Assembly (NCBI GenBank): GCA_030145245.1
Contig: JAQYWC010000073.1
Coordinates: 62,001 to 126,000 of the forward strand
DNA: 64,000 nucleotides
Direction of reading: 5' to 3'
Source of the DNA: Desulfobacterium sp.
GTDB taxonomy: Bacteria; Desulfobacterota; Desulfobacteria; Desulfobacterales; Desulfobacteraceae
This document shows positions 1 through 64,000 of this stretch, piece after piece; within the stretch, counting starts at the first letter, position 1; each line of letters starts with the position of its first letter. Both the position numbers and the translations under genes were made by a program. The notes below the pieces were generated by a model, which worked only from the letters and a program-made list of their open reading frames with translations, was not told the origin of the DNA and ran no database searches.

Positions 1-1
1 T

Positions 2-121
2 CCCTCCAGCGTCTCCATCAACGAGGCGGTGGAGATCGGCAAGCGGTTCGGTACCAGGGGGTCGGGTTCTTTCATCAACGGGGTGCTCGATCGTATTCGC
101 CTATCGGAAAATATAGACTAA
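2..121 (+). CDS. nusB: Transcription antitermination factor NusB, C-terminal fragment
   Basis: Only the last 39 codons are in the window; the gene enters from the left edge. The reading frame ending at the TAA at 119-121 contains [14 protein letters not shown] followed by FINGVLDRI, which is the hallmark C-terminal helix pair of NusB. NusB binds boxA RNA with NusE (ribosomal protein S10) and supports rRNA antitermination. The stop codon overlaps the AGGAG that serves the next gene, so the two are probably co-transcribed. Identity rests on this short but very characteristic tail. Confidence 0.85.
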
Positions 122-131
122 GGAGACTGTT

Positions 132-752
132 GTGATCATAAAGAAGCTTGAAGTCGGGCCCATCATGGCGAACTGCTACGTCCTTGGCTGTGAAGAGACA
201 AAAGAGGCCGTGGTTATCGATCCCGGGGATGAGGCAGACAGGATTCTCATGACCCTGTCCGAGGCAAACCTCAGGGTGAAGTACCTCATCAACACCCACG
301 GTCATTTTGACCATGTGGGTGCAAACAAGCGCATGAAAGAGATCACCGGGGCAGAGCTGTTGATCCATGCAGATGACGAGTCCATGCTCAAGGATCTCCA
401 TGGGGCAGCCCAGGCTTTTGGTCTCAGGTCCGAGAATTCTCCACCCTCGGACCGCCATCTGGCCCACGGGGACAAGCTTACTTTTGGTAATATTACCCTC
501 AGTGTGGTTCATACCCCGGGTCACTCCCGGGGCGGAATCTGTCTGTATACGGACGGGGCGCTGTTCAGCGGGGATACCCTGTTTGCCGGTTCCATCGGCC
601 GGACTGATCTGCCGGGGGGGGACTACGACACCCTGATCACCTCCATTAAAGAGAAGCTCCTCGGGTTTGACGATAAGACCATTGTCTATCCGGGGCACGG
701 ACCTGAAACATCCATCCTCCAGGAGCGGAGGATGAACCCCTTTTTGCGGTAA
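132..752 (+). CDS. MBL-fold metallohydrolase, glyoxalase II-like (YcbL type)
   Basis: A 206-residue cytoplasmic metallo-beta-lactamase-fold hydrolase. The metal-binding set is complete: THGHFDHVG (HxHxDH) near residue 56, HTPGHSRGG near 127, SGDTLF near 145 and YPGHGPET near 186. This compact form, without the C-terminal substrate-binding domain of classical glyoxalase II, matches YcbL-like enzymes that hydrolyse S-lactoylglutathione or related thioesters; the substrate here is not known. The start is GTG at 132, preceded by AGGAG at 121-125 that overlaps the nusB stop, so it is translationally close to nusB. pabBC follows 25 bases downstream. Confidence 0.85.
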   Translation: MIIKKLEVGPIMANCYVLGCEETKEAVVIDPGDEADRILMTLSEANLRVKYLINTHGHFDHVGANKRMKEITGAELLIHADDESMLKDLHGAAQAFGLRSENSPPSDRHLAHGDKLTFGNITLSVVHTPGHSRGGICLYTDGALFSGDTLFAGSIGRTDLPGGDYDTLITSIKEKLLGFDDKTIVYPGHGPETSILQERRMNPFLR

Positions 753-777
753 TGGGCGCAAGATTGATTAAGGCCCG

Positions 778-3048
778 ATGAAATCGTTTATCCGTCAACT
801 GCCATCCATGGGGCGGGTTCACCAGGAATCCATAGACCTGGCCGTCCCCTTTGATACCGTTGCGTCACGGTTCTCGGGTCTTACCGGAACTGTGGTTCTG
901 ATGAGCGGAACCGACCTGGACTGCGCACGGTACCACATGCTTGCCGTTGACCCCTGGCTTGCTCTCAGGGCCAAGGGCTGCAGCATCACCATGGAGGTCA
1001 ATGGGAAGCGTGCCTCGTTTGAGGATGATCCCTTTGATTGCGTTGACGCCCTTGTGGACCGTTTTTCCATGGATGGTGCCGGGATCGCAGGCCCAGTGGG
1101 GGCAGGGCTGTTCGGTTATTTTTCCTATGACCTGAAACAGCGCATCGAAACCCTTCCTGTTACCTGCATGGATCACAAACTGCCTGACCTGTGCCTCTAC
1201 CTCCCCCGCATCATTCTCGTCCACGACAGGCATATTGGAACCACCACACTTTCCATCCCCCTGACCGCTTCTTCGGCCGGTAGTCTTTCCGACCAGGAGC
1301 GGATCGAAACGGTTAGAAACCGGTTTTTCGCTACCCTCGCTTCCCTTGAAAATCAGGAAACCTATGATACCCCCGGGGAGGCAGGTTTCTGGATCGACAA
1401 CCAGGGGTTCCGCTCCAATTTCTCCAAGTCCGCCTATATGTCGTCCGTTGCAAGGATCATCGAGTATATCAAGGCCGGTGATATCTATCAGGTAAATCTG
1501 TCCCAGCGGTTTGAGGCAGGATTTGGCGGCAATCCATTTGCCCTGTTCCAGGCCCTGTTTAAAAAAAATCCAGCCCCCTTTTTTGCCTTTGTCAACGCCG
1601 GCGACCACCAGATCGTCTCCACCTCGCCTGAGCGGTTCCTCAAGCAGGATGGGCGAACCCTGGAGACACGGCCCATCAAGGGAACCTTCCCAAGGGGCAG
1701 CACCCCGGAGGAGGACCAGCGTTTAAAAACCGAGCTCAGGGAGAGCTTTAAGGATGACGCCGAACTCTCCATGATCGTGGATCTCATGAGAAACGATCTC
1801 GGCAAGGTGGCAACCGGGGGCAGTGTCAGGGTTAAGGAACACAAACGGCTTGAGCCCTATGACAACGTGTTTCACCTTGTCTCCATTGTCACGGCAGAGC
1901 TTGCTTGCGGAAAGAGCAGCGTGGATCTTTTACGCGCAACCTTTCCGGGTGGATCCATCACCGGTTGTCCCAAGGTGAGGTCCATGGAGATCATTGACGA
2001 ACTCGAATCCATGAACAGACATGTCTACACCGGGTCCATGGGATACCTGAGTTTTCACAACACCCTGGATCTTTCCATTGCCATCCGTACGGCCATCATT
2101 GCCGACAACCGCTTAAGTTTCTCCGTTGGCGGTGGAATTGTCTATGATTCAGACCCGGAAAACGAGTTCCAGGAGACCCTTCACAAGGGAAAGACCCTGA
2201 TGGAGACCCTGGAGAACAGTGCCGGCCGGGTGGACAGGGAGCAAAGGTTCGCCTGGGTATGCGGTCAGCTTCTGTTTGAGGATGAGGCAACGGTTGCAGC
2301 CACCTCTCCGGGGTTCCAGCATGGAGCCGGGGTGTTTGAGACAATCCGGGTCGAAGATGGACAAGCGCTTTTCCTTGACGAGCACCTTGATCGAATCCAT
2401 GGTTCCTGGAGCAGCCTTTTTGCAACCCCAATGCCTGACATCACCTGGAAACAGGTTCTTGAACAGCTTGTCCAGGCAAACGGATTTGATAAAGGGGTGT
2501 ATGCCCTTAAAATCATTGCTGCCGACAGCGGTTCAGGAGGACCGTTTCTGGCCGCCTTTATCCGGCCCTATGTCCACCGGCTTGAAGTTTCCGGTAAGCA
2601 GGGGGTCGATCTTATCACCTATCCCCATGCCCGTCACACGCCCCTTGCAGACCATAAAAGCCTGAACTATCTCTACTATCTCCAGGCCGGACACTACGCC
2701 ACCGGGAACAATGCGGATGAAGCCCTGATCCTGAATCCGGATGCAACTGTTTCCGAGACAAACACCTGCAGCATCATGGCGATCCGGGAAAAAATGGTAA
2801 CGATTCCCATGTCCGACCATGCCCTGCCCGGGGTCACCGGCAAGGCCCTTGTTGAACGGCTTGAAAGCCGGGGATACCGGGTCGTCAGTAAACGGCTTAC
2901 GCCTGCCGAGCTTGCCCTGGAAGGTTGCCTTGTGCTCACCAATGCCCTGATGGGGGCAGTGCCGGTTCTCTCTTTGGACGGCAAGGCTGTCGGGTCTTCC
3001 CCCGGGCTGTGTCAGCGCCTGAATGGGGTGCTTGGTATAGGAAGATGA
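778..3048 (+). CDS. pabBC: Fused aminodeoxychorismate synthase component I / aminodeoxychorismate lyase
   Basis: A 756-residue bifunctional p-aminobenzoate enzyme for folate synthesis. Residues about 1-480 are PabB: an N-terminal anthranilate-synthase-I-like region, then the chorismate-binding domain with YIKAGDIYQVNLSQRF, ETRPIKGTFPRG (the PIKGT Lys typical of PabB rather than TrpE) and GGSITGCPKVRSMEII. Residues about 500-756 are the class-IV PLP enzyme PabC, with GAGVFETIRV, the PLP lysine region DHKSLNYLYY, and SETNTCSI. The fusion makes both steps from chorismate to PABA in one chain, but a glutamine amidotransferase (PabA) is not in the window. PabB-PabC fusions are known in several phyla. 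Folate supply fits the tetrahydrofolate-dependent C1 pathway seen further along. Confidence 0.93.
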   Translation: MKSFIRQLPSMGRVHQESIDLAVPFDTVASRFSGLTGTVVLMSGTDLDCARYHMLAVDPWLALRAKGCSITMEVNGKRASFEDDPFDCVDALVDRFSMDGAGIAGPVGAGLFGYFSYDLKQRIETLPVTCMDHKLPDLCLYLPRIILVHDRHIGTTTLSIPLTASSAGSLSDQERIETVRNRFFATLASLENQETYDTPGEAGFWIDNQGFRSNFSKSAYMSSVARIIEYIKAGDIYQVNLSQRFEAGFGGNPFALFQALFKKNPAPFFAFVNAGDHQIVSTSPERFLKQDGRTLETRPIKGTFPRGSTPEEDQRLKTELRESFKDDAELSMIVDLMRNDLGKVATGGSVRVKEHKRLEPYDNVFHLVSIVTAELACGKSSVDLLRATFPGGSITGCPKVRSMEIIDELESMNRHVYTGSMGYLSFHNTLDLSIAIRTAIIADNRLSFSVGGGIVYDSDPENEFQETLHKGKTLMETLENSAGRVDREQRFAWVCGQLLFEDEATVAATSPGFQHGAGVFETIRVEDGQALFLDEHLDRIHGSWSSLFATPMPDITWKQVLEQLVQANGFDKGVYALKIIAADSGSGGPFLAAFIRPYVHRLEVSGKQGVDLITYPHARHTPLADHKSLNYLYYLQAGHYATGNNADEALILNPDATVSETNTCSIMAIREKMVTIPMSDHALPGVTGKALVERLESRGYRVVSKRLTPAELALEGCLVLTNALMGAVPVLSLDGKAVGSSPGLCQRLNGVLGIGR

Positions 3049-3055
3049 TTGGGGC

Positions 3056-3084
3056 TTGACAAACCCACAGGTTGTATCTATTTC
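3056..3084 (+). promoter_or_regulatory. Candidate sigma-70 promoter for the DUF1573 selenoprotein gene
   Basis: A perfect -35 TTGACA at 3056-3061 is followed after 17 bases by TATTTC at 3079-3084. It starts 8 bases after the pabBC stop and lies about 50 bases before the ATG at 3137, a sensible leader length. It is a sequence match only. Confidence 0.5.
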
Positions 3085-3136
3085 TATTGAGTTAGATGTT
3101 TTTGAACGTGTAAATCCTAAACAGAGGTCTGCTATC

Positions 3137-3859
3137 ATGAAAAATCTGTTAGTGGTGCTTATGGCACTTGTTGCTGTCGGAATAACCGGGATACCGGGGG
3201 AGTGCGTCGGCACCTCCTCTGCCAGGGCTGTTGTGGCAGAACCCGATTTCAGCTTTGGCACCGTTCCCGAGGGAACAAAGGTTACCCACACCTTTGTCAT
3301 CCTGAACAAAGGAGATGCCAAGCTGTTTATTTCTAAAGTGGAGACCGGTTGAGGCTGCACCGCTGTCTCCTATGACAGAGAAATTCCCCCGGGTGGGGAA
3401 GGAAAAATTGAAATAAGGCTAAACACCCTTGGGTATGGTGGAAGACCCCTGGCGAAACAGATTAAGGTGCGCACCAACGGTGAAAACTCCGACATCCTGG
3501 TGTTGAAGATGGGCGGCAAGGTCGAGAAGATCGCTACGGTCACCCCAAAGGTGGTCCACCTCATGGGAGCGCCTGACGATACCATCCAGGCCATTGTTTC
3601 CATTATCCCTGCTGAAAAATATGATTTTTCAATCATGGACAAACCGTTGGAACCGGGTAAAAATATTGATGTCGAGTTGAAACAGACCAAAGGGAAGAAA
3701 CATTCCTGGGAACTTGTTGTGACCAACTTAAGAAAGGTCGTTGGCCGTTACTATGAGGTGGTTACTCTGAAGACGGACAGCGTTTATCAACCCGAGATAA
3801 AGATCCGGGTGTTCGGAAACGTTGCGGCCAAGGGAACGCTCAAGTCCACTACTCCTTAA
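3137..3859 (+). CDS. Exported DUF1573 protein with in-frame TGA (selenocysteine)
   Basis: Read through the TGA at 3350-3352, this is a 240-residue protein. Residues 1 to about 33 form a signal peptide (MKNLL, hydrophobic core, then SARA), so it is exported. Residues about 35-130 are a DUF1573 immunoglobulin-like domain: FSFGTVPEGTKVTHTFVILNKG leads into the region around residue 72, where the family carries SCGCT. Here the first Cys codon is TGA, giving GUGCT. Reading frame, domain homology and codon use continue without a break on both sides, so I read it as Sec72 next to Cys74. The function of DUF1573 is not established; the Sec-x-Cys pair suggests redox or metal chemistry in the periplasm. 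ATG at 3137 is preferred because it begins the signal peptide. Confidence 0.8.
3350..3378 (+). other. UGA selenocysteine codon with downstream SECIS-like hairpin (DUF1573)
   Basis: TGA at 3350-3352 replaces the first Cys of the family motif CGCT. A small hairpin follows at the distance expected for a bacterial SECIS: CTGTC at 3363-3367, a 6-base loop, GACAG at 3374-3378. The stem is only 5 bp, so it supports but does not prove recoding. Confidence 0.6.
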
Positions 3860-3911
3860 GGGGTGGGGCAGAGCTGTCATTAATCAGTAATCAGATGAAA
3901 CAGAGTGGATT

Positions 3912-4532
3912 ATGGACAGAATAAAGGCCGTGGTCTTTGACTGCGACGGTGTGATGTTTGACACGGCAGAGGTGAACAGGCTCTATTACAATCAGCTCCT
4001 TGCCCATTTTAACAAGCCTGCCCTGACCGATGAGCAGTTTGTCAAGGTGCATATGTTTTCGGTCAAGGGTGCCGTAGAATACCTTTTTCCGGAAAAAAGT
4101 GGCCTTGAAGATGTGTATGATTATATGAAAGGTCTGAAATACAAGGATTTCATCCGGCACATGGTTATGGAACCGGGGTTGAAAATCCTGCTGGACTCTC
4201 TGAAGACCAGGGGATACATCCGGGCCGTTGCCACAAACAGGACCAATACCATGGATGCGGTGCTGAAGGCGTTTGACCTTGAGAAAAGTTTTGAGTCGGT
4301 GGTGACGGCGGCCGATGTGGAAAATCCGAAACCTTCGCCGGATCAGCTGCTTAAGATCATGGAACAATTTAAACTGAAGGCGAAAGAGCTTCTCTTTATC
4401 GGGGATTCCGAGTTTGATGAGATGGCGGCTTCCGGGGCCGGAACCGCATTTATATCGTTTAAAAACCCTTCGTTAACGGCAGATTATCATTTCAATGCCA
4501 TGGCCCAGGTCGGGGCACTGCTCAACTTATAG
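3912..4532 (+). CDS. HAD-superfamily phosphatase, phosphoglycolate phosphatase-like
   Basis: A 206-residue cytoplasmic HAD hydrolase of subfamily IA. Motif I is FDCDGVMFDT (nucleophile and acid/base Asp), motif II is the AVATNRT region near residue 100, motif III Lys lies in ENPKPSPDQLL, and motif IV is FIGDSEFDEMAA. A helical cap sits between motifs I and II. These enzymes dephosphorylate small metabolites such as phosphoglycolate, sugar phosphates or nucleotides; the substrate cannot be read from the sequence. It stands 52 bases after the DUF1573 gene and is followed by the long sat leader. Confidence 0.85.
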   Translation: MDRIKAVVFDCDGVMFDTAEVNRLYYNQLLAHFNKPALTDEQFVKVHMFSVKGAVEYLFPEKSGLEDVYDYMKGLKYKDFIRHMVMEPGLKILLDSLKTRGYIRAVATNRTNTMDAVLKAFDLEKSFESVVTAADVENPKPSPDQLLKIMEQFKLKAKELLFIGDSEFDEMAASGAGTAFISFKNPSLTADYHFNAMAQVGALLNL

Positions 4533-4623
4533 GCGTTCGCATTCGAATGGATGCCGACCTAATTTGTTCTGTCAGAAAATCGGCTTTATTCATATGCGGG
4601 AAGCTATAAAACAATAATTATCC

Positions 4624-4652
4624 TTGACAAAAAATCCAATCACTATTAATTG
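4624..4652 (+). promoter_or_regulatory. Possible promoter region of sat
   Basis: A perfect -35 hexamer TTGACA at 4624-4629 lies in an AT-rich stretch upstream of sat. At a 17-base spacer the -10 would be the weak TAATTG at 4647-4652; TATTAA three bases earlier is an alternative with a short spacer. If this is the start site, both dyads described next lie inside the transcribed leader, as repressor sites often do. Confidence 0.35.
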
Positions 4653-4677
4653 GAATAAGAATTTTTGAAGAACTTTC

Positions 4678-4701
4678 ACAAATGTTCGTAGAAACATTTG
4701 T
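4678..4701. promoter_or_regulatory. Operator-like dyad 1 upstream of sat
   Basis: A perfect inverted repeat, ACAAATGTT - 6 bases - AACATTTGT. The same architecture with the same inner half-site AAATGTT recurs 63 bases downstream. Perfect 9-base arms with a 6-base spacer resemble the geometry of CRP/FNR-family operators, although the half-site is not the standard TGTGA or TTGAT. Confidence 0.6.
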
Positions 4702-4740
4702 TGTTTTATATGTAGAAGTAAGATCGGCAGTCGAATTTGT

Positions 4741-4764
4741 ATAAATGTTTGGTAAAACATTTAT
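4741..4764. promoter_or_regulatory. Operator-like dyad 2 upstream of sat
   Basis: A perfect inverted repeat, ATAAATGTT - 6 bases - AACATTTAT, ending 32 bases before the sat ATG. Its centre is 63 bases from that of dyad 1, about six helical turns, so the two sites face the same side of the DNA, which favours cooperative binding of one regulator. Confidence 0.6.
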
Positions 4765-4796
4765 TGTGGTTAATATTAAACAGGAGATTAAGTTAT

Positions 4797-6074
4797 ATGT
4801 CTAAATTAGTTGCACCCCACGGTGGAAAAGGACTCGTTTGCTGCAAGCTCGAAGGCGCGGAACTTGAGGCAGAGCAGAAAAAAGCTGCAGGTCTCAAAAA
4901 AGTTGAGATCAGCTCCCAGGTAAAGGGTGACCTCATCATGCTCGGCATTGGTGGATTCAGCCCCCTTGACGGTTTCATGACCAAGGCTGACTGGAAAGGC
5001 GTTTGCGCTGATTTCCTTCTTGCAGACGGTACATTCTGGCCTGTTCCCGTAATGCTCGACGCATCAAAAGAAGAAGCTTCTGCGATCAACGAAGGCGACG
5101 AGATCACACTTGAGAGAAACGGCGAGATCTACGCTACCATGAAGGTCACCGAGAAGTTCGAGATGGCCGAAGATGATAAGAAGTGGGAGTGCGAGAAGGT
5201 TTATAAGGGTCACGGCGAAGAGTCTGCTGACGCTGACTTCTGGAAGATCGCCATGGAAGATCACCCGGGCGTTCAGGCTGTAATGGCCAGAAAAGAGATC
5301 TGCCTTGCAGGTCCCGTAAAGGTCCTTTCCGAGGGTGAGTTCCCCGAGAAGTTCAAGGGTGTTTACCTTACTCCTAAAGAAACCCGCGCAATCTTTGACG
5401 AGAGAGGCTGGGCAAACGTTGCTTCCATGCAGCTCCGTAACCCCATGCATCGTTCCCACGAGCATCTCTGCAAGATCGCCCTCGACGTATGTGACGGCGT
5501 TCTCATCCACTCCCTCATCGGTAGCCTCAAACCCGGTGATATCCCTGCAGACGTTCGTGTAAAATGTATCGACAGACTGATCAAGGATTACTTTGTTCCC
5601 GAGCATGTCGTCAACGGCGGATATCCCCTTGACATGCGTTATGCCGGTCCCCGTGAGGCCCTGCTCCATGCAACCTTCCGTCAGAACTACGGCGTTAACA
5701 AAATGATCATCGGTCGTGACCATGCAGGCGTTGGTGATTTCTACACACTCTTCGAGGCACAGGAGATCTTTGATATTATCCCGACTCCCGAAGAGGCCGG
5801 AAAAGCGCTTCTCTGCGAGGCCCTGAAGATCGACTGGACCTTCTACTGCAAAAAGTGCGACGGCATGGCTTCCATGAGAACCTGCCCCCATGGTAAGGAC
5901 GACAGGGTCATCCTTTCCGGTACAAAGCTCCGTTACGCCCTCTCCCATGGTGAGGAAGTAGTTGATCACTTTGGCCGTGAGGAAGTTCTCGTTATCCTCC
6001 GCGAGTACTATGCAAGCCTTACAGAAAAAGTAGAAGTTAAGCTCCAGAGCCATGCTGAAGGAACCAAGATGTAA
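4797..6074 (+). CDS. sat: Sulfate adenylyltransferase (dissimilatory ATP sulfurylase)
   Basis: A 425-residue single-domain ATP sulfurylase, which activates sulfate with ATP to adenosine 5'-phosphosulfate, the first step of dissimilatory sulfate reduction. It carries [13 protein letters not shown] (the QxRN and HxxH nucleotide-binding motif), [11 protein letters not shown], and the [10 protein letters not shown] region of the family; no APS-kinase domain is present. Codon usage is strongly biased compared with its neighbours, as expected for one of the most abundant proteins of a sulfate reducer. ATG at 4797 follows CAGGAGATT at a good distance; an upstream in-frame TTG at 4737 has no such site. 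It is monocistronic by appearance: a long leader with two dyads in front and a strong terminator behind. aprAB and qmo genes are not in the window. Confidence 0.96.
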
Positions 6075-6113
6075 GAAGTTTTTACATCAGGATTCTTTAG
6101 TTAGCGATAGTTA

Positions 6114-6160
6114 GAAAGGGAGGGGGTTTTCTTATTAACATAGGGAATCCCCCTCTTTTG
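6114..6160 (+). terminator. Rho-independent terminator after sat
   Basis: A G-rich arm (GAAAGGGAGGGGG) pairs with a C-rich arm (CCCCCTCTTTT) around an AT-rich loop, ending in TTTTG at 6156-6160, 40 bases after the sat stop. Confidence 0.75.
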
Positions 6161-6199
6161 TATAAGACTAATCTTTAAACAAGCAGTTGGAAAGTTGAA

Positions 6200-6613
6200 A
6201 TGGTCAGACCGTTAATAAGCAGACGAGTGGGATATAAACCTGAAGTAAGTTATTTCAAGCCAAGGGGCATACCCATGTTTGACCTGTTGGAGGTATGCCT
6301 CACCGTGGATGAAAGGGAGGCCATTCGCCTGGCCGATCTTGAAGGGCTCTCCCATGAGCAGGGCGGGCAAGAGATGGGTGTCTCCAGGGCTACCTTTGGA
6401 AGAATATTAAGAAACGCCAGGAAGACGGTGGCGGACGCCATCATCAACGGAAAGGCGATCAGTGTCCAGGGCGGTCACTATGAGATGGTCATCACCGAGC
6501 GGCTGTTTTGCTGCGGCGCCTGCGGCCACAAGTGGTCAGAGGTTCCGGGAACCGGACGGCCGGAAGGGTGTCCCTCCTGCGAAAGCGCCGAGGTTGAACG
6601 TCACACCACCTGA
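6200..6613 (+). CDS. DUF134-family HTH DNA-binding protein with C-terminal zinc ribbon
   Basis: A 137-residue protein of the DUF134 family. It opens with MVRPLISRRVGYKPEVSYFKP, the typical family start, followed by a sigma-70 region-4-like helix-turn-helix (LTVDEREAIRLADLEGL, then GQEMGVSRATFGRILRNAR) at about 35-75. The C-terminal 45 residues hold a zinc-ribbon-like pattern CCGACGHKW and GCPSC. The family is predicted to bind DNA but has no well-established regulon. It lies directly downstream of sat across the sat terminator, so it is a candidate for the factor that reads the two dyads in front of sat; that link is my inference from position. Confidence 0.85.
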   Translation: MVRPLISRRVGYKPEVSYFKPRGIPMFDLLEVCLTVDEREAIRLADLEGLSHEQGGQEMGVSRATFGRILRNARKTVADAIINGKAISVQGGHYEMVITERLFCCGACGHKWSEVPGTGRPEGCPSCESAEVERHTT

Positions 6614-6635
6614 CAGTTTTACTGCGTACAGAAAT

Positions 6636-6664
6636 TTTGCCGGGGGCCGAAGCCCCCTATGGAT
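6636..6664. terminator. Bidirectional terminator between DUF134 gene and glnQ-like gene
   Basis: GGGGGC at 6642-6647, loop CGAA, GCCCCC at 6652-6657, flanked by ATTTTG on the left and GGATTTT on the right. Placed between two convergent genes, it can serve both strands; the U tracts are short. Confidence 0.6.
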
Positions 6665-6666
6665 TT

Positions 6667-7395
6667 TCAGTGGCCGATCACCTTGCCGATGAAATCCCTG
6701 AGCCGTTCGTTTTTCGGATTGGAGAAAAACTCTTCAGGCTCGCTATCCTCCATGATCTTTCCCTCGTCGATGAAGATTACCCTGTCGGCAACCTCCTTTG
6801 CAAAGCCCATCTCATGGGTTACGACCACCATGGTCATGCCGTCCTTTGCAAGCTGCTTCATTACATCAAGTACCTCGCCGATCAGTTCCGGATCAAGGGC
6901 ACTGGTGGGCTCGTCAAAGAGCATCACCTTTGGCTTGAGGGCAAGGGAGCGTGCAATGGCTACCCGCTGCTTCTGACCGCCTGAGAGCTGGTCCGGATAG
7001 TTATTTGCCCGGTCCTTAAGTCCCACCTTGTCAAGCAGCTTCAGCCCGAGGCTGTCGGCATCTGCCTGGCTCATATTTCTTACTTTGACGGGTCCCAGGG
7101 TGACATTTTTCAGCACTGTCATATGGGGAAACAGGTTGAACTGCTGAAACACCATGCCCGCTTCGGTGCGGATCATGTTGATGTCGGTGGAAGCATCGTA
7201 GAGGTCATAGTTGTCGACTGTGATTTTTCCGGAGGTGATGGTTTCAAGCCTGTTGATGCAGCGTAACAGGGTGCTTTTCCCGGATCCGCTGGGCCCGATG
7301 ATGACCACGACCTCTCCCTGGTGGATTTCGAGATCGACGCCTTTCAACACCTCAATGGTTCCAAAATTCTTATGTAGGTTTTCTATCTTTATCAT
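6667..7395 (-). CDS. glnQ: Polar amino acid ABC transporter, ATP-binding subunit
   Basis: A 242-residue GlnQ/ArtP-type ATPase: Walker [11 protein letters not shown]-loop [15 protein letters not shown], signature [16 protein letters not shown], Walker [15 protein letters not shown] and switch His in [10 protein letters not shown]. These subunits energise uptake of glutamine, arginine or other polar amino acids. No permease or binding-protein gene of this type adjoins it, so it is an orphan in this window; its partners are upstream of nothing visible here. Two palindromic repeats separate its start from epmA. The subfamily is clear, the substrate is not. Confidence 0.9.
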
Positions 7396-7416
7396 TAATC
7401 TTCCTTGTCCTTAAAA

Positions 7417-7569
7417 GGGGTCAGGCTTTTCTTATTGCCTCGCATCTCAATACCAAGACAATAAGGCCAATAAGGAAAGCCTGACCCCACTGGTTATTTT
7501 CCAGGCTTTTCTTATTGCCTCGCATCTCGATACCAAGAGCAACAAGGCCATTAAGGAAAGCCTGACCCC
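7417..7569. repeat. Two palindromic intergenic repeats of the GGGGTCAGG family
   Basis: Unit 1 (7417-7488) begins GGGGTCAGGCTTTTCTTATT and ends with the inverse, AAGGAAAGCCTGACCCC. Unit 2 (7501-7569) has nearly the same interior (TTGCCTCGCATCTC is identical in both) and the same right end, but its left end has lost the GGGGT. The two units are direct repeats about 80 bases apart. Related termini occur at six further places in the window, so this is a dispersed REP-like family. Confidence 0.85.
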
Positions 7570-7591
7570 AATTGCTGTTTTTTATCTCTTT

Positions 7592-8497
7592 TTACAACGC
7601 TTCCGGGGTAAAGGCAACAACATCATCAATCGAGGGGGAGTTGGTGAAGAGCATGACGAGCCTGTCCACCCCCAGGGCGATCCCTGCTGTATCCGGCATG
7701 GAACCCAGATCCCTGAGAAAGGGTTCGGGTATGGGTGTGGCGGGTTTTCCGGCACTGGCGCGGATTTCGGCTTCGGCTTCAAACCGCTTTCTCTGTTCCA
7801 CCGGGTCGTTTAATTCGGAAAAGCCGTTGGCAAGTTCCATACCAGCGATGTAGAACTCAAACCGTTCTGAAAAGCGTGGATTCTCGGGCTTCAGCCTTGA
7901 AAGGGCTGCCATGGACGCAGGATAGTCCATGATGCAGGTGGGTCTCCCCCGGCCAAGTCTGGGTTCGATCTCAAAGGCCATGCGTTCGTCAAAACTCCGG
8001 TCAGCCACCGCCCTTTCAAGGGTGGTGTCGGTATACCGGCTGAAGGCATCCGCCACGGTGAGTATCTGCCATGGAGAAGCAAGATCGATGGTTTCGCCCA
8101 TGTAGGTAAGGCTATCCCCGGAACCCGTCTCGTTGGCCACGTGGCGGACGAGGAGGGCGCACTGTTCCATGAGGTTGCGGTAGGTGTGCCCGGCTGCGTA
8201 CCACTCCAGCATGGTGAGTTCCGTCAGATGCCGGTCCCCCCGTTCCTCCTTCCGAAAGCATTTGCAGATCTGGAAGATCCGGTCATGGCCCCTGGCCATA
8301 AGGCGCTTCATGGCAAGTTCCGGGGAGGATTGGAGAAACCATGCTTCTGACTCAAACGAGTCTATGTGGGCCTCGGGTGCCGGGGCTGGAATCCGTATGG
8401 GGGTCTCTACCTCAAGATAGTCGTTTTGGATAAAAAAACTGCGAAGGGCCTGGATCACCCGGGCCCGTTTGGTTAGTTGGTCTTTAAGGTTTTTCAT
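7592..8497 (-). CDS. epmA: Elongation factor P lysine ligase (EpmA/PoxA/GenX)
   Basis: A 301-residue class II lysyl-tRNA synthetase paralogue lacking the anticodon-binding domain. It has motif 2 (FRKEERGDRHLTEFTMLEWY-like; FRKEERGDRH near residue 80), the catalytic-core ending ALGVDRLVMLF (motif 3), and YLEVETPIRIPAPAPEAHI at the start, all characteristic of EpmA rather than LysS. EpmA attaches beta-lysine to a lysine of elongation factor P, helping ribosomes through polyproline. The partners epmB and efp are not in the window. It is preceded on the same strand by the HDAC-like gene, 16 bases away. Confidence 0.9.
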   Translation of the reverse strand: MKNLKDQLTKRARVIQALRSFFIQNDYLEVETPIRIPAPAPEAHIDSFESEAWFLQSSPELAMKRLMARGHDRIFQICKCFRKEERGDRHLTELTMLEWYAAGHTYRNLMEQCALLVRHVANETGSGDSLTYMGETIDLASPWQILTVADAFSRYTDTTLERAVADRSFDERMAFEIEPRLGRGRPTCIMDYPASMAALSRLKPENPRFSERFEFYIAGMELANGFSELNDPVEQRKRFEAEAEIRASAGKPATPIPEPFLRDLGSMPDTAGIALGVDRLVMLFTNSPSIDDVVAFTPEAL

Positions 8498-8513
8498 GGG
8501 AAAGCAAAAGGTC

Positions 8514-9830
8514 TCAGTTCTGTTTGATAATGTAGCGGTCCTGGGTTCGGTCTTGTAGGAATGCCCGGTTGTACCGGTTCATGTCTGCATCCCTGAACAT
8601 GGCATATCCCAGGTCGATGCAGTGCTTGCAAGCGTTTAAAGGGATGTGGACACAGAGAACATGGTTGCCGGTGGAGGCCTGGGAATCGATTTCAAAGGCA
8701 CCTGCGCAATTCCTGCATATCTGGATTCTCTCTTTTTGCCGTTCAAAGATGTTGTCGGTGTCGTAGAATATCTCCCTGTGTCTCTGCTGGATCTCTCCGT
8801 GGGTGCCGGCCTTGGCCCTGAGCTCCTTGCGCTGGCTCCAGTAGCGGTTGATGACATCCGAGGTTCGCTTAATCTTGTCTGTCACATGGGAAGCCTGCTC
8901 AAGGCGCACGGGGTCGTAATCGGGTTCCACCACGGACGAGAAGTCCATGTCAGCCAGGGCAAGGATGATACCGAGGTTGACATAGGGCAGGGCTCCCTCG
9001 ATGGCGTATCCCCCCTCGAGAACCGCAATGTCCGGCTTCAGGAGCCGGGTCATCTCGGCATAGCCCTGGGCGGAAAATTTCATGTTTGTCAGGGGGTCGG
9101 TGTAGTGGTTGTCCTGGCCTGCCGAGTTGATGATGATGTCGGGCTTGAACTCGTCAAGGATGGGAAGCACCGTGTTGTTGATCACATAGAGGTACCCTTC
9201 GGTGGAGGTCCCGGGGGGGAGGGGGATGTTGAGGTTGGTGCCTTTTGCATTGGGGCCTCCCAGCTCCTGAGTGAAACCGGATCCCGGATAGAGGGTCCGT
9301 CCGTCCTGGTGCAGGCTGATGAAGAGTGTGTCGGGATCGTGCCAGTAGATGTCGTTGGTACCGTCCCCGTGGTGGCAATCCGTATCCACAATGGCAACCC
9401 TTCTTACCCCATGCTCCTGCCTCAGGTATTCCACCATGATCGCTTCCATGTTGATGTGGCAGAATCCCCTGCCGCCGTGGGCGACCCGCATGGCATGGTG
9501 GCCCGGCGGCCGGATCAGGGCAAACCCCCGCTCGATCTCTTTTTCCATCACGGCTCTGGCAATGGCCTTGGCACCGCCGGCACTGATGAGGTGGGACTGG
9601 GTGGTGATGGCGGCTTCGTCCGGAACGCAGAAGTGGACCCGCTGGATATCTTCGGCCGTGACCAGGTCGGGCTTATACTCCTCAATGCCGTTGATGTCGA
9701 AGATTCCCTCTTCCATGACCTGGTCCTGGGTGTAGAGGAGACGCTCTTCCCGTTCCGGATGGGTAGGGTCTATGGCCCAGTCAAATGCCGGGAAAAATAC
9801 AAGGCCTGTTTTTTTTGACGCTTTCAGCAT
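8514..9830 (-). CDS. Histone deacetylase/acetylpolyamine amidohydrolase-fold hydrolase with C-terminal Cys-rich tail
   Basis: A 438-residue zinc-dependent arginase-fold deacetylase (AcuC/AphA/HDAC family). Active-site elements are present: RPPGHHAMRV near residue 105, IVDTDCHHGDGTNDIYW (the HHGDG signature) near 150, and SAGQDNHYTDPL near 240, which keeps the zinc-binding Asp. After the catalytic domain a segment of about 100 residues contains ICRNCAGAFEI and NACKHCIDLG, four cysteines in CxxC pairs plus histidines, possibly an extra metal site not found in typical AcuC. The start overlaps the end of the upstream hydantoinase-like gene by 7 bases, so they are translated together. The substrate (acetylated polyamine, acetyl-lysine or acetoin pathway) is unknown. 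Confidence 0.85.
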   Translation of the reverse strand: MLKASKKTGLVFFPAFDWAIDPTHPEREERLLYTQDQVMEEGIFDINGIEEYKPDLVTAEDIQRVHFCVPDEAAITTQSHLISAGGAKAIARAVMEKEIERGFALIRPPGHHAMRVAHGGRGFCHINMEAIMVEYLRQEHGVRRVAIVDTDCHHGDGTNDIYWHDPDTLFISLHQDGRTLYPGSGFTQELGGPNAKGTNLNIPLPPGTSTEGYLYVINNTVLPILDEFKPDIIINSAGQDNHYTDPLTNMKFSAQGYAEMTRLLKPDIAVLEGGYAIEGALPYVNLGIILALADMDFSSVVEPDYDPVRLEQASHVTDKIKRTSDVINRYWSQRKELRAKAGTHGEIQQRHREIFYDTDNIFERQKERIQICRNCAGAFEIDSQASTGNHVLCVHIPLNACKHCIDLGYAMFRDADMNRYNRAFLQDRTQDRYIIKQN

Positions 9831-11539
9831 TCTGCCCCCGATGGTGTGCCGTCATTGTTTTTGTTCAGTTGGGTGTAAACCTGGCCATAGCCCTTTATGA
9901 GCCCTGGCTTTACCTGGAGTTTAGTCCTGAATATCTTGCCCTGGGTTGAAAATTTGCGGACAATGTTGAATTTCTGGAATTCGATCACCTCCACCTCGAG
10001 ATCGTCCGGGGATGAACCCGATTTCAGAGCTTTTTCATGGAGCAGGGCGTAGGCGCACTCGATCACATCCTCCTCTGTATAGCCTTTTGAGATGGGCTCG
10101 TTGAAATCCTCTTCCGGTGCCGTAACAGTGCCAAGTTCCGTATCTGCCAGGAGCGATATCTCGCAGGTGGTCCGGGCAAGGGCGGCGCCAATGGCGTTGG
10201 CCACCGAGCATGCCGGAACAGCTTGTGTCTCAATGCCGGACTGGCGTTCTATCTCTTTGGCAAAATAGGGTGCCGGGCCTCCCAGGAGAAGGATCTTCCG
10301 GGGCTGGATGCGGTACCCTTCCAGAAATTCATGCACCGTATAAACCGGTTTCCTGTTGATGCGGTCCACCATCTTGATCGCCTCTTCAACGATCCTTGCG
10401 CAGGCGGTCCGGAAAATGGTTTGTGCCGCCTTGAGGGGTGTTGTGTCGAGCTTTTCAGCAATTTCCGTCATGCCTTCAAGGGATCGTTCTTTATCCTCGG
10501 CCTCCATGATGCCGAGAACGACCATGGCATCGGTGGGGGTGGGATGGGGCCCGCCAAATGCCATGGCAGGGCCAGACCGGTCAGGTCCGATGGTGATGCC
10601 GCCGTTTTTCACCCTGACACGGCTGTCTCCCCCAAGGCCTTTGGAGTAGGTCTTGAGGGACCGGATAAGGCTCTTGTATATGCCCCTGCCGATGCCAACC
10701 GGCTCCAGGAGCGGGGCCTTTTTGACGAGGATGGCGATGTCCGTTGTGGTTCCCCCGATATCAAGCACCAGGACATCCTTGTCGTCCGGGGCATAGCCGA
10801 TGGCCCCCATGACACTTGCGGCAGGGCCCGAGAGAATGGTCTGGCCTGGAAATTCCATGGAGGAGTCAAGGTTCATGGTGCCGCCGTCCGCCTTGAGAAT
10901 CTGGATGGGCGCCTTGATACCCTTCTGTTCAAGGGAGCGCTTCACGGCATGGAAAAACGCCCTGTGTATGCTGTAAACCGCTGTGTTGAGGTGGACCGTG
11001 GCAATTCTTCTGGGAAAGTTGAGGTTGCCGGAGACATGGTGGCCCAGGAAAATTTTTTTGAAATCATATGCCAGCATCTCCTGGATTTCAAGTTCATGGC
11101 TGGGATTCCTAGGAGAAAATTTTCCAATGACTCCCACATGCTCGACGCCCTCTTTTTTTAGGATTTTAGCAATGGCCTGGATTTCAGCCGGGTCTATAGG
11201 GCTTCGTTCCCTGCCCCTGTGATCGATGGAGCCTGCCACGGGAAAGTAGTGGTTGCCGGTGCGAAAGAAACCGGGATCGATACCAGGTCCTGAGCTGACG
11301 ATGATTCCCACGGGATCGATCCGCTGTTGAACAACGGCATTGGTGGTAAGTGTGGTGCTCAGGACAATGCGTTTGACATCCAGGGGGTCGGTGTTGTCAA
11401 GGAGGCGATCCAGGCCTGAAAGGACGGTGTTGAACAGATCCGATGGATCGGTTGGAACCTTGATTTTTCGTTTGAGTCCCTTTTTGCTCAGGAGAACTGC
11501 ATCCGTGTGGGTTCCGCCAACGTCAAGTCCTATCAGCAT
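9824..11539 (-). CDS. Hydantoinase/oxoprolinase family protein (HyuA-like)
   Basis: A 571-residue ATP-dependent cyclic-amide hydrolase of the actin-like ASKHA fold. It starts MLIGLDVGGTHTDAVLLSKKG (phosphate-1 loop), has the Hydant_A region with LVLDIGGTTTDIAIL near residue 260 (phosphate-2 loop), GGDSRVRVKNGGITIGP near 300, and ILLLGGPAPYFA near 435. Family members hydrolyse hydantoins, 5-oxoproline or act with a HyuB subunit; no hyuB is present here. It is the first gene of a two- or three-gene minus-strand unit with the overlapping HDAC-fold gene and epmA. A role in processing cyclised or acetylated amino acids or polyamines is possible, not shown. Confidence 0.85.
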   Translation of the reverse strand: MLIGLDVGGTHTDAVLLSKKGLKRKIKVPTDPSDLFNTVLSGLDRLLDNTDPLDVKRIVLSTTLTTNAVVQQRIDPVGIIVSSGPGIDPGFFRTGNHYFPVAGSIDHRGRERSPIDPAEIQAIAKILKKEGVEHVGVIGKFSPRNPSHELEIQEMLAYDFKKIFLGHHVSGNLNFPRRIATVHLNTAVYSIHRAFFHAVKRSLEQKGIKAPIQILKADGGTMNLDSSMEFPGQTILSGPAASVMGAIGYAPDDKDVLVLDIGGTTTDIAILVKKAPLLEPVGIGRGIYKSLIRSLKTYSKGLGGDSRVRVKNGGITIGPDRSGPAMAFGGPHPTPTDAMVVLGIMEAEDKERSLEGMTEIAEKLDTTPLKAAQTIFRTACARIVEEAIKMVDRINRKPVYTVHEFLEGYRIQPRKILLLGGPAPYFAKEIERQSGIETQAVPACSVANAIGAALARTTCEISLLADTELGTVTAPEEDFNEPISKGYTEEDVIECAYALLHEKALKSGSSPDDLEVEVIEFQKFNIVRKFSTQGKIFRTKLQVKPGLIKGYGQVYTQLNKNNDGTPSGAEC

Positions 11540-11816
11540 GGGATCTCCTAATGTTATCGATTGTGTGTTAATGAATAGCTCTTAAATACTGAGCCTGATT
11601 TTTGAACTAATCAGAAAAAAAAATAGATGTCAATCAGATTTTTACATCATCGGCCGTGGGAGGGGGTTGTAAGGGTGACAGGGCTGTTTCAACCCTTTTG
11701 GCACAGGTTAAATCTTCTGCTGCCGTGTTGACTTTCACCTTGTATTGTCTTAGGAAGATTAGAGTCCTAGATGAAACCATTAACTCAATAGACAGGGATA
11801 AGGGGAAATCACAATT

Positions 11817-13664
11817 ATGGCGCAGTTAATTTCAGACCGGAGAGACATTGATTTTGTTCTGCATGAACAGCTTGGGCTGGTGGATCACGAGACCTTTGCC
11901 GAGTTCAATAAAAAGACAGTTGATCTCATCGTTTCAGAGGCAAGGAATCTTGCAGTAAAGGAGATTCTTCCGACACAGAAGCCAGGGGACGAAGAGGGGT
12001 GTATCTTTGACAACGGCAAGGTGACTGTTCCACAGTGCTTTAAACGGGCATGGGAGCTCTACAAAGAGGGTGAATGGCTTGCCATGACCGACGACCCCGA
12101 GGTGGGCGGCCAGGGCATGCCCAAACTTGTGGGGCTTGCCGCCAACGAATATCTCATCGGCGCCAACCCGGCGTTCATGCTCTACAGCGGCATGACCCAC
12201 GGTGCGGCAACCCTGGTGGAGTCGTTTGGTACCGAGGAGCAGAAAAAGCTTTACCAGGAAAAGATGTTTTCCGGTGAGTGGGGCGGGACAATGCTTCTCA
12301 CCGAGGCCGAGGCCGGCTCCGATGTTGGGGCGCTGACCTCAACGGCCAAAAAAAACGATGACGGAACCTACTCCATCACCGGAACCAAAATATTTATCTC
12401 CGCAGGTGAGCACGATCTTGCAGAGAACATCATCCATCCGGTGCTGGCAAGGATCGAAGGTGCCCCCGAGGGAACCCGGGGAATATCCCTTTTTCTTGTT
12501 CCCAAGTACCATGTCAACGAGGACGGCAGCCTGGGCGAGTTCAATAATGTGGTCTGCACGGGAATCGAAGAGAAGATGGGGATCCACGGCAATGCCACCT
12601 GTACCCTCTCCCTTGGTGAAAAGGGCGAGAGCATCGGCACCCTCCTTGGAGAGGAGAACAAGGGCATGCCCGCCATGTTCAAGATGATGAACGAGGCCCG
12701 TGCCTTTGTCGGGCTCCAGGGGTTTGCCGTGTCAACGGCCTCCTACATGTATGCCCTTGACTATGCAAGGACACGGATCCAGGGAAGGAACCTTGCCAAG
12801 TCCCGTGAGCCGGGAGCCAAAGACTGCGCCATCATCGAGCACCCGGATGTGCGGCGCCAGCTTCTGAACATGAAGGCCTGGGTTGAGGGCATGAGAAGCC
12901 TGATCTACTTCAACGGAAAGTGCTCGGACATCGCCGCCACCACAGACGATCCCACGACCCGGGAGAAGTACGCCGACATGGTTGAGCTGTTGACCCCCCT
13001 TGTCAAGGGCTATGTCACGGACCGTGCCCTTGAGGTGTGCAGCCACGGTGTCCAGGTTTTTGGCGGTTACGGTTATATTAAGGAGTTTCCCGTTGAACAG
13101 CTCATGAGGGATTCAAGGATCTACATGATCTATGAGGGCACCAACGGTATCCAGGCCATGGACCTGCTGGGAAGAAAGCTTGCCATGAAGGGCGGCAAGC
13201 TATTTACCGATTTTATCGATGAGATCCGCGCCGTGATCGTCAGGGCCAGGGAAGTCGAGGGGCTTTCCGCCATTACCGAAAAGGTCGAGAAGGCGGTAGA
13301 TCGCCTTGAAAGCACGGCAAAGGTGATAGGTGAGCGGTCAAGGTCCAAGGATGTGTTGAACGCCTACTCGTTTGCCCATCCTTTTCTCGAGGTCACAGGC
13401 GATGTGACCATGGCGTGGATGCTGCTCTGGCGTGCATCGGTGGCCGCTCCCAAGCTTGCCAAAAAAGCGGGCAGCCTTGACTGGGAAACCGTGGCACAAA
13501 AGGCGGCCAAAAACAAGGATGTCGCCTATTATGCAGGCCAGATCAGGACGGCCCAGTTCTTTATCAACACCCTGCTTCCGTCGGCCCTTGCAAAGATGGA
13601 TGCCATTGTTGAGGGAGACACCAGTGTAGAGGAGATGCCAGAGGCATCCTTTGGATCAAAATAG
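11817..13664 (+). CDS. Acyl-CoA dehydrogenase
   Basis: A 615-residue FAD-dependent acyl-CoA dehydrogenase of the long variety with an extra C-terminal domain. Visible are LTEAEAGSDVGALTSTAKK (FAD/substrate loop) near residue 162, ARAFVGLQGFAVSTASYMYA near 295, the adenine-binding and catalytic stretch VQVFGGYGYIKEFPVEQLMRD near 415, and YEGTNGIQAMDLLGRKL near 440 (YEGTN contains the family's glutamate region). It oxidises acyl-CoA to enoyl-CoA in beta-oxidation, passing electrons to ETF. The upstream 277 bases are divergent from the hydantoinase gene and contain TTGACT at 11728 as a weak promoter candidate. No ETF or thiolase gene is adjacent. Chain-length preference cannot be assigned. Confidence 0.93.
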   Translation: MAQLISDRRDIDFVLHEQLGLVDHETFAEFNKKTVDLIVSEARNLAVKEILPTQKPGDEEGCIFDNGKVTVPQCFKRAWELYKEGEWLAMTDDPEVGGQGMPKLVGLAANEYLIGANPAFMLYSGMTHGAATLVESFGTEEQKKLYQEKMFSGEWGGTMLLTEAEAGSDVGALTSTAKKNDDGTYSITGTKIFISAGEHDLAENIIHPVLARIEGAPEGTRGISLFLVPKYHVNEDGSLGEFNNVVCTGIEEKMGIHGNATCTLSLGEKGESIGTLLGEENKGMPAMFKMMNEARAFVGLQGFAVSTASYMYALDYARTRIQGRNLAKSREPGAKDCAIIEHPDVRRQLLNMKAWVEGMRSLIYFNGKCSDIAATTDDPTTREKYADMVELLTPLVKGYVTDRALEVCSHGVQVFGGYGYIKEFPVEQLMRDSRIYMIYEGTNGIQAMDLLGRKLAMKGGKLFTDFIDEIRAVIVRAREVEGLSAITEKVEKAVDRLESTAKVIGERSRSKDVLNAYSFAHPFLEVTGDVTMAWMLLWRASVAAPKLAKKAGSLDWETVAQKAAKNKDVAYYAGQIRTAQFFINTLLPSALAKMDAIVEGDTSVEEMPEASFGSK

Positions 13665-13675
13665 GTAGGAAAAAT

Positions 13676-13717
13676 CGGGCAGTAGGTCGCGGGCTATCTT
13701 CCGGCACCCACTGCCCG
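13676..13717 (+). terminator. Hairpin after the acyl-CoA dehydrogenase gene
   Basis: CGGGCAGT at 13676-13683 pairs with ACTGCCCG at 13710-13717. There is no U tract, so it may be a weak or factor-dependent terminator or an mRNA-stabilising hairpin. Confidence 0.4.
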
Positions 13718-13755
13718 GGTGTTCCGTGGCTGTATTCTAAATTCAAGGAGGAACC

Positions 13756-14073
13756 ATGTTTGAGTACATGAAAAAGAGTCTTTTGACCGGTGTGGGCCTG
13801 GCCCTGAGGTCCAAAAAAGAGATCGAGGAACTTGCCAGGGAGTTTGCGGACAAGGGCAAGATGGATCAGAAAGAGGGAAAGAAATTTATGGACGATCTCA
13901 TGGATAATTATGATGAAGCCCGGGAAAAGCTTGACAAGAAGGTGGAGTCAACCGTGGAAAAAATCCTTGAAAAGGCCGATATCCCAAGGCGTTCGGATAT
14001 CAAGAAACTCAAGGAAGAGATTCGGGAAATCAAGGCCATGCTCGACGACGTGAAGACCGACGACCAGGGATGA
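13756..14073 (+). CDS. Small phasin-like coiled-coil protein
   Basis: A 105-residue, highly charged, almost wholly helical protein. After MFEYMKKSLLTGVGLALRSK, which could form an amphipathic membrane- or granule-binding helix, come heptad-like stretches (EELAREFADKGK, DDLMDNYDEAREKLDKKVES, DIKKLKEEIREIKAMLDD). This matches the family annotated as polyhydroxyalkanoate-synthesis-regulator phasins. A good AAGGAGG precedes ATG at 13756. Its stop overlaps the start of the UbiB-like gene (ATGA), a pairing that is common across Desulfobacterota and suggests a shared lipid- or membrane-related role. No PHA genes are nearby, so true granule function is uncertain. Confidence 0.75.
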   Translation: MFEYMKKSLLTGVGLALRSKKEIEELAREFADKGKMDQKEGKKFMDDLMDNYDEAREKLDKKVESTVEKILEKADIPRRSDIKKLKEEIREIKAMLDDVKTDDQG

Positions 14074-15767
14074 TCAGCATTCGGAAAATCGGGGGGCTTG
14101 GAAGGCGATACCGCCACTTTCAACGGTATCGCCAGATCCTCGGGATCATTTTCAAGTACGGGTTCGGCAATGTCATCGACGCCCTGAACATCGACCAGTA
14201 CATCGAGATCGGCCTAAAGCTGATCTCCCGCAACAAGGGGGACCGGTTTGAAAGGCTTTCCGGGGCCATGCGGATCCGGATGATCTTTGAAGAGCTCGGC
14301 CCCACCTTTATCAAGTTCGGCCAGATCCTCTCGTCCCGGCCGGACCTCATTCCCGTGAACCTTTTGACTGAACTTGCAAAACTCCAGGACAATGTTCCTC
14401 CCTTCTCCTTTGGCGAGGTCGCAGGGATCATATCCTCTGAGTTTGGCCGTTCCCATGAAGAGATATTTGAATTCATGGACCGGACTCCCATTGCCTCAGC
14501 CTCCATCGGCCAGGTTCACCGGGCAGGCCTTGCCGGGGTGGGCGAGGTGGCGGTCAAGATCCAGCGTCCGGGCATACACAAACTCATCGAGGTGGATCTT
14601 GAGATCATGCACCACCTTGCCACCCTGGCCGAGACCCATGTGGAGGAGATCGCACCCCACAGGCCTGTCCGCATGGTGGAGGAATTTGCCAGGAGCCTCT
14701 CAAAGGAGCTGGACTATTCGGTTGAGGCCTCCAACATGGAGCGGATGGCCCGGCAGTTTGCCTCGGACAGGACCGTTCACATTCCCGGTTTTTTCAAGGA
14801 TGAATCCAGCCTGCGGGTGCTCACCATGGAGTTTATCCGGGGGGTGAAGATCTCGAATGGGGAGGAACTCGACCGACAGGGCATGGACCGGCGTATCATC
14901 ACCCAAAACGGGGCCCAGTTTGTGATGAAGCAGGTGTTTGATCATGGCTTCTTCCATGCAGACCCCCATCCCGGGAATCTTTTTGTCCTGACCGGCAATG
15001 TGATCTGCCCGGTGGATTTCGGCATGGCAGGCTTTGTTCCACGGCAGACCCGGGAGGTCTTTGTGGATCTTATTCATTGTGTTTATTCAAAAAATATGCG
15101 GCTTGCTGCCCGTTTCCTTCTTGAGCTTGCCGACTATGAAACTGAGCCCGACCTGGGGCGCCTTGAAAAGGATATGACCGAATTTGCCGGATTGCACCTT
15201 GAAAAGCCCCTGAAGGAGATACGGGTCGGGCGGGTGATCAACGATGTCCTTGAAATGGCGGCAAACCACAGCATGAGAATCCCGCCGGATCTGTTCCTGA
15301 TGATGAAGGCCTTTGCCGCGGTGGAGGGGGTGGCAAAGAGCCTTGACCCTGATTTTGACATGATTGCCACGGCCGCTCCCTATGTGAGGGCTGCAAAACT
15401 GTTCAGGCTTTCGCCCAAAAGGGTTTCCGAGGATGTCATGGGGGTTGTAAGTGAGACCCTGCGGTTTGCCCGTCTGTTTCCCTCGGATCTCCTGGAGATC
15501 CTCCGTCTTGCAAAGCTTGGGAAGATCGGGGTAAACGTCCGGCTCGAGGGGCTTGATAAGATGCTTGCAACCTATGACCAGATCAGCAACCGGATCGCCT
15601 TTGCCATCATCATCGCCGCCCTGATCATGGGATCGGCCCAGGTGATAAATTCTGATGTGCCCCCCATTGTTTTCGGGGTCTCCCTGATTGGGATCGCCGG
15701 GTTCATTGCTGCTGTTCTCATGGGGATATGGCTGCTGGTTGCAATCCTGAGAAAAGGCCGCCTTTAA
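14070..15767 (+). CDS. ubiB: UbiB/ABC1/AarF-family atypical kinase
   Basis: A 565-residue member of the ABC1 (UbiB, Coq8) family. The KxGQ motif region appears as FIKFGQILSSRPDLIP near residue 85, the A-rich nucleotide loop as ASASIGQVHRAGL near 142, the catalytic lysine in VAVKIQRPGI near 160, HADPHPGNL (catalytic loop) near 298 and PVDFGMAG (DFG equivalent) near 315. Two hydrophobic C-terminal helices (IAFAIIIAALIMGSA and VFGVSLIGIAGFIAAVLMGIW) anchor it in the membrane. Family members act as ATPases supporting isoprenoid-quinone biosynthesis; in this menaquinone-type anaerobe the exact role is not known. Translation is coupled to the phasin-like gene by a 4-base overlap. Confidence 0.9.
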   Translation: MISIRKIGGLGRRYRHFQRYRQILGIIFKYGFGNVIDALNIDQYIEIGLKLISRNKGDRFERLSGAMRIRMIFEELGPTFIKFGQILSSRPDLIPVNLLTELAKLQDNVPPFSFGEVAGIISSEFGRSHEEIFEFMDRTPIASASIGQVHRAGLAGVGEVAVKIQRPGIHKLIEVDLEIMHHLATLAETHVEEIAPHRPVRMVEEFARSLSKELDYSVEASNMERMARQFASDRTVHIPGFFKDESSLRVLTMEFIRGVKISNGEELDRQGMDRRIITQNGAQFVMKQVFDHGFFHADPHPGNLFVLTGNVICPVDFGMAGFVPRQTREVFVDLIHCVYSKNMRLAARFLLELADYETEPDLGRLEKDMTEFAGLHLEKPLKEIRVGRVINDVLEMAANHSMRIPPDLFLMMKAFAAVEGVAKSLDPDFDMIATAAPYVRAAKLFRLSPKRVSEDVMGVVSETLRFARLFPSDLLEILRLAKLGKIGVNVRLEGLDKMLATYDQISNRIAFAIIIAALIMGSAQVINSDVPPIVFGVSLIGIAGFIAAVLMGIWLLVAILRKGRL

Positions 15768-15769
15768 AA

Positions 15770-15908
15770 TGGGGCCAGGCCAACTGAGGCCACGTCAGAT
15801 GGGGTCAGGCTTAGCTTATTGCGACAGTCTTGGCCCACAGATAATAGCGGCAATAAGCTAAGCCTGACCCCGGTGATTCAAAAGCGGTAATAAGCTATGC
15901 CTGACCCC
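15770..15908. repeat. Composite GGGGTCAGG-family palindromic repeat
   Basis: A complete unit runs from GGGGTCAGGCTTAGCTTATTG at 15801 to its inverse ending CTAAGCCTGACCCC at 15871. It is followed by a second right arm (TAATAAGCTATGCCTGACCCC, ending 15908) and preceded by a decayed left arm (GGGGCCAGGCC at 15770). It fills the gap between ubiB and the convergent cheD. Confidence 0.85.
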
Positions 15909-15914
15909 GACGCG

Positions 15915-16427
15915 TTATCGCTCAGGGTCGTAGGGGTACCAGTCGGAACGCCTCAGCCGCACTACCTTTAAGACTGCAATCTCGCAATTGGTTGTGTTGA
16001 ACACGACTTTTCTGCCGATCTCTCCCCCCACATCCTCGGAAACGACGCGGATTTTTTGTTTTTTCAGCATGGTTCTGGCCGTTTCAAGGTTGGTCCTGCC
16101 GATATCCCGGGACATGATCTTGGGGTGGAAAGCGCCCCCGACCACCTGGGCTTTCATGTTTTTAAGGGTGGCGCCGTTTTTGAGCATCATCCGTATCAGG
16201 GCTGTTGTGGCAACGTTTCCGTATTTTGCCGTCGGTCTCTTCGAAGGTTGGGCACAAGGAAAGAGAAAGTGATTCATTCCTCCGATCCCAAGCTTCCTGT
16301 CGTAAAGGCAGATTGAGACGGACGATCCGAGCACGGCGGATATGGCAGTGGGGTGACGGGGCAGGTAGATGAAGCCTGGTTTCAACAGATACTCGCCTAC
16401 AAGGGGGGGGGACGCGTTTTTTTCCAT
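15915..16427 (-). CDS. cheD: Chemoreceptor glutamine deamidase CheD
   Basis: A 170-residue CheD. The catalytic Cys lies in LGSSVSICLYD near residue 38, the His in GGMNHFLFP near 53, and the conserved Thr/Asn region in GRTNLETARTML near 111; this is the Cys-His-Thr triad of the family. CheD deamidates glutamines on chemoreceptors and interacts with CheC/CheY-P in other bacteria. The rest of a chemotaxis operon is absent; the nearest related genes are the receiver-SBP fusion at 20.5 kb and a chemoreceptor at 58.4 kb. It is transcribed divergently from the ABC-type cluster that follows, with 217 bases between them in which I see no clear element. Confidence 0.9.
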   Translation of the reverse strand: MEKNASPPLVGEYLLKPGFIYLPRHPTAISAVLGSSVSICLYDRKLGIGGMNHFLFPCAQPSKRPTAKYGNVATTALIRMMLKNGATLKNMKAQVVGGAFHPKIMSRDIGRTNLETARTMLKKQKIRVVSEDVGGEIGRKVVFNTTNCEIAVLKVVRLRRSDWYPYDPER

Positions 16428-16644
16428 TTCTGATGGCCCGGTGTGTTCGTAATATGTTAATGATGGTTGTCGGATCTGTCTGAAAAAAACCCTTCATTTT
16501 TGTAACCTATTCTCTCTTCCAGATCAAGGATCAATCCCATATAAACGTTGCACAGTACAGCTCTCTTGTGTTAAAAAAAGGTTTTTAAGGACAGCTCAGG
16601 GAACTAGTAATGGTGTTAATGGGGGCGGACAGACAGGAGAGTTG

Positions 16645-17568
16645 ATGGGGGAAAAACCGGTTGTCAGAATCGGTCACCTGAAAACGGTTGATCACCTTGC
16701 CTTGGGCATTGCAGCCTTTGGTCCTTTGGTCTGGGGAAGGGAGCTTGACCACCTGTTTCTTGAGCCTGTTTCCATGGTTGCCTGGAATCAGGTCCTGGAG
16801 CGGTTGTGTGACAAGGGGATTGACGGGGCATTCCTTCCCGCTCCTGCCGCCATGGACCTTATCTCGGCCGGAGCGGATATAAAGATTCTGCTCCAGGGAT
16901 CAAGGTCAGGGGCAGGGCTTGTCAGGCGTCAGGGTGCGAACATAAAGACTGTGGCTGATTTCAGGGGGCGGACGGTCCTTGTGCCCCATGAGCTGTCAAT
17001 ACACACCCTTCTTGTTCATCGGCTTATGGCATCCGCGGGGTTGAGGGCCGGGGCAGACCCGAACGCCGATGTTATCCTTGAATCCATAGCACCGGCAATG
17101 ATGATCGAGGCAATGGAATATGACAAGGAGGGAAGAATCGGCGGTTTTATTGCACCGGAACCATTTGGGACCCTGGCCGTGGAATCGGGCATGGGAGCCA
17201 TGGTCTGTGATTCGGAAACCTTGTGGCCGGGGCACCCTTCGTCTGTGTTTGTCCTCCGTGGCGCCGTGATCAATGCTTTCCCTGAAGCGGTGTTTGAGCT
17301 TGTGAGGAATCTTGTCAATCCTGGGGCGCGCTCCAATGACCTTGTTGCTGTGGCGGCTTCGTTCCTGGGGCAGGTTCCATGGGTTGTTGAAAAGCTGATT
17401 GGTAAACAGGCGGCAGGGCGGGAAGCGGGGTGTTGTCTTCCCGATATTAAATCGTTCGAGATTATACATGATTATATGAAAGAGGAGTTGGGACGTGTTG
17501 GTTGTGAAACGGATGTTGCCGGATGTCTCGAGTTAAGTTTCGCGCGCAAAGCAGGGGTTGTAAGATAA
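16645..17568 (+). CDS. NrtA/SsuA-type substrate-binding-domain protein without export signal
   Basis: About 307 residues of NMT1/THI5-like periplasmic-binding-protein fold, yet the protein begins MGEKPVVRIGHLKTVDHLAL with no signal peptide, lipobox or transmembrane helix, so it should be cytosolic. The two-lobed domain starts at once with RIGHLKTVDHLALG and continues through GAFLPAPAAMDLIS and GFIAPEPFGTLAVE to HPSSVFVLRG. It aligns along its length with the binding domain of the receiver fusion at 20516-21889 and with the Tat-exported binding protein at 18336-19541. ATG at 16645 is preferred over TTG at 16642 because of AGGAGAG just upstream. It opens the ABC-type operon. Role inferred: intracellular ligand sensing or a co-opted transport subunit. 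Confidence 0.75.
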   Translation: MGEKPVVRIGHLKTVDHLALGIAAFGPLVWGRELDHLFLEPVSMVAWNQVLERLCDKGIDGAFLPAPAAMDLISAGADIKILLQGSRSGAGLVRRQGANIKTVADFRGRTVLVPHELSIHTLLVHRLMASAGLRAGADPNADVILESIAPAMMIEAMEYDKEGRIGGFIAPEPFGTLAVESGMGAMVCDSETLWPGHPSSVFVLRGAVINAFPEAVFELVRNLVNPGARSNDLVAVAASFLGQVPWVVEKLIGKQAAGREAGCCLPDIKSFEIIHDYMKEELGRVGCETDVAGCLELSFARKAGVVR

Positions 17569-17571
17569 ATT

Positions 17572-18339
17572 TTGAAAATCGAATTTGATAAGGTGTCAAA
17601 GAGTTACCTGAGATCCGACGGAACCAGGCACCCCGTGTTTAATGATGTTTCCCTTTCCATTAACCAGGGGGATTTTGTGATCTTCCTTGGGGAATCCGGC
17701 TGCGGCAAGACAACGTTCCTGAATATGCTTGCAGGCTTTGAACTTCCCACCTCCGGAACCATTCGGGTTGACGGCAAAGAAGTGCGGGATATCCATCCCT
17801 CGAGGGCCATGCTGTTCCAGCAGCCGACCCTTATCCCCTGGCTCACCGTGCGGGAGAATGTTTCCTACGGGTGCCGGTTAAGGGGGGATTGTGACCGGCT
17901 CAGCTACAGGGTGACCCAGTTTATCGAAATCATGGGGCTTTCAGGGTTTGAGGATTCAAAACCTGCGGAACTCTCCCTGGGTATGGCCCAGCGGGCCTGC
18001 CTTGCCCGGGCACTTATGGGAAATCCGGAAATACTGATCATGGACGAACCCTTTGCCTCCCTGGATACCTTTACAAAGGCCCATATCCAGGAGGAGATGG
18101 TTAACCTCTGGCTGAGCGAGCAGTTTACGGTGGTGTTTGTTACCCATGACATCGAAGAGGCCACTTTGCTGGGCAATCGCGTGGTGCTTCTGGGCGGTTT
18201 TCCCGTGGGTATCATTGATACCTTTGACATCGATCTTGAATATCCCAGGGATGTAAATGATCCCAGGTTTAAGAGGTACAGGCAGGAGATCCTGAAAACA
18301 TTCAAGCGCTCCTATGTGGGCAACAGGCGGTTTCTATGA
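17572..18339 (+). CDS. ABC transporter ATP-binding protein, NrtD/SsuB/TauB type
   Basis: A 255-residue ABC ATPase: Walker A GESGCGKTT, Q-loop MLFQQPTLIPWLTVREN, signature LSLGMAQRACLARALMG (a variant, LSLGMAQR in place of LSGGQRQR), Walker B ILIMDEPFASLD and the switch His in FVTHDIEEATLLG. It belongs to the nitrate/sulfonate/taurine (and bicarbonate) importer group. The start is TTG at 17572, three bases after the preceding stop, without a strong ribosome site, so translation is probably coupled. Its end overlaps the next gene by 4 bases. With the Tat binding protein and the permease it forms a complete importer; the substrate is unknown. Confidence 0.9.
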   Translation: MKIEFDKVSKSYLRSDGTRHPVFNDVSLSINQGDFVIFLGESGCGKTTFLNMLAGFELPTSGTIRVDGKEVRDIHPSRAMLFQQPTLIPWLTVRENVSYGCRLRGDCDRLSYRVTQFIEIMGLSGFEDSKPAELSLGMAQRACLARALMGNPEILIMDEPFASLDTFTKAHIQEEMVNLWLSEQFTVVFVTHDIEEATLLGNRVVLLGGFPVGIIDTFDIDLEYPRDVNDPRFKRYRQEILKTFKRSYVGNRRFL

Positions 18340-19541
18340 AAACATCCGACCCCGGCAACATTCACCGGCGGCGATTCCTAGGGCAGGCAGCCGCAACCCT
18401 GGGCGCCTCCCTGTTTGCTCCGGTTCTACCGGCGTTTGCCGCTAAAGAGGAGCTTCGGCTCGGATATCTTCCCATCACCGATGCGGCGCCGCTTCTCATC
18501 GCCCACAGTCTCGGTTATTTTCTTGAAGAAGGGCTTGTTGTGCCAAGACCAGTTATGGTAAGGTCATGGAATGTTTTGACAGAGTCGTTCATGGCGGGCA
18601 AGTTCGACCTTACCCATATGCTGTTTCCCATACCCGTATGGATGAGGTTCAGGCAGAAGATGCCTGTCAAGGTTCTGGGATGGGATCACACCAACGGAAG
18701 CGCCTTGACCGTGCACGGCGATTCAGACATCAGGGGGTTTGCCGATCTTGGCGGGAAGCAGATTGCCGTTCCGTCCTGGTATTCCACACACAATCTCGTT
18801 CTTCAGATAGGATTAAGGGCCCGGGGGCTTACGCCGGTTATCAAGCCCCAGAACAGTCCCCTGAAACCCAATGAGGTGAATCTTTTTATTCTTCCGCCGC
18901 CGGAGATGCCGCCGGCACTCCTCGGCCGAAAGATCGACGGCTTTATTGTTGCCGAACCGTTCAGCGCCCTTGCAGAGATGAAGCTTCGGGCAAGGATCAT
19001 GAGGTTTACCGGGGATGTCTGGAAAAACCATCCATGCTGTGTTCTGGTGACCCGGGAGGAACTGACCCGGAGGAGACCCGCATTTGTTCAAAAGGCTGTC
19101 AATGCAGTGGTAAGGGCCCAGCTCTGGTGCGAACAGAACCGGGAACAGGCGGCCCACATATTGAGCCGTGACGGTGAGGGGTATCTTCCCGTTGAGGCAA
19201 AAGTACTCAAACGGGTTTTCACGGGGTACGATCTCAAGGAGTATACCACGGGGCCTCTGCCAAGGGCGATCATGCATCCCGAATGGGATATCCAGAGAAT
19301 CGGGTTTCAGCCCTATCCGTTTCCTTCGGCCACCCGGTTTGTCCTGGAGCAGATGGGGAAAACCCGTGTGGAAGGTGACAACAGCTTTTTGAAAAATATT
19401 GATTCGGCACGGGCTGCAGGTGAGCTGGTGGATGACAGCTTTGTGCTGAACGCGATGGATAGTAATCGGGAGTATGGACGTTTTTTCCCTTCAGATGTGG
19501 CGCAACCTTTATCAAGGGAAGAGATTATTGAAATCGATTAA
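18336..19541 (+). CDS. Tat-exported ABC transporter substrate-binding protein (NrtA/CmpA-like)
   Basis: A 401-residue NMT1/THI5-like binding protein. The N-terminus has a twin-arginine signal: HRRRFLGQAAATLGAS followed by a hydrophobic stretch and FAPVLPAFA, so it is folded before export. The mature domain begins ELRLGYLPITDAAPLLIAHS and contains GFIVAEPFSALAEMK and WKNHPCCVLVTREEL. The NHPCCV motif, with two adjacent cysteines, is shared with the receiver-fused homologue. Tat export suggests a cofactor or metal held by the protein, as in some nitrate-type binding proteins. It overlaps the ATPase gene by 4 bases at its start and the permease reading frame at its end. Ligand not identified. 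Confidence 0.88.
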   Translation: MKTSDPGNIHRRRFLGQAAATLGASLFAPVLPAFAAKEELRLGYLPITDAAPLLIAHSLGYFLEEGLVVPRPVMVRSWNVLTESFMAGKFDLTHMLFPIPVWMRFRQKMPVKVLGWDHTNGSALTVHGDSDIRGFADLGGKQIAVPSWYSTHNLVLQIGLRARGLTPVIKPQNSPLKPNEVNLFILPPPEMPPALLGRKIDGFIVAEPFSALAEMKLRARIMRFTGDVWKNHPCCVLVTREELTRRRPAFVQKAVNAVVRAQLWCEQNREQAAHILSRDGEGYLPVEAKVLKRVFTGYDLKEYTTGPLPRAIMHPEWDIQRIGFQPYPFPSATRFVLEQMGKTRVEGDNSFLKNIDSARAAGELVDDSFVLNAMDSNREYGRFFPSDVAQPLSREEIIEID

Positions 19542-19548
19542 CAGCTTC

Positions 19549-20358
19549 ATGGAAAAAGTCTCCAAGGCGAACTGGGTCAACCTTCTGTTTGACCGTGAAG
19601 AGCCGGGGGTCCGGTATGAGATCCTTGGGATGGTGCTCTTTGTATTTGTCTGGGTCGTGGCGTGTACCCTTTTTTTCACCGGTCAAAAGTTTGAATCCTT
19701 TAACGGCTTTTTGCCGTTGCCGACGTTGAAAGCCCTCTTTCTTGCGGCAACCGAAGGGCGCTTCTGGGTGTCGGTGTGGGCCAGCCTCAGGCGGGTGCTC
19801 ACCGGGATCACCATTGCTGCGGCCATTGGTATTCCCGCCGGTATGATCATTGGTTTTTATCCTAAGTTGAGACGTCTTTCCTACTCCCCCATCCAGTTCT
19901 TACGAATGATCAGCCCCCTGTCATGGATGCCGGTTGCCCTGCTTGTGTTTGCAAGTTTTGAATCTGCGATCAACTTCCTGATCGTTATGGCCACAGTCTG
20001 GCCGATCATGCTCAATACGGCAATCGGGGTAATGAGTGTTGATACAAGCTTGGTGCGCATGGCGTTGAACCAGGGGGCAACCAATCTTCAGCTCATGCGG
20101 ACCATCATCGTGCCCGCTTCATTGCCCAATGTGATGGCAAGCCTTCGCCTGGCATTGGGGGTGGCCTGGATTGTGCTCGTCCCTGCTGAGTTTCTGGGGG
20201 TCTCAAGCGGTCTTGGGTATCTGATCAACGATGCCAGGGATACCATGGCCTATGACAGGCTCATGGCCATGATCATCGCCATCGGCATTCTTGGGTTCCT
20301 GCTTGACAGGGCGTTGCAGAAGATCCAGAGGCTGGTCAGCTGGTCCTGGGTCGAATAG
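19549..20358 (+). CDS. ABC transporter permease, NrtB/SsuC type
   Basis: About 269 residues of BPD_transp_1 permease with a first membrane span at VRYEILGMVLFVFVWVVACT and further spans around GITIAAAIGIPAGMIIGF, PVALLVFASF, FLIVMATVWPIMLNTAIGV and LGVAWIVLVPAEFL. The EAA-type loop that contacts the ATPase is MALNQGATNLQLMRTIIVPA. The reading frame is open back to an ATG at 19474, which would overlap the binding-protein gene by 68 bases; ATG 19549 (or TTG 19528, near GGGAAGAG) gives a more usual start, and the choice is uncertain. It is the last gene before a clear terminator, closing the importer operon. Confidence 0.85.
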   Translation: MEKVSKANWVNLLFDREEPGVRYEILGMVLFVFVWVVACTLFFTGQKFESFNGFLPLPTLKALFLAATEGRFWVSVWASLRRVLTGITIAAAIGIPAGMIIGFYPKLRRLSYSPIQFLRMISPLSWMPVALLVFASFESAINFLIVMATVWPIMLNTAIGVMSVDTSLVRMALNQGATNLQLMRTIIVPASLPNVMASLRLALGVAWIVLVPAEFLGVSSGLGYLINDARDTMAYDRLMAMIIAIGILGFLLDRALQKIQRLVSWSWVE

Positions 20359-20383
20359 TTGGGTAGAGAAGACGACAGACGAC

Positions 20384-20411
20384 AGCAGGCACAGGTTGTG
20401 CCTGCTCTTTG
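20384..20411 (+). terminator. Rho-independent terminator after the ABC importer operon
   Basis: AGCAGGCACA at 20384-20393, loop GGT, TGTGCCTGCT at 20397-20406, then CTTTG. A perfect 10-bp stem with a short U tract, placed 25 bases after the permease stop. Confidence 0.75.
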
Positions 20412-20515
20412 ATAAGAATAGTAAAAGGCCCTGGGGACGATAGCTATAAAGTTGCGGGGCCGACATGTTCCAGGTGTTCATGTCTCAAGTTTTAAACAAA
20501 TAAGGAGCCTATGTT

Positions 20516-21889
20516 ATGGCAGTAGATCCAAAGATAAAAATTCTTGTTACAGACGATTCCGGCACCATGCGCATGATGTTCAAGCAGATGTTGAACAAGG
20601 CGGGGTTTGAGAATATTGTCATGGCTGTGAACGGGGACGATGGAATCGAAAAGGTAAAGGCGGAGGAGCCTGATCTTGTCATCAGCGATTGGAATATGCC
20701 CCAGAAGGACGGACTCGAGTTTCTCCAGTGGCTCAGGAGTCAGGAGGCGTACCGGGCACTTCCTTTTATCATGGCAACGGCCCAGGCTGACAAGGGGCAG
20801 CAGATCATCATCATGGAGGCTGGAGGAAACGGCCATGTGCCTAAACCCTTTGACTCGAAACAGATCAAGGACGCCATCGAAAAGGTGTTTGCCCCGGAGG
20901 CCGGAGCTGGTGTTGTTAAAAAGGAAAGGCGGGTCGTGGACGGCAAGGTGGAACTCAATGTGGCCCACATCCAGATCACCGACCATCTTGCCTTGGGCGC
21001 TCTGAAGCACAGGATCGACCTGGGCGAGGTAACGCCAAAACATTTTGTTCTCAATACCGATCGCAAGCCCGGGTGGAATCCCATCCAGGAGGGGCTTGAA
21101 AGCGCCGAACTTGACGCTGCCTTTGTTCTGGCTCCCATTGCCATGGACCTCTTTGCCTATGATTCACCCATTCGGCTGGTGCTTTTGGCCCACAAGAACG
21201 GCAGTACTTTTGTAAGAAGCCGCCATTATGACCCCAGGTTTGATTCTCTGCAGAGCTTTTACAAGTACAAGGTCGTGGATATTCCCCATAAGATGAGTGT
21301 TCACCACATGCTGGCCCACCAGTTTTTGAAAGAGCTGGGACTGAAGCCTGGAGTGCCCGGGAAGAAAGCCATTAATGTCAGGTTTGAGGTCGTACCTCCC
21401 ATCAAGATGCCCGGCATCATGAAGGAGAACGAGGACGTTGCAGGATTCATGGTTGCTGAGCCCATCGCAACCAAGGCCATTGCAACCGAAGTCGGCAACC
21501 TCGAGTTTGTCTCCTCCACCCGCTGGGAAAACCACCCCTGTTGCGTGGTTGCCATGCAGCAGGATTTTATTGAAAACTATCCTGAGGCAGCCCAGGAGTT
21601 TGTTTCCATGATTGTCGAATCCGGCAAGTATGTCGAAGAAGACAAGGCAAGGGCGGCCGACATTGCCGTGAAGTTCCTCGATCCCGAAGGCAAGATGGGG
21701 CTCAATCCGGCCGTGTTGCAGAAGGTGTTTTCACAGCCCCAGGCCATCCGCATGGATGACCTTTATCCGGTGAACGAGGATTTGGATAAAATCCAGCGGT
21801 ATATGCACGATGTCATGGGGATCGGAAAGATTATCGATCTCGAGAAGTTTGTGGATAAGCGATTTGCAGATGTGGCATGTAACCGGTAA
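20516..21889 (+). CDS. CheY-like receiver fused to an NrtA-type substrate-binding domain
   Basis: A 457-residue protein with an unusual architecture. Residues 1-128 are a complete receiver domain: acidic pair D13/D14 in VTDDSG, phospho-acceptor Asp58 in VISDWNMP, Thr88 in IMATAQ and Lys110 in VPKPFD, all typical of CheY. After a short linker, residues about 145-440 form a full NMT1/THI5-like binding domain (VAHIQITDHLALGALK, AAFVLAPIAMDLFA, GFMVAEPIATKAI, RWENHPCCVVAMQQDF). There is no signal peptide, so ligand binding must occur in the cytoplasm. It lies just beyond the terminator of the ABC importer that encodes two paralogous binding domains. An AAGGAG precedes the ATG. Inference: it links an intracellular ligand to a phosphorelay or chemotaxis. 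Confidence 0.85.
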   Translation: MAVDPKIKILVTDDSGTMRMMFKQMLNKAGFENIVMAVNGDDGIEKVKAEEPDLVISDWNMPQKDGLEFLQWLRSQEAYRALPFIMATAQADKGQQIIIMEAGGNGHVPKPFDSKQIKDAIEKVFAPEAGAGVVKKERRVVDGKVELNVAHIQITDHLALGALKHRIDLGEVTPKHFVLNTDRKPGWNPIQEGLESAELDAAFVLAPIAMDLFAYDSPIRLVLLAHKNGSTFVRSRHYDPRFDSLQSFYKYKVVDIPHKMSVHHMLAHQFLKELGLKPGVPGKKAINVRFEVVPPIKMPGIMKENEDVAGFMVAEPIATKAIATEVGNLEFVSSTRWENHPCCVVAMQQDFIENYPEAAQEFVSMIVESGKYVEEDKARAADIAVKFLDPEGKMGLNPAVLQKVFSQPQAIRMDDLYPVNEDLDKIQRYMHDVMGIGKIIDLEKFVDKRFADVACNR

Positions 21890-21936
21890 CTCTGGTCTCC
21901 TTGGATCAGGATTTCTTTTTTGGGATGAGGTGATGC

Positions 21937-22482
21937 ATGAAGGTAACGGATCCGGAAATTATCAGAACCGGAGAGCGGGATTTGATTGATGCCGTCAAGG
22001 AGGATCTTGACTGGGATGCTGTCAGGGAGATCGTAAAGAAAAAGATCAACATCTCCTCGGTTGACTCAACCGGGGGGGAGATCGTTGTCCATGATAATCA
22101 GGTGGCGTTCCGGGTGGATCTTGAGCTCAAGATCGATATGAGCCTGATGTTTGATCGTGATGGAAACCATATCCCGGAACCGGAAGGGGCTCCAACCGGT
22201 TCCGGTGAAATCGAAGCGCCGGGAATATCACCTGGCATGGAACCGGAACCTGGGCTTTTAGCTAAGGATTCAGAAATAGGGCCGGAGATTCTTGACGGGG
22301 ATGATCTTTCCCCTGAGGGAGTCGAGTTCGGCCTTGACGATTTTTCCGCAGAGGACCCGGAGATCAATCTCGATGATATTGCCCTGGGTGATGACGGAGA
22401 GGTTGAAAACCTGGATGACGATATCGATGAGATTCTCAAGGAAAGCCGGGAATTCTGGGAAAAGAAAAAGACAGAAGAGTAG
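21937..22482 (+). CDS. Acidic protein of unknown function
   Basis: A 181-residue protein I do not recognise. The N-terminal 75 residues look folded (MKVTDPEIIRTGERDLIDAV, then IVKKKINISSVDSTGGEIVV and VAFRVDLELKIDMSLMFD). The remainder is very acidic and low in complexity, with runs such as LDDFSAEDPEINLDDIAL and NLDDDIDEILKESREF, and is probably disordered apart from a last helix. There is no signal peptide or membrane span. ATG at 21937 follows GGGATGAGGTG; the stop codon directly abuts the ATG of the next gene, so the two are co-translated. Acidic tails of this kind often mediate protein contacts; no function can be assigned. Confidence 0.75.
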   Translation: MKVTDPEIIRTGERDLIDAVKEDLDWDAVREIVKKKINISSVDSTGGEIVVHDNQVAFRVDLELKIDMSLMFDRDGNHIPEPEGAPTGSGEIEAPGISPGMEPEPGLLAKDSEIGPEILDGDDLSPEGVEFGLDDFSAEDPEINLDDIALGDDGEVENLDDDIDEILKESREFWEKKKTEE

Positions 22483-23484
22483 ATGAATACAAAAATAGTA
22501 TCAAGAAAAATAAAGGCCCTTGGGCTCACCTCCGGTGGGCTTGACAGTATCCTCAGCGCACTTGTGCTGAGGGAGCAGGGCATTGATGTGACCTGGGTAA
22601 GTTTTAAGACCCCGTTTTTTCTTCCCGATGCCGCCATAAAGGCGGCAAAGATGAACAATATCCCCATCAGGGTTGAGGATATCACGGACATCTACATGGA
22701 GATGCTGAAAAATCCTCCGGCCGGGTATGGGAAGAACATGAATCCCTGCATGGACTGTCACTCACTGATGTTTGCCAAGGCAGGCGAGATCATGGATAAA
22801 GAGGGATTTGATTTCCTCTTCAGCGGAGAGGTGGCGGGCCAGAGGCCCTTTTCACAGAATAAGCGCTCCATGCGGTATGTGGAGAAGCGCTCCGGATTTG
22901 ACGGATCCATCCTGAGGCCCCTCAGCGCCCAGGTGCTTCCTGAAACCGAAGTGGAACGCCAGGGGCTTGTGGACCGTGAACGGCTGGGGGCGATCACGGG
23001 GCGGTCCAGAAAGGAACAGATCGCCATGGCAAAGCGGTTCAATGTGACCGATTATCCGGCTCCGGCCGGCGGGTGTCTGTTAACCGACAAGGCCTTTTCC
23101 CAGCGGCTCAGGGATCTTCTCTACGTTCAGAAAGTCTACGTAAAAAAGGATCTCTATCTGTTGCGCTACGGCCGTCACTTCAGGCTTGATCCTGAAACCA
23201 AGATCGTTGTCGGTCGATCCCAGATGGACAACACCAGGATCGAAGGCCTCCATGTTCCGGAAACGGGTGTGCTTATCCGGATGGCTGACATGCCGGGACC
23301 CATTGTCCTGATTCCCTCAACGCCATCTGTGGAGATGGTGAAGAGGGCCGGGGCTATCTGTGCCGGTTATGCCAAGACCTTGCCTGGCCAGGAGGTCGCG
23401 GTGCTGGTTAAATCACCGGACAAGGAAGAGCGGGTTGTTGTTGCGGCCTGTGACACGTCAGGCATGCAGGATCTTATCATCTGA
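22483..23484 (+). CDS. PP-loop ATPase, ThiI/MnmA-like sulfur-transfer protein
   Basis: A 333-residue protein whose N-terminus holds the PP-loop of adenylating thiolases: LGLTSGGLDSILSALVL (SGGxDS) at about residues 13-29. A CMDCHSLMFAKAGEIM segment near 88 and PAPAGGCLLTDKAFSQRL near 190 supply cysteines suited to persulfide chemistry. The C-terminal 110 residues resemble the NFACT-R-like domain often found at the end of this family (annotated as tRNA 2-thiouridylase or tRNA methyltransferase-like in sulfate reducers). Likely activity is ATP-dependent thiolation of a tRNA or of another sulfur acceptor. It directly follows the acidic protein gene and converges on rlmN, with only 4 bases between the stop codons. 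Confidence 0.75.
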   Translation: MNTKIVSRKIKALGLTSGGLDSILSALVLREQGIDVTWVSFKTPFFLPDAAIKAAKMNNIPIRVEDITDIYMEMLKNPPAGYGKNMNPCMDCHSLMFAKAGEIMDKEGFDFLFSGEVAGQRPFSQNKRSMRYVEKRSGFDGSILRPLSAQVLPETEVERQGLVDRERLGAITGRSRKEQIAMAKRFNVTDYPAPAGGCLLTDKAFSQRLRDLLYVQKVYVKKDLYLLRYGRHFRLDPETKIVVGRSQMDNTRIEGLHVPETGVLIRMADMPGPIVLIPSTPSVEMVKRAGAICAGYAKTLPGQEVAVLVKSPDKEERVVVAACDTSGMQDLII

Positions 23485-23488
23485 CGGG

Positions 23489-24532
23489 TCAGCGGTTCTT
23501 GGCCCTTAGTTGACCACAGGCGGCGGAGATGTCGTCGCCTTTGCTCTTGCGGACCATGGCGGTGACGTTTCTGTCCAGAAGGATCTGGAGAAATCTCTGG
23601 ATCCTCTCCCTGGGGGGGCGTTTGAAATCGCTTTTGTCGTGTTCGTTAAAGGGGATGATGTTGACCTTTGAGCGGATCGGCCGCAGGAGCTTGATCAGGC
23701 GTTTTGCGTCCTCGTCACTGTCGTTGACTCCCTGGATCAGGATGTACTCGAAGGTGATCTTCTTTCTCGGCTTCATCTCAAAGCTTTTGCAGGCTTTTAG
23801 CAGCTCTTCCATGGGGTAGCGCCGGTTCACCGGCATGAGCATGGAGCGGGTCTCGTCGGTGGTTGCGTTGAGGGAGACGGCAAGGTTGGCCTCTGTCTCG
23901 TTGCCAAGGGCCAGGATTTCCGGCACAAGGCCCGAGGTGGATATGGTGACCCTCCGGGAGGAGAATTTCAGCCCGTAATCGCTGTCTGTGATGATTGATA
24001 GTGCTTTTACAACGGCATCATAGTTTGCAAGGGGTTCTCCCATGCCCATGAAGACGATGTTTGACATGGGTTTGGCGCTGTCCCTTGCCATCACCAGTGC
24101 CTGTGCGTCCCTCACCTGGTCAACGATTTCGGCTGTGGTGAGGTTCCGCTCAAAGCCTCCCTTTGCCGTAAGGCAGAATTTGCATGCCTGGGCGCAGCCG
24201 ACCTGGGAGGAGATGCAGAGGGTGTAGTGGTCCTTTTCCGGTATGAGTACCGCTTCGATGTAGGCGTTGTCATGGAGGCGGAACAGTAGCTTCTCGGTTC
24301 CGTCTTTGGAGCGTTCCGAGCGCTCAAGCTCCAGTCTTGATATGGAAAAATTCTCCTTAAGCGTCTCCCTCAGCTCTTTGCCGATATCGGTCATCTCGTC
24401 AAAGGTGTTGGCCTGGCGCAGGTAGAGCCATTTGAAAATCTGGCCCGCCCGAAAGGATTTCTCTCCATTCTGTTCGAACCATTCGACAAGCTCTTCCCTT
24501 GTAAAATTTTTGATCTCTCTCTTCTGTTTCAA
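23489..24532 (-). CDS. rlmN: 23S rRNA (A2503-C2)/tRNA (A37-C2) methyltransferase, radical SAM
   Basis: A 347-residue RlmN. The radical-SAM cluster motif is CAQACKFC (CxxxCxxC) near residue 110, preceded by TLCISSQVGC. GMGEPLANYDAV near 165 is the SAM-binding GGE-like motif, and the methyl-carrying Cys at the C-terminus lies in ISAACGQLRAK. RlmN methylates C2 of adenosine 2503 in 23S rRNA and of A37 in some tRNAs, improving fidelity. It is transcribed divergently from ffh, with 120 AT-rich bases that must contain both promoters. Confidence 0.95.
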   Translation of the reverse strand: MKQKREIKNFTREELVEWFEQNGEKSFRAGQIFKWLYLRQANTFDEMTDIGKELRETLKENFSISRLELERSERSKDGTEKLLFRLHDNAYIEAVLIPEKDHYTLCISSQVGCAQACKFCLTAKGGFERNLTTAEIVDQVRDAQALVMARDSAKPMSNIVFMGMGEPLANYDAVVKALSIITDSDYGLKFSSRRVTISTSGLVPEILALGNETEANLAVSLNATTDETRSMLMPVNRRYPMEELLKACKSFEMKPRKKITFEYILIQGVNDSDEDAKRLIKLLRPIRSKVNIIPFNEHDKSDFKRPPRERIQRFLQILLDRNVTAMVRKSKGDDISAACGQLRAKNR

Positions 24533-24652
24533 TAAATTTCCCCATAGGATTTATAATTGTATCTGGCGCTCACAGCGCTTTTCCCTTGACTTATCATGAA
24601 ATAAATACTAATTTCAAGATTTTAATCCATGATCAAGGTTTGATGAATTATT

Positions 24653-25978
24653 ATGTTTGACAACTTGAGTGATAAGCTTAACTCTGCGTTCAAAAAGCTC
24701 AAGGGACGTGGAGCCCTTACGGAGAAGGCCATTGATGAGGGTCTGAAGCAGGTTCGAATGGCCCTTCTTGAGGCGGATGTGAATTACAGGGTTGCAAAAA
24801 ATGTAATTTCAGATATAAAGAAGAGAGCGCTTGGTCAGGAGGTGATGGAGAGCCTGACCCCGGGACAGCAGGTTATCAAGATCGTTTATGACGAATTTTC
24901 TCGCATGATGGGTTCTTCCCATGAGGAGTTGAGTCTGGACGGTAAGGCCCCGAATGCCGTGATGCTTGTTGGTCTGCAGGGCGCAGGAAAGACAACCACC
25001 GCAGGAAAACTCGCTCTTTACTTGAAAAAAAACGGTAAGCGCCCCTATCTGGTTCCTGTGGATGTCTACAGGCCGGCGGCCATAGACCAGCTGAAAAAGC
25101 TCGGGTCGCAGCTGGATCTTCCGGTGTTTCAGTCAACCCAGGAGATGAAGCCACTGGATATCTGTTTGGCAGCAGAGCGAAGGGCCAGGGAAGAGGGGTA
25201 CGATACCCTGCTGGTTGATACTGCAGGTCGGCTCCATGTGGATGAGGAGTTGATGGCAGAGCTCGTTGGACTGAAAACGGGGCTCAATCCGGCAGAAATT
25301 CTTCTGGTCGCAGATGCCATGACCGGTCAGGATGCTGTCAATATCGCCGGGTCGTTTGACAAGGCCCTTGATTTGAGCGGCGTGATTCTGACCAAAATGG
25401 ATGGCGATGCAAGGGGTGGCGCGGCACTTTCGATAAAGGCCGTAACCGGAAAACCCCTTAAGTTCATCGGCGTTGGTGAAAAATCCACCGCACTTGAGCC
25501 GTTTCATCCGGAACGGATGGCCTCGAGGATTCTGGGGATGGGGGACACCCTGTCGTTCATTGAGCGTGCCCAGGATGCGGTTGACCAGAAAAAGGCAGAA
25601 AAACTTGAGCAAAAGCTCAAAAAAAATCAGTTTACCCTTGAGGATTTCCGGGATCAGATGGCATCGGTAAGAAAGATGGGATCCATCAAGGAACTTATCG
25701 GGCTACTTCCCGGTGTCAATAAGAAAATGCTTTCGGGCTTGAATATTGATGAACGGGAGTTTGTTAGGATTGAGGCGATCATCAATTCCATGACCCCTGA
25801 AGAACGGCGAACCCACGCCATGATCAAGGGCAGCAGGAAGAAGAGGATTGCCAGGGGAAGCGGTACGACTGTTCAGGATGTGAACAAGCTTCTCAAAAGT
25901 TATACCCAGACAATGAAGATGGTCAAAAAAATCAATAAAGGCGGCATGCGTTCCCTTAGGGGCATGCTTCCGTTCTAA
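24653..25978 (+). CDS. ffh: Signal recognition particle GTPase Ffh (SRP54)
   Basis: A 441-residue SRP protein. The NG domain has G1 GLQGAGKTTTAGKLA near residue 105, G2/insertion DVYRPAAIDQL, G3 DTAGRLHVD near 187 and G4 TKMDGDARGGAAL near 245. The methionine-rich M domain follows (LEDFRDQMASVRKMGSIKELIGLLPG, then MIKGSRKKRIARGSG, which binds 4.5S RNA) and ends GGMRSLRGMLPF. Ffh targets nascent membrane proteins to FtsY and the Sec translocon. It heads a conserved gene string with rpsP, khpA, rimM, trmD, a SPOUT gene and rplS. Confidence 0.97.
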   Translation: MFDNLSDKLNSAFKKLKGRGALTEKAIDEGLKQVRMALLEADVNYRVAKNVISDIKKRALGQEVMESLTPGQQVIKIVYDEFSRMMGSSHEELSLDGKAPNAVMLVGLQGAGKTTTAGKLALYLKKNGKRPYLVPVDVYRPAAIDQLKKLGSQLDLPVFQSTQEMKPLDICLAAERRAREEGYDTLLVDTAGRLHVDEELMAELVGLKTGLNPAEILLVADAMTGQDAVNIAGSFDKALDLSGVILTKMDGDARGGAALSIKAVTGKPLKFIGVGEKSTALEPFHPERMASRILGMGDTLSFIERAQDAVDQKKAEKLEQKLKKNQFTLEDFRDQMASVRKMGSIKELIGLLPGVNKKMLSGLNIDEREFVRIEAIINSMTPEERRTHAMIKGSRKKRIARGSGTTVQDVNKLLKSYTQTMKMVKKINKGGMRSLRGMLPF

Positions 25979-25991
25979 GGAGAAAAAGTAA

Positions 25992-26246
25992 ATGTCAGTT
26001 AAGATCAGATTGGCTAGGCGCGGAGCAAAAAAGAAGCCATTTTACAGAATCGTTGCAGCAGATATTGAGGCACCCCGGGATGGAAAATTCCTCGAATGTC
26101 TTGGTACTTACAATCCCATGGTTGAGCCCGTGGCAATTGTCCTGGATGAGGACAGAATCCGTTACTGGATGGGCGAGGGTGCCACTCCCACAACAACAGT
26201 GAAGAGCATCCTGAAAAAAGAGGGATTTAGTTCCAAACCTGCATGA
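25992..26246 (+). CDS. rpsP: 30S ribosomal protein S16
   Basis: 84 residues beginning MSVKIRLARRGAKKKPFYRIV, the unmistakable S16 start, followed by ADIEAPRDGKFLECLGTYNP. S16 binds 16S rRNA in the body of the small subunit and is needed for assembly. It sits 13 bases after ffh behind AAGGAG and is co-transcribed with it. Length is normal for the family. Confidence 0.97.
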   Translation: MSVKIRLARRGAKKKPFYRIVAADIEAPRDGKFLECLGTYNPMVEPVAIVLDEDRIRYWMGEGATPTTTVKSILKKEGFSSKPA

Positions 26247-26298
26247 TAATTGTATCGGACCCATATTCTCAACACCCCATTTATAAGGAGATGGAGTT

Positions 26299-26529
26299 AT
26301 GAAAGAGCTGGTTAAATACATAGCACAGGCACTGGTCGATAATCCTGACGAGGTTGAAGTTTCAGAAGTGGAGGGTAGCCAGACTTCTGTGCTTGAGCTT
26401 AAGGTGGCAAAAGAGGATCTGGGTAAGGTGATCGGCAAACAGGGCAGATCTGCCCGTGCCATGAGAACAATTTTGAGTGCAGCATCTGCAAAGCTTAAAA
26501 AGCGTACAGTGCTCGAGATCGTGGAGTAA
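26299..26529 (+). CDS. khpA: KH-domain RNA-binding protein KhpA (YlqC)
   Basis: A 76-residue single-KH-domain protein. The RNA-binding GxxG loop is in [16 protein letters not shown] near residue 45; the N-terminus [19 protein letters not shown] is typical. KhpA, often with KhpB, binds RNA and influences cell division and small-RNA action in Gram-positive bacteria; its place between rpsP and rimM is the standard one. ATAAGGAGATGG provides a strong ribosome site. Confidence 0.95.
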
Positions 26530-26533
26530 TTGC

Positions 26534-27037
26534 ATGGAAAATACTCTGTTTACCCTTGGTCAGGTAACCGGAGTGCACGGGTTGAAAGGGTTTCTGAAGA
26601 TCAGGTCGTTTGCCGGATCTGTGGCAACATTCAGACAAGGACTCGACCTGGTTGTACGAAGGACTGGAAAAACCGATCAATTGTATGAAGTTGTGAAGGC
26701 ATCTCCCCGTAAAAAGGGCGCTCTGCTGTTGCTCTCCGGAGTGGACAGGGACGTGGCTGAAACCCTTGTGGGAGCTGAGCTTCTGGTTGACAGGAGTGTG
26801 TTGCCGGAGCCTGAAGAAGATACCTATTTCTGGGTGGACCTCATCGGGCTCAGGGTGATGGACCAGACACTTGGTCTCCTGGGCAGAATCGATTCCGTGA
26901 TTGAGACCGGAAGCAACGATGTCTTTGTGGTAAAGGGAGGCGAGCGGGAAGTCCTTGTTCCTGGACTCGCCTCGGTCGTTGTCCGTGTGGATCTTGAAAA
27001 TGGCGAGATGATCATCAATCTTCCGGAGGGGCTGTAG
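26534..27037 (+). CDS. rimM: Ribosome maturation factor RimM
   Basis: A 167-residue RimM with the N-terminal RimM domain ([20 protein letters not shown]) and a C-terminal PRC-barrel ([16 protein letters not shown], then [20 protein letters not shown] and [11 protein letters not shown]). RimM binds S19 and assists maturation of the 30S head. ATG at 26534 lies four bases after the khpA stop, with GGAG in the end of khpA serving as ribosome site; the longer open frame upstream is not needed. Followed at once by trmD. Confidence 0.95.
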
Positions 27038-27047
27038 GTTGGAAACT

Positions 27048-27800
27048 ATGAAGTTTACGGTTCTGACGCTCTTCCCGGAGCTTGTTGACCCATTCTTCGG
27101 CCATGGAATCATTGCCAGGGCAGTGGAAAAAAAGGCCATCGCAGGCCGATCCGTCAATATCAGGGATTTTTCCTGTGACCGCCATAATACGGTGGATGAC
27201 AGGCCCTACGGAGGCGGCTGCGGAATGGTCATGAAACCAGAGCCCCTATCCGCTGCCATCAGGGCCGCCAAGGCAGAGGCGCCGGGTTCCAGGGTTGTTC
27301 ACATGAGCCCCCAGGGCAGGCCCTTTGACCAGAAACTGGCCCTGGAACTTGCTGAAGAAGGCAATGGATTGATTTTTATCTGCGGCCGGTACGAGGGGAT
27401 TGACGAGCGGATCTGTCATAGCCTGGTGGACGATGAAATCTCCATTGGCGACTATGTGATGACCGGTGGAGAACTTGCCGCCATGGTGATCATTGATGCG
27501 GTAACAAGGCTTTTGCCCGGGGTTCTCGGGGGGGAGACCTCCGCTGAAATAGATTCGTTTCAAAACGATCGTTTGGAATACGCCCACTACACAAGGCCTC
27601 CCGAGTTTGAGACCATGGCCGTTCCGGATGTACTGTTGTCCGGGGATCACCAAAAGATCGAACGCTGGCGGCAGGCCTCGTCTTTGAAGCGAACTTTTTT
27701 AAAGCGGCCGGATCTTTTTAAACAGAGGAGCCTCGATCCAGAGGAGAGAAAACTATTAAAAACATGGTGTCAGGAACTTGAAACCCTTATCAACGAGTAA
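27048..27800 (+). CDS. trmD: tRNA (guanine37-N1)-methyltransferase TrmD
   Basis: About 250 residues of the SPOUT enzyme TrmD, which forms m1G37 and prevents frameshifting. The start [17 protein letters not shown] is canonical; [31 protein letters not shown] and [20 protein letters not shown] contain the SAM trefoil-knot motifs, and [18 protein letters not shown] is the C-terminal signature. ATG at 27048 fits the family best; TTG at 27039 is an alternative whose spacing to GGAGG at 27025 is better. The 3' end overlaps the next gene by 23 bases. Confidence 0.95.
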
Positions 27801-28374
27801 TCTCTATCTGGCTCTTATCCACCACCCGGTTTCCAACAAGCGCGGAGATACCATTGCGTCGGCTTTGACGACCATTGATCTCCACGACATTGCCAGGGCG
27901 TCGATCACCTTCGGGGTTCGGGGCTTTTTTGTTGTTACACCGCTTGAGGATCAGCAGACCCTTGCCCACGAGGTTATTGCCCACTGGACCAAGGGGGTGG
28001 GCGGCAAATTGAATCCGTTTCGAAAACAGGCCCTGGAACTGATCCGGGTTGTTTCCTCTTTTGAAGAAGCAGTGGCTGAAATCGAGGAGGAGACAGGCAA
28101 GCCAGTGGTAACTGTGGCAACCAGTGCAGCAAAGAGCGGAGACACGGTTTCTCCGGCAAATTTTGCCAGGGAGCTTGGCAGCGAATCTGCCCATCTCCTT
28201 GCTTTTGGCACGGCCTGGGGCCTTTCAGAGGAATTTGTGAAGGAGTGTGGTTTTGTCCTTGACCCTATTTATGGGGTGAACGGGTATAATCACCTTTCTG
28301 TGAGATCGGCCGTATCAATCATGCTGGACCGGGTGATCTCTTCACGGGAAACGGCCGCAATAGCCGCATCCTGA
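27778..28374 (+). CDS. SPOUT-class RNA methyltransferase (RNA_Me_trans / TM1570 family)
   Basis: A 198-residue protein with [20 protein letters not shown] at the start and [20 protein letters not shown]-type sequence after it, matching the family annotated as RNA methyltransferase, found next to trmD in Desulfobacterota and Thermotogae. The C-terminal part ([35 protein letters not shown]) has the knot-forming SAM site. The RNA target is unknown, with tRNA plausible from context. No ATG exists before the conserved region, so TTG at 27778, inside the end of trmD, is the likely start, making translation coupled. A stretch of 50 bases separates it from rplS. Confidence 0.85.
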
Positions 28375-28424
28375 GAAACATTAAGCGTATAAGAAAAGTA
28401 TAAATTAAGAGAGGAAGGACTATA

Positions 28425-28772
28425 ATGAATGTAATTGAGCAGTTGGAACGTGAGCAGCTTCGACTCGATATGCCTGATTTCCGAGCTGGCGATACCATTA
28501 AGGTACACGTTAAGATCAAAGAGGGTGAGAAAGAAAGAATCCAGGTTTTCGCTGGTGTTGTGATTAAAAAGACCAAGGGAATGGCCAGTGCACGCTTTAC
28601 CGTGAGAAAGATTTCCGGCGGCATTGGTGTTGAGCGAATTTTCCCTTTGAACTCCCCCGCCCTCGACAAGATCGAGGTGATCACACGGGGCCATGTGCGC
28701 AGGTCCAAGATCTACTACCTCAGAAATCTTCGTGGTAAGGCTGCACGTATTAAAGAAAGACGCTTGGCTTAA
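28425..28772 (+). CDS. rplS: 50S ribosomal protein L19
   Basis: 115 residues with the L19 hallmarks [23 protein letters not shown]-type sequence, [24 protein letters not shown] and [20 protein letters not shown]19 lies at the 30S-50S interface. GAGAGGAAGG precedes ATG at 28425. Its place after trmD is universal in bacteria; rnhB begins 10 bases downstream. Confidence 0.97.
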
Positions 28773-28782
28773 TCCAGTTTCC

Positions 28783-29376
28783 ATGTGGACCTTTGAACAT
28801 AAGGCTCAGGAAACGGGATACCGCCGTGTTGTAGGTGTTGACGAGGCCGGCAGGGGACCCCTTGCCGGCCCTGTCGTGTCTGCCGCCGTTCTGTTACCGG
28901 ATGATTTTCCGGACCAGGGGATTACCGACTCCAAGAAGCTGACCCCCAAGAAGCGGGAGATCCTCTACTCGGTGATCATGGAGAATGCCCTGGCCGTCTC
29001 GGTGGCCAGCGCATCCCACCATGAAATCGATGAATTCAATATCCTCAGGGCCTCGTTGCTTTCCATGAAACGGGCCGTCCTTGGAATTGATCCGCTTCCG
29101 GACCATCTTTTGATCGACGGAAAGTTCACCATCGATTCCGCCATAAGCCAGCAGGCCATCATCAAGGGGGACTCACTGAGCGTCTCCATTGCAGCCGCCT
29201 CAATTGTGGCCAAGGTGACCCGTGACCGGCTCATGGCCGATATCCACCGGCTCTATCCCGGGTATGGATTTGACCGGCACAAGGGATACCCGACCAAGGC
29301 CCACAAACTGGCCCTGGCTGAGCTTGGCCCGACGCCGGTGCACAGGTTCAGCTTTAAAGGCGTGGAGCGGGTCTAA
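28783..29376 (+). CDS. rnhB: Ribonuclease HII
   Basis: A 197-residue RNase HII, which cleaves RNA in RNA-DNA hybrids and at misincorporated ribonucleotides. VVGVDEAGRGPLAGPVVSAA near residue 17 supplies the catalytic Asp-Glu pair; ITDSKKLTPKKRE, LLIDGKFTI (third acidic residue) and IVAKVTRDRLM with YPGYGFDRHKGYPT complete the active site. ATG at 28783 gives the normal length although its ribosome site is weak, which suggests coupling to rplS. Its stop overlaps the yraN start. Confidence 0.95.
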   Translation: MWTFEHKAQETGYRRVVGVDEAGRGPLAGPVVSAAVLLPDDFPDQGITDSKKLTPKKREILYSVIMENALAVSVASASHHEIDEFNILRASLLSMKRAVLGIDPLPDHLLIDGKFTIDSAISQQAIIKGDSLSVSIAAASIVAKVTRDRLMADIHRLYPGYGFDRHKGYPTKAHKLALAELGPTPVHRFSFKGVERV

Positions 29377-29741
29377 TGCCGCACCAACGGCAACGGCTGG
29401 GGCTGCAGGCCGAGGATGCCGCCTGCCTCTTTCTTGAAGAGCAGGGCTTCACCATTGTCCAACGAAATTACAGAACCAGGGCAGCTGAGATCGACATCAT
29501 TGCAAAGGATGGCGACACCCTGGTTTTTGTGGAGGTAAAGGCAAGATCTACGCTTTCAAAGGGAGGTCCCAGGGAGGCCGTTGGAACGGCCAAACAGCAG
29601 AAGATCATTCTGGGGGCCCGCCATTTCTTAAGTGAAAAAAGGCTTGCTGATGTGAGGGTCCGGTTTGATGTGGTGGCCCTTTACGAGAAAAACAACCGAT
29701 TCAAAATAGAGTTGATTGAAAATGCATTCCAGGCAGAGTGA
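29376..29741 (+). CDS. yraN: YraN/UPF0102 endonuclease-like protein
   Basis: A 121-residue member of UPF0102 with the restriction-endonuclease-like core: GLQAEDAACLFLEEQGFTIV, then RAAEIDIIAKDGDTLVFVEVKARS (the E-x-D...ExK pattern) near residue 35-55. The biochemical role is undefined; the gene is nearly always next to rnhB. ATG overlaps the rnhB stop by one base and the rsmI start lies within its last codons, so the three are translated as a unit. Confidence 0.93.
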   Translation: MPHQRQRLGLQAEDAACLFLEEQGFTIVQRNYRTRAAEIDIIAKDGDTLVFVEVKARSTLSKGGPREAVGTAKQQKIILGARHFLSEKRLADVRVRFDVVALYEKNNRFKIELIENAFQAE

Positions 29742-30609
29742 AACAGACGATCCATCTCCCGGTTCCCCGGGAACCCTCTACGTAGTTGCAACGCCCATCG
29801 GCAATCTTGAAGATATCACCTTCAGGGCTGTGAGAATTCTCAAAGAGGTTCAGGTCATTGCCGCCGAAGACACCCGCCATACCGGAAAACTTCTTTCCCA
29901 TTATATGATTAAAAATTCCCTGGTATCCTGCCACGAACACAATGAAGAGGGCCGGATTCCGGAACTCATCCTTCGTTTGAACCAGGGGGATGATATTGCC
30001 CTGGTCTCGGATGCGGGTACCCCCTCGGTGTCGGATCCCGGTTACCGGCTGATCAAGGCGTGTGCCGAACAAGGCATCCGGGTCATTCCAATTCCCGGTC
30101 CCTCGGCCTCTGTTGCCGGCCTCAGTGTTTCCGGACTTGCAACGGATTCGTTTCTCTTTTTGGGGTTTTTGCCGAGAAAATCCGGAAAGCGCCGGAATCT
30201 CCTTGAGACGTTGAAAAACGAGCGGGCCACCCTTGTATTATATGAATCTCCCAGGCGGATACTGATGCTTCTTACCGAGATCGTTGATGTCCTGGGCGAC
30301 CGGCCCGGGATGCTTGCCCGGGAGATCACAAAGATCCATGAAGAATACCTCCGGGGGAACTTAACTGATATCATTGACACCCTAAAGGCAAGGATGTCGG
30401 TCAAAGGGGAGTGTGCGCTTTTTGTGTCCGGAGCCGGTGAGGTAACCGGGCCATTGGTGTCGGAAGAGGGCCTTGACCAGGAGATCCTTACCGCCCTTCA
30501 GGGCCAGGGCAAGAAGACCTCTGCCCTTGCAAAGGAGCTTGCAAAAAGATTCAACCTGCCCAAAAATACCGTGTATGACCGGATACTGGAGCTCCAGGAC
30601 CGGGAGTAA
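29722..30609 (+). CDS. rsmI: 16S rRNA 2'-O-ribose C1402 methyltransferase RsmI
   Basis: About 295 residues of the tetrapyrrole-methylase-fold enzyme RsmI. GTLYVVATPIGNLEDITFRAV, AEDTRHTGKLLSHYMI, LVSDAGTPSVSDPGYRLI and IPIPGPSA are its SAM- and RNA-binding motifs; VLYESPRRILMLL follows. It modifies C1402 near the ribosomal P site. ATG at 29722 (or TTG 29716) lies inside the end of yraN. A hairpin terminator follows, ending the long ribosomal and RNA-modification string that began at ffh. Confidence 0.95.
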   Translation: MHSRQSETDDPSPGSPGTLYVVATPIGNLEDITFRAVRILKEVQVIAAEDTRHTGKLLSHYMIKNSLVSCHEHNEEGRIPELILRLNQGDDIALVSDAGTPSVSDPGYRLIKACAEQGIRVIPIPGPSASVAGLSVSGLATDSFLFLGFLPRKSGKRRNLLETLKNERATLVLYESPRRILMLLTEIVDVLGDRPGMLAREITKIHEEYLRGNLTDIIDTLKARMSVKGECALFVSGAGEVTGPLVSEEGLDQEILTALQGQGKKTSALAKELAKRFNLPKNTVYDRILELQDRE

Positions 30610-30635
30610 GGAGCATGCTCTATTTCCTATGCTCC
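30610..30635 (+). terminator. Hairpin terminator after rsmI
   Basis: GGAGCAT at 30610-30616 pairs with ATGCTCC at 30629-30635 over a 12-base loop, followed by the T-rich CTGTCTTCTTTGTGATTTTG. It separates rsmI from a convergent gene. Confidence 0.55.
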
Positions 30636-30665
30636 CTGTCTTCTTTGTGATTTTGTAAAGGCTAT

Positions 30666-31748
30666 CTATCTGCCGTTTTTAGCAATCCACGCTTCAAAAT
30701 CGAGTTCCACCTCAGCAGGGGATTCAGGGGATTCTTCCTTCTGAAGAGCCTGACGCTCCATCATTTTTCTTATCTGTTTTATTTCGCTCATCAACATTGA
30801 GATTTTGGTTTCCATCCGTTCAAGCAAGTCCGTGACATCGGGTTCTTGCTTTGCGGCCCCGGGGGCTTTGGGTTCCGTGACATTGTGCTTTTGCTTTGCG
30901 GCCCCGGGGGCTTTGGGTGTGGCTTTTTCAGGGCGGTTCTCCGGCCGGCTTTTTGCGAGAAAGCCCAGGCAGCGCTGCCAGAACTGTTCAAGGGAGATGG
31001 GCTCCATGTTTTTCTCCTTGGTGAGGAGCTTCCTCCCAAGAAGTTGGATGCATTTTGACGCGGTTGAATCGGGAAACAGCTTTAGAAACGGTGTCTGGGC
31101 AATCACGGCCATGGGAATGTGCTTATCCCTGGCAACAATTCCAAGGGGGCTGAGTTTGATGGAGAGAAACCGGTTGACCGTGTCCCGGAGCTGGCCGTAA
31201 GCCTGTTTGGCATTGTTTGCCTGTTTTACCTGGTTGACCACGACGTTTACGGTGCTGGGGTAGCGCTTCCGGGACAGGACCTTCAAAAGCGCATAGGCAT
31301 CGGTGAGGGAGGTGGGTTCCGGGGTGATCACAAGCAGAATCTCATGGCTGGCCATGCAGAATGAGAGAACCTGGGACGAGATGCCGGCGGAGGTGTCAAA
31401 AATGAAATAGTCATACTCCCCAAGACCGAGGAACGAGCGGATCAGCCTTCCTGCCTCCTCCCGGGTGAGATCTGCCATTCGCTCCACACCGCTGCTTCCT
31501 GGAATGATGTCGATCCCCTGGAAGTCTTTAATGACGATATCCCCGAGGGCGAGGCTGCCGTCGATCACGCTTTCAAGATCGTTTTCCGGCTGAATGCCGG
31601 TGAGAATGTTGATGTTTGCAAGACCGAGATCAGCGTCAAACAGGCAGACCCGCTGTTTTCTCGAGGCAAGTTCAAGGGCCAGGTTGAGGCTGATGCTGGT
31701 TTTTCCCACGCCGCCTTTGCCGCTGGTGATGGTGATTACTCTTGGCAT
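30666..31748 (-). CDS. MinD/FlhG-like P-loop ATPase with Pro/Ala-rich repeat linker
   Basis: A 360-residue MinD-superfamily ATPase. The deviant Walker A is TSGKGGVGKTSISLNLA at residue 8; LFDADLGLANINILTGI and YFIFDTSAGISSQVLSF follow, the latter with the Walker B Asp. It resembles FlhG/YlxH, which sets flagellar or pole-located assemblies, but the catalytic region is followed by a linker with a tandem 14-residue repeat (EPKAPGAAKQ...VT, twice) and a coiled-coil C-terminus (LLERMETKISMLMSEIKQIRK). It is the last gene of a minus-strand trio with a stand-alone MshEN protein and an HDOD kinase, suggesting control of a polar or type-IV-pilus-like machine instead of flagella. That role is inferred. 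Confidence 0.85.
   Translation of the reverse strand: MPRVITITSGKGGVGKTSISLNLALELASRKQRVCLFDADLGLANINILTGIQPENDLESVIDGSLALGDIVIKDFQGIDIIPGSSGVERMADLTREEAGRLIRSFLGLGEYDYFIFDTSAGISSQVLSFCMASHEILLVITPEPTSLTDAYALLKVLSRKRYPSTVNVVVNQVKQANNAKQAYGQLRDTVNRFLSIKLSPLGIVARDKHIPMAVIAQTPFLKLFPDSTASKCIQLLGRKLLTKEKNMEPISLEQFWQRCLGFLAKSRPENRPEKATPKAPGAAKQKHNVTEPKAPGAAKQEPDVTDLLERMETKISMLMSEIKQIRKMMERQALQKEESPESPAEVELDFEAWIAKNGR
30839..30917. repeat. Tandem repeat coding for the AKxPGAAKQ linker
   Basis: The segment containing TTTGCGGCCCCGGGGGCTTT occurs twice about 45 bases apart (near 30849 and 30894), encoding two copies of a 14-15-residue Pro/Ala/Lys unit in the FlhG-like protein. Near-identity at the DNA level suggests recent duplication. 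Confidence 0.7.
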
Positions 31749-31757
31749 GAATTTGTT

Positions 31758-32723
31758 TCAATCCTTTGGGACAGCGACGACAATGGGATCCTGCCCCTGT
31801 TTTCTGAGAAAATAGGTCATCCTCGTAACCCTGTATCTATCCCTTAGTTTGTTGTGCTCGCCAACCATGAATTCTTGGAAGGCCCTGGACCTTGCAGTGC
31901 AATGGCTGCCCCGGGTCAATGTCCTCACCATCTCGTACCGCTTGTACAGGGAGAGAATCTTGTCCCTTTCAAGTTCCGGGTCCGTGATGGTGATCCTGAA
32001 GTTGAGGAGAAGCGACAGATCGGGGGAGCGTTCCTGGCCCACGGGTTGGCCGCCCTTTCTGTAAAGCTGGTTAAACAGTGCCTTGAATTCTGAGAAAGGG
32101 ATGAAGACCGCCTTGAATCTGAGAAGTGGAAACCGGGCACTCAGCTTTTTTAAGGCCAGCAGCGCGTCAGGCTCGACAATGCCCACAAGGATCACCTTTT
32201 CCCGGAGGACCAGGGGGATCATCCTGTGCCTGAGGGCAAGGCGTTTTGGAACGATGGTGGATAGATCCTCTGCCTTGGCCGGGTTGAACCTGAACTCCTG
32301 GAGGGTCCGGTAGGGGATTCTGTATAGGTCGTATACCAATTTCTGGAGCTCAACCACCGTGATCATCCCCTGGTGCAACAGGGCCGTGAAGAGGGAGGTG
32401 TCCGATGCCTTTGCCTCCTTATGGGCAAGGGCCAGTGCTTTGGCCGGAACCTTGCCGGACTTGACAAGGACCTGGTCCATGGACACAAGCTTTTTGTATT
32501 TGTGAAGCACCCAGTAGTTGTCAAGGGGGGTGATGAGGTTCAGGTCGCACAGGATCATCCCGAAGCGCCTGCTTGAATCCAGCAGGGGGGACGCCTTGCC
32601 CCGTTTCTGGATGGCAAGTACCCTGCCGGCATCTTCCTGGTTGATCAATCCCTCCCTGACCAGGATCTCCCCGGTTCTAAGGGAAGGGAAACGTTTCAAC
32701 ATGGTTCGGGTCAATGGTTTCAA
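31758..32723 (-). CDS. Stand-alone MshEN-domain protein (GspE/PilB N-domain-like)
   Basis: A 321-residue protein with two regions similar to the N-terminal domains of type II secretion/type IV pilus ATPases: GEILVREGLINQEDAGRVLAIQ at about residues 18-40, and a second, better match from LAHKEAKASDTSLFTALLHQG through VPKRLALRHRMIPLVLREKVILVGIVEP near 165-200. MshEN domains bind cyclic di-GMP in several systems. No ATPase domain follows, so this is not a truncated PilB with its motor. It lies 12 bases before the HDOD kinase gene's end and 9 bases ahead of the FlhG-like gene, implying a shared signalling unit. c-di-GMP binding is inferred. Confidence 0.75.
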   Translation of the reverse strand: MKPLTRTMLKRFPSLRTGEILVREGLINQEDAGRVLAIQKRGKASPLLDSSRRFGMILCDLNLITPLDNYWVLHKYKKLVSMDQVLVKSGKVPAKALALAHKEAKASDTSLFTALLHQGMITVVELQKLVYDLYRIPYRTLQEFRFNPAKAEDLSTIVPKRLALRHRMIPLVLREKVILVGIVEPDALLALKKLSARFPLLRFKAVFIPFSEFKALFNQLYRKGGQPVGQERSPDLSLLLNFRITITDPELERDKILSLYKRYEMVRTLTRGSHCTARSRAFQEFMVGEHNKLRDRYRVTRMTYFLRKQGQDPIVVAVPKD

Positions 32724-32735
32724 TGATGGTTTCCT

Positions 32736-34898
32736 TTAGTGTTGATGAACGGGTTCATCATCGATGACCTGGTGAAGAATCGGTTTCGGCGAGGTGACCG
32801 GCAACAGGATGGTGAAGCAGGTTCCCTCGTTGGGCCGGCTCTTACAGGTGATGCTGCCGCTGAGACTCCGGATGATGGAGTGAACGATGGAGAGCCCAAG
32901 CCCGGAGTTGTCGGGTCCCTTGGTGCTGTTGTAGGGTTCAAACAGCTTCTCCTTGATGACAGCTGGAATTCCGGGTCCGTTGTCCTGGATGGTGACTTCG
33001 ATGTTACCCGGCGTTTTGCGCTTCTCATCGATTAATATCTTGGAAGATCCCTGAACAAAGCCAATCTTTATCTGGATTTTACCGCCGTTCCCCATTGCTT
33101 CAGCCGCGTTTTTCACAAGGTTGATCAGCACCTGTTTCAGACCGTTCTTGTCGGTGGTGATGGATGGAATATTAGGGGCGGCAACCAGGCTTGCCTCGAT
33201 GCCCTTGGGTGACAGGAGCGATTTTTTGATGATCTCAAGAACCGCTGAGTAGAGCTGGTTGATATCAACGGACTCAAACTCGGCAATGTTTGGTTTTGAA
33301 AAGTTCGACAGCTTGCGGATAAGCCCTGCGATGCGGTCGATCTCCTCGCTCACCACCGTGAGCTCCGACTGCACCGGATGCTTGTCCGGCAGTTTCATGC
33401 TCAACAGGGTCAGGTAGTTGGTGATGATGCCGATGGGGTTGTTCACCTCATGGACGATTTTTCGGGTGATGGCGGAAAAGGCCTGCATCCGTTCGTTCTG
33501 GAGGATGGATGCAGATTCCTGCCGGTACTTCAGGGACTGGAGGCACATGGCTGTCTGGCGTGAAAAGAGTTTCAGCAGGGAGCTGTTCTCCATGAGGGTG
33601 CTTTTGTGAACCTGGTCGATGCCAAGTACGATCACCCCCACGGGGCTGTCGACGGTCTTCATGGGAATGCAGCAGAGACCGTTTGTCTCCAGGAGCCGTG
33701 TGATCTGTATGTCTGAGATGGCAGGCGTGTTGCCGTTGGCAGCCAGGCTGTTTAATATCCGGTTGCTTTGTAATGATGTGGTCAGAAAACTCGAGGTGTT
33801 GGACATGGGAATGGCAATGGTCTCGAGTATCCTGCGGTGTTTGTCCTTGGGGCTGCACTTTCCGGTCAGCAGATTTTTTTCTTTATCAAAGAGAAAGTAG
33901 AAGACCCTTGGAATGTTGAAGAGGATCTTGATGCCGTTTTCGGTGATGGTCAGGACCGAATCGATCTCTTCGGCATTCAAAAGATTCTGTAGGGTCCCGT
34001 GGAAGAGGGCGATCTCCTTGACCTTCCGGGTCAGGGCGTCGTTGGCTTCCACTTGCACACCGGTGGAATCAGGGGTCGGAATGCCAAGGCTCTTCGCCAT
34101 TGAGTCTGCTTCCGCTTCGGCCTGGGTGAGCATGGTTGCAAGCCGGGACTGTTCAATCCCACTGAGCCTGAGCACTGCCGGATCATCCGCCCCCTTGTCT
34201 GCAAGGCGGTTAGAGACAAAGATAATCTTCACAAGATCCAGGGCGTTGGCGATCTCACCCGGGGAGGCGTTCACGTAGAGCACGGCATCGGCCATGAGGG
34301 GGCTCAGGTGCCACTGGTCGAACAGCCAGGAGCTGATCTCCTCGGTGGTTGTGTCGAACCTCTCTTTCTCAGCTGCGATCCGGTTTTCTTCATCCCCCTG
34401 GTCCGTCAGAATCTCCAGATACTCCCCGGGGAAGTTCTGGACCAGCATGAGTTTTCCGATCTCATGGAGGAGTCCGGCAAGAAATGCTTCATCCGGCTGG
34501 GCGAGCTTGAGCTCCATGGATATCTTTTTTGCGATCACAGCGCATTTATAGGAATGGTTCCAGAATGTCGCGATGTCAAACTCGGGGCTTAAGCTGGAGA
34601 GTTTGAACACATGCATGGCAGAGGCGCTGATGGCGATGTTCTTGATGGTATCCATTCCAAGGTACACAACAGCTGATTCAATGGTGTCGGGCGCCTTGGG
34701 AATATTGAGATAGGCAGAGCCGATGATCTCCATCAGCCTGGATGTCAGCCCGGGATCCGTGGAAATGATTTGGGACAGGTCCCGGATGTCTGTTTCGTCG
34801 TTGTTACAGGCTTCGATCAGCTTGACCACCACCTGGGGAAGCTGGGGAAGGTTTCCCGATTGTCTGATCCGTTCAAATGTTCTGTTTCGCGATATCAT
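32736..34898 (-). CDS. HDOD-GAF-histidine kinase hybrid sensor
   Basis: A 720-residue soluble signalling protein. Residues about 15-270 form an HDOD domain (LPQLPQVVVKLIEACNND, STDPGLTSRLMEIIGSAYLN, AVVYLGMDTIKNIA), a degenerate HD-hydrolase fold without the metal ligands. A GAF-like sensor spans about 300-460. The kinase part has the phospho-His in TRKIVHEVNNPIGII, N-box VLINLVKNAAEAM, G1 DNGPGIP and G2 SGLGLSIVHSII. No transmembrane helix is present. It is the promoter-proximal gene of the operon with the MshEN protein and FlhG-like ATPase. HDOD fused to a HisKA/HATPase is uncommon; HDOD proteins in other bacteria regulate chemotaxis, motility or c-di-GMP pathways. Confidence 0.88.
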   Translation of the reverse strand: MISRNRTFERIRQSGNLPQLPQVVVKLIEACNNDETDIRDLSQIISTDPGLTSRLMEIIGSAYLNIPKAPDTIESAVVYLGMDTIKNIAISASAMHVFKLSSLSPEFDIATFWNHSYKCAVIAKKISMELKLAQPDEAFLAGLLHEIGKLMLVQNFPGEYLEILTDQGDEENRIAAEKERFDTTTEEISSWLFDQWHLSPLMADAVLYVNASPGEIANALDLVKIIFVSNRLADKGADDPAVLRLSGIEQSRLATMLTQAEAEADSMAKSLGIPTPDSTGVQVEANDALTRKVKEIALFHGTLQNLLNAEEIDSVLTITENGIKILFNIPRVFYFLFDKEKNLLTGKCSPKDKHRRILETIAIPMSNTSSFLTTSLQSNRILNSLAANGNTPAISDIQITRLLETNGLCCIPMKTVDSPVGVIVLGIDQVHKSTLMENSSLLKLFSRQTAMCLQSLKYRQESASILQNERMQAFSAITRKIVHEVNNPIGIITNYLTLLSMKLPDKHPVQSELTVVSEEIDRIAGLIRKLSNFSKPNIAEFESVDINQLYSAVLEIIKKSLLSPKGIEASLVAAPNIPSITTDKNGLKQVLINLVKNAAEAMGNGGKIQIKIGFVQGSSKILIDEKRKTPGNIEVTIQDNGPGIPAVIKEKLFEPYNSTKGPDNSGLGLSIVHSIIRSLSGSITCKSRPNEGTCFTILLPVTSPKPILHQVIDDEPVHQH

Positions 34899-35032
34899 TG
34901 CACCCCTTTGTCTGTCAGGCCCGTTTCAATCCCTCTCTGCCGAAAAAACGATCAACTATAACTATAATAGGTATCTATAGTTAATCTGCCCTCAGAAATC
35001 AACCTTAATATAGGGGTTGACCGTGATTATAC

Positions 35033-35107
35033 CATCGGGGACAGATATAGTATCATCGGGGACAGATTTGAAATCTGTCCCCATGGCTAATTTGAAATTT
35101 GTCCCCT
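35033..35107. repeat. GGGGACAGATTT-family palindromic repeat cluster
   Basis: A part unit (CATCGGGGACAGATATAG, from 35033), a complete perfect palindrome (GGGGACAGATTT-G-AAATCTGTCCCC, 35058-35082), and a third arm (TTTGAAATTTGTCCCC, ending about 35105). The flanks ATCATC and ATGGCTAA recur with the copies at 35.3 kb, showing the repeat unit is larger than the palindrome. Confidence 0.85.
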
Positions 35108-35160
35108 GGTTTCATCCATCCATTGATAATCGCGAATATCCTTCAGTTAGTAAATAACTC

Positions 35161-35190
35161 TTGACAAAACCGTCACGATTCAATTAGTAA
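35161..35190 (+). promoter_or_regulatory. Candidate sigma-70 promoter for the metF-hdrA-mvhD-metV-metF operon
   Basis: TTGACA at 35161-35166 is followed after 18 bases by TAGTAA at 35185-35190 (or TTAGTA after 17). The predicted leader would be about 225 bases and would include the palindrome at 35.34 kb. A direct repeat TTAGTAAATA flanks the -35 and could be an operator. Confidence 0.4.
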
Positions 35191-35330
35191 ATATTATAAA
35201 AACCCAAGCAGAATTTGTAAATCAGACGAGATGGGCTCTTTGACCGCTCTGTTCTGTCGATCATTGAGTTTCGCCACCCACTATTCGCTCGTATCGCATT
35301 AATATAATGCTCATCTCCATACACCATCAT

Positions 35331-35367
35331 CATCGGGGACAGATTTTAAATCTGTCCCCATGGCTAA
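35331..35367. repeat. GGGGACAGATTT-family palindromic repeat
   Basis: GGGGACAGATTTTAAATCTGTCCCC at 35335-35359 is a perfect palindrome, again flanked by CATC on the left and ATGGCTAA on the right, as in the copy near 35.06 kb. Confidence 0.85.
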
Positions 35368-35421
35368 TAAAACGCGAAAAATTTGTCAGATTAACCGGAT
35401 CGCTTTTTCGGAGGTGCACCC

Positions 35422-36306
35422 ATGCAGTTTAGGAAAAGGTTGGAAACCGGCGAATTCGCCTGTCTTGTTCAGATCGATCCGCCCAAGGGAACGGATGTCT
35501 CGATCATGGTAAACAATGCTCTCAATGTCAAAGGCGTTGTCGACGCCTTTCTCGTCCCTGAAATGAACAGTGGCGTCATGCGCATGACCTCCCTTGGGGC
35601 AAGCCTGGTGCTTCGGCAGAACGGGCTTGGCACCATCATGCAGGTCTCCTGCCGTGACAGAAACCGCCTTGCGCTCCAGGGCGATATCCTGGCTGCCGCC
35701 GCCCTGGGGGTTGATGCGCTCATGGTGGTGACCGGGGATGCGCCGTCAAAGGGGGATCATGTTGATGCAAAAGCGGTGTACGATATCACCCAGGACGAAC
35801 TCCTGGCAGGGCTCATCACCCTTGAAAACGGACATGATTTCGCCGGTGTGGAGCTCACCGGCACCCCTGATCTTCTCAAGGGCGCAGGTCTGGACACCTG
35901 TCTCCGGGGAGGGGAGAGGGAGAAGGAGCTGGACCGGATGAAGCGGATGATCGACCTTGGCGTTCGCTATTTTATCACCCAGCCTTTGTTTGAGTTCTCC
36001 ATGACAGAGCCGTTTTTGCGAACCGCATTGAAGAACGGGGTGATCATTATTCCCACGATCCTGCTGTTAAAGTCCCTGGGCATGGCAAGGTACATGGCCA
36101 GAAACGTTTCCAATGTCACCATGCCTGATACGGTGATCCAAACGCTTCAACAGGCACCTGACAAGGTCAGGGCCTCGGTTGCCATGGCAAAGCAGCTGAT
36201 CGGCGGGGTGAGGGAACACGGCTATGGCGGTGTCAATGTCTCGTGCATGGGCTGGGAAGGCAAGCTTCCCGAAATACTGGGGGTCATGGAAGGCTTAAAA
36301 GGGTAG
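35422..36306 (+). CDS. Methylenetetrahydrofolate reductase-like protein (divergent MetF paralogue)
   Basis: A 294-residue TIM-barrel protein of the MTHFR family. [23 protein letters not shown] parallels the MetF start (ExxPPxG), [22 protein letters not shown] and [12 protein letters not shown] match the flavin and folate regions, and [10 protein letters not shown] corresponds to the FxxTQ motif. It is clearly more divergent than the two other MetF proteins in the window: the EITDNQ-type segment is replaced by a different one ([19 protein letters not shown]). It leads an operon with the giant HdrA fusion 10 bases downstream, so it probably works with, or as an alternative subunit to, the MetVF pair at 41.3-42.9 kb. 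Confidence 0.8.
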
Positions 36307-36316
36307 GAGGGATGAT

Positions 36317-39300
36317 ATGACGGAAAAATCGGTGTCCAAAAACAATCTTGCCGGGGCGGTCATGGTGCTGGGGGGCGGTATTGCAGGGATGCAGTCTGCC
36401 ATTGATCTTGCAAACTCAGGCTACTATGTCTACCTGGTTGAGCGTTCCCATGCCATCGGGGGGATGATGGCCCAGCTCGACAAGACGTTTCCCACAAATG
36501 ACTGCACCATGTGAGTTATCTCACCGAAACTGGTCGAGGTCGGCCGGCATCTGAACATTGAGTTGTTAACCCATACGGAGCTTTTGGGGCTTGAGGGGGA
36601 AAAGGGGAATTTCTCTGCCCGGATCCGGGAGAACCCCAGGTATGTGGATCTTTCAAAATGTACCAGCTGCGGGGAGTGTGCCAAGGTGTGTCCGGTGGAG
36701 GTGCAAAGCGAGCACAACCAGGGACTCAACACTAGAAAGGCCATATTTAAGCAGTATGAGCAGGCGATCCCAGGGGCTTTCGGAATTTCAAAACGCTCGG
36801 TTGCGCCGTGCAAGGCAACCTGTCCCGCCCACGTGAGCATCCAGGGGTTCATTGCGCTCATGGGCCAGGGCAAGCATCAGGAGGCGTTGAAACTTTTTAA
36901 ACAGGAGCATCCCTTTCCGGGATCCTGCGGCAGGGTGTGCCATCACCCCTGTGAAGCTCAGTGTACCCGGGGCGACCTGGAGGGTCCCCTGGCCATCCAG
37001 CACCTCCATCGGTTTCTGGGGGATCTCGATCTTGAAGGTGATGAACCCTATCTGCCTGAAATTCCGGAAAAGAGGGACGAGCGGGTTGCCATCGTGGGCG
37101 CAGGTCCTGCCGGGCTTACAGCTGCCTATTTTCTGGCCCAGCAGGGATACGGGGTCACCGTGTTTGAAAAACTGCCCGTCAGGGGCGGCATGATGGCCGT
37201 AGGGATTCCCGGGTATCGCCTGCCCAACACAGAGCTTGAAAAGGAGATCGCCGTCATCGAGCGGCTGGGGGTCGATATCCAGACCCATGTGGAGTTCGGC
37301 ACCGATATTACCCTGGAAAGCCTGAAAAAAGAGGGGTATGGAGCGGTGTTCATTGCCGTCGGTCTCCACGGAAGCCGGGGACTTGGGATCAGCGGTGAAG
37401 AATTTAACGGGGTGCTCAAGGGGGTAAACTTTCTCAAGGCGGCTGCCCTGGAAACCGCGGAACGGCTTGACGGCCGGGTGGTTGTCATCGGCGGCGGCAA
37501 TGTGGCCGTGGATGTGGCCCTGACCGCACGGCGCCTGGGGGCGGACGAGGTCACCATGGTCTGCCTGGAGAAACGGGAGGAGATGCCTGCCTGGGACTAT
37601 GAGATCGAGGATGCTCTGGAGGAGGGGGTGACCATTGAAAACAGCCTGGGGCCGGTCCGGTTCATTGGAAAACAGGGGTTTGTCACAGGCGTTGAGTTCA
37701 AGCGGTGTCGGTCCGTGTTTGACGGAAACGGCCGGTTCAATCCCCAATATGATGAGACCGACATCACAACCATGGGCTGCGATCATGTGATCGTTGCCAT
37801 CGGCCAGACCGGAGAACTGGGGTTTGCAGAGCCCCAAGGGATTTCCGTTACCCCCCAGGGCGGGCTCAAGGCGGATGGTGTCACCCTCCAGACCCCGATT
37901 CCCTGGGTGTTTGCAGGCGGAGATGCCGTGTATGGCCCCAAATCCGTGGTGGATGCCGTGGCCTCGGGTAAGGAGGCGGCAACGAGTATCCACAGGTACC
38001 TCAACAACGAGGACCTCTCCCTTGACCGGGAGCGTGTGTTTGAGTTTGAAAAGCCCGAAGTATCGGGGGAACCCCATAAGCCCAGGGTGGCCCATCAAAA
38101 GCTTGCAAGGGAAAAAAGGGAGGAGAACTTTAACGAGGTGAACCTGGGGCTGGCCCTTGACCAGGTGATGGAAGAGGCCTCCCGCTGTCTTTCCTGCGGT
38201 ATTTGCTCCGAGTGCTACCAGTGCGTGGACGCGTGCCTTGCCGGCGCCATCGATCATTTCCAACTGCCTGTGGAGCGGGATCTTTCCGTGGGCTCGGTGA
38301 TCATGGCCTCGGGAAGCCGGCCCTTTGACCCGTCAGGCCTTGACGACACATACATGTACAAGCGATCTCCCAATGTGATGACAAGCCTTGAGTTTGAGCG
38401 GATCCTGAGCGCAGGCGGTCCGACCATGGGCCATCTTGCCCGGCCGTCGGACGATAAGGAGCCTGACAAGATCGCCTGGCTCCAGTGCATCGGCTCAAGG
38501 GACACTAACCGGTGCAACAACGGCTACTGCTCTTCGGTGTGCTGCATGTATGCGGTCAAGGACGCCATGATCGCCAAGGAGCACTCGAAAAAGGAGCTTG
38601 ACTGCGCCATCTTCAACATGGACATGCGTACCTTTGGCAAGGATTACGAGAAGTATTATGCCAGGGCCAGGGACGAGGACAATGTGAGGTTCGTGAAATC
38701 AAGGATCCACAGCGTGGATGAGGTCAGGGAAACCGGGAATCTCATTCTTACTTACGTGGACGAAGCAGGAACCATGGTTACCGAGGAGTTTGACATGGTG
38801 ATTCTGTCCGTGGGCCTTGAGATTCCGGCAGAAAACCAGGCGCTTGCCCGGCGTATCGGGGTTGACCTTGACACCTACGGGTTTGCAAAGACCTCTCCAT
38901 TCAATCCCCTGGAGAGCTCACGGCCAGGGGTCTATGTGGCAGGCGTGTTCCAGGGACCAAAGGATATTCCCTCCTCGGTCACGGAAGCAAGCGGTGCCGC
39001 CTGTGCTGCCGGCATGGAGCTTGTTCCGGCAAGGAACACCCGCACCCGGTCCGTGGAACCGGTGGAGGAGCGGGACGTTCTCCAGGAAGATCCCAGGATC
39101 GGTGTCTTTGTGTGTAAATGCGGCATCAACATTGCCGGCATCGTGGATGTGGACCTGGTGAACGATTACGCAAAAACACTGCCCAACGTTGTATACACGG
39201 AAATGAATCTCTTTACCTGTTCCCAGGATGCCCAGGACGGGATCAAAAAGAAGATCCTGGAGGAGGGGCTCAACCGGGTGGTGGTGGCCTCCTGCACCCC

Positions 39301-40759
39301 AAAGACCCATGAGGGCATCTTCATGGACACCCTGGAGAAGAGCGGGCTCAACAAGTATCTGTTTGAGATGGCCAACATCAGAAACCAGGATTCATGGATG
39401 CACTACGACGATCCTGAAAAGGCCACCAAGAAGGCAAAGGATCTGGTTCGCATGGCCGTGGCACGGGTGGCAACCCTTAATCCCCTTCATGAGAAGCGGA
39501 TCTCGGTGACGAAGCGTGCTCTTGTGATCGGCGGCGGTATTGCCGGCATGACTGCGGCAAAGGGGCTTGGCGATCAGGGGTTTGACGTGGTGCTCGTGGA
39601 AAAAGAAAATCAGCTCGGAGGCCTTGGTAACCGCCTTATTACCACGGTGGAGGGGGCGGACATCCGGGATTATGTGGCAAAGCTTGCGGCAAGGGTCGAG
39701 GAGCATGGGCGGATCCAGGTGCTCAAGGAGTCTCTCATTGTCGGGTTTACAGGGTATAAGGGCAATTTCACCACCGAGGTGCTGGTGGGGCCGGGCATGT
39801 ACGAGCGAAAGATCGACCATGGCGTGATGATCATCGCCACAGGGGCTGACGAGTACACGCCGGTTGAGTACCTCTATTCCGAGAGCGACCGGGTGGTCAC
39901 CCAGACCGAGCTGTCCCAAAGGCTTGAAGATAAGGGGGCAGGGGAGATGGACCAGGTGGTGATGATCCAGTGTGTGGGGTCCAGGAACGAGGAAAATCCC
40001 AACTGTTCCAGGGTATGCTGCCAGGCGGCTGTGAAAAACGCCATCACCATCAAGAAGCGCAATCCCGAAACCCAGGTGTTCGTCCTCTACAGGGATATGC
40101 GGATGTATGCCATGCTCGAAGAATACTACACCGAGGCAAGGAATCTCGGGGTGCTCTTCTTCCGGTTTGACCGGGAGGATCCGCCCGTGGTGGAAAAGAC
40201 GGACACGGGACTCCTGGTGACCTTCACCGACCATGTCCTCGGCAGAAAGCTTGCGGTGGATGCCGATCTTGTGGCGCTTTCGGCCGGCATGACCGCCGCC
40301 GACACCGAGGAGCTTTCCTCCATTCTCAAGATCGGCCGGAATCCGGAGGGCTTTTTCATGGAGGCCCATGTGAAGCTCAGGCCCGTGGATTCGGCAACCG
40401 AAGGGGTGTTCCTTTGCGGAACGGCCCATGGTCCCAAGCTGATCAGCGAGACCATCAGCCAGGCCATGGCCGCAGCATCAAGGGCCACCACCTTCCTCTC
40501 CCAGGAGTACCTTACGCTTTCCGCCGTGACGGCCGAGGTGGATCCGGAACACTGCGCATCCTGTCTCATCTGTGTTCGCTCCTGTCCCTATGAGGTGCCG
40601 GTGATCAATGATGAGGGGGTAAGCTACATCGACGCCGCCCTCTGCCAGGGGTGCGGAGTGTGCGCATCCGAATGCCCGGCCAAGACCATCAAACTGAACT
40701 GGTATGAGGACAACCAATTGCTCAGCAAGGTGGAATCCTTGCTGGAGGAGGTCGTATGA
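36317..40759 (+). CDS. Giant HdrA-GltD-HdrA fusion with selenocysteine (HdrL-type)
   Basis: Read through the TGA at 36512-36514 this is a 1480-residue flavo-iron-sulfur protein. It starts with an HdrA FAD domain ([20 protein letters not shown]) in which the cluster motif FPTNDCTMC has TGA for its last Cys (Sec66). Ferredoxin-type [12 protein letters not shown] follows at 115. A GltD/NfnB-like NAD(P)H module is inserted at about 160-560 ([52 protein letters not shown]). The first HdrA then resumes ([16 protein letters not shown] near 630), and a second HdrA runs from [16 protein letters not shown] near 925 with its own FAD domain near 1067 and two 4Fe-4S motifs near 1413 and 1444. The layout recalls the HdrL proteins of sulfate reducers. 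Predicted role: NAD(P)H-linked electron bifurcation with MvhD and MetVF. Confidence 0.88.
36512..36547 (+). other. UGA selenocysteine codon in the HdrA fusion
   Basis: TGA at 36512-36514 stands for the last cysteine of FPTxDCxxC. Reading continues with [19 protein letters not shown], the exact HdrA continuation. A weak CCGA/TCGG pairing (36524-36527 with 36540-36543) lies at SECIS distance; the homology argument is much stronger than the hairpin. Confidence 0.75.
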
Positions 40760-41196
40760 CAAAGGATTTTACGCCTGTGATTCTTGCGTTTTGCTGCAAC
40801 TATTGAGGGTATTCAGCCGCGGACCTGGCAGGTTCCATGAGGTTGAAGTGCCCGGCGGATTTCAGGATCATCCGTCTTCCCTGTACCGGAAAAATCGATG
40901 TGATCCACATGCTCAGGGCCTTTGAGCGGGGGGCGGACGGCGTTTATGTGGTGGGGTGTATGGAGGGCGACTGCCATTTCAACACCGGCAATTTCAGGGC
41001 AAGAAAGCGGGTGGAACAGACCGCCCGTCTCCTGGATGCCGTGGGTGTCGGCGGCGAGAGGGTTCAGATGTATAATTTATCCTCGGGCGAGGGTCCTTTG
41101 TTTGCAAAATACGCCAATGAGATGGACCAGCGGATCCGGGAGCTTGGGCCATCCCCCATCAGGGAGGCGATACGGAAACGTAAACTGGCTGCTTAG
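40756..41196 (+). CDS. mvhD: MvhD/VhuD-like [2Fe-2S] subunit with selenocysteine
   Basis: A 146-residue protein read through TGA at 40804-40806 from ATG 40756, which overlaps the HdrA stop (ATGA). The N-terminus VILAFCCNYUGYSAADLAGS matches the family pattern AFCCxWCxYxxADLAG, with Sec17 in place of a cluster cysteine. RLPCTGKIDVIHMLRAFERG and VVGCMEGDCHFNTGN follow, with all remaining conserved Cys. MvhD carries electrons between hydrogenases or other dehydrogenases and HdrA. Selenocysteine at this position is known in methanogen VhuD. Without recoding the only frame would start after the first cysteines, at 40837, and lose half the cluster. Next genes are metV and metF. Confidence 0.88.
40804..40836 (+). 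other. UGA selenocysteine codon with SECIS-like hairpin (mvhD)
   Basis: TGA at 40804-40806 is followed by GGACCT (40821-40826), loop GGC, and AGGTTCC (40830-40836), a 6-bp stem with one bulged T. The apical loop lies 21-23 bases after the TGA, close to the spacing of known bacterial SECIS elements. Confidence 0.7.
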
Positions 41197-41201
41197 GAAA
41201 T

Positions 41202-41253
41202 GGGGTCAGGCCTGGCTTATTGTGGTTATTGCGCTTTTTGCCAGCCTGACGCC
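41202..41253. repeat. GGGGTCAGG-family repeat, short variant
   Basis: GGGGTCAGGCCTGGCTTATTG at 41202 and a degenerate right end (GCCAGCCTGACGCC, to 41253). It sits between mvhD and metV without an obvious terminator, so transcription may continue through it. Confidence 0.7.
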
Positions 41254-41285
41254 GGCTTAACTGCTAACAAAAAGAGGTCATCCAT

Positions 41286-41954
41286 ATGATAATAGCCGAT
41301 AAAAAGCCCATTCAAGAGATCATTGACCAGGTCAGCAATTACGAGCGGATCCTTGTCCTTGGATGCAACGAGTGTGTTACCGTGTGCGAGGCCGGGGGAA
41401 AGAAGGAGGTGGAGATCCTGGCCTCCGTGCTCCGGATGCACTTTCTCAAGGAGGGACAGGAGCGGAAAATCGATGAGCGCACCCTGGAGCGCCAGTGCGA
41501 CCACGAGTATCTTGAGGAGATCCGGGACGTGATCGACCAGTACGATGCCGTGCTCTCCCTTGCCTGCGGGGTGGGGGTTCAGTTTACCGCAGAAAAATAC
41601 CTCACAACGCCGGTGCTCCCCGGGGTGAACACCTGCTTCCTGGGTGCCAACGAACAGCGGGGCATGTGGACCGAACGATGCCAGGCCTGCGGAGAGTGCG
41701 TGCTTGGAAAGACGGCGGGCATCTGTCCTATTTCAAGGTGCGCCAAACGGGTCATGAACGGTCCCTGCGGCGGGTCAACCAACGGTAAGTGCGAGATCAA
41801 TTCCGAGGTTGACTGCGCATGGCAGTTGATCATCGACCGGCTCAAGGCCCTTGGCCGGATGGAGGATTACGAAATTGTGGCTCCCATCAAGGATTGGTCA
41901 ACGGAACGGGCAGGGGGGCCCCGGAAAGTGGTGAGGGAGGATGTTCAGGTATGA
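41286..41954 (+). CDS. metV: MetV-type zinc/Fe-S subunit of methylenetetrahydrofolate reductase (copy 1)
   Basis: A 222-residue MetV. The N-terminal domain has LVLGCNECVTVCEAGGKKEVEIL near residue 25 (CxxCxxxC) and VLSLACGVGVQFTAEKY; the C-terminal part carries CQACGECVLGKTAGICPISRCAKRVMNGPCGG-type sequence, the cysteine-rich MTHFR_C domain. In acetogens MetV binds metal centres and links MetF to Hdr-type electron carriers. Its stop overlaps the ATG of metF by 4 bases, implying a 1:1 complex. A paralogue (copy 2) stands at 48477. Confidence 0.9.
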   Translation: MIIADKKPIQEIIDQVSNYERILVLGCNECVTVCEAGGKKEVEILASVLRMHFLKEGQERKIDERTLERQCDHEYLEEIRDVIDQYDAVLSLACGVGVQFTAEKYLTTPVLPGVNTCFLGANEQRGMWTERCQACGECVLGKTAGICPISRCAKRVMNGPCGGSTNGKCEINSEVDCAWQLIIDRLKALGRMEDYEIVAPIKDWSTERAGGPRKVVREDVQV

Positions 41955-42880
41955 GCTTAAATACACCCAGCAGACTGGAAAAAGTTCTGAAGCAGGGCAA
42001 TCTTGCCGTAACCAGCGAGTGCGGCCCCCCAAGGGGCAGCGATCCTGAAGCCGTCACCTCAAAGGGTGCCTTGATCAAAGATCATGTGGATGCCGTTAAC
42101 ATCACGGACAACCAGACATCCATGACCCGGATGAGCTCTCTTGCCGCCTGCATTCATCTCAAGCAGATGGGCATTGAGCCCGTGCTTCAGATGGTGACCC
42201 GGGACCGGAACCGCATTGCTCTCCAGAGCGATATTCTGGGGGCCGCAAGTTTTGATATTCACAACATGCTCTGCCTTTCCGGGGATCACCAGAGCTTTGG
42301 AGACTGTGCCCAGGGCCAGAATGTCCATGATCTCGATTCCATGCAGCTCATTCAGACAGTGCGGCTCATGCGGGACGAGGGCAAGTTCCTGGGCGGGGAT
42401 GATATCAAACGGCCGCCCAAGATGTTTGTGGGGGCGGCTGCCAATCCCTTTGCCGACCCATTTGAGATCCGGGTTCCAAGGCTTGCCAAAAAGGTGGCCT
42501 GCGGTGTGGAGTTCATCCAGACCCAGTGTATCTACAACCTGGACAAGTTTGAGCTCTGGATGGAGGGGGTCAGAGAACGGGGGCTTGAGGATAAAGTGTT
42601 CATCATGGCCGGGATGACGCCCATGAAGTCTGCGGGCATGGCAAAGTTCATGAAGAACCGGGTGCCTGGAATGGATGTCCCGGATGAGATCATCGACCGG
42701 CTGTCAGGGGTGCCCAAGGATAAGCAGGCCCAGGAGGGGATCGATATCTGCGTGGAGGCCATCGAGCGCCTCAGGGAGTGCAAGGGGGTGGCCGGGTTCC
42801 ACATCATGGCCATTGAGTGGGAGGAGAAGGTTCCCGAGATCGTTGAACGGAGCGGACTCTACCCAAGACCCCAGGTGTAG
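41951..42880 (+). CDS. metF: Methylenetetrahydrofolate reductase MetF (copy 1)
   Basis: A 309-residue MetF. TSECGPPRGSDPEAV near residue 20, VNITDNQTSMTRMSSLAA near 52, RDRNRIALQSDILGAASF, MLCLSGDHQSFGD and FIQTQCIYNLDKF near 195 are the flavin and folate motifs of the family. The enzyme reduces methylene-H4F to methyl-H4F, or the reverse in acetate or lactate oxidation, in the methyl branch of the Wood-Ljungdahl pathway. It ends the operon; a long perfect hairpin follows. It is close in sequence to the MetF at 49198 and more distant from the one at 35422. Confidence 0.93.
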   Translation: MSLNTPSRLEKVLKQGNLAVTSECGPPRGSDPEAVTSKGALIKDHVDAVNITDNQTSMTRMSSLAACIHLKQMGIEPVLQMVTRDRNRIALQSDILGAASFDIHNMLCLSGDHQSFGDCAQGQNVHDLDSMQLIQTVRLMRDEGKFLGGDDIKRPPKMFVGAAANPFADPFEIRVPRLAKKVACGVEFIQTQCIYNLDKFELWMEGVRERGLEDKVFIMAGMTPMKSAGMAKFMKNRVPGMDVPDEIIDRLSGVPKDKQAQEGIDICVEAIERLRECKGVAGFHIMAIEWEEKVPEIVERSGLYPRPQV

Positions 42881-42910
42881 ATTTTTTAAGGTCAAAGCAG
42901 ACGTGAACCG

Positions 42911-42950
42911 GTGACATTTTTTGTCAGGGTTTCCTGACAAAAAATGTCAC
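42911..42950. terminator. Long perfect hairpin after metF
   Basis: GTGACATTTTTTGTCAGG at 42911-42928, loop GTTT, and the exact inverse at 42933-42950: an 18-bp perfect stem. With no T tract after it, it may be another short palindromic repeat rather than a true terminator, though it would also stop or stabilise the transcript. Confidence 0.6.
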
Positions 42951-42970
42951 CTTTGCTTTGTCTGCCGATC

Positions 42971-43001
42971 ATCGGGGACAGATTTCAAATCTGTCCCCAT
43001 T
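42971..43001. repeat. GGGGACAGATTT-family palindromic repeat
   Basis: GGGGACAGATTTCAAATCTGTCCCC at 42974-42998, preceded by ATC and followed by ATT, the same family as the copies at 35.06 and 35.34 kb; here it lies only 24 bases after the hairpin. Confidence 0.85.
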
Positions 43002-43117
43002 GACACTGGTCTGTTGAACCTGCCGCCATTCCAGGTACTTGAAATTTCACATGATTGTTGCACATTTATTGCAATGGTTGTAGAGTAGGTTCGAATAAAC
43101 AGATTAAAGGAGTTAAA

Positions 43118-43474
43118 ATGGGTTTATCAGTCAACAGCAGCAGCGCATCGGCCCTCAAGGCATTTGGAACCAAGCTGGCAGTTTCGGCCAACAACGTTGC
43201 CAATGTCCAATCAGAGGATTTCAAAAAGAGCCGGGCGCTCGTTACAGAGGGCGAGAACGACAGTGTCAAGGTTGATATCTCAAAGGTCAATACCGACGGC
43301 CCCATTGTCACGGAGACCTTTAACAACAAAATGGTTCAAAGGGAACTCTCCAACACGGACATTGCCGAAGAATTCACCCAGCAGATCATTACCCAGTATG
43401 GCTTTGAGGCCAACACCAAGACCATCCGGACCAAGGATGAGATGCTGGGAACCCTCATCGATATCATGGGTTGA
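43118..43474 (+). CDS. Short flagellar rod/hook-family protein (FlgB/FlgC-like)
   Basis: A 118-residue protein whose N-terminus SSASALKAFGTKLAVSANNVANVQSEDFKKSR is the signature of axial flagellar proteins (ANNVAN motif). Its C-terminus ends in LSNTDIAEEFTQQIITQYGFEANTKTIRTKDEMLGTLIDIMG-like sequence, the paired helix of rod and hook proteins, so both terminal helices are present with a very short middle. Length is close to FlgB/FlgC. No flagellar operon is around it; metF lies upstream and sensor kinases downstream. Start: ATG 43118 after AAAGGAGTT. It may be a rod paralogue, as some Desulfobacterota have such orphan proteins. Confidence 0.8.
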   Translation: MGLSVNSSSASALKAFGTKLAVSANNVANVQSEDFKKSRALVTEGENDSVKVDISKVNTDGPIVTETFNNKMVQRELSNTDIAEEFTQQIITQYGFEANTKTIRTKDEMLGTLIDIMG

Positions 43475-43489
43475 TCTACAGGCCCGGGG

Positions 43490-45001
43490 TCAAACGATCC
43501 CGGCGGTCCCGGTTGTCTGTTTTAAGGGCAGGATCACCGTAAAGGTCGTGCCCTGGTTGACCTGGCTCTCCACATCTATGTAACCGTTCATGGAGTCGAC
43601 GATTCCCTTGACAATGGGAAGCCCGAGTCCTGTTCCGGTTATGTATCGCGTCCTTTCGTTTTTTACCCGATAAAACCGGTCAAAGATCTTGTCCATGTAT
43701 TTTGCAGGGATACCAAATCCGTTGTCCGCCACCGTGACCCTGATGTTGTTGCCGGTCAGATCGGCGTTCACCCGGATTGTTCCCCCCTCCGGGGTGTAGT
43801 TTATGGCATTGGCGATGAGGTTGCCGAACACGCTTTCCAGGGCCAGTAAATCGCTTTGGATGGGAGGCAGGGGGGCATCCGGGGGGATGACTGTCAGGGT
43901 CTGACCCTTAGCCGTAGCCCTTGATTCCATGAACTCTCCGATTGATTTCAACAGCTCGTCCACCTGGACGGGCTTGGGTTCCTTGACCCCCATTCCCGCT
44001 TCGATCCGGGAGAGGTCCAGTAGGTCTCCGATGGTTGAAATAAGACCGCCGGTCTTTTCCCTGGCCCGGGAGAGCATGTGCTTGTCGTCCTGGCCAATGG
44101 ATTCCCCCACGTCGCCCATGACCATCTTGATCTGCTCATGGATGGTTGAGAGGGGGGATCTCAGTTCGTGGGACACCTTGGCCACAAATTCCGATTTCAG
44201 CTCTTCCAGGGCTTTCATTGTGGAGATGTCCATGATGTTGACAACGGTTCCCATGCACTCTTTTTTCTCCCCGAGCACGGGTCTGCACCGGACCAGGAGA
44301 TGGGTTTCGTTGTTGACCCTGATCTCCTGTGACGGGATATCATTATAGTCTATGTACCGTCCCCTGGAGATGTCCATCACAAGGGAACAGAGTTCCTGGT
44401 CGGCCACATAGTCGTTGATGGGGCCTCCGGGGGTTATTCCAGGGTCCAGGTGGAGATGTTTGTAACAGGCCTGGTTGAGAAGAACTACCCGGCCGTCGCT
44501 GCCGGTTACCAGAACCCCGTTGGGCAGGGATTCCAGGATGGTATGGATTCTGCTCTGTTCTGTGTTGAGATCTGCCAGGGTTCTCTTGCGTTCCCGCTCC
44601 AGGGTTTCTTTTTCGATCTTAAGCTTCAGGGTTTCGGTTGCCCGGTTGATAATCATGCGGAGCTGGTCAGGCTCATAGGGCTTGGGAATGAAATCGTAGG
44701 CCCCCATTTTCATGGCCTGGATGGCGGTCTCCACCGTGGCATATCCGGTGATGACGATGACGATGATCCCGCGGTTCATGGCCATGATCTCTGCCAGGAC
44801 ATCCATCCCGTCCATACCCGGCATCTTCATGTCCAGCAGCACAATGCCGGCGGGTTCGTTCCTGAGGATCTCAAGCCCGGTTTCCCCTTGTTCTGCCAGG
44901 AACACCTCGTAGTCCATCCTTGTCAGGATGCGCCGGGCCCCCTCCCTGAGGCTCAGTTCATCATCGATTACCACTATCTTTCCAGGGTCGAGTCCTTCCA
45001 C
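43490..45001 (-). CDS. Receiver-PAS-histidine kinase
   Basis: A 503-residue soluble kinase. Residues 1-120 are a receiver (VVIDDELSLREG, phospho-acceptor Asp57 in IVLLDMKMPGMDGM, Lys in FIPKPYEPDQL). A coiled coil (LKLKIEKETLERERKRTLADL) leads into a PAS domain (LESLPNGVLVTGSDGRVVLL). The kinase core has the phospho-His in VAKVSHELRSPLSTIHEQI, N-box FGNLIANAINYTPEGG, G1 VADNGFGIPAKY and G2 TGTGLGLPIVKGIV. With the receiver at the N-terminus it is likely controlled by another kinase. Direct neighbours on this strand, an AroE-like gene and a response regulator, are separated from it by palindromic repeats. Confidence 0.92.
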   Translation of the reverse strand: MEGLDPGKIVVIDDELSLREGARRILTRMDYEVFLAEQGETGLEILRNEPAGIVLLDMKMPGMDGMDVLAEIMAMNRGIIVIVITGYATVETAIQAMKMGAYDFIPKPYEPDQLRMIINRATETLKLKIEKETLERERKRTLADLNTEQSRIHTILESLPNGVLVTGSDGRVVLLNQACYKHLHLDPGITPGGPINDYVADQELCSLVMDISRGRYIDYNDIPSQEIRVNNETHLLVRCRPVLGEKKECMGTVVNIMDISTMKALEELKSEFVAKVSHELRSPLSTIHEQIKMVMGDVGESIGQDDKHMLSRAREKTGGLISTIGDLLDLSRIEAGMGVKEPKPVQVDELLKSIGEFMESRATAKGQTLTVIPPDAPLPPIQSDLLALESVFGNLIANAINYTPEGGTIRVNADLTGNNIRVTVADNGFGIPAKYMDKIFDRFYRVKNERTRYITGTGLGLPIVKGIVDSMNGYIDVESQVNQGTTFTVILPLKQTTGTAGIV

Positions 45002-45055
45002 TTGCCATGCCTCCTTATCATTTGTTTCGTCGGGATCAATTCTCGTTTTATCGCA

Positions 45056-45092
45056 TAGTCTGACCCCAGTTTTCTATGCTAAGCCTGACCCC
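45056..45092. repeat. GGGGTCAGG-family repeat, two right arms
   Basis: AGTCTGACCCC and CTATGCTAAGCCTGACCCC follow each other directly, as in the tail of the composite copy at 15.9 kb. No left arm is present, so it is a decayed element. Confidence 0.65.
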
Positions 45093-45093
45093 A

Positions 45094-45909
45094 TCAATCC
45101 GTTTCAAGGGCCTTGATGAATTCACCGGCTTCAACATCGATCCGTGTCCAAAGTAAGAGGGTGCGCCGGGCCGAGTGGGTAAGGGGGGTAAGCCCGTCGA
45201 TGAAGGGGATTCCCCTGGATTTTGCAAGCTTTTCCCAGAAGTTGTTTTTATGGCCGTAGTTCAGGTCCAGCACGAGTTCGCACTCTTTTATATCGAGGTT
45301 CTCTATGATGGATGCAAATTCCGGGGCCTCTTCCGGGCTTGAGGCGGATGAGGCGTTGATCACGATGTTTGCGTCACAGGGGGTTGTGGCAAGATGCTTG
45401 AGGGTGACCGTGTCCCCGCCCAGGGTCGTGATCAGGTTGTCAAGGTTTGCCTTGTAACGGCCGGCGATCTGAACCTCCTCCGCCCTGAGCCAGTTGAGGA
45501 TAAAGACCACGGCTTTGGCAGCGCCCTCGGCTCCGAAGATAAGGGCCCGCTTGCCTGCGGCATCAAAACCCGCCTCCTCCAGGGTATCCATGAATCCTAT
45601 GGCGTTGGTATTGTATCCCTTGAGGATGGCGTCGTTTCGGGTGACCGTGTTAACGGCCTGGATGATGTTGGCTCCCTCGCTCAGAACATCCATGTGGGGA
45701 AGGACCGATTCCTTAAAAGGATTGCCGATGTTGGCACCGTCGATGTTGAGAACCCTCAGGGCCTCCATGGCATGGCCCAGTTTTTGTGGGTAGACCTTGA
45801 ACGGCACGTACACCGCCCTGATGCCAATGCGCTTCATGACCCGGGAAAACATGGCCGGCGCCCTGGACCTGAATGCCTGTTCGTCACTGACGATGGAGAA
45901 AACTTTCAT
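45094..45909 (-). CDS. Shikimate dehydrogenase-like protein lacking the catalytic Asp
   Basis: About 271 residues with the AroE fold. The substrate domain has IDGANIGNPFKESVLPHMD, which keeps the catalytic Lys (FKE). The next motif, NTDxxG in true AroE, reads GYNTNAIGFMDTL: the catalytic Asp is Asn. The NADP domain begins ALIFGAEGAAKAVVFIL and ends in LDLNYG and FIDGLTPLTHSARRTLLLWT, near the family GxxMLxxQ position but without that motif. It is therefore unlikely to be the housekeeping shikimate dehydrogenase; it may use another substrate or have lost activity. ATG at 45909 gives MKVFSIVSDEQAF; an upstream TTG (45918) is possible. It is flanked on both sides by palindromic repeats. Confidence 0.8.
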   Translation of the reverse strand: MKVFSIVSDEQAFRSRAPAMFSRVMKRIGIRAVYVPFKVYPQKLGHAMEALRVLNIDGANIGNPFKESVLPHMDVLSEGANIIQAVNTVTRNDAILKGYNTNAIGFMDTLEEAGFDAAGKRALIFGAEGAAKAVVFILNWLRAEEVQIAGRYKANLDNLITTLGGDTVTLKHLATTPCDANIVINASSASSPEEAPEFASIIENLDIKECELVLDLNYGHKNNFWEKLAKSRGIPFIDGLTPLTHSARRTLLLWTRIDVEAGEFIKALETD

Positions 45910-45931
45910 GGTTTCCAATTGACGAATTAAC

Positions 45932-46001
45932 GGGGTCAGGCTTAGCTTATTGGTTTGTTTTAAAAGCCCCTAATTAGACGCGATAAGCTAAGCCTGACCC
46001 C
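45932..46001. repeat. Complete GGGGTCAGG-family palindromic repeat
   Basis: GGGGTCAGGCTTAGCTTATTG at 45932 and GATAAGCTAAGCCTGACCCC ending at 46001: arms of about 18 bases around a 30-base centre. It is nearly identical at both ends to the copy at 15801-15871, while the centre differs. Confidence 0.85.
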
Positions 46002-46011
46002 AATTTATGGG

Positions 46012-46398
46012 CTATGAAATCAGGCTTTTGACGCTTTCGCTGATCTCTTCTGCCGAAGCCGGCTTGGGAAGATAATCCTCCGCCTCCATGCTCATGCCGT
46101 CTGCATGGGAGTAGCGGGTGGATCCCACGTGGTCGGCCACGGCCGTGAGCATGATAATGGGAATATCGCGATATTTTTCGTCACTTTTCAGTTCCGAGCA
46201 CACCTCATACCCGTCCTTTTCCGGCATCATAACGTCCAGAACAATGGCGTCATAGGTGGTTTTCTTGACCTTTTCCATGGCTTCCACACCATCATAGGCC
46301 ACCTCGACCTCAAATCCCTCTTTTCTCAGGTTTGCCTGTACGATAGAAGCGAAATCAGGTTCGTCGTCAACAACAAGTATTCTTTTTTTGTCGTTCAT
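46012..46398 (-). CDS. Single-domain response regulator
   Basis: A 128-residue CheY-like receiver: acidic pair in ILVVDDEPDF, phospho-acceptor Asp55 in IVLDVMMPEKDGYEV, Thr in IIMLTAVAD and Lys in EDYLPKPAS. No output domain. An insertion VGSTRYSHADGMSMEAEDYL between the Thr and Lys motifs is longer than in CheY, a variant common in Desulfobacterota response regulators. The likely partner is the histidine kinase 196 bases upstream on the same strand. Output is unknown; it may feed a phosphorelay through the receiver-bearing kinase nearby. Confidence 0.92.
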   Translation of the reverse strand: MNDKKRILVVDDEPDFASIVQANLRKEGFEVEVAYDGVEAMEKVKKTTYDAIVLDVMMPEKDGYEVCSELKSDEKYRDIPIIMLTAVADHVGSTRYSHADGMSMEAEDYLPKPASAEEISESVKSLIS

Positions 46399-46593
46399 GC
46401 TAATTTCTCCCTGGTGTAAATGGTGAATGATAAACTTTCAGCCCATACCATAAAAAAAATGACAATTTAAAAGAGTGTTACCATGAAGTTCTGTTTGTGT
46501 TTACCATGAAGGCCATGAAATTGTTCTTTTCATTTCCTTCGTGGTGGAGAATTTTATTCTATATAGATCGCACTGGCCCTGTCAACCGAAAAA

Positions 46594-48069
46594 TCAGGAT
46601 ATCGCCGGGTTTTCGTTGTCCGGGATTTTCAGGGGGAGTTCCACGATAAACCGGGTTCCGCCCTGGCTCCTGTTTTCGGCCCAGAGCTTTCCGCCATGGC
46701 TTTCAACGATTCCATAGGCCATGCTGAGGCCGAGCCCGGTCCCTTTTCCTTGCTCTTTTGTGGTGAAAAATGGTTCAAAAATGGTTGAAAGAATAGCCGG
46801 ATCAATCCCGGGGCCTGTGTCGGAAATTTCGATCACTGCCATGGATTGGTCCCGGGAGAGCCGGGAGCGTATCTCAAGCTCTCCTTTGCCCTCCATGGCG
46901 TCTGCTGCGTTGAGGATGATGTTCATGAATACATGGTTGAGCTGCTGGCTGTCCGCCGGTATCTCCGGCAGGGTTTCGCCGTAGGCCTCGATGATGGCGA
47001 TGTTCTGGAACAGGGATTGATTCCTGAATAAAAACAGGGTCCTTGCGATGATCTCGTTGACGTCTGTGAGCCTCACCTCCCGTTTCGTCTGCCTGGCAAA
47101 TTCCAGGAGTTCCTTTACGATGGAACTGCACCGCTCAGCATCCCTTTGAATCCTTTTCAGATCGTTTCGGGCATCCTCGGAGAGCTCATGCTCTTCGAGG
47201 ATGAGCTGAGTAAAGAGGGTGATTCCTCCCAGGGGGTTGTTGAGCTGGTGGGCAACCCCTGCGGCAAGCTTTCCAAGGGAGGACATCTTTTCCGCCTGGA
47301 GGAGCTGGGTCCGTGTTTTCTCAAGTTCCGCCTCCATTCGCAGGGTTTCCGTCAGGTCGTGGAAAAAACCGATGGTTGCGATCTCCCTGTCGCTTTCGTA
47401 GACAATGGAGGCATTGAGGCTGATGGGGGTGGTGGTGCCGTCCTTTTTAAGGGCCTGCTGGGTGTAGGAGCGGATGATCCCTTTCCTGCCGTACCTGTCG
47501 CTCCTCATCTGCTCCATGATCACATGGGCATCCCCCTCGGGATAGAGGTTTCGTATGTTGAGACTTTTCAGGGCCTCCTCCTTTGAATAGCCGGTGATCT
47601 CGGCTGCCGCCTTGTTGAAGATGAGGATGGAGCCGGTCATGTCTGCCGCAATCACCCCGTCCACTGCGCTCTGGATGAGATTCCTTAAAAAGGCGTTGGA
47701 TGTGAGGCGTTTCTCATCGGACACCTTCAGGGAGGGAAGATAAAAGTCCAACACCACGATGGCGCTGGTAACCTTGCCCGGCTCCTCCATGGGATAGGCG
47801 TAGAGGCAGGAGCTGCCGTTTTCGCTTATGTGGGGATGGTTGAGGGACGGCTTGTGGGTTCTCTTGACTTCGTTCACCGGGCAGTTGGGGCAGGGGATGG
47901 GGCGGTTGAAGAGTGCCCTGTAACAAAAATCTCCCTCCATCTCCCGTGCTGATTCCAGGGGGATATCCGGTCTGCCCCTGGCGGCCAGTATTCTGTAGTC
48001 GTCGGAAATGACGATGATCTGCCGCTTGAGGGTCTCGATGGCCCTGATCAGGTAATCGTTGGTATCCAT
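46594..48069 (-). CDS. PAS-domain histidine kinase with N-terminal CxxCP sensor region
   Basis: A 491-residue soluble kinase. The first 120 residues form a PAS-like domain with a conserved cysteine set (FCYRALFNRPIPCPNCPVNE and SSCLYAYPM) that suggests metal, Fe-S or redox sensing. A second PAS follows (LIQSAVDGVIAADMTGSILIF). The kinase core has the phospho-His in LGKLAAGVAHQLNNPLGGI, N-box FMNIILNAADAMEG, G1 DTGPGIDP and G2 GTGLGLSMAYGIVESHGG. No membrane helix is predicted. It diverges from the metV-metF-hdr operon across a 407-base gap; it could regulate that operon, but this is only suggested by position. Confidence 0.9.
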   Translation of the reverse strand: MDTNDYLIRAIETLKRQIIVISDDYRILAARGRPDIPLESAREMEGDFCYRALFNRPIPCPNCPVNEVKRTHKPSLNHPHISENGSSCLYAYPMEEPGKVTSAIVVLDFYLPSLKVSDEKRLTSNAFLRNLIQSAVDGVIAADMTGSILIFNKAAAEITGYSKEEALKSLNIRNLYPEGDAHVIMEQMRSDRYGRKGIIRSYTQQALKKDGTTTPISLNASIVYESDREIATIGFFHDLTETLRMEAELEKTRTQLLQAEKMSSLGKLAAGVAHQLNNPLGGITLFTQLILEEHELSEDARNDLKRIQRDAERCSSIVKELLEFARQTKREVRLTDVNEIIARTLFLFRNQSLFQNIAIIEAYGETLPEIPADSQQLNHVFMNIILNAADAMEGKGELEIRSRLSRDQSMAVIEISDTGPGIDPAILSTIFEPFFTTKEQGKGTGLGLSMAYGIVESHGGKLWAENRSQGGTRFIVELPLKIPDNENPAIS

Positions 48070-48476
48070 GGTAGAAAAACTCCTTTGTCCGGTATGTCTC
48101 CGGATGCGACAGACTCGGGTTGCGAGAGCGCTTTAGGAACGTATTGCCTGTTTTTCTGACGATAACATTGTATCTGGTTGGCGATATCTCATCTATATGG
48201 TATCTGTACCCGGGTGTCAAGGCCGGGGTGAACTAAATTCAAAAAGCAATTTAGCTTCAGAGGATAATAATGTAATACACTTGACTTTTAGCCTGTTATC
48301 TGGATAAAGATACCTTGGCTGATGTACTAACTACTTATTATAGGATGAAACAGGAGCACCCAATGCCTGGATCATGACAAGTCCATATGAGGAATCAAGA
48401 GGACCGACCGGTCTTTCGTTTGTATTGATGCCTTTGAATATTAGGAAGACAATATTTCTGTATAACAGGAGGATCC
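48070..48476. promoter_or_regulatory. Divergent intergenic region upstream of the second metVF-hdr operon
   Basis: This 407-base gap has no supported gene. On the plus strand TTGACT at 48281-48286 is followed after 16-17 bases by GATAAA/ATAAAG near 48303-48309, a plausible promoter with a leader of about 165 bases. AGGAGG just before 48477 is the metV ribosome site. I see no strong dyad. Confidence 0.4.
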
Positions 48477-49151
48477 ATGATTGTTGCGGAGAGAAAACCC
48501 TTTGACGAGATCAAAAACATGGTGTCAGGCTATAAAAAAGTCCTGACCGTCGGATGTGGCACCTGTGTTGCCGTCTGTCTGGCCGGAGGTTCAAAAGAGG
48601 TTGAGACCCTGAACGCAGAGCTGAATTTAGCTTTTGGCAAAGACAAGATTGAGTTCGGAGCAGAGACGGTTGAGCGCCAGTGTGACATGGAGTTCCTTGA
48701 AGAGCTTGACTCCAAGGTCGATGAGTATGACGCTCTTGTTTCAATGGCATGTGGCGCTGGAATTCAGTTCCTTGCAGAACGGTTCCCCAACAAACCTGTA
48801 TTCCCGGCTGTCAACACCTCGTTCATAGGGGTAAACCTGGATGTGGGATGGTATGAGGAAAAGTGCCGTGCCTGCGGTACCTGTGTGCTGGGATTGACCG
48901 GTGGAATCTGCCCTGTGACCATGTGCGCCAAAAGCCTTTTTAACGGCCCCTGCGGCGGAACCAACCAGAAGAGCTGCGAGATAGATAAGGAGCAGCCATG
49001 TGCCTGGTATAAGATCCACGAGCGCCTTGCAGGCCAGGGTCGACTCGATCAGATAATTGAGATCTCACCACCCAATGACTGGAGTAATCAGAAACCCAGG
49101 AAAATCATTCAGCCCGGCTATGAGGAGCGTGTCAAGGCCCTGGGCCGTTGA
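48477..49151 (+). CDS. metV: MetV-type subunit of methylenetetrahydrofolate reductase (copy 2)
   Basis: A 224-residue paralogue of the MetV at 41286, with the same landmarks: LTVGCGTCVAVCLAGGSKEVETL, VSMACGAGIQFLAERF, and CRACGTCVLGLTGGICPVTMCAKSLFNGPCGG-like Cys-rich C-terminal part. It begins MIVAERKPFDEIKNMVSGY after AGGAGG. It opens a four-gene operon with metF, an HdrA-type flavoprotein and an HdrA-MvhD fusion, an arrangement comparable to the MetVF-HdrABC-MvhD unit known from Moorella. Codon usage is more biased than in copy 1, suggesting higher expression. Confidence 0.9.
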   Translation: MIVAERKPFDEIKNMVSGYKKVLTVGCGTCVAVCLAGGSKEVETLNAELNLAFGKDKIEFGAETVERQCDMEFLEELDSKVDEYDALVSMACGAGIQFLAERFPNKPVFPAVNTSFIGVNLDVGWYEEKCRACGTCVLGLTGGICPVTMCAKSLFNGPCGGTNQKSCEIDKEQPCAWYKIHERLAGQGRLDQIIEISPPNDWSNQKPRKIIQPGYEERVKALGR

Positions 49152-49197
49152 TGTACCAGTTTTGTGAAAACACTTACTATTTGAGGGAGAGATCAAG

Positions 49198-50121
49198 ATG
49201 AAATCAGGAAGTAATCTAGAAAAAATTCTTAAAGCTGGACACTTTGCCTTTACTGGGGAAGTCGGGCCTCCCCGGGGAGCGAATGTTGAAGCCCTGCGGG
49301 AAAAGGTTTCCTATCTTAAGGGAAACGTGGATATGGCCAACATCACGGATAACCAGACAGCCATGGTCAGGATGTCAAGCTGGGCCGCCTCCATGATATG
49401 CATGCAGGAAGGGGTCGAGCCCAACTTCCAGATGGTGTGCCGGGACCGAAACAGGCTTGCCATGCAGGCCGACATCCTGGGCGCCTATGCCCACGGCATC
49501 CGGAACATGCTCTGCCTTTCCGGCGATCACCAGCAGTTTGGCGATCATCCCCAGTCCAAGGGCGTGTTTGATCTTGACTCCATGCAGCTCATCGGCATGG
49601 TGAAAAAGATGCGGGATGAGGGTAAGTTCCTGGGAGGCGCCGACATCGACGTTCCCCCTCAGATTTTCATCGGCGCCGCAGCCAACCCCTTTGCCGAGCC
49701 CTTTGAGTGGCGTGTGCACCGCCTTGCCAAAAAGGTTGCCGCAGGTGCGGATTTCATCCAGACCCAGTGTGTTTTCAACATGGGGAGAATCAGAGACTGG
49801 GTCAGCCAGGCCAATGACATGGGACTGACCGACAAGATCGCCATCCTTCCCGGTATTACCCCCATGAAGAGCGTTGGTATGGCAAAGTACATGAAGAACA
49901 AGGTTCCTGGAATGGATGTTCCCGACGAGATCATCAAACGCCTCCAGGGTGTTGACAAGAAAAAAGTTGCCGATGAGGGCATCAAGATCGCCTGTGAGCA
50001 GATCGAAGAGTTCAAGGAGATGAAAGGCGTTGCCGGCGTCCACCTCATGGCCATCGAGTGGGAGCACAAGGTTCCGGAGATTGCAGAACGCGCAGGAGTA
50101 TTGCCAAGACCTGAAGTTTAA
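49198..50121 (+). CDS. metF: Methylenetetrahydrofolate reductase MetF (copy 2)
   Basis: A 307-residue Met[74 protein letters not shown] and FIQTQCVFNMGRI are shared with copy 1 nearly residue for residue. It is FMN/FAD dependent in the family and catalyses methylene-H4F to methyl-H4F interconversion. GAGGGAGAG precedes the ATG. Strong codon bias and a dedicated HdrA/MvhD pair downstream make this the likely housekeeping enzyme, with the selenocysteine operon as an alternative. Confidence 0.93.
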   Translation: MKSGSNLEKILKAGHFAFTGEVGPPRGANVEALREKVSYLKGNVDMANITDNQTAMVRMSSWAASMICMQEGVEPNFQMVCRDRNRLAMQADILGAYAHGIRNMLCLSGDHQQFGDHPQSKGVFDLDSMQLIGMVKKMRDEGKFLGGADIDVPPQIFIGAAANPFAEPFEWRVHRLAKKVAAGADFIQTQCVFNMGRIRDWVSQANDMGLTDKIAILPGITPMKSVGMAKYMKNKVPGMDVPDEIIKRLQGVDKKKVADEGIKIACEQIEEFKEMKGVAGVHLMAIEWEHKVPEIAERAGVLPRPEV

Positions 50122-50143
50122 AAATCTATAAGGAGTTTCCAAA

Positions 50144-51289
50144 TTGAATAGTCAAAGCGGAAAAGTGATGGTTGTCGGGGGCGGTATTGCCGGACTCACT
50201 GCTGCATGGGAACTGGCCCGGCAGAATGTGAGTGTTGAGCTTGTGGAAAAAAGCTGCTTTCTTGGCGGTCACAGCATCGGGTATACCTGCAAGGCCACGG
50301 ATACCTGTCAGCAGTGCGGCGCCTGCAATGTCGAAAAGATGCTCAAGAACGTTGTGGGTGAGCCGTTGATCAACGTGCGTCTCCGAACCGAGGTCAGTTC
50401 CCTGGATCGCTCCAAGGGATTCAAGGTCAGCCTGAAGAAGAGCAGTGATGACATGGCCGAGGGTCTTATTCTTAAAGGATTTTCCAGGCACAATTCTCCC
50501 CTTCATGTCAAGGGCAAGGGTGTGACCGATGAGGCACCCGAGGGAGCACTGGGTATTGAGGAGATGGGCAGCGAGGGCGAGATCGATGTGGATGCCGTGA
50601 TCCTTGCCACCGGGTTCACCCCCTTTGATGCCGAGCTAAAGGGCACCTATGGCTACGGCAAATGGGAAAACGTGATTACCGGTCTTGAGTTTGAGAACAT
50701 TGTCCGGGAAAACGCCGGGATCGTAAGGCCGTCGGACGGGAAAAGGCCTGAGAAGGTCGCCTTTATCCAGTGCGTGGGTTCCAGGGACGAGCGGCTGGGC
50801 AACCTTTGGTGCTCAGAGGTGTGCTGCCCTTATGCCATGCGCATGGCCGGCACCATCAAGCACGACAATCCTGATGCTGAGGTCTCGATCTTTTACATAG
50901 ACGTTCAGAACACCGGCAAGGAGTTCCCTGTTTACTACGAGAAGATCCGGGAGAACGTTCGGTTTGTTAGAACCATTCCTGTTGATATCTATCCCATTGA
51001 GAACGATAGCCTTAAGCTGCGGCACATGGCAGAAGACGAAGGCTCTCCCTCGTTTGAAGAGTTTGATATGGTGGTTCTGTCCGTGGGGATCATGCCGGGA
51101 GCTGACAGCAAGACTGTTTCCGAAACCTTTGATACCCCTCTGACCGTGGATGGGTTCCTCGATGATTCTGTAGACTCCGGTGTTTTTGTGGCAGGCACTG
51201 CTGCAGGACCCGGAACCATCGCAGGCTCCATGGCGGGAGCCGGAAAAATTGCCTTTGACGCCGTGAAATATCTGGGGGGGGCCAAATGA
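50144..51289 (+). CDS. HdrA/QmoA-like FAD flavoprotein
   Basis: A 381-residue HdrA-type protein starting at TTG 50144 behind AAGGAG. The FAD Rossmann motif is VMVVGGGIAGLTAAWELA at residue 9. A cysteine cluster C49, C55, C58, C61 in YTCKATDTCQQCGACNVEK replaces the usual HdrA pattern and resembles QmoA. IQCVGSRDERLGNLWCSEVCC near 205 is the HdrA internal motif; VVLSVGIMPGADSKT and FVAGTAAGPGTIAGSM end the FAD domain. It lacks C-terminal ferredoxins, which are instead in the next protein. It probably forms the flavin core of a soluble complex passing electrons to or from MetVF. It overlaps the next gene by 4 bases. Confidence 0.88.
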   Translation: MNSQSGKVMVVGGGIAGLTAAWELARQNVSVELVEKSCFLGGHSIGYTCKATDTCQQCGACNVEKMLKNVVGEPLINVRLRTEVSSLDRSKGFKVSLKKSSDDMAEGLILKGFSRHNSPLHVKGKGVTDEAPEGALGIEEMGSEGEIDVDAVILATGFTPFDAELKGTYGYGKWENVITGLEFENIVRENAGIVRPSDGKRPEKVAFIQCVGSRDERLGNLWCSEVCCPYAMRMAGTIKHDNPDAEVSIFYIDVQNTGKEFPVYYEKIRENVRFVRTIPVDIYPIENDSLKLRHMAEDEGSPSFEEFDMVVLSVGIMPGADSKTVSETFDTPLTVDGFLDDSVDSGVFVAGTAAGPGTIAGSMAGAGKIAFDAVKYLGGAK

Positions 51290-52824
51290 TGGCGGAAACA
51301 ACTAACACGATTGATGTAACGATAAACAAGGATGTCCTGGTCATTGGATGCGGAACCCAGGGGCTTGAAGCGGCCGAGGCCGTTGCTGCCAAGGGGTACA
51401 AGGTGGTTCTGGTGGACGACGCTGATCTGCCTGCACCTGCCGCCAATGCCATCGAAGTCATGGCAAATACCAAGGTTGAGAGCCTTGCCGGTCTGGCTGG
51501 CGATTTCAGGACCTGCCTTGCCAATGGAAGCGGTCGTTCGGAACGCACCTTTGGCGCCGTTGTGGTTGCACCCAGGTATGGCCTTGCACCGTTGAACGAG
51601 GCCTACGGACTTGCACTCAATGACAAGGTCGTCACCATGACCCAGATGGAAGCGCTTCTGGATGATGGGGCATTTAAGGAGACCCTTGTCCAGGGAGAGG
51701 GGAAATCCATCGCCTTTCTTTCAGGCTTCGGCCAGGAGGGCGATCCCGCCGCAACCAGCCGGGTGCTCGAGGCTGCCCTGACCGTTCAGCAGGCAGGAAA
51801 CTCCAGGGCCTACGTATATGCCAACAATGTCAAGGTGGGCGCACGGGGCCTTGAGCGGCTCTTCACCCAGGGACGTAACGAGGGCGTGGTCTGCTTCAAG
51901 CCCCTTGAAAAGCCCGCCATCGAGCAGGGCGATACCCTGAAAATCGTCATCAACGATCCCGTTGTCCGGGAGGATGTGGAGCTTGAGCCCGACTACATCG
52001 TTGTTGAAGAAGCGGTTGTCGCGGGTCCGGAGAACCTGGCTTTTGCAGAGATCCTCAGGATCGACACCGACCTTGACGGATTTATCCCCAGCAACAACGT
52101 CCATCGCTTTCCGGCCAATTCAAACCGGGAGGGCATCTTTGTGGCGTCCCAGCCCGCAGATGCAGCCAACGTGGCCCTCAGGGTGGCAGAGCTTCTTGAT
52201 AACGGGGTTCGTACCGTTGCCAAAAACGCGGCGGTTGTTGACGAAAACAAGTGCACCATCTGTCTCACCTGCTACCGTTGCTGCCCCCATGGCGCCATCT
52301 TCTGGGAGAACGGTATTGCAGCCATCTCCCCCGTGGCCTGCCAGGGATGCGGCATCTGTGCCAGCGAATGTCCCATGGACGCCATCCAGATCGGCGACTT
52401 CACCGATGAAGCCCTTACAGCTGATATCCAGGAGGCTGTAGCCTCCGTCTCTGGCACCCCCTCCATCGTGGCCTTTTGTTGCCAGAATTCCGCCCTTGAG
52501 GCGGGTGAGGCTGCCAAGGCGTTTGATGCCGAGCTTCCCCAGGGCTTCAGAATGGTACAGGTTCCCTGTGCCGGCAAAGTGGATGTGGAGTTCATCATGA
52601 AGGCCTTTGTTGAAGGTGCCGACGGCGTGATGGTTGCCGCCTGCCATGAAGGAAACTGCAAGGCAGAGCGGGGAAACACCTTTGCCAAGTGGCGGGTTGA
52701 AGAGATCCAGAAGCGGCTTGAGACCATTGGCCTGAGCAAGGACCGCCTCATCTTCACCACCATTGCTTCCAACATGGCGGAGGAGTTCAGCATGAAGGTC
52801 CGGATGTTTGCGGAACAGCTGTAA
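51286..52824 (+). CDS. HdrA-ferredoxin-MvhD fusion (QmoB-like, short)
   Basis: A 512-residue protein. An HdrA-like Rossmann domain begins VLVIGCGTQGLEAAEAVA, with Cys in place of the middle Gly of GGG. Two 4Fe-4S motifs follow, CTICLTCYRCCPHGAI near residue 323 and CQGCGICASECPMDAI near 352. From about 390 it is an MvhD domain: IVAFCCQNSALEAGEA, in which the second cluster Cys is absent (compare CCNYU in the stand-alone MvhD), then VPCAGKVDVEFIMKAF and ACHEGNCKAERGN. QmoB has this order of domains but is longer. With the preceding HdrA it may couple MetVF to a quinone-independent electron pool. A strong terminator follows. Confidence 0.87.
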   Translation: MMAETTNTIDVTINKDVLVIGCGTQGLEAAEAVAAKGYKVVLVDDADLPAPAANAIEVMANTKVESLAGLAGDFRTCLANGSGRSERTFGAVVVAPRYGLAPLNEAYGLALNDKVVTMTQMEALLDDGAFKETLVQGEGKSIAFLSGFGQEGDPAATSRVLEAALTVQQAGNSRAYVYANNVKVGARGLERLFTQGRNEGVVCFKPLEKPAIEQGDTLKIVINDPVVREDVELEPDYIVVEEAVVAGPENLAFAEILRIDTDLDGFIPSNNVHRFPANSNREGIFVASQPADAANVALRVAELLDNGVRTVAKNAAVVDENKCTICLTCYRCCPHGAIFWENGIAAISPVACQGCGICASECPMDAIQIGDFTDEALTADIQEAVASVSGTPSIVAFCCQNSALEAGEAAKAFDAELPQGFRMVQVPCAGKVDVEFIMKAFVEGADGVMVAACHEGNCKAERGNTFAKWRVEEIQKRLETIGLSKDRLIFTTIASNMAEEFSMKVRMFAEQL

Positions 52825-52890
52825 ACTTAATTTCCAAGACGTAAAAAATAGCAAAACAGCTTTAAGCTTAATTAGCTGAAACGTAAAAAT

Positions 52891-52936
52891 AAAAGAGCAG
52901 GCAGGGCCGTCAAGGCCTTGCCTGCTCTTTTTGTTT
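52891..52936 (+). terminator. Rho-independent terminator after the second metVF-hdr operon
   Basis: AAAAGAGCAGGCAGGGCC pairs with GGCCTTGCCTGCTCTTTTT around GTCAA, with one G-T mismatch, ending in TTTTTGTTT. It is one of the strongest terminators in the window, and the A-rich left side lets it act in both directions, so it may also serve the convergent larA gene. Confidence 0.85.
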
Positions 52937-52945
52937 CTCCGCGTC

Positions 52946-52968
52946 GGGGTCAGGTCAAAGCTGACCCC
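52946..52968. repeat. Minimal GGGGTCAG palindrome
   Basis: GGGGTCAG - GTCAAAG - CTGACCCC: just the terminal 8 bases of the repeat family around a 7-base loop, between the terminator and the end of larA. Confidence 0.6.
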
Positions 52969-52983
52969 GGCGTCTGACTTTTT

Positions 52984-54228
52984 TTAATCGACCATGGGAA
53001 CGGTCAGGCCGCCGTCCATGAGAAAGAGGACCTTTGCGTCATCCCCCTTGGTCTCAATGGCCGTATCCAGGGCATCCTGGAGGGAGCCGAAGGGCCTTAT
53101 AAGAAGCTTTTCAATGGTCTCGGGCTCTACATCCGTCACGGCCCACATCTCGGCCCAGATGCCGATCTCCGCCATCTTGGCAGCCTTGTGGTAGCCGAGC
53201 TTGTACCCCTTTTCAATGGTGTCCAGCACCTCCTGGGGGGTGTCGCAGCTGCCCAGGAGATCAGCAAAGGCCTTGCCGCCGATGCCGCAGCGGCACTTGG
53301 CCACCAGGATCAGGATGCCGTTCTCTTTCAGGGCAAGCTTTGCGTTGTCGATTCCTTTTTGGGCCTGGTAGAGGTCGATGTCCCCGGGGAACTTGACCAC
53401 GGAGACCACGATGTCGGCCTTCTCTTTTACCGGGGCTGCAAACACCTCGTTGGCCTTGTGGGTTGCCTCCATAAAGGAGTCGTGGATATCGCCTGCGGTG
53501 ACGGCATAGATGCTGTGGTTCTTGTCCAGCACCGTCATGATGGCGAAGATCTCCTTTTTCACAACGGACAGGGCATCCACCATGTCCTCGTGGACCGGGT
53601 TGCCCTCCAGGGCCAGGGCCCGGGCTTCGGGAACCAGCGCCAGCTTGTGGTTCTGCTCGATGGTGTCGAACCCTGCGATCCCCGGCAGAAAGGATTTCCG
53701 GCCCCCTGTGTAGCCTGCAAAGTAGTGGGGCTCCACCGATCCGATGATGATGATCTTGTGGGCGTCCACCCCGGCCTTGTTGACATACATCTCGGTTCCG
53801 TTGGTACTCTTGCCCAGAAAGACCATATCTTCGGACTTTTTTGCATCATGGACAAGGATGTCGTCCTTGATCTTTTCATAGTGATCGCCAAAGATCTGGA
53901 GATACTCCTCATGGCTCGGGCCCCTGTGGGCGCCCGTGGCTATGATGAACTTCACCGGAAGATGGGCCATCTGGTCGTAGATGACATCCATCACCTGTTT
54001 GGTGGGGGTGGGCCGGGTGGCGTCATTGACAATGACCAGAAGATCCCTGGCATCTGCCAGAAAGTCTTTCAGGCTGGGGCTGCTGATGGGGGTGTTCAAT
54101 GCCTGGTCCAGGAGCATTCCCGGTTCTTTTATTTCCACCTCGTTGGCTTCGAGAAAGCTTGTATCAAGCTGGTCACTGATTGTTACGGTCTTTTCTCCCT
54201 CTTTTCCGTAGGGCACCTTTATCTGCAT
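52984..54228 (-). CDS. larA: Nickel-pincer lactate racemase family protein LarA
   Basis: A 414-residue LarA (DUF2088). Residues matching the catalytic set of Lactobacillus LarA are in place: His101 in ATGAHRGPSHEE, His168 in VEPHYFAGYTGGRKSF, Lys178 (which binds the pyridinium-thioamide nickel pincer cofactor) and His194 in IEQNHKLAL; the last three have the same mutual spacing as H174, K184 and H200. The family racemises lactate or other alpha-hydroxyacids. It is the last gene of a minus-strand unit with an FAD-dependent lactate-type dehydrogenase and an Fe-S carrier, which supports conversion of L- to D-lactate before oxidation. The cofactor genes larB, larC and larE are not in the window. 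Confidence 0.9.
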   Translation of the reverse strand: MQIKVPYGKEGEKTVTISDQLDTSFLEANEVEIKEPGMLLDQALNTPISSPSLKDFLADARDLLVIVNDATRPTPTKQVMDVIYDQMAHLPVKFIIATGAHRGPSHEEYLQIFGDHYEKIKDDILVHDAKKSEDMVFLGKSTNGTEMYVNKAGVDAHKIIIIGSVEPHYFAGYTGGRKSFLPGIAGFDTIEQNHKLALVPEARALALEGNPVHEDMVDALSVVKKEIFAIMTVLDKNHSIYAVTAGDIHDSFMEATHKANEVFAAPVKEKADIVVSVVKFPGDIDLYQAQKGIDNAKLALKENGILILVAKCRCGIGGKAFADLLGSCDTPQEVLDTIEKGYKLGYHKAAKMAEIGIWAEMWAVTDVEPETIEKLLIRPFGSLQDALDTAIETKGDDAKVLFLMDGGLTVPMVD

Positions 54229-54238
54229 GATTGTTTCC

Positions 54239-55183
54239 TTATCGGTTGTTTAAGGGTCCAAGTTCGTTTATTTTTTCCATGAACGTGTCGATGGAGGCCT
54301 GGAATCCAGTCTTGTCTCCATGGGCAATCTGCACCAGCTGGATTCGGTCCTCATCAATATCCATCTCTTTGAGAAGCTCCCGAAGGGCTGCCACATGGGT
54401 CTTAGCCTTGACATTGCCGTCGTGTTCGCAATCCCCGTCCGGGCAGCAGGCCACAAGGACCCCCCAGGCGTTCTGGAGCAGGGGCTCCAGCAGCAGGGGT
54501 TTCTCCAGGCGGCCGCCGCACATGTTGATCAGGATCTTGTACTCGGGATCCTCTGTGGGGTCCATGACCGAGGATTGAAGATCCGGGTAATAGGACCAGT
54601 TGCAGCCGAACACGATCGCCTTGGCGTTATCCTTGTCAAGGAAGGTTCCGATCTCCTGGTTGAGGGAGGAACGGTCCGTGCCGTAGCTCAGGTGGGTTGC
54701 CACTGCCTGGTTGGGGCAGATGTCCACGCAGATGCCGCAGCTCTGGCACTTGACCGTGTCGGTGACGATCTTGCCGTTGATGAACTCCCTTGCCTCATGG
54801 GGACAGGCCCTGACGCAGGCAAGGCAGAGGGCGCAGTCCGTGTTGGTGACGGAGGTTGTGCCGGGGGTTTCAAACTCGGTGCCCTGGAAGTCCCGTTTGG
54901 CGTCCGTGATGATATCGGTCAGGGGCACGCCGCTTGAGCAGGCGGCAACGCAGCGCTGGCAGTAAAAACAGGAGGATATCTTGTCGGAGATATAGGCTGA
55001 GGGCTCAAGCTTGCCTGAGAGCAACCCATAGATCATGATCATTTTAGCCCTTGGAGCATCGGATTCCCATCGCGTGTCTTTGAAAACCGGGCAATGTTCG
55101 TAGCAGTAGCCGCAGCGGATACAGCTGTCCAGGTTGGATTTCCATTTATCAAGGTGTTTTGTTTCAAACGGTCGTGTTTCCAT
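54239..55183 (-). CDS. HdrC-ferredoxin-MvhD-type Fe-S electron carrier
   Basis: A 314-residue iron-sulfur protein. HdrC-like cluster motifs lie at residue 21 (CIRCGYCYEHCPVF) and about 77 (CFYCQRCVAACSSGVP), two ferredoxin motifs at about 123 (CALCLACVRACP) and 147 (CQSCGICVDICPNQAV), and an MvhD-like domain from about 190 (AIVFGCNWSYYPDLQ, INMCGGRLEKPLLLEP, VACCPDGDCEHDGNV). The MvhD part has lost the second cluster Cys (CNWS). ATG at 55183 is chosen because GGAG lies 8 bases before it; the frame is open to a TTG at 55207. Placed between the FAD dehydrogenase and larA, it most likely accepts electrons from lactate oxidation and hands them to an Hdr/Qmo-type complex. Confidence 0.87.
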   Translation of the reverse strand: METRPFETKHLDKWKSNLDSCIRCGYCYEHCPVFKDTRWESDAPRAKMIMIYGLLSGKLEPSAYISDKISSCFYCQRCVAACSSGVPLTDIITDAKRDFQGTEFETPGTTSVTNTDCALCLACVRACPHEAREFINGKIVTDTVKCQSCGICVDICPNQAVATHLSYGTDRSSLNQEIGTFLDKDNAKAIVFGCNWSYYPDLQSSVMDPTEDPEYKILINMCGGRLEKPLLLEPLLQNAWGVLVACCPDGDCEHDGNVKAKTHVAALRELLKEMDIDEDRIQLVQIAHGDKTGFQASIDTFMEKINELGPLNNR

Positions 55184-55215
55184 CAGTGTGACTCCATTTA
55201 CGTTCAATGTCAGTG

Positions 55216-56646
55216 TCAGGCAATCGTGTACCTAAGATCGGTTGCAGTTACCCAGTCTTCATGGGCGTCCATCAGCTTGCCGGGATTGAGGATGTTGTTG
55301 GGGTCAAAGGCCTTTTTGATGTTCCTCATCAGGTCAAGGCTGTCGCTTTTCTCAGCCTTGAATGCCGATGCCTTTGAGATGCCGATGCCGTGTTCCGCCG
55401 AGGTGGTTCCCTTGACCGAGCGGACATATTCGTAGATCTCAGCCACCGCAGTTCTTGCCGATTCCCACTGGTCCTGTCGGGTGGGCTCCATCAGGATCTT
55501 GGTGTGCATGCAGCCTGAACCGCAATGGCCATAGGCGGTCATGATGATGTTGTTCCTCTCTGCAATCTCGTGGATCGTTCTTGCTGTTTCAGCCATCTTT
55601 GAGTAGGGAACGGCCATGTCGTCGGCAAGGGAGGTGCTTGAGAGCACATCGCTGAACTTTGAGAGCGCCGGAAAAAGTTTTTTCCTGCCCATGAAGATCT
55701 TGGCCCGCTCTGCGGCATCGTAACTGCTCGTGAGTCCTGTGCCACCGTGTTTTTTGCACACCTGCTGCATGGCGTTGATCTCATGGTCCACGGCTTCCTT
55801 GACCATGGCGTCGGCCTCGTAGAGAAGCACCGCCTCCACCTCGGGAAGCCCCAGATCCATGGTTTTGTTCACGGCCTTGATTGCGACGCTGTCAACCAGC
55901 TCCAGCATGGAGGGCACAACCCCGCTTGCCATGATGTCGGCAATGGCCTGGCCTGCATCCTCGAGCCGGTCAAAGTTGGCCATGCCAAGGCATCTGAATT
56001 TCGGGATGGGCACAAAACTCAAGGTGGCTTCAACCACCACCCCCAGGGTGCCTTCGGATCCGACGATGAGCTTGTGGAGTTGGTAGCCTGTGGCCTCAAC
56101 CCGTGTTCTTGCCCCAAGGGTGACAAGGCTTCCGTCCGGCAGTACCACCTTCATTCCAAGGACGCTGTCCCGGGTCGCTCCGTATTTCACCGAACGGACT
56201 CCGCTTGCGTTGTTTCCAATCTCCCCGCCGATGGTGGCGATCCTGCTCGAGGCAGGGGTGGGGGGGTAGAAGACGCCAAAGGGTTTGAGCGCATGGTTCA
56301 GGTCGTCATCCACCACGCCCGGCTGCACCCTGCAAAAGACATCCGAGGGGTTGATTTCAAGGATTCGGTTCATCCGCTTCATGTCCAGGGTGATGCCACC
56401 CTTGACAGGCACGGTTTGTCCGCACATTCCCGAACCGCCGCCCCGGGTGATGACGGGAATCTTTTCTTCGTTTGCAAAAGCCATGATCGCCTGGACCTGC
56501 TCCGTATTTCCGGGTCTTACCACCACCCAGGGCCTGGCAGAATGGACGGAGGAGTCTGAACCGTAAATGTAGAGATCTGCCGGATCCGTCTTTACATTAT
56601 CTTCTCCAACAATGTTTATAAGCCTGGGTACATCAATTTTTTCCAT
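55216..56646 (-). CDS. FAD-linked D-lactate/glycolate dehydrogenase (GlcD type)
   Basis: A 476-residue flavoenzyme of the VAO/GlcD family. The FAD-binding domain has PVITRGGGSGMCGQTVPVKG near residue 58, GGEIGNNASGVRSVKYG near 138 and LHKLIVGSEGTLGVVVEA near 188; the C-terminal substrate domain ends with GTTSAEHGIGISKA and FDPNNILNPGKLMD, the family signature. The substrate is a D-2-hydroxyacid; the neighbour larA argues for D-lactate, giving pyruvate. Electrons should pass to the Fe-S protein encoded 33 bases downstream rather than to a quinone. It is the first gene of the operon. Confidence 0.92.
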   Translation of the reverse strand: MEKIDVPRLINIVGEDNVKTDPADLYIYGSDSSVHSARPWVVVRPGNTEQVQAIMAFANEEKIPVITRGGGSGMCGQTVPVKGGITLDMKRMNRILEINPSDVFCRVQPGVVDDDLNHALKPFGVFYPPTPASSRIATIGGEIGNNASGVRSVKYGATRDSVLGMKVVLPDGSLVTLGARTRVEATGYQLHKLIVGSEGTLGVVVEATLSFVPIPKFRCLGMANFDRLEDAGQAIADIMASGVVPSMLELVDSVAIKAVNKTMDLGLPEVEAVLLYEADAMVKEAVDHEINAMQQVCKKHGGTGLTSSYDAAERAKIFMGRKKLFPALSKFSDVLSSTSLADDMAVPYSKMAETARTIHEIAERNNIIMTAYGHCGSGCMHTKILMEPTRQDQWESARTAVAEIYEYVRSVKGTTSAEHGIGISKASAFKAEKSDSLDLMRNIKKAFDPNNILNPGKLMDAHEDWVTATDLRYTIA

Positions 56647-57018
56647 TACCCTTCCCCTTAATTATATTTCAGTATTAGCGAGTCGTAATCTTTGGGACCA
56701 ATTTGGGATTGATCATTAATACAAAAACTACTCTTTTTTAAACAAAAAACAAGTTTTTGCCAATGAAATTTCATAATCCCCTGTAAAAGAATTGTTTTTT
56801 TTATCGTCTTCCGGGGTTGAACCACGGGAAAAAACGTGGTTCAATGGGGGTTAACCATCGTTATTACGATGGCGGAATCGCCTTATTCTTACCAAAGGAG
56901 CGTGTCTGCTTAAGATCGTCTTAAATCACCTGGTTTCAATCCACTTTTAATCCACGGAGGCGTTGTCAGGGAAAGTTGTAAAGTTTGTTGTATCAATTAA
57001 AACAACTGGAGGTTTACG
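56647..57018. promoter_or_regulatory. Divergent region between the lactate operon and ald, with three hairpins
   Basis: This 372-base gap holds no supported gene. In its middle are three successive perfect hairpins: TTGAACCACG/CGTGGTTCAA (56817-56844), CCATCG/CGATGG (56855-56872) and GGCG/CGCC (56871-56882). They are followed by an isolated AAAGGAG (near 56894) with no open frame worth noting. The promoters of both flanking operons must lie here. The hairpins could be a structured leader of ald or operator sites; I do not match them to a known riboswitch. Confidence 0.5.
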
Positions 57019-58131
57019 ATGATTATTGGAATTTTAAAAGAGATCAAGGTTGCCGAGAAACGGGTTTGCATGACTCCTGCCGGGGTCATTGCCCTGATCG
57101 AGAACGGCCATGAAGTCCTTGTGGAGAAAGGGGCCGGAGAGGGTAGCGGATACCCGGATTCAGACTACCTGGCTGCCGGAGCCACCATGGTTGGCACCCC
57201 CGGGGAGATCTATCAGAAGGCCGGGATGGTCATGCATGTCAAGGAGCCCCAGCCCTCGGAATACGGTCTTATCCGGGAGGATCAGATCGTGTTTACCTAC
57301 CTTCATCTGGCCGCGGACGAGGCCCAGACCCGTGCCCTTATCAAGAGCCGCTGCGTCGCCATCGCCTACGAAACCATTGAAAAAACAGACGGAGCCCTGC
57401 CCCTGCTGCTTCCCATGAGCGAGGTGGCCGGCCGCATGGCCGCCCAGGAGGGAGCAAAATACCTTGAGATGCCCCAGGGGGGCATGGGTGTCCTCTTTGG
57501 CGGCGTCACCGGGGTTGAACCTGCCACTGTGCTGGTCATCGGCGGTGGGGTCGTTGGGGTCAATGCAGCCAAGATGGCCTGCGGGCTCGGGGCAAAGGTG
57601 TATATCCTCGACACCAACCTTGACCGGCTTCGCTACCTTGATGATGTGATGCCTGCCAACTGTTTTCCTTTGATGTCCAACCCGGCACTCCTGCGGGAGC
57701 TTGTGGCCCGGGCCCATGTGGTGATCGGTGCCGTTCTTGTGGCGGGTGCCAGGGCACCCAAGCTGTTGACCCGGGATATGCTCAAGACGATGAAACCCGG
57801 GGCTGTCATCGTGGATGTCGCCATCGATCAGGGCGGTTGCTTTGAGACCTCAAGGCCTACAACCCATGACGATCCCACTTTTGTGATCGACGGTGTTGTC
57901 CATTACTGTGTGGCCAATATGCCGGGGGCCGTTGCAAGGACATCGACCCTGGCCCTGACCAACGCAACCCTTCCCTATGCCCTTGAAATCGCCAACAAGG
58001 GGTGGAAGCAGGCCATGGCGGAGAACCTTGAGATCCGGCCGGGAGCCAATGTCATCAAGGGTAAGGTCACTTTCAAGGCCGTGGCAGATGCCTTTGGGCT
58101 TGGGTATACGTCCGTGGAAGATTTCCTTTGA
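57019..58131 (+). CDS. ald: Alanine dehydrogenase
   Basis: A 370-residue NAD-dependent L-alanine dehydrogenase, converting alanine and water to pyruvate and ammonia. MIIGILKEIKVAEKRVCMTPAG is the canonical start, with the substrate-binding Arg and Lys; MHVKEPQPSEYGLI follows near residue 72, the NAD motif is VLVIGGGVVGVNAAKMA near 175, and the C-terminal part has VDVAIDQGGCFETSRPTTH and YCVANMPGAVARTSTLAL. ACTGGAGG precedes ATG 57019. Placed opposite the lactate operon, it feeds the same pyruvate pool. A strong terminator follows. Confidence 0.96.
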   Translation: MIIGILKEIKVAEKRVCMTPAGVIALIENGHEVLVEKGAGEGSGYPDSDYLAAGATMVGTPGEIYQKAGMVMHVKEPQPSEYGLIREDQIVFTYLHLAADEAQTRALIKSRCVAIAYETIEKTDGALPLLLPMSEVAGRMAAQEGAKYLEMPQGGMGVLFGGVTGVEPATVLVIGGGVVGVNAAKMACGLGAKVYILDTNLDRLRYLDDVMPANCFPLMSNPALLRELVARAHVVIGAVLVAGARAPKLLTRDMLKTMKPGAVIVDVAIDQGGCFETSRPTTHDDPTFVIDGVVHYCVANMPGAVARTSTLALTNATLPYALEIANKGWKQAMAENLEIRPGANVIKGKVTFKAVADAFGLGYTSVEDFL

Positions 58132-58210
58132 TGCTATACTCCCGGACACGCTTGGGATGGATGATGGTTCACGTAGAAAAAAAATAACTTTTTTAAAAAG
58201 AAGAGATAGG

Positions 58211-58238
58211 AAAAGCCCCCGGATGCCCGGGGGCTTTT
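58211..58238 (+). terminator. Rho-independent terminator after ald
   Basis: AAAAGCCCCCGG - ATG - CCCGGGGGCTTTT followed by CTTGTCTTT. A near-perfect GC-rich stem flanked by A and T runs, 80 bases after the ald stop. Confidence 0.88.
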
Positions 58239-58280
58239 CTTGTCTTTACCCGGGTCAAACCTTTGAAATCGCTATTGTAC

Positions 58281-58309
58281 TTGACAGGGGCGTTTGTGTG
58301 ACATAAACA
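58281..58309 (+). promoter_or_regulatory. Candidate sigma-70 promoter of the chemoreceptor gene
   Basis: TTGACA at 58281-58286 and, after 17 bases, TAAACA at 58304-58309. It follows the ald terminator and leaves a leader of about 50 bases before the ATG at 58365. Confidence 0.5.
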
Positions 58310-58364
58310 TGATCAGTGTTCTTGTAGATAACTTTTGTTAAATATAGGAAAAGGAGTTGTAGTT

Positions 58365-59876
58365 ATGGAGAAGGTCGTTGACCCCCGGCTCATGGAGAAG
58401 TACAAGAAAGAGGCGATCCTGGAGCTTGCAAGGAGATCCCGTACTTCGGTTCTGGCCCATTTTTTTCTGTTTTTATTTTTAGCTGTTGTCACCCCCATGA
58501 AGAGTGATTATCCCGTTCAGCTGATGGTTTTCGGGCTCCTGATATTTTTTGTATCCACCCTGCGAATGGTCCTTGCCAAAAGGGCTCCGGACCGATATGA
58601 TTCCGCACCTGAAGTTTGGAATTCAACACTGACGGTGGCAAATTACCTGTCAGGAGCCCTGTGGGGAGGATTTACTTATATGGTGGCCCATTACTACAAG
58701 ATCGAATGGCCCTTCATGTTTACCCAGATCATTGTCTGCGGTATTGCTGCAGGCTCCACAAGCTCCCTTGCCCCGAGACTCTCCGTCGCCCGGGGCTTTA
58801 TCCTGCTCATGCTGCTCCCCATTTCCGTCTGGGGATTTATCAACGGGACAACCCAGGCCATCGGGATTTCCGTTATCGCTCTTTTTTCAATGTTCATGTT
58901 TATCAGGATGGCAAAGGATAACTACCTGTGGTATTGGGATAACGTTAAAAACAGTGAAAAGATCTCTTTGCACACCCGGAAGATGGAGGCGGTTTTTAAG
59001 GGGACCTATGAAAATGCCGAGAATCTCAACCGTTCGTCACAGGACCTGTCCGGGTTTTCCGGTAAAATGACGGAAAATGCCTCCCACATGAGTCATAAAC
59101 TCAAGGAGATTCTGGGCTTTGCAAACCAGGTGGATAAAAACTCCGGGGCCGTGGTTTCGGTCATGGGCCAGGCAACGGAAAATTTTGACAACATTGCTGC
59201 TGCGGCCCAGCAGATGACCGCCACCATCAACGAGATTGCAAAGAGCAGCGAACAGACCCGGGCAGTCACGGAAGAGGCGTTGACCCAGAGTGAATCCGCC
59301 ACCGCCAAGATGGACGAACTGGGAGCGTCTGCCAGGGCCATCACGGCCATAACAGAGGCCATTGGCGATATCTCAGGGCAGATCAACCTGCTTGCCCTGA
59401 ACGCCACCATCGAGGCTGCAAGGGCGGGGGAGGCCGGCAAGGGGTTTGCCGTGGTCGCAACCGAGATCAAGGAGCTGGCTGTTCAGACCGCAGGGTCTGC
59501 CGATGAGATCAAGAGCCAGGTGATGGAGATTCAGCAATCGACTTCGGCTTCGTCCGCGGAGATATCAAAGATCTCCCAGGTGGTCCTGGACGCCAACCAG
59601 AGGGTAGGGTCCATTGCTGCTGCGGTTGAGGAGCAGTCTGTTGCATTTGAAGAGGTGTCTAAGAATATTGGTGAGGTATCCTCGGGTTTTTGCGAAGTAT
59701 CGAGGATGCTGGATGAAAACAACGATAATATGAAGAGTGTTTCCCGCCATATAGCTGAGGTGGATCAGACTGCTGATGATGTAAGGGATAATACCACCTT
59801 GGTGGATAAAAGCGCAGAAAGCCTTTTAAACCTTGCGTCCAATCTGGGCAGGCTCGTGGAATCTGCAGCTTCCTGA
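58365..59876 (+). CDS. Methyl-accepting chemotaxis protein with multi-span membrane domain
   Basis: A 503-residue chemoreceptor. The N-terminal 185 residues contain about six hydrophobic spans (from [14 protein letters not shown] through [49 protein letters not shown] and [15 protein letters not shown]) with only short loops, so there is no large periplasmic sensor and no HAMP domain is evident. The signalling domain has the hairpin tip [19 protein letters not shown] near residue 345 and adaptation-type helices with [14 protein letters not shown]. It probably senses a membrane-linked signal such as energy state. ATG 58365 follows AAAGGAG; the upstream frame to 58335 is not needed. CheD and the receiver-SBP fusion are 40 kb away. 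Confidence 0.92.
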
Positions 59877-59923
59877 ACTTCGGAGCTGTTGACAAAGATA
59901 CCTGGGGCGGGAGAGGAGATAGG

Positions 59924-61870
59924 ATGGAGAAGCATACAATTACCTTCCTGCCCCATGACAGGAAGATCGAGGTCGCTGAAGGCGAAAATCTAATCCGGGC
60001 TGCCATGGAAGCGGGGGTTCATGTGAATGCCTCCTGCGGCGGCGAGGGTGTCTGCGGCAAATGCAGGGTTATTATCGAACAGGGGGAGGTTGAGGATGGG
60101 CTTTCCGAGCGGCTTTCTCCCGAGGACATAGACCAGGGATACCGCCTGGCCTGCCTGGCCCGGGTTCATTCCGACCTTGTGGTGAGGATCCCCGTGGAGT
60201 CGGATGTGGACGCAAGTGTCCTGAACCTCCAGGCCTCTCCCCGGCATACGGCCAGGATCAGGAGTTTCGACCTTGACGAGCTCAAGGAGCAGGGCCTCTT
60301 CATCCCTCCGGTTGAAAAGAAGTACCTGGATCTGCCCGAACCCACGGCCCAGGACAACATCGCCGATGTGACAAGATTGCTCCACCACCTTAAAATGGAG
60401 CACGGCGAGCACCGGCTGGTCACCGACCTCAATGTGATGCGAACCATTCCGGACCTGTTGAGGCAGGGAGATTTCAAGGTCACGGCAACCATTGTCAGGC
60501 CGGTGCGCAAGGATGGAAAGAACCAGATCGTCCACATCGAACCCGGTGACACCACGGACAGGAATTTTGCCGTTGCCATGGATATCGGAACCACCACCAT
60601 CTATGGTGAGGTCCTTGACCTGAATACAGGTGAGGTGCTCTCAAGCTACGGTGATTTCAACGGCCAGATCAGTTACGGGGAGGATGTGATCTCAAGGATC
60701 ATGTTCTCGGAAAAGAAGGACGGCCTTGAGGTTCTCCAGAAAAAAGTGGTGGAGACCATCAACAAGGTGCTTGGAAAGATCATTTCAAAGGCCGGTATCT
60801 CAAGGAACGAGATCACCACCATCACCCTTGCCGGCAACTCCACCATGACCCAGCTTCTCCTCAGGATCAATCCCAGCTACATACGGCGGGCTCCCTATGT
60901 GCCTGCCTCGATCCTCTATCCCCCGTTCCCGGCATCTGACGTCGGCATTGACCTTGCCGGGCACAGCATTGCCCTGGTTTATCCCGGAGTCTCAAGTTAT
61001 GTGGGGGGGGATATCGTTGCAGGGGTGATGGGGTCGGGCATGTACAGAACCGACAAGCTCACCCTGTTCATGGACATTGGCACCAATGCCGAGATTGTCA
61101 TCGGCAACAAGGACTGGATGGCCTGCACCGCCTGTTCGGCAGGCCCGGCATTTGAGGGCGGGGGCGTCACCTTCGGCATGAGGGCAGCCAAGGGTGCCAT
61201 CGAGGATTTTTCCATTGATCCCCTGACCCTTGAACCGATGATCATGACAATCGGCAATGTCCGGCCCAAGGGAATTTGCGGGTCCGGCCTCATCACCATC
61301 GTGGCACGGCTCTTTGAGACAGGCGTCATCGACAACAGGGGCAAGTTCGACCGGACCCTTGATACCGACAGGATCCGTATGGGTGAAGATGTCTGGGAGT
61401 ATGTGCTGGTGTGGAAGGATGCCACCCAGATCGACCGGGATATCTCCATTACCGAGCCTGACATCGATAACCTGATCCGGGCCAAGGGCGCCATGTACTC
61501 GGGTGCCCAGACCCTGCTCGAGGAGGTGGGACTCACCATCAACGACATCGAGGAGGTGATCCTTGCCGGCGGTTTTGGTTCATACATCGACCTTGAAAAG
61601 GCGATGACCATCGGCCTGCTTCCGGAGACCGATCCCGCGCGGGTCACCTATCTTGGCAACAGCTCCCTGCTGGGGGCCAAGATGAGCTCCTTTACCAACC
61701 GGCTGAGAAGGGATGTGGGTGAGGTGGTCAAGATGATGACCAACTTCGAGCTTGCCGAGACCCCCTCCTACATGGATCATTACATGGGGGCCCTGTTTCT
61801 TCCCCACACCAATCTTTCGGATTTCCCGAGGCTCAAGGCAAGGCTTGAAGCAAACCGGGGGGCAAAATAA
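59924..61870 (+). CDS. RACo-like corrinoid-protein reactivator with N-terminal [2Fe-2S] domain
   Basis: A 648-residue reductive activator of corrinoid proteins. The N-terminal ferredoxin domain has C38, C44, C47 and C77 in NASCGGEGVCGKCRVI and RLACLAR. A linker region to about 200 precedes the ASKHA ATPase core (DUF4445): VAMDIGTTTIYGEVLDLNTG near 213, TITLAGNSTMTQLLL near 302, LFMDIGTNAEIVIGN near 380 and VILAGGFGSYIDLEKA near 548. In Carboxydothermus RACo uses ATP to restore Co(I) in the corrinoid iron-sulfur protein of the Wood-Ljungdahl pathway. The target here is not in the window. It overlaps the next gene by one base (TAATG). Confidence 0.92.
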   Translation: MEKHTITFLPHDRKIEVAEGENLIRAAMEAGVHVNASCGGEGVCGKCRVIIEQGEVEDGLSERLSPEDIDQGYRLACLARVHSDLVVRIPVESDVDASVLNLQASPRHTARIRSFDLDELKEQGLFIPPVEKKYLDLPEPTAQDNIADVTRLLHHLKMEHGEHRLVTDLNVMRTIPDLLRQGDFKVTATIVRPVRKDGKNQIVHIEPGDTTDRNFAVAMDIGTTTIYGEVLDLNTGEVLSSYGDFNGQISYGEDVISRIMFSEKKDGLEVLQKKVVETINKVLGKIISKAGISRNEITTITLAGNSTMTQLLLRINPSYIRRAPYVPASILYPPFPASDVGIDLAGHSIALVYPGVSSYVGGDIVAGVMGSGMYRTDKLTLFMDIGTNAEIVIGNKDWMACTACSAGPAFEGGGVTFGMRAAKGAIEDFSIDPLTLEPMIMTIGNVRPKGICGSGLITIVARLFETGVIDNRGKFDRTLDTDRIRMGEDVWEYVLVWKDATQIDRDISITEPDIDNLIRAKGAMYSGAQTLLEEVGLTINDIEEVILAGGFGSYIDLEKAMTIGLLPETDPARVTYLGNSSLLGAKMSSFTNRLRRDVGEVVKMMTNFELAETPSYMDHYMGALFLPHTNLSDFPRLKARLEANRGAK

Positions 61871-63423
61871 TGGCAGGTGCGCAAGGGTTTGTCAGGCGCA
61901 TTGAGCTTCCTGTACCGGCCCTTGGAAACAACATTGCCGATGTGGAGCGCCTCAAGGCGGTTCTTAAAAAGGAGCTTGCCACGGACCGGGTGGTGGTGCC
62001 CCTCGGGGTTGCCAAAACCTTACCCGGTCGGCTCAGGGCGTTCAACCACCGGCTGAAGACGGTCCTGTTCCGGGAGACCTTCGGGTGGCGGGTGGTGGGT
62101 GTGGAAGACCCGGACGGGAGTGATCCCCTTTGCGGCATTGCCCTGGACATCGGCACCACCCGGGTGGTGGCAAGGCTCATGGATCTTGAAACCGGCGAGG
62201 CCCTTGGGGAGAGCGGCTTTGATAATCCCCAGATCCGGATCGCCCCGGACGTCCTGGCAAGGATCCACCATGCAAAGGACGCCCAGGGACTTGAGGAGCT
62301 CAGAGCCTCCATCATTGAATCCGTGAATGCCAAGACCCGGGAACTCTGTGAAGGGGCGGGGCTTGGCGTGGAATCGGTCTATCTTATGACCTGTGCCGGA
62401 AATACGGCCATGACCCACCTTTTCCTCGGCATCGATCCCTCCTACATCATCCGGGAACCCTATATTCCGGGAGTGAACGTGCCCGATCCCATGGATGCCG
62501 TGTCCATTGGTATTCGGCTCAACCCCAATGCCAGGGTCTTTCTCTTCCCCAACATCGGCAGTTATTTTGGCGGGGATCTCATTGCCGGCATCCTCTGCGC
62601 CGGCATCCATCAACGGGAGGCGCCCTCCATCATGGTGGACGTAGGCACCAATGCCGAGGTGGTGCTGGGAACCCGTGACTGGCTCATTGCCTGTGCCGGT
62701 GCCGCCGGCCCGGCCCTTGAAGGGGGCATGAGCAAGATGGGCATGACCGCAGGCCCAGGCGTGATCGACCGGGTGGTGATCGATCCTGAAACCTGCAACA
62801 TTGAGGTGCACACCATCGAAGAGAAGCCTGCCATCGGCATCTGCGGTTCGGGGATGATCGATCTTGCGGCCCAGCTGTTTTTGTCCGGCATGGTGGATAT
62901 CAGGGGCAAGTTTTCAAAGGACCGCTGCGGCGACCGCCTGGTGGCAACGGAGGGCATTCACACCTTTGAGCTGGTGCAGGCCCCTGAGTCAGGAACGGGT
63001 CAGCCCATTGCCCTCAGCCAGGTGGACCTGAACTCGTTGACGAGCTCCAAGGCGGCCATGCACTCCATCCTCGAGGTGATTGTGCAGCAGACCGCAGGCA
63101 TCGGCTTTGACGACCTTGAGCGGTTTTATGTGGCCGGCACCTTTGGTTCTTTTATCGATCCAAGGTCTGCCATCTCCATCGGCATGCTGCCGGATATCCC
63201 TTTGGAGAAATTCCAGGTGCTCGGCAACTCCTCCCTTGAGGGATCGGCCAGGCTGCTGCTCGACCCGGACCTCTTTGACGAGATTGCCACCATCCGGGAG
63301 AACCTGACCTATGTGGAGCTCAACGTGAACCAGGAGTTCATGAACATCTTTTCAGGGGCCAAGTTCTATCCCCACACGGAAAAGTCCAGGTTCCCCTCGG
63401 TCACCATTTGGGGTCAGGCCTAG
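61870..63423 (+). CDS. RACo-like ASKHA protein lacking the [2Fe-2S] domain
   Basis: A 517-residue paralogue of the preceding protein without its ferredoxin and with a short N-terminal segment (IELPVPALGNNIADVERLK, where the upstream protein has LDLPEPTAQDNIADVTRLL). The ATPase core is whole: ALDIGTTRVVARLMDLETG near 92, MTCAGNTAMTHLFLG near 175, IMVDVGTNAEVVLGT near 253, PAIGICGSGMIDLAAQ near 320 and FYVAGTFGSFIDPRSA near 418. Overlap with the first gene implies equal translation, so a heteromer in which only one partner carries the electron centre is likely. The last four residues (WGQA) and the stop are coded by an intergenic repeat that has replaced the original end. Confidence 0.9.
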   Translation: MAGAQGFVRRIELPVPALGNNIADVERLKAVLKKELATDRVVVPLGVAKTLPGRLRAFNHRLKTVLFRETFGWRVVGVEDPDGSDPLCGIALDIGTTRVVARLMDLETGEALGESGFDNPQIRIAPDVLARIHHAKDAQGLEELRASIIESVNAKTRELCEGAGLGVESVYLMTCAGNTAMTHLFLGIDPSYIIREPYIPGVNVPDPMDAVSIGIRLNPNARVFLFPNIGSYFGGDLIAGILCAGIHQREAPSIMVDVGTNAEVVLGTRDWLIACAGAAGPALEGGMSKMGMTAGPGVIDRVVIDPETCNIEVHTIEEKPAIGICGSGMIDLAAQLFLSGMVDIRGKFSKDRCGDRLVATEGIHTFELVQAPESGTGQPIALSQVDLNSLTSSKAAMHSILEVIVQQTAGIGFDDLERFYVAGTFGSFIDPRSAISIGMLPDIPLEKFQVLGNSSLEGSARLLLDPDLFDEIATIRENLTYVELNVNQEFMNIFSGAKFYPHTEKSRFPSVTIWGQA

Positions 63424-63440
63424 CTTATTAGCTTATTGCC
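63410..63440. repeat. GGGGTCAGG-family repeat at the 3' end of the second RACo-like gene
   Basis: GGGGTCAGGCCTAGCTTATTAG begins at 63410, inside the coding region, and provides the stop codon TAG at 63421-63423. TTAGCTTATTGCC follows. No right arm is seen, so it is a half element. Confidence 0.75.
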
Positions 63441-63464
63441 GGAGGCATCTCCCAAAGCATAACG

Positions 63465-64000
63465 TCAGGGGGAGCCTTGGTACATGGCTGTTATCTCCTG
63501 CTGATAGCGCTCCCTGATCCTGGCTTTTTTCAGCTTCAGGGTCGGGGTCATCAAGCCGTTATCAATGGTGAACTCCGGTACGATAATGACCTTTTTGATG
63601 CTCTCAAATGAGGCGAGGTCGCGGTTTTTCTCCTCGATCTCGCCCTGGATCAACGCTTTTACTTCCTTGGATTGAACAAGATCTTCCACGGTTTCAAAGG
63701 GGATCCGGTTCTCCCTTGCCCAGTCTGACACGGTGTCGGGATCCGGGGTCACCACGGCCGTTAAAAACCGCTCCCTGTCTCCCAGGATCATCACCTGGTT
63801 GATGTAGGTGCAGGTGGCAAGAATGCCTTCGATGGGCTCGGGGGCGATGTTTTTCCCCCCTGAGGTGATGATGAGATCCTTTTTCCTGCCCGTGACCCTG
63901 AGGTTGTCTGAACCGTCGATCTCCCCGAGATCCCCGGTCAAAAGCCACCCGTCTTTGGTCAGGGTTCCTGCTGTCTTTTCAGGCATCTTATAGTATTCCT
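63465..64000 (-). CDS. Long-chain acyl-CoA synthetase, C-terminal part (runs off the window)
   Basis: The C-terminal 178 or so residues of an AMP-forming acyl-CoA ligase (FadD15-like). From the right edge the frame reads EYYKMPEKTAGTLTKDGWLL, then TGDLGEIDGSDNLRVTGRKK with the conserved Asp and Arg of the hinge, IITSGGKNIAPEPIEG (the A8 lysine loop) and ILGDRERFLTAVVTPD. The real start lies beyond position 64000; the ATG at 63986 is internal. The enzyme activates fatty acids for beta-oxidation, matching the acyl-CoA dehydrogenase at 11.8 kb. It converges on the RACo-like pair. Confidence 0.92.
   Translation of the reverse strand, partial: EYYKMPEKTAGTLTKDGWLLTGDLGEIDGSDNLRVTGRKKDLIITSGGKNIAPEPIEGILATCTYINQVMILGDRERFLTAVVTPDPDTVSDWARENRIPFETVEDLVQSKEVKALIQGEIEEKNRDLASFESIKKVIIVPEFTIDNGLMTPTLKLKKARIRERYQQEITAMYQGSP

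Follow-up and report, generated by a model that had tools for sequence, protein, structure and literature searches.

A CheY-like receiver fused to a cytosolic NrtA-type solute-binding domain in Desulfobacterium sp., a likely chemosensory response regulator

The DNA analyzed here, a stretch of 64,000 nucleotides from a Desulfobacterium sp. contig (JAQYWC010000073.1; hereafter the window), encodes a protein in which a CheY-like receiver and a cytosolic solute-binding protein (SBP) domain are joined in a single chain, here called REC-SBP (Table 1). This protein is probably a chemosensory response regulator, belonging to the CheW-less branch of a CheV-like receiver-SBP-CheW family. At the sequence level, the evidence consists of the architecture itself, intact phosphorylation and cleft residues, and relatives fused to CheW or CheA. 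In addition, copies of the gene lie inside che clusters, its presence coincides with that of fliM, and it shows a conserved linkage to an ABC importer with the same putative ligand residues in its SBP.

Table 1. Features of the REC-SBP locus and of a relative fused to CheA modules
Feature	Position	Strand	Evidence or remark
CheD-type receptor deamidase gene	15915..16427	-	PF03975, 4.8e-22; divergent from cassette
Second signal-less cytosolic NMT1_2 protein	16642..17568	+	Heads cassette; 308 aa; PF13379, 8e-24
ABC transporter ATPase, nitrate/taurine/sulfonate type	17572..18339	+	PF00005, 4.7e-34
Exported binding protein of ABC importer	18336..19541	+	PF13379, 1e-46; Tat-type N-terminus by eye
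ABC importer permease	19474..20358	+	PF00528, 7.1e-22
Receiver-SBP fusion (REC-SBP)	20516..21889	+	457 aa plus stop, one frame
CheY-like receiver domain, residues 9-122	20540..20881	+	PF00072 Response_reg, 5.1e-25
Receiver key residues	Asp58 20687-20689; Thr88 20777-20779; Lys110 20843-20845	+	
Cytosolic NrtA-type solute-binding domain, residues 141-457	20936..21886	+	PF13379 and fold
Conserved protein, no Pfam family	21937..22482	+	Homologue in 42/46 close-relative loci
Receiver-SBP fused to CheA modules (H-kinase_dim, HATPase_c, CheW)	L072:8001-11213		Reaches contig end

Both domains are read in one frame, as the preliminary description had claimed. Pfam matches the binding domain to PF13379 (NMT1_2; residues 145 to 384, 1.8e-27, 97.2 bits versus a cut-off of 24.7), while PF09084 (NMT1/THI5) is absent from the matches of this protein at E≤0.1. 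The original NMT1/THI5-like label is therefore only partly retained: the domain is of the NrtA type, and NrtA-type / NMT1_2 is, judging from these matches, the better name. Pfam finds no CheW domain in the window protein. SBP domains of this kind normally work outside the cell. In this case, a simple hydropathy scan and inspection of the N-terminus, which is the receiver, yielded no signal peptide, other export signal, or membrane segment, in line with the earlier reading. The highest 19-residue hydropathy equals 1.34, versus 2.75 for the neighboring permease, and the Tat-type RRRFL N-terminus recognized by eye on the adjacent transporter SBP is not present on REC-SBP.

The AlphaFold2 model, a check that the preliminary description had proposed, is confident for both the receiver and the two-lobed NrtA-type fold (mean pLDDT of 92.5, pTM of 0.86). 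Superposition of the receiver gives close agreement with CheY3 of V. cholerae (3to5; Z 23.3, 0.9 Å, 124 residues) and CheY of E. coli (3chy; Z 22.9, 1.9 Å, 128 residues). CheYs are also its best relatives in the PDB (1.8e-27), and the first response regulator under another name is 5t3y (1.1e-16), with a designed protein, 9xzo (2.1e-23), ranking in between. Within its own genome, the best receiver-only match is a 124-aa CheY-like protein (L150:7293-7667, 39%), the gene of which adjoins flagellar-type ORFs recognized by eye. The window itself contains a small protein (43055-43474) with an N-terminal half that resembles, again by eye, a flagellar rod-type protein. For the SBP part, the closest solved fold is 3un6 (Z 37.4, 1.9 Å, 287 residues), followed by NrtA (2g29; Z 36.2, 2.3 Å, 301 residues), CmpA (2i4b; Z 35.0, 2.2 Å, 299 residues), and the regulatory domains of CmpC (9uai; Z 34.6, 2.6 Å, 298 residues) and NrtC (8wm7_C; Z 33.4, 2.4 Å, 301 residues).

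A search for the domain architecture, likewise suggested beforehand, showed that the fusion recurs: a single scan of public genomes gave 60 loci, of which 46 are 65 to 97% identical (one of them partial), one is 53% identical, and 13 are 46 to 49% identical. Full-length copies in many genomes rule out that a frameshift or an assembly error joined two genes, a concern the preliminary description had raised. Of 59 evenly sampled genomes of the family, 42 contain REC-SBP by a hand count that required both domains; the number is 44 when every match at E≤1e-30 is counted, including those to standalone SBPs. In G021, which is among the 42, the gene is split into two contig-edge fragments. REC-SBP is also found in L030 and L075, and the latter copy, being in two frames, is interrupted. 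The copy at 53% identity (L060) is assigned to a Spirochaete and stands on a 3.8-kb contig of a MAG that is possibly misbinned.

Standalone cytosolic SBPs, approximately 40% identical to the SBP part, occur at L106:8558-9505 (G000 C15), L024:13033-13971, and L114:8271-9218. Each adjoins a MerR-like protein with a long linker; the Pfam MerR_1 match is above the cut-off in L106 and just below it in L024, and the protein in L114 was assigned by similarity. Another NMT1_2-type protein, outside the window (L107, approximately 8100-9000; G000 C19:28178-28843), contains an in-frame TGA immediately ahead of a DP motif, for which selenocysteine, a decayed gene, and a sequence error are alternative explanations.

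More distant relatives carry additional chemotaxis domains. Across the phylum, 21 of 395 evenly sampled genomes match at E≤1e-60, the own genome included, leaving 374 without a match. The 20 other genomes span nine families, and all 21 of their loci contain a CheW domain (L130 and L138 were checked separately), including a CheW-form fragment that has no receiver part (L137). Similarly, of the 13 loci at 46 to 49% identity, 10 continue into CheW and L072 into CheA modules (Table 1); this set overlaps with the phylum set (the SBP parts of L119 and L067 are identical). Of the remaining two, L064 reaches the end of its contig and L065 stops soon after the SBP part. In a tree of SBP parts (59 rows), the receiver-fused forms make up one clade (97/94), inside which the short CheW-less form, together with L057 and L060, is a single clade (100/99). 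This topology, rooted at the midpoint on a long branch, suggests that the short form lost CheW, the deeper order being weakly supported. The tree leaves out 25 close copies, most of the importer and cytosolic SBPs, and the window protein, for which L017 (97% identical) stands. Two of its rows, L036_A_RECSBP_7749 and L056_SBPcyt_5457, are importer SBPs despite their labels; L137, labeled solo, is the CheW-form fragment, and L064 and L065, labeled class A, sit among the CheW forms.

An alignment of 36 relatives was used to inspect the functional residues of both domains. The receiver had been described as complete, and its D58, T88, and K110 are invariant, as is D14 of the acid pair D/E13-D14, which is kept as a pair in 36/36. 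The position of the CheY switch Tyr is occupied by His in 21 and by Phe in 12 of the 36, with His in the branch of the window protein, so that binding to the motor is not assured. In the SBP part, W187, H226, S230, H258, A314, E315, H340, P341, C342, and C343 are likewise invariant; 35/36 relatives retain H263, H264, and H268. The cleft residues examined are thus retained in 35 or 36 of the relatives, and the earlier caveat that they might be lost in all homologues does not apply. This bears on the idea that the SBP domain has given up ligand binding and works as a docking scaffold, placed in relatives between the receiver and CheW. We regard this as very improbable, given that the putative ligand positions Trp187, His226, Ser230, Ala314, His340, Cys342, and Cys343 (36/36) and His263 (35/36) are preserved, and that the SBP part is better conserved between the two classes than the receiver (49% versus 41% identity).

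The nature of the ligand can be approached by comparison with NrtA, which binds nitrate through Trp102, Gln155, His196, Gly240, and Lys269, according to passages of PMC13204499. By alignment, with numbering by hand, these positions map to Trp187, Ser230, His263, Ala314, and Cys343. Trp and His are kept; Gln is replaced by Ser, Gly by Ala, and Lys by Cys. With two of the five NrtA ligands kept and Cys in place of Lys, nitrate is an unlikely ligand. Alignment of the importer's exported SBP to 3un6 yields the same putative Trp/Ser/His/Ala/Cys set, and REC-SBP and the importer therefore probably share one ligand, which is probably not nitrate. Taurine, sulfonate, bicarbonate, metal, and sulfur compounds are candidate ligands. 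The conserved set rich in Cys and His, together with 3un6 (a Staphylococcus aureus structure with zinc in its title) as the closest fold, gives only a hint. By alignment, 3un6 has Trp, His, Ala, and Cys at the ligand positions, but differs in having Asn where the REC-SBP family has Ser and in lacking a receiver; its entry title describes an import-system component.

The gene order shared by the window and most close relatives is CheD (reverse strand), cytosolic SBP, ATPase, exported SBP, permease, REC-SBP, and small protein. Across the 46 close-relative loci, several of which lie on short contigs, the permease and the small protein are each present in 42, the exported SBP in 41, and CheD in 24; one of the four loci without a permease (L022) starts at a contig edge. 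The cytosolic SBP heading the cassette has a homologue in 36/46 loci, one of which (L024) is counted for its standalone SBP instead. Its called start is followed by an ATG at 16645. The group to which it belongs has the longest end branches in the SBP tree and is 26 to 31% identical to the SBP part of the fusion. The called start of the permease overlaps the SBP gene, which suggests that translation perhaps starts at an internal ATG near 19549. The ATPase falls below the cut-off in the 25 NCBIfam matches listed, and the same holds for all listed matches to importer models (Sao, NtrCD, taurine), so that no substrate name could be given to the importer. At the genome level, the importer SBP is present in all 42 REC-SBP genomes plus G024.

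This linkage could mean that REC-SBP is a transporter governor, which responds to the imported solute (and to phosphorylation) by turning the adjacent ABC importer on or off, with chemotaxis being secondary or a mere source of phosphate. In addition to the permease in 42/46 loci, the presence of the NrtC and CmpC regulatory domains among the closest folds favors this explanation. Passages of PMC13249358 ascribe nitrate sensing and gating of the ATPases to the regulatory domain of CmpC, and report that of NrtC as a PII target. These domains resemble REC-SBP in being cytosolic, of the NrtA type, and encoded with an ABC importer, but they are fused to the transporter ATPase instead of a receiver. 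A governor role is nevertheless unlikely. Neither an importer permease nor an exported SBP was found in the 13 loci at 46 to 49% identity, and the distant relatives carry CheW or CheA. Moreover, G007 and G008 have an extra REC-SBP copy inside a che cluster, and in G043 a copy lies in such a cluster with the importer on another contig.

The chemotaxis context of these copies agrees with the chemosensory assignment. In L146 (genome G008, outside the set of 46 loci), a copy sharing 77% identity with the window protein stands at the end of a same-strand run of CheW, MCP, CheA, a small ORF, CheD, HDOD, a receiver, CheX, CheB, CheR, CheD, and REC-SBP, where CheW was assigned by similarity and HDOD by eye. 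L146 is the third copy in a cluster: among the 46 loci, the gene is surrounded by a che cluster only in L024 and L052, and L021 lies near one. L024 and L147, whose contigs have the same length, look like one locus, as do L052 and L148. The order in L024/L147 is CheW, CheA, CheD, CheX, CheB, CheD, REC-SBP, and further along come the standalone SBP, CheR, and another CheA. CheA-type genes flank REC-SBP on both sides in L052/L148, and in L021/L149 a cluster of CheA, CheW, MCP, CheR, CheB, and CheD ends approximately 5 kb away. Among the distant forms, an MCP gene is directly upstream in L128, and further neighbors are CheW and MCP (L064), CheR and CheA (L063), MCPs (L069), CheA (L110 and L112), CheX (L125), and FlgD/FlgE (L062). 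A che or MCP gene occurs within the fetched flank in 3 of the 13 loci at 46 to 49% identity and in none of the other 10; for the phylum loci, this flank is only approximately 1.5 kb. In the window, REC-SBP has no CheA, CheW, or MCP gene as a neighbor, and only CheD is near.

The distribution of REC-SBP follows that of motility genes, based on presence lists compiled by hand for the 59 family genomes. REC-SBP and fliM occur together in 41 genomes, REC-SBP alone in 1, fliM alone in 5, and neither in 12 (41/46 with fliM versus 1/13 without; Fisher 6e-8, ignoring shared ancestry). The sole REC-SBP genome without fliM, G039, is 84% complete. For CheA, the corresponding counts are 42, 0, 9, and 8 (1e-5, again ignoring shared ancestry). 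Presence and absence of REC-SBP both occur within two genera (g13 and g14). The importer SBP tracks fliM as well (both in 42, SBP only in 1, fliM only in 4, neither in 12; 2e-8), and co-occurrence alone therefore does not separate the regulator from the importer.

Downstream of REC-SBP, the small conserved protein has an N-terminal region that is conserved, a linker that is acidic and variable, and a C-terminal helix bearing the motif DDDIxDILKESRxFW, as seen in 23 aligned homologues. Its model is of low confidence (pLDDT of 59.6; C-terminal helix at residues 159 to 180). A loose docking motif near the C-terminus is present in 19/23 homologues, versus a background of 5/163 open frames, which comprises four orthologues (one of them in L113) and one unrelated frame. 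We presume, from comparison with ILSQDEVDSLL near the start of FliM in three relatives (L143-L145), that this helix resembles the CheY-docking peptides of FliM and CheZ. As a lead only, the protein is a possible docking partner of the receiver; no homologue of it lies beside the REC-SBP copies in L024 and L052.

A literature search aimed at the architecture, covering titles, abstract starts, and passages of open-licence papers, found no paper describing a receiver-SBP protein, in keeping with the preliminary description. The broader claim of an undescribed sensory system needs to be narrowed: the cytosolic receiver-SBP fusion with an intact cleft stands, but its link to chemotaxis had been missed, and signal-less NrtA-type sensors are already known in NasS and the NrtC/CmpC regulatory domains. 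The passages describing NasS-NasT, CmpC/NrtC, and CheV mention none that combines receiver and SBP in one chain. From its sequence, REC-SBP appears to resemble parts of each and yet to miss their defining features, namely, the CheW of CheV, the ANTAR of NasT, and the Lys and Gln of nitrate-type NrtA. With CheY it shares the receiver fold, the phosphorylation residues, and the type of sequence, and differs from it in the fused sensor domain and in having His where CheY has its switch Tyr. The domain order of CheV is CheW-receiver. REC-SBP relatives also unite receiver and CheW in one chain, some of them near che genes, but they add a cytosolic SBP in the order receiver-SBP-CheW, and the window member is without CheW. 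CheV itself is described as a CheW-CheY fusion in passages of PMC8396549.

NasS-NasT, and with it AmiC-AmiR, invites another interpretation. According to passages of PMC3795266, NasS is a cytosolic NrtA homologue that, on nitrate, releases NasT, an ANTAR protein with a CheY-like receiver. REC-SBP, which brings the same two kinds of module together in a single chain, could be a fused switch of this kind, in which the SBP gates the receiver by contact, without phosphorylation, and acts on gene expression via a partner. This seems quite improbable: Pfam finds no ANTAR, RNA-binding, or DNA-binding domain in the window protein, the phosphorylation residues are kept in 36/36 relatives, and the NasS-NasT system comprises two proteins with an ANTAR output, in contrast to the single chain and chemotaxis links of REC-SBP. 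The Lys of nitrate-type NrtA and NasS is, moreover, replaced by Cys.

For the likely chemosensory role of REC-SBP, we infer the following mechanism. The importer would take up the ligand, and the SBP domain would close on it in the cytosol. The closed domain would change how the receiver accepts, keeps, or displays phosphate. The receiver, presumably phosphorylated by CheA, would either address the motor or serve as a phosphate sink, and ligand occupancy inside the cell would bias swimming. A more specific version, possible though doubtful, is an "import, then steer" system, in which the importer and the cytosolic REC-SBP read-out, with its pocket like that of the importer SBP, would feed the chemotaxis phosphorelay, and the protein at 21937-22482 would dock on the receiver via its FliM/CheZ-like C-terminal peptide. 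If it exists, such a system would represent a new class of chemosensory input, one independent of membrane receptors.

Accounts of chemotaxis usually have cells sense the outside via membrane receptors, sometimes with periplasmic binding proteins. REC-SBP may let bacteria of the Desulfobacteraceae type steer by a small molecule that they have already taken up. Coupling a binding-protein fold in the cytosol to a CheY receiver, to CheW, or to CheA would provide a direct route from uptake to steering. The architecture spans several families of a phylum to which sulfate reducers belong, and it offers a testable entry into metabolism-dependent taxis.
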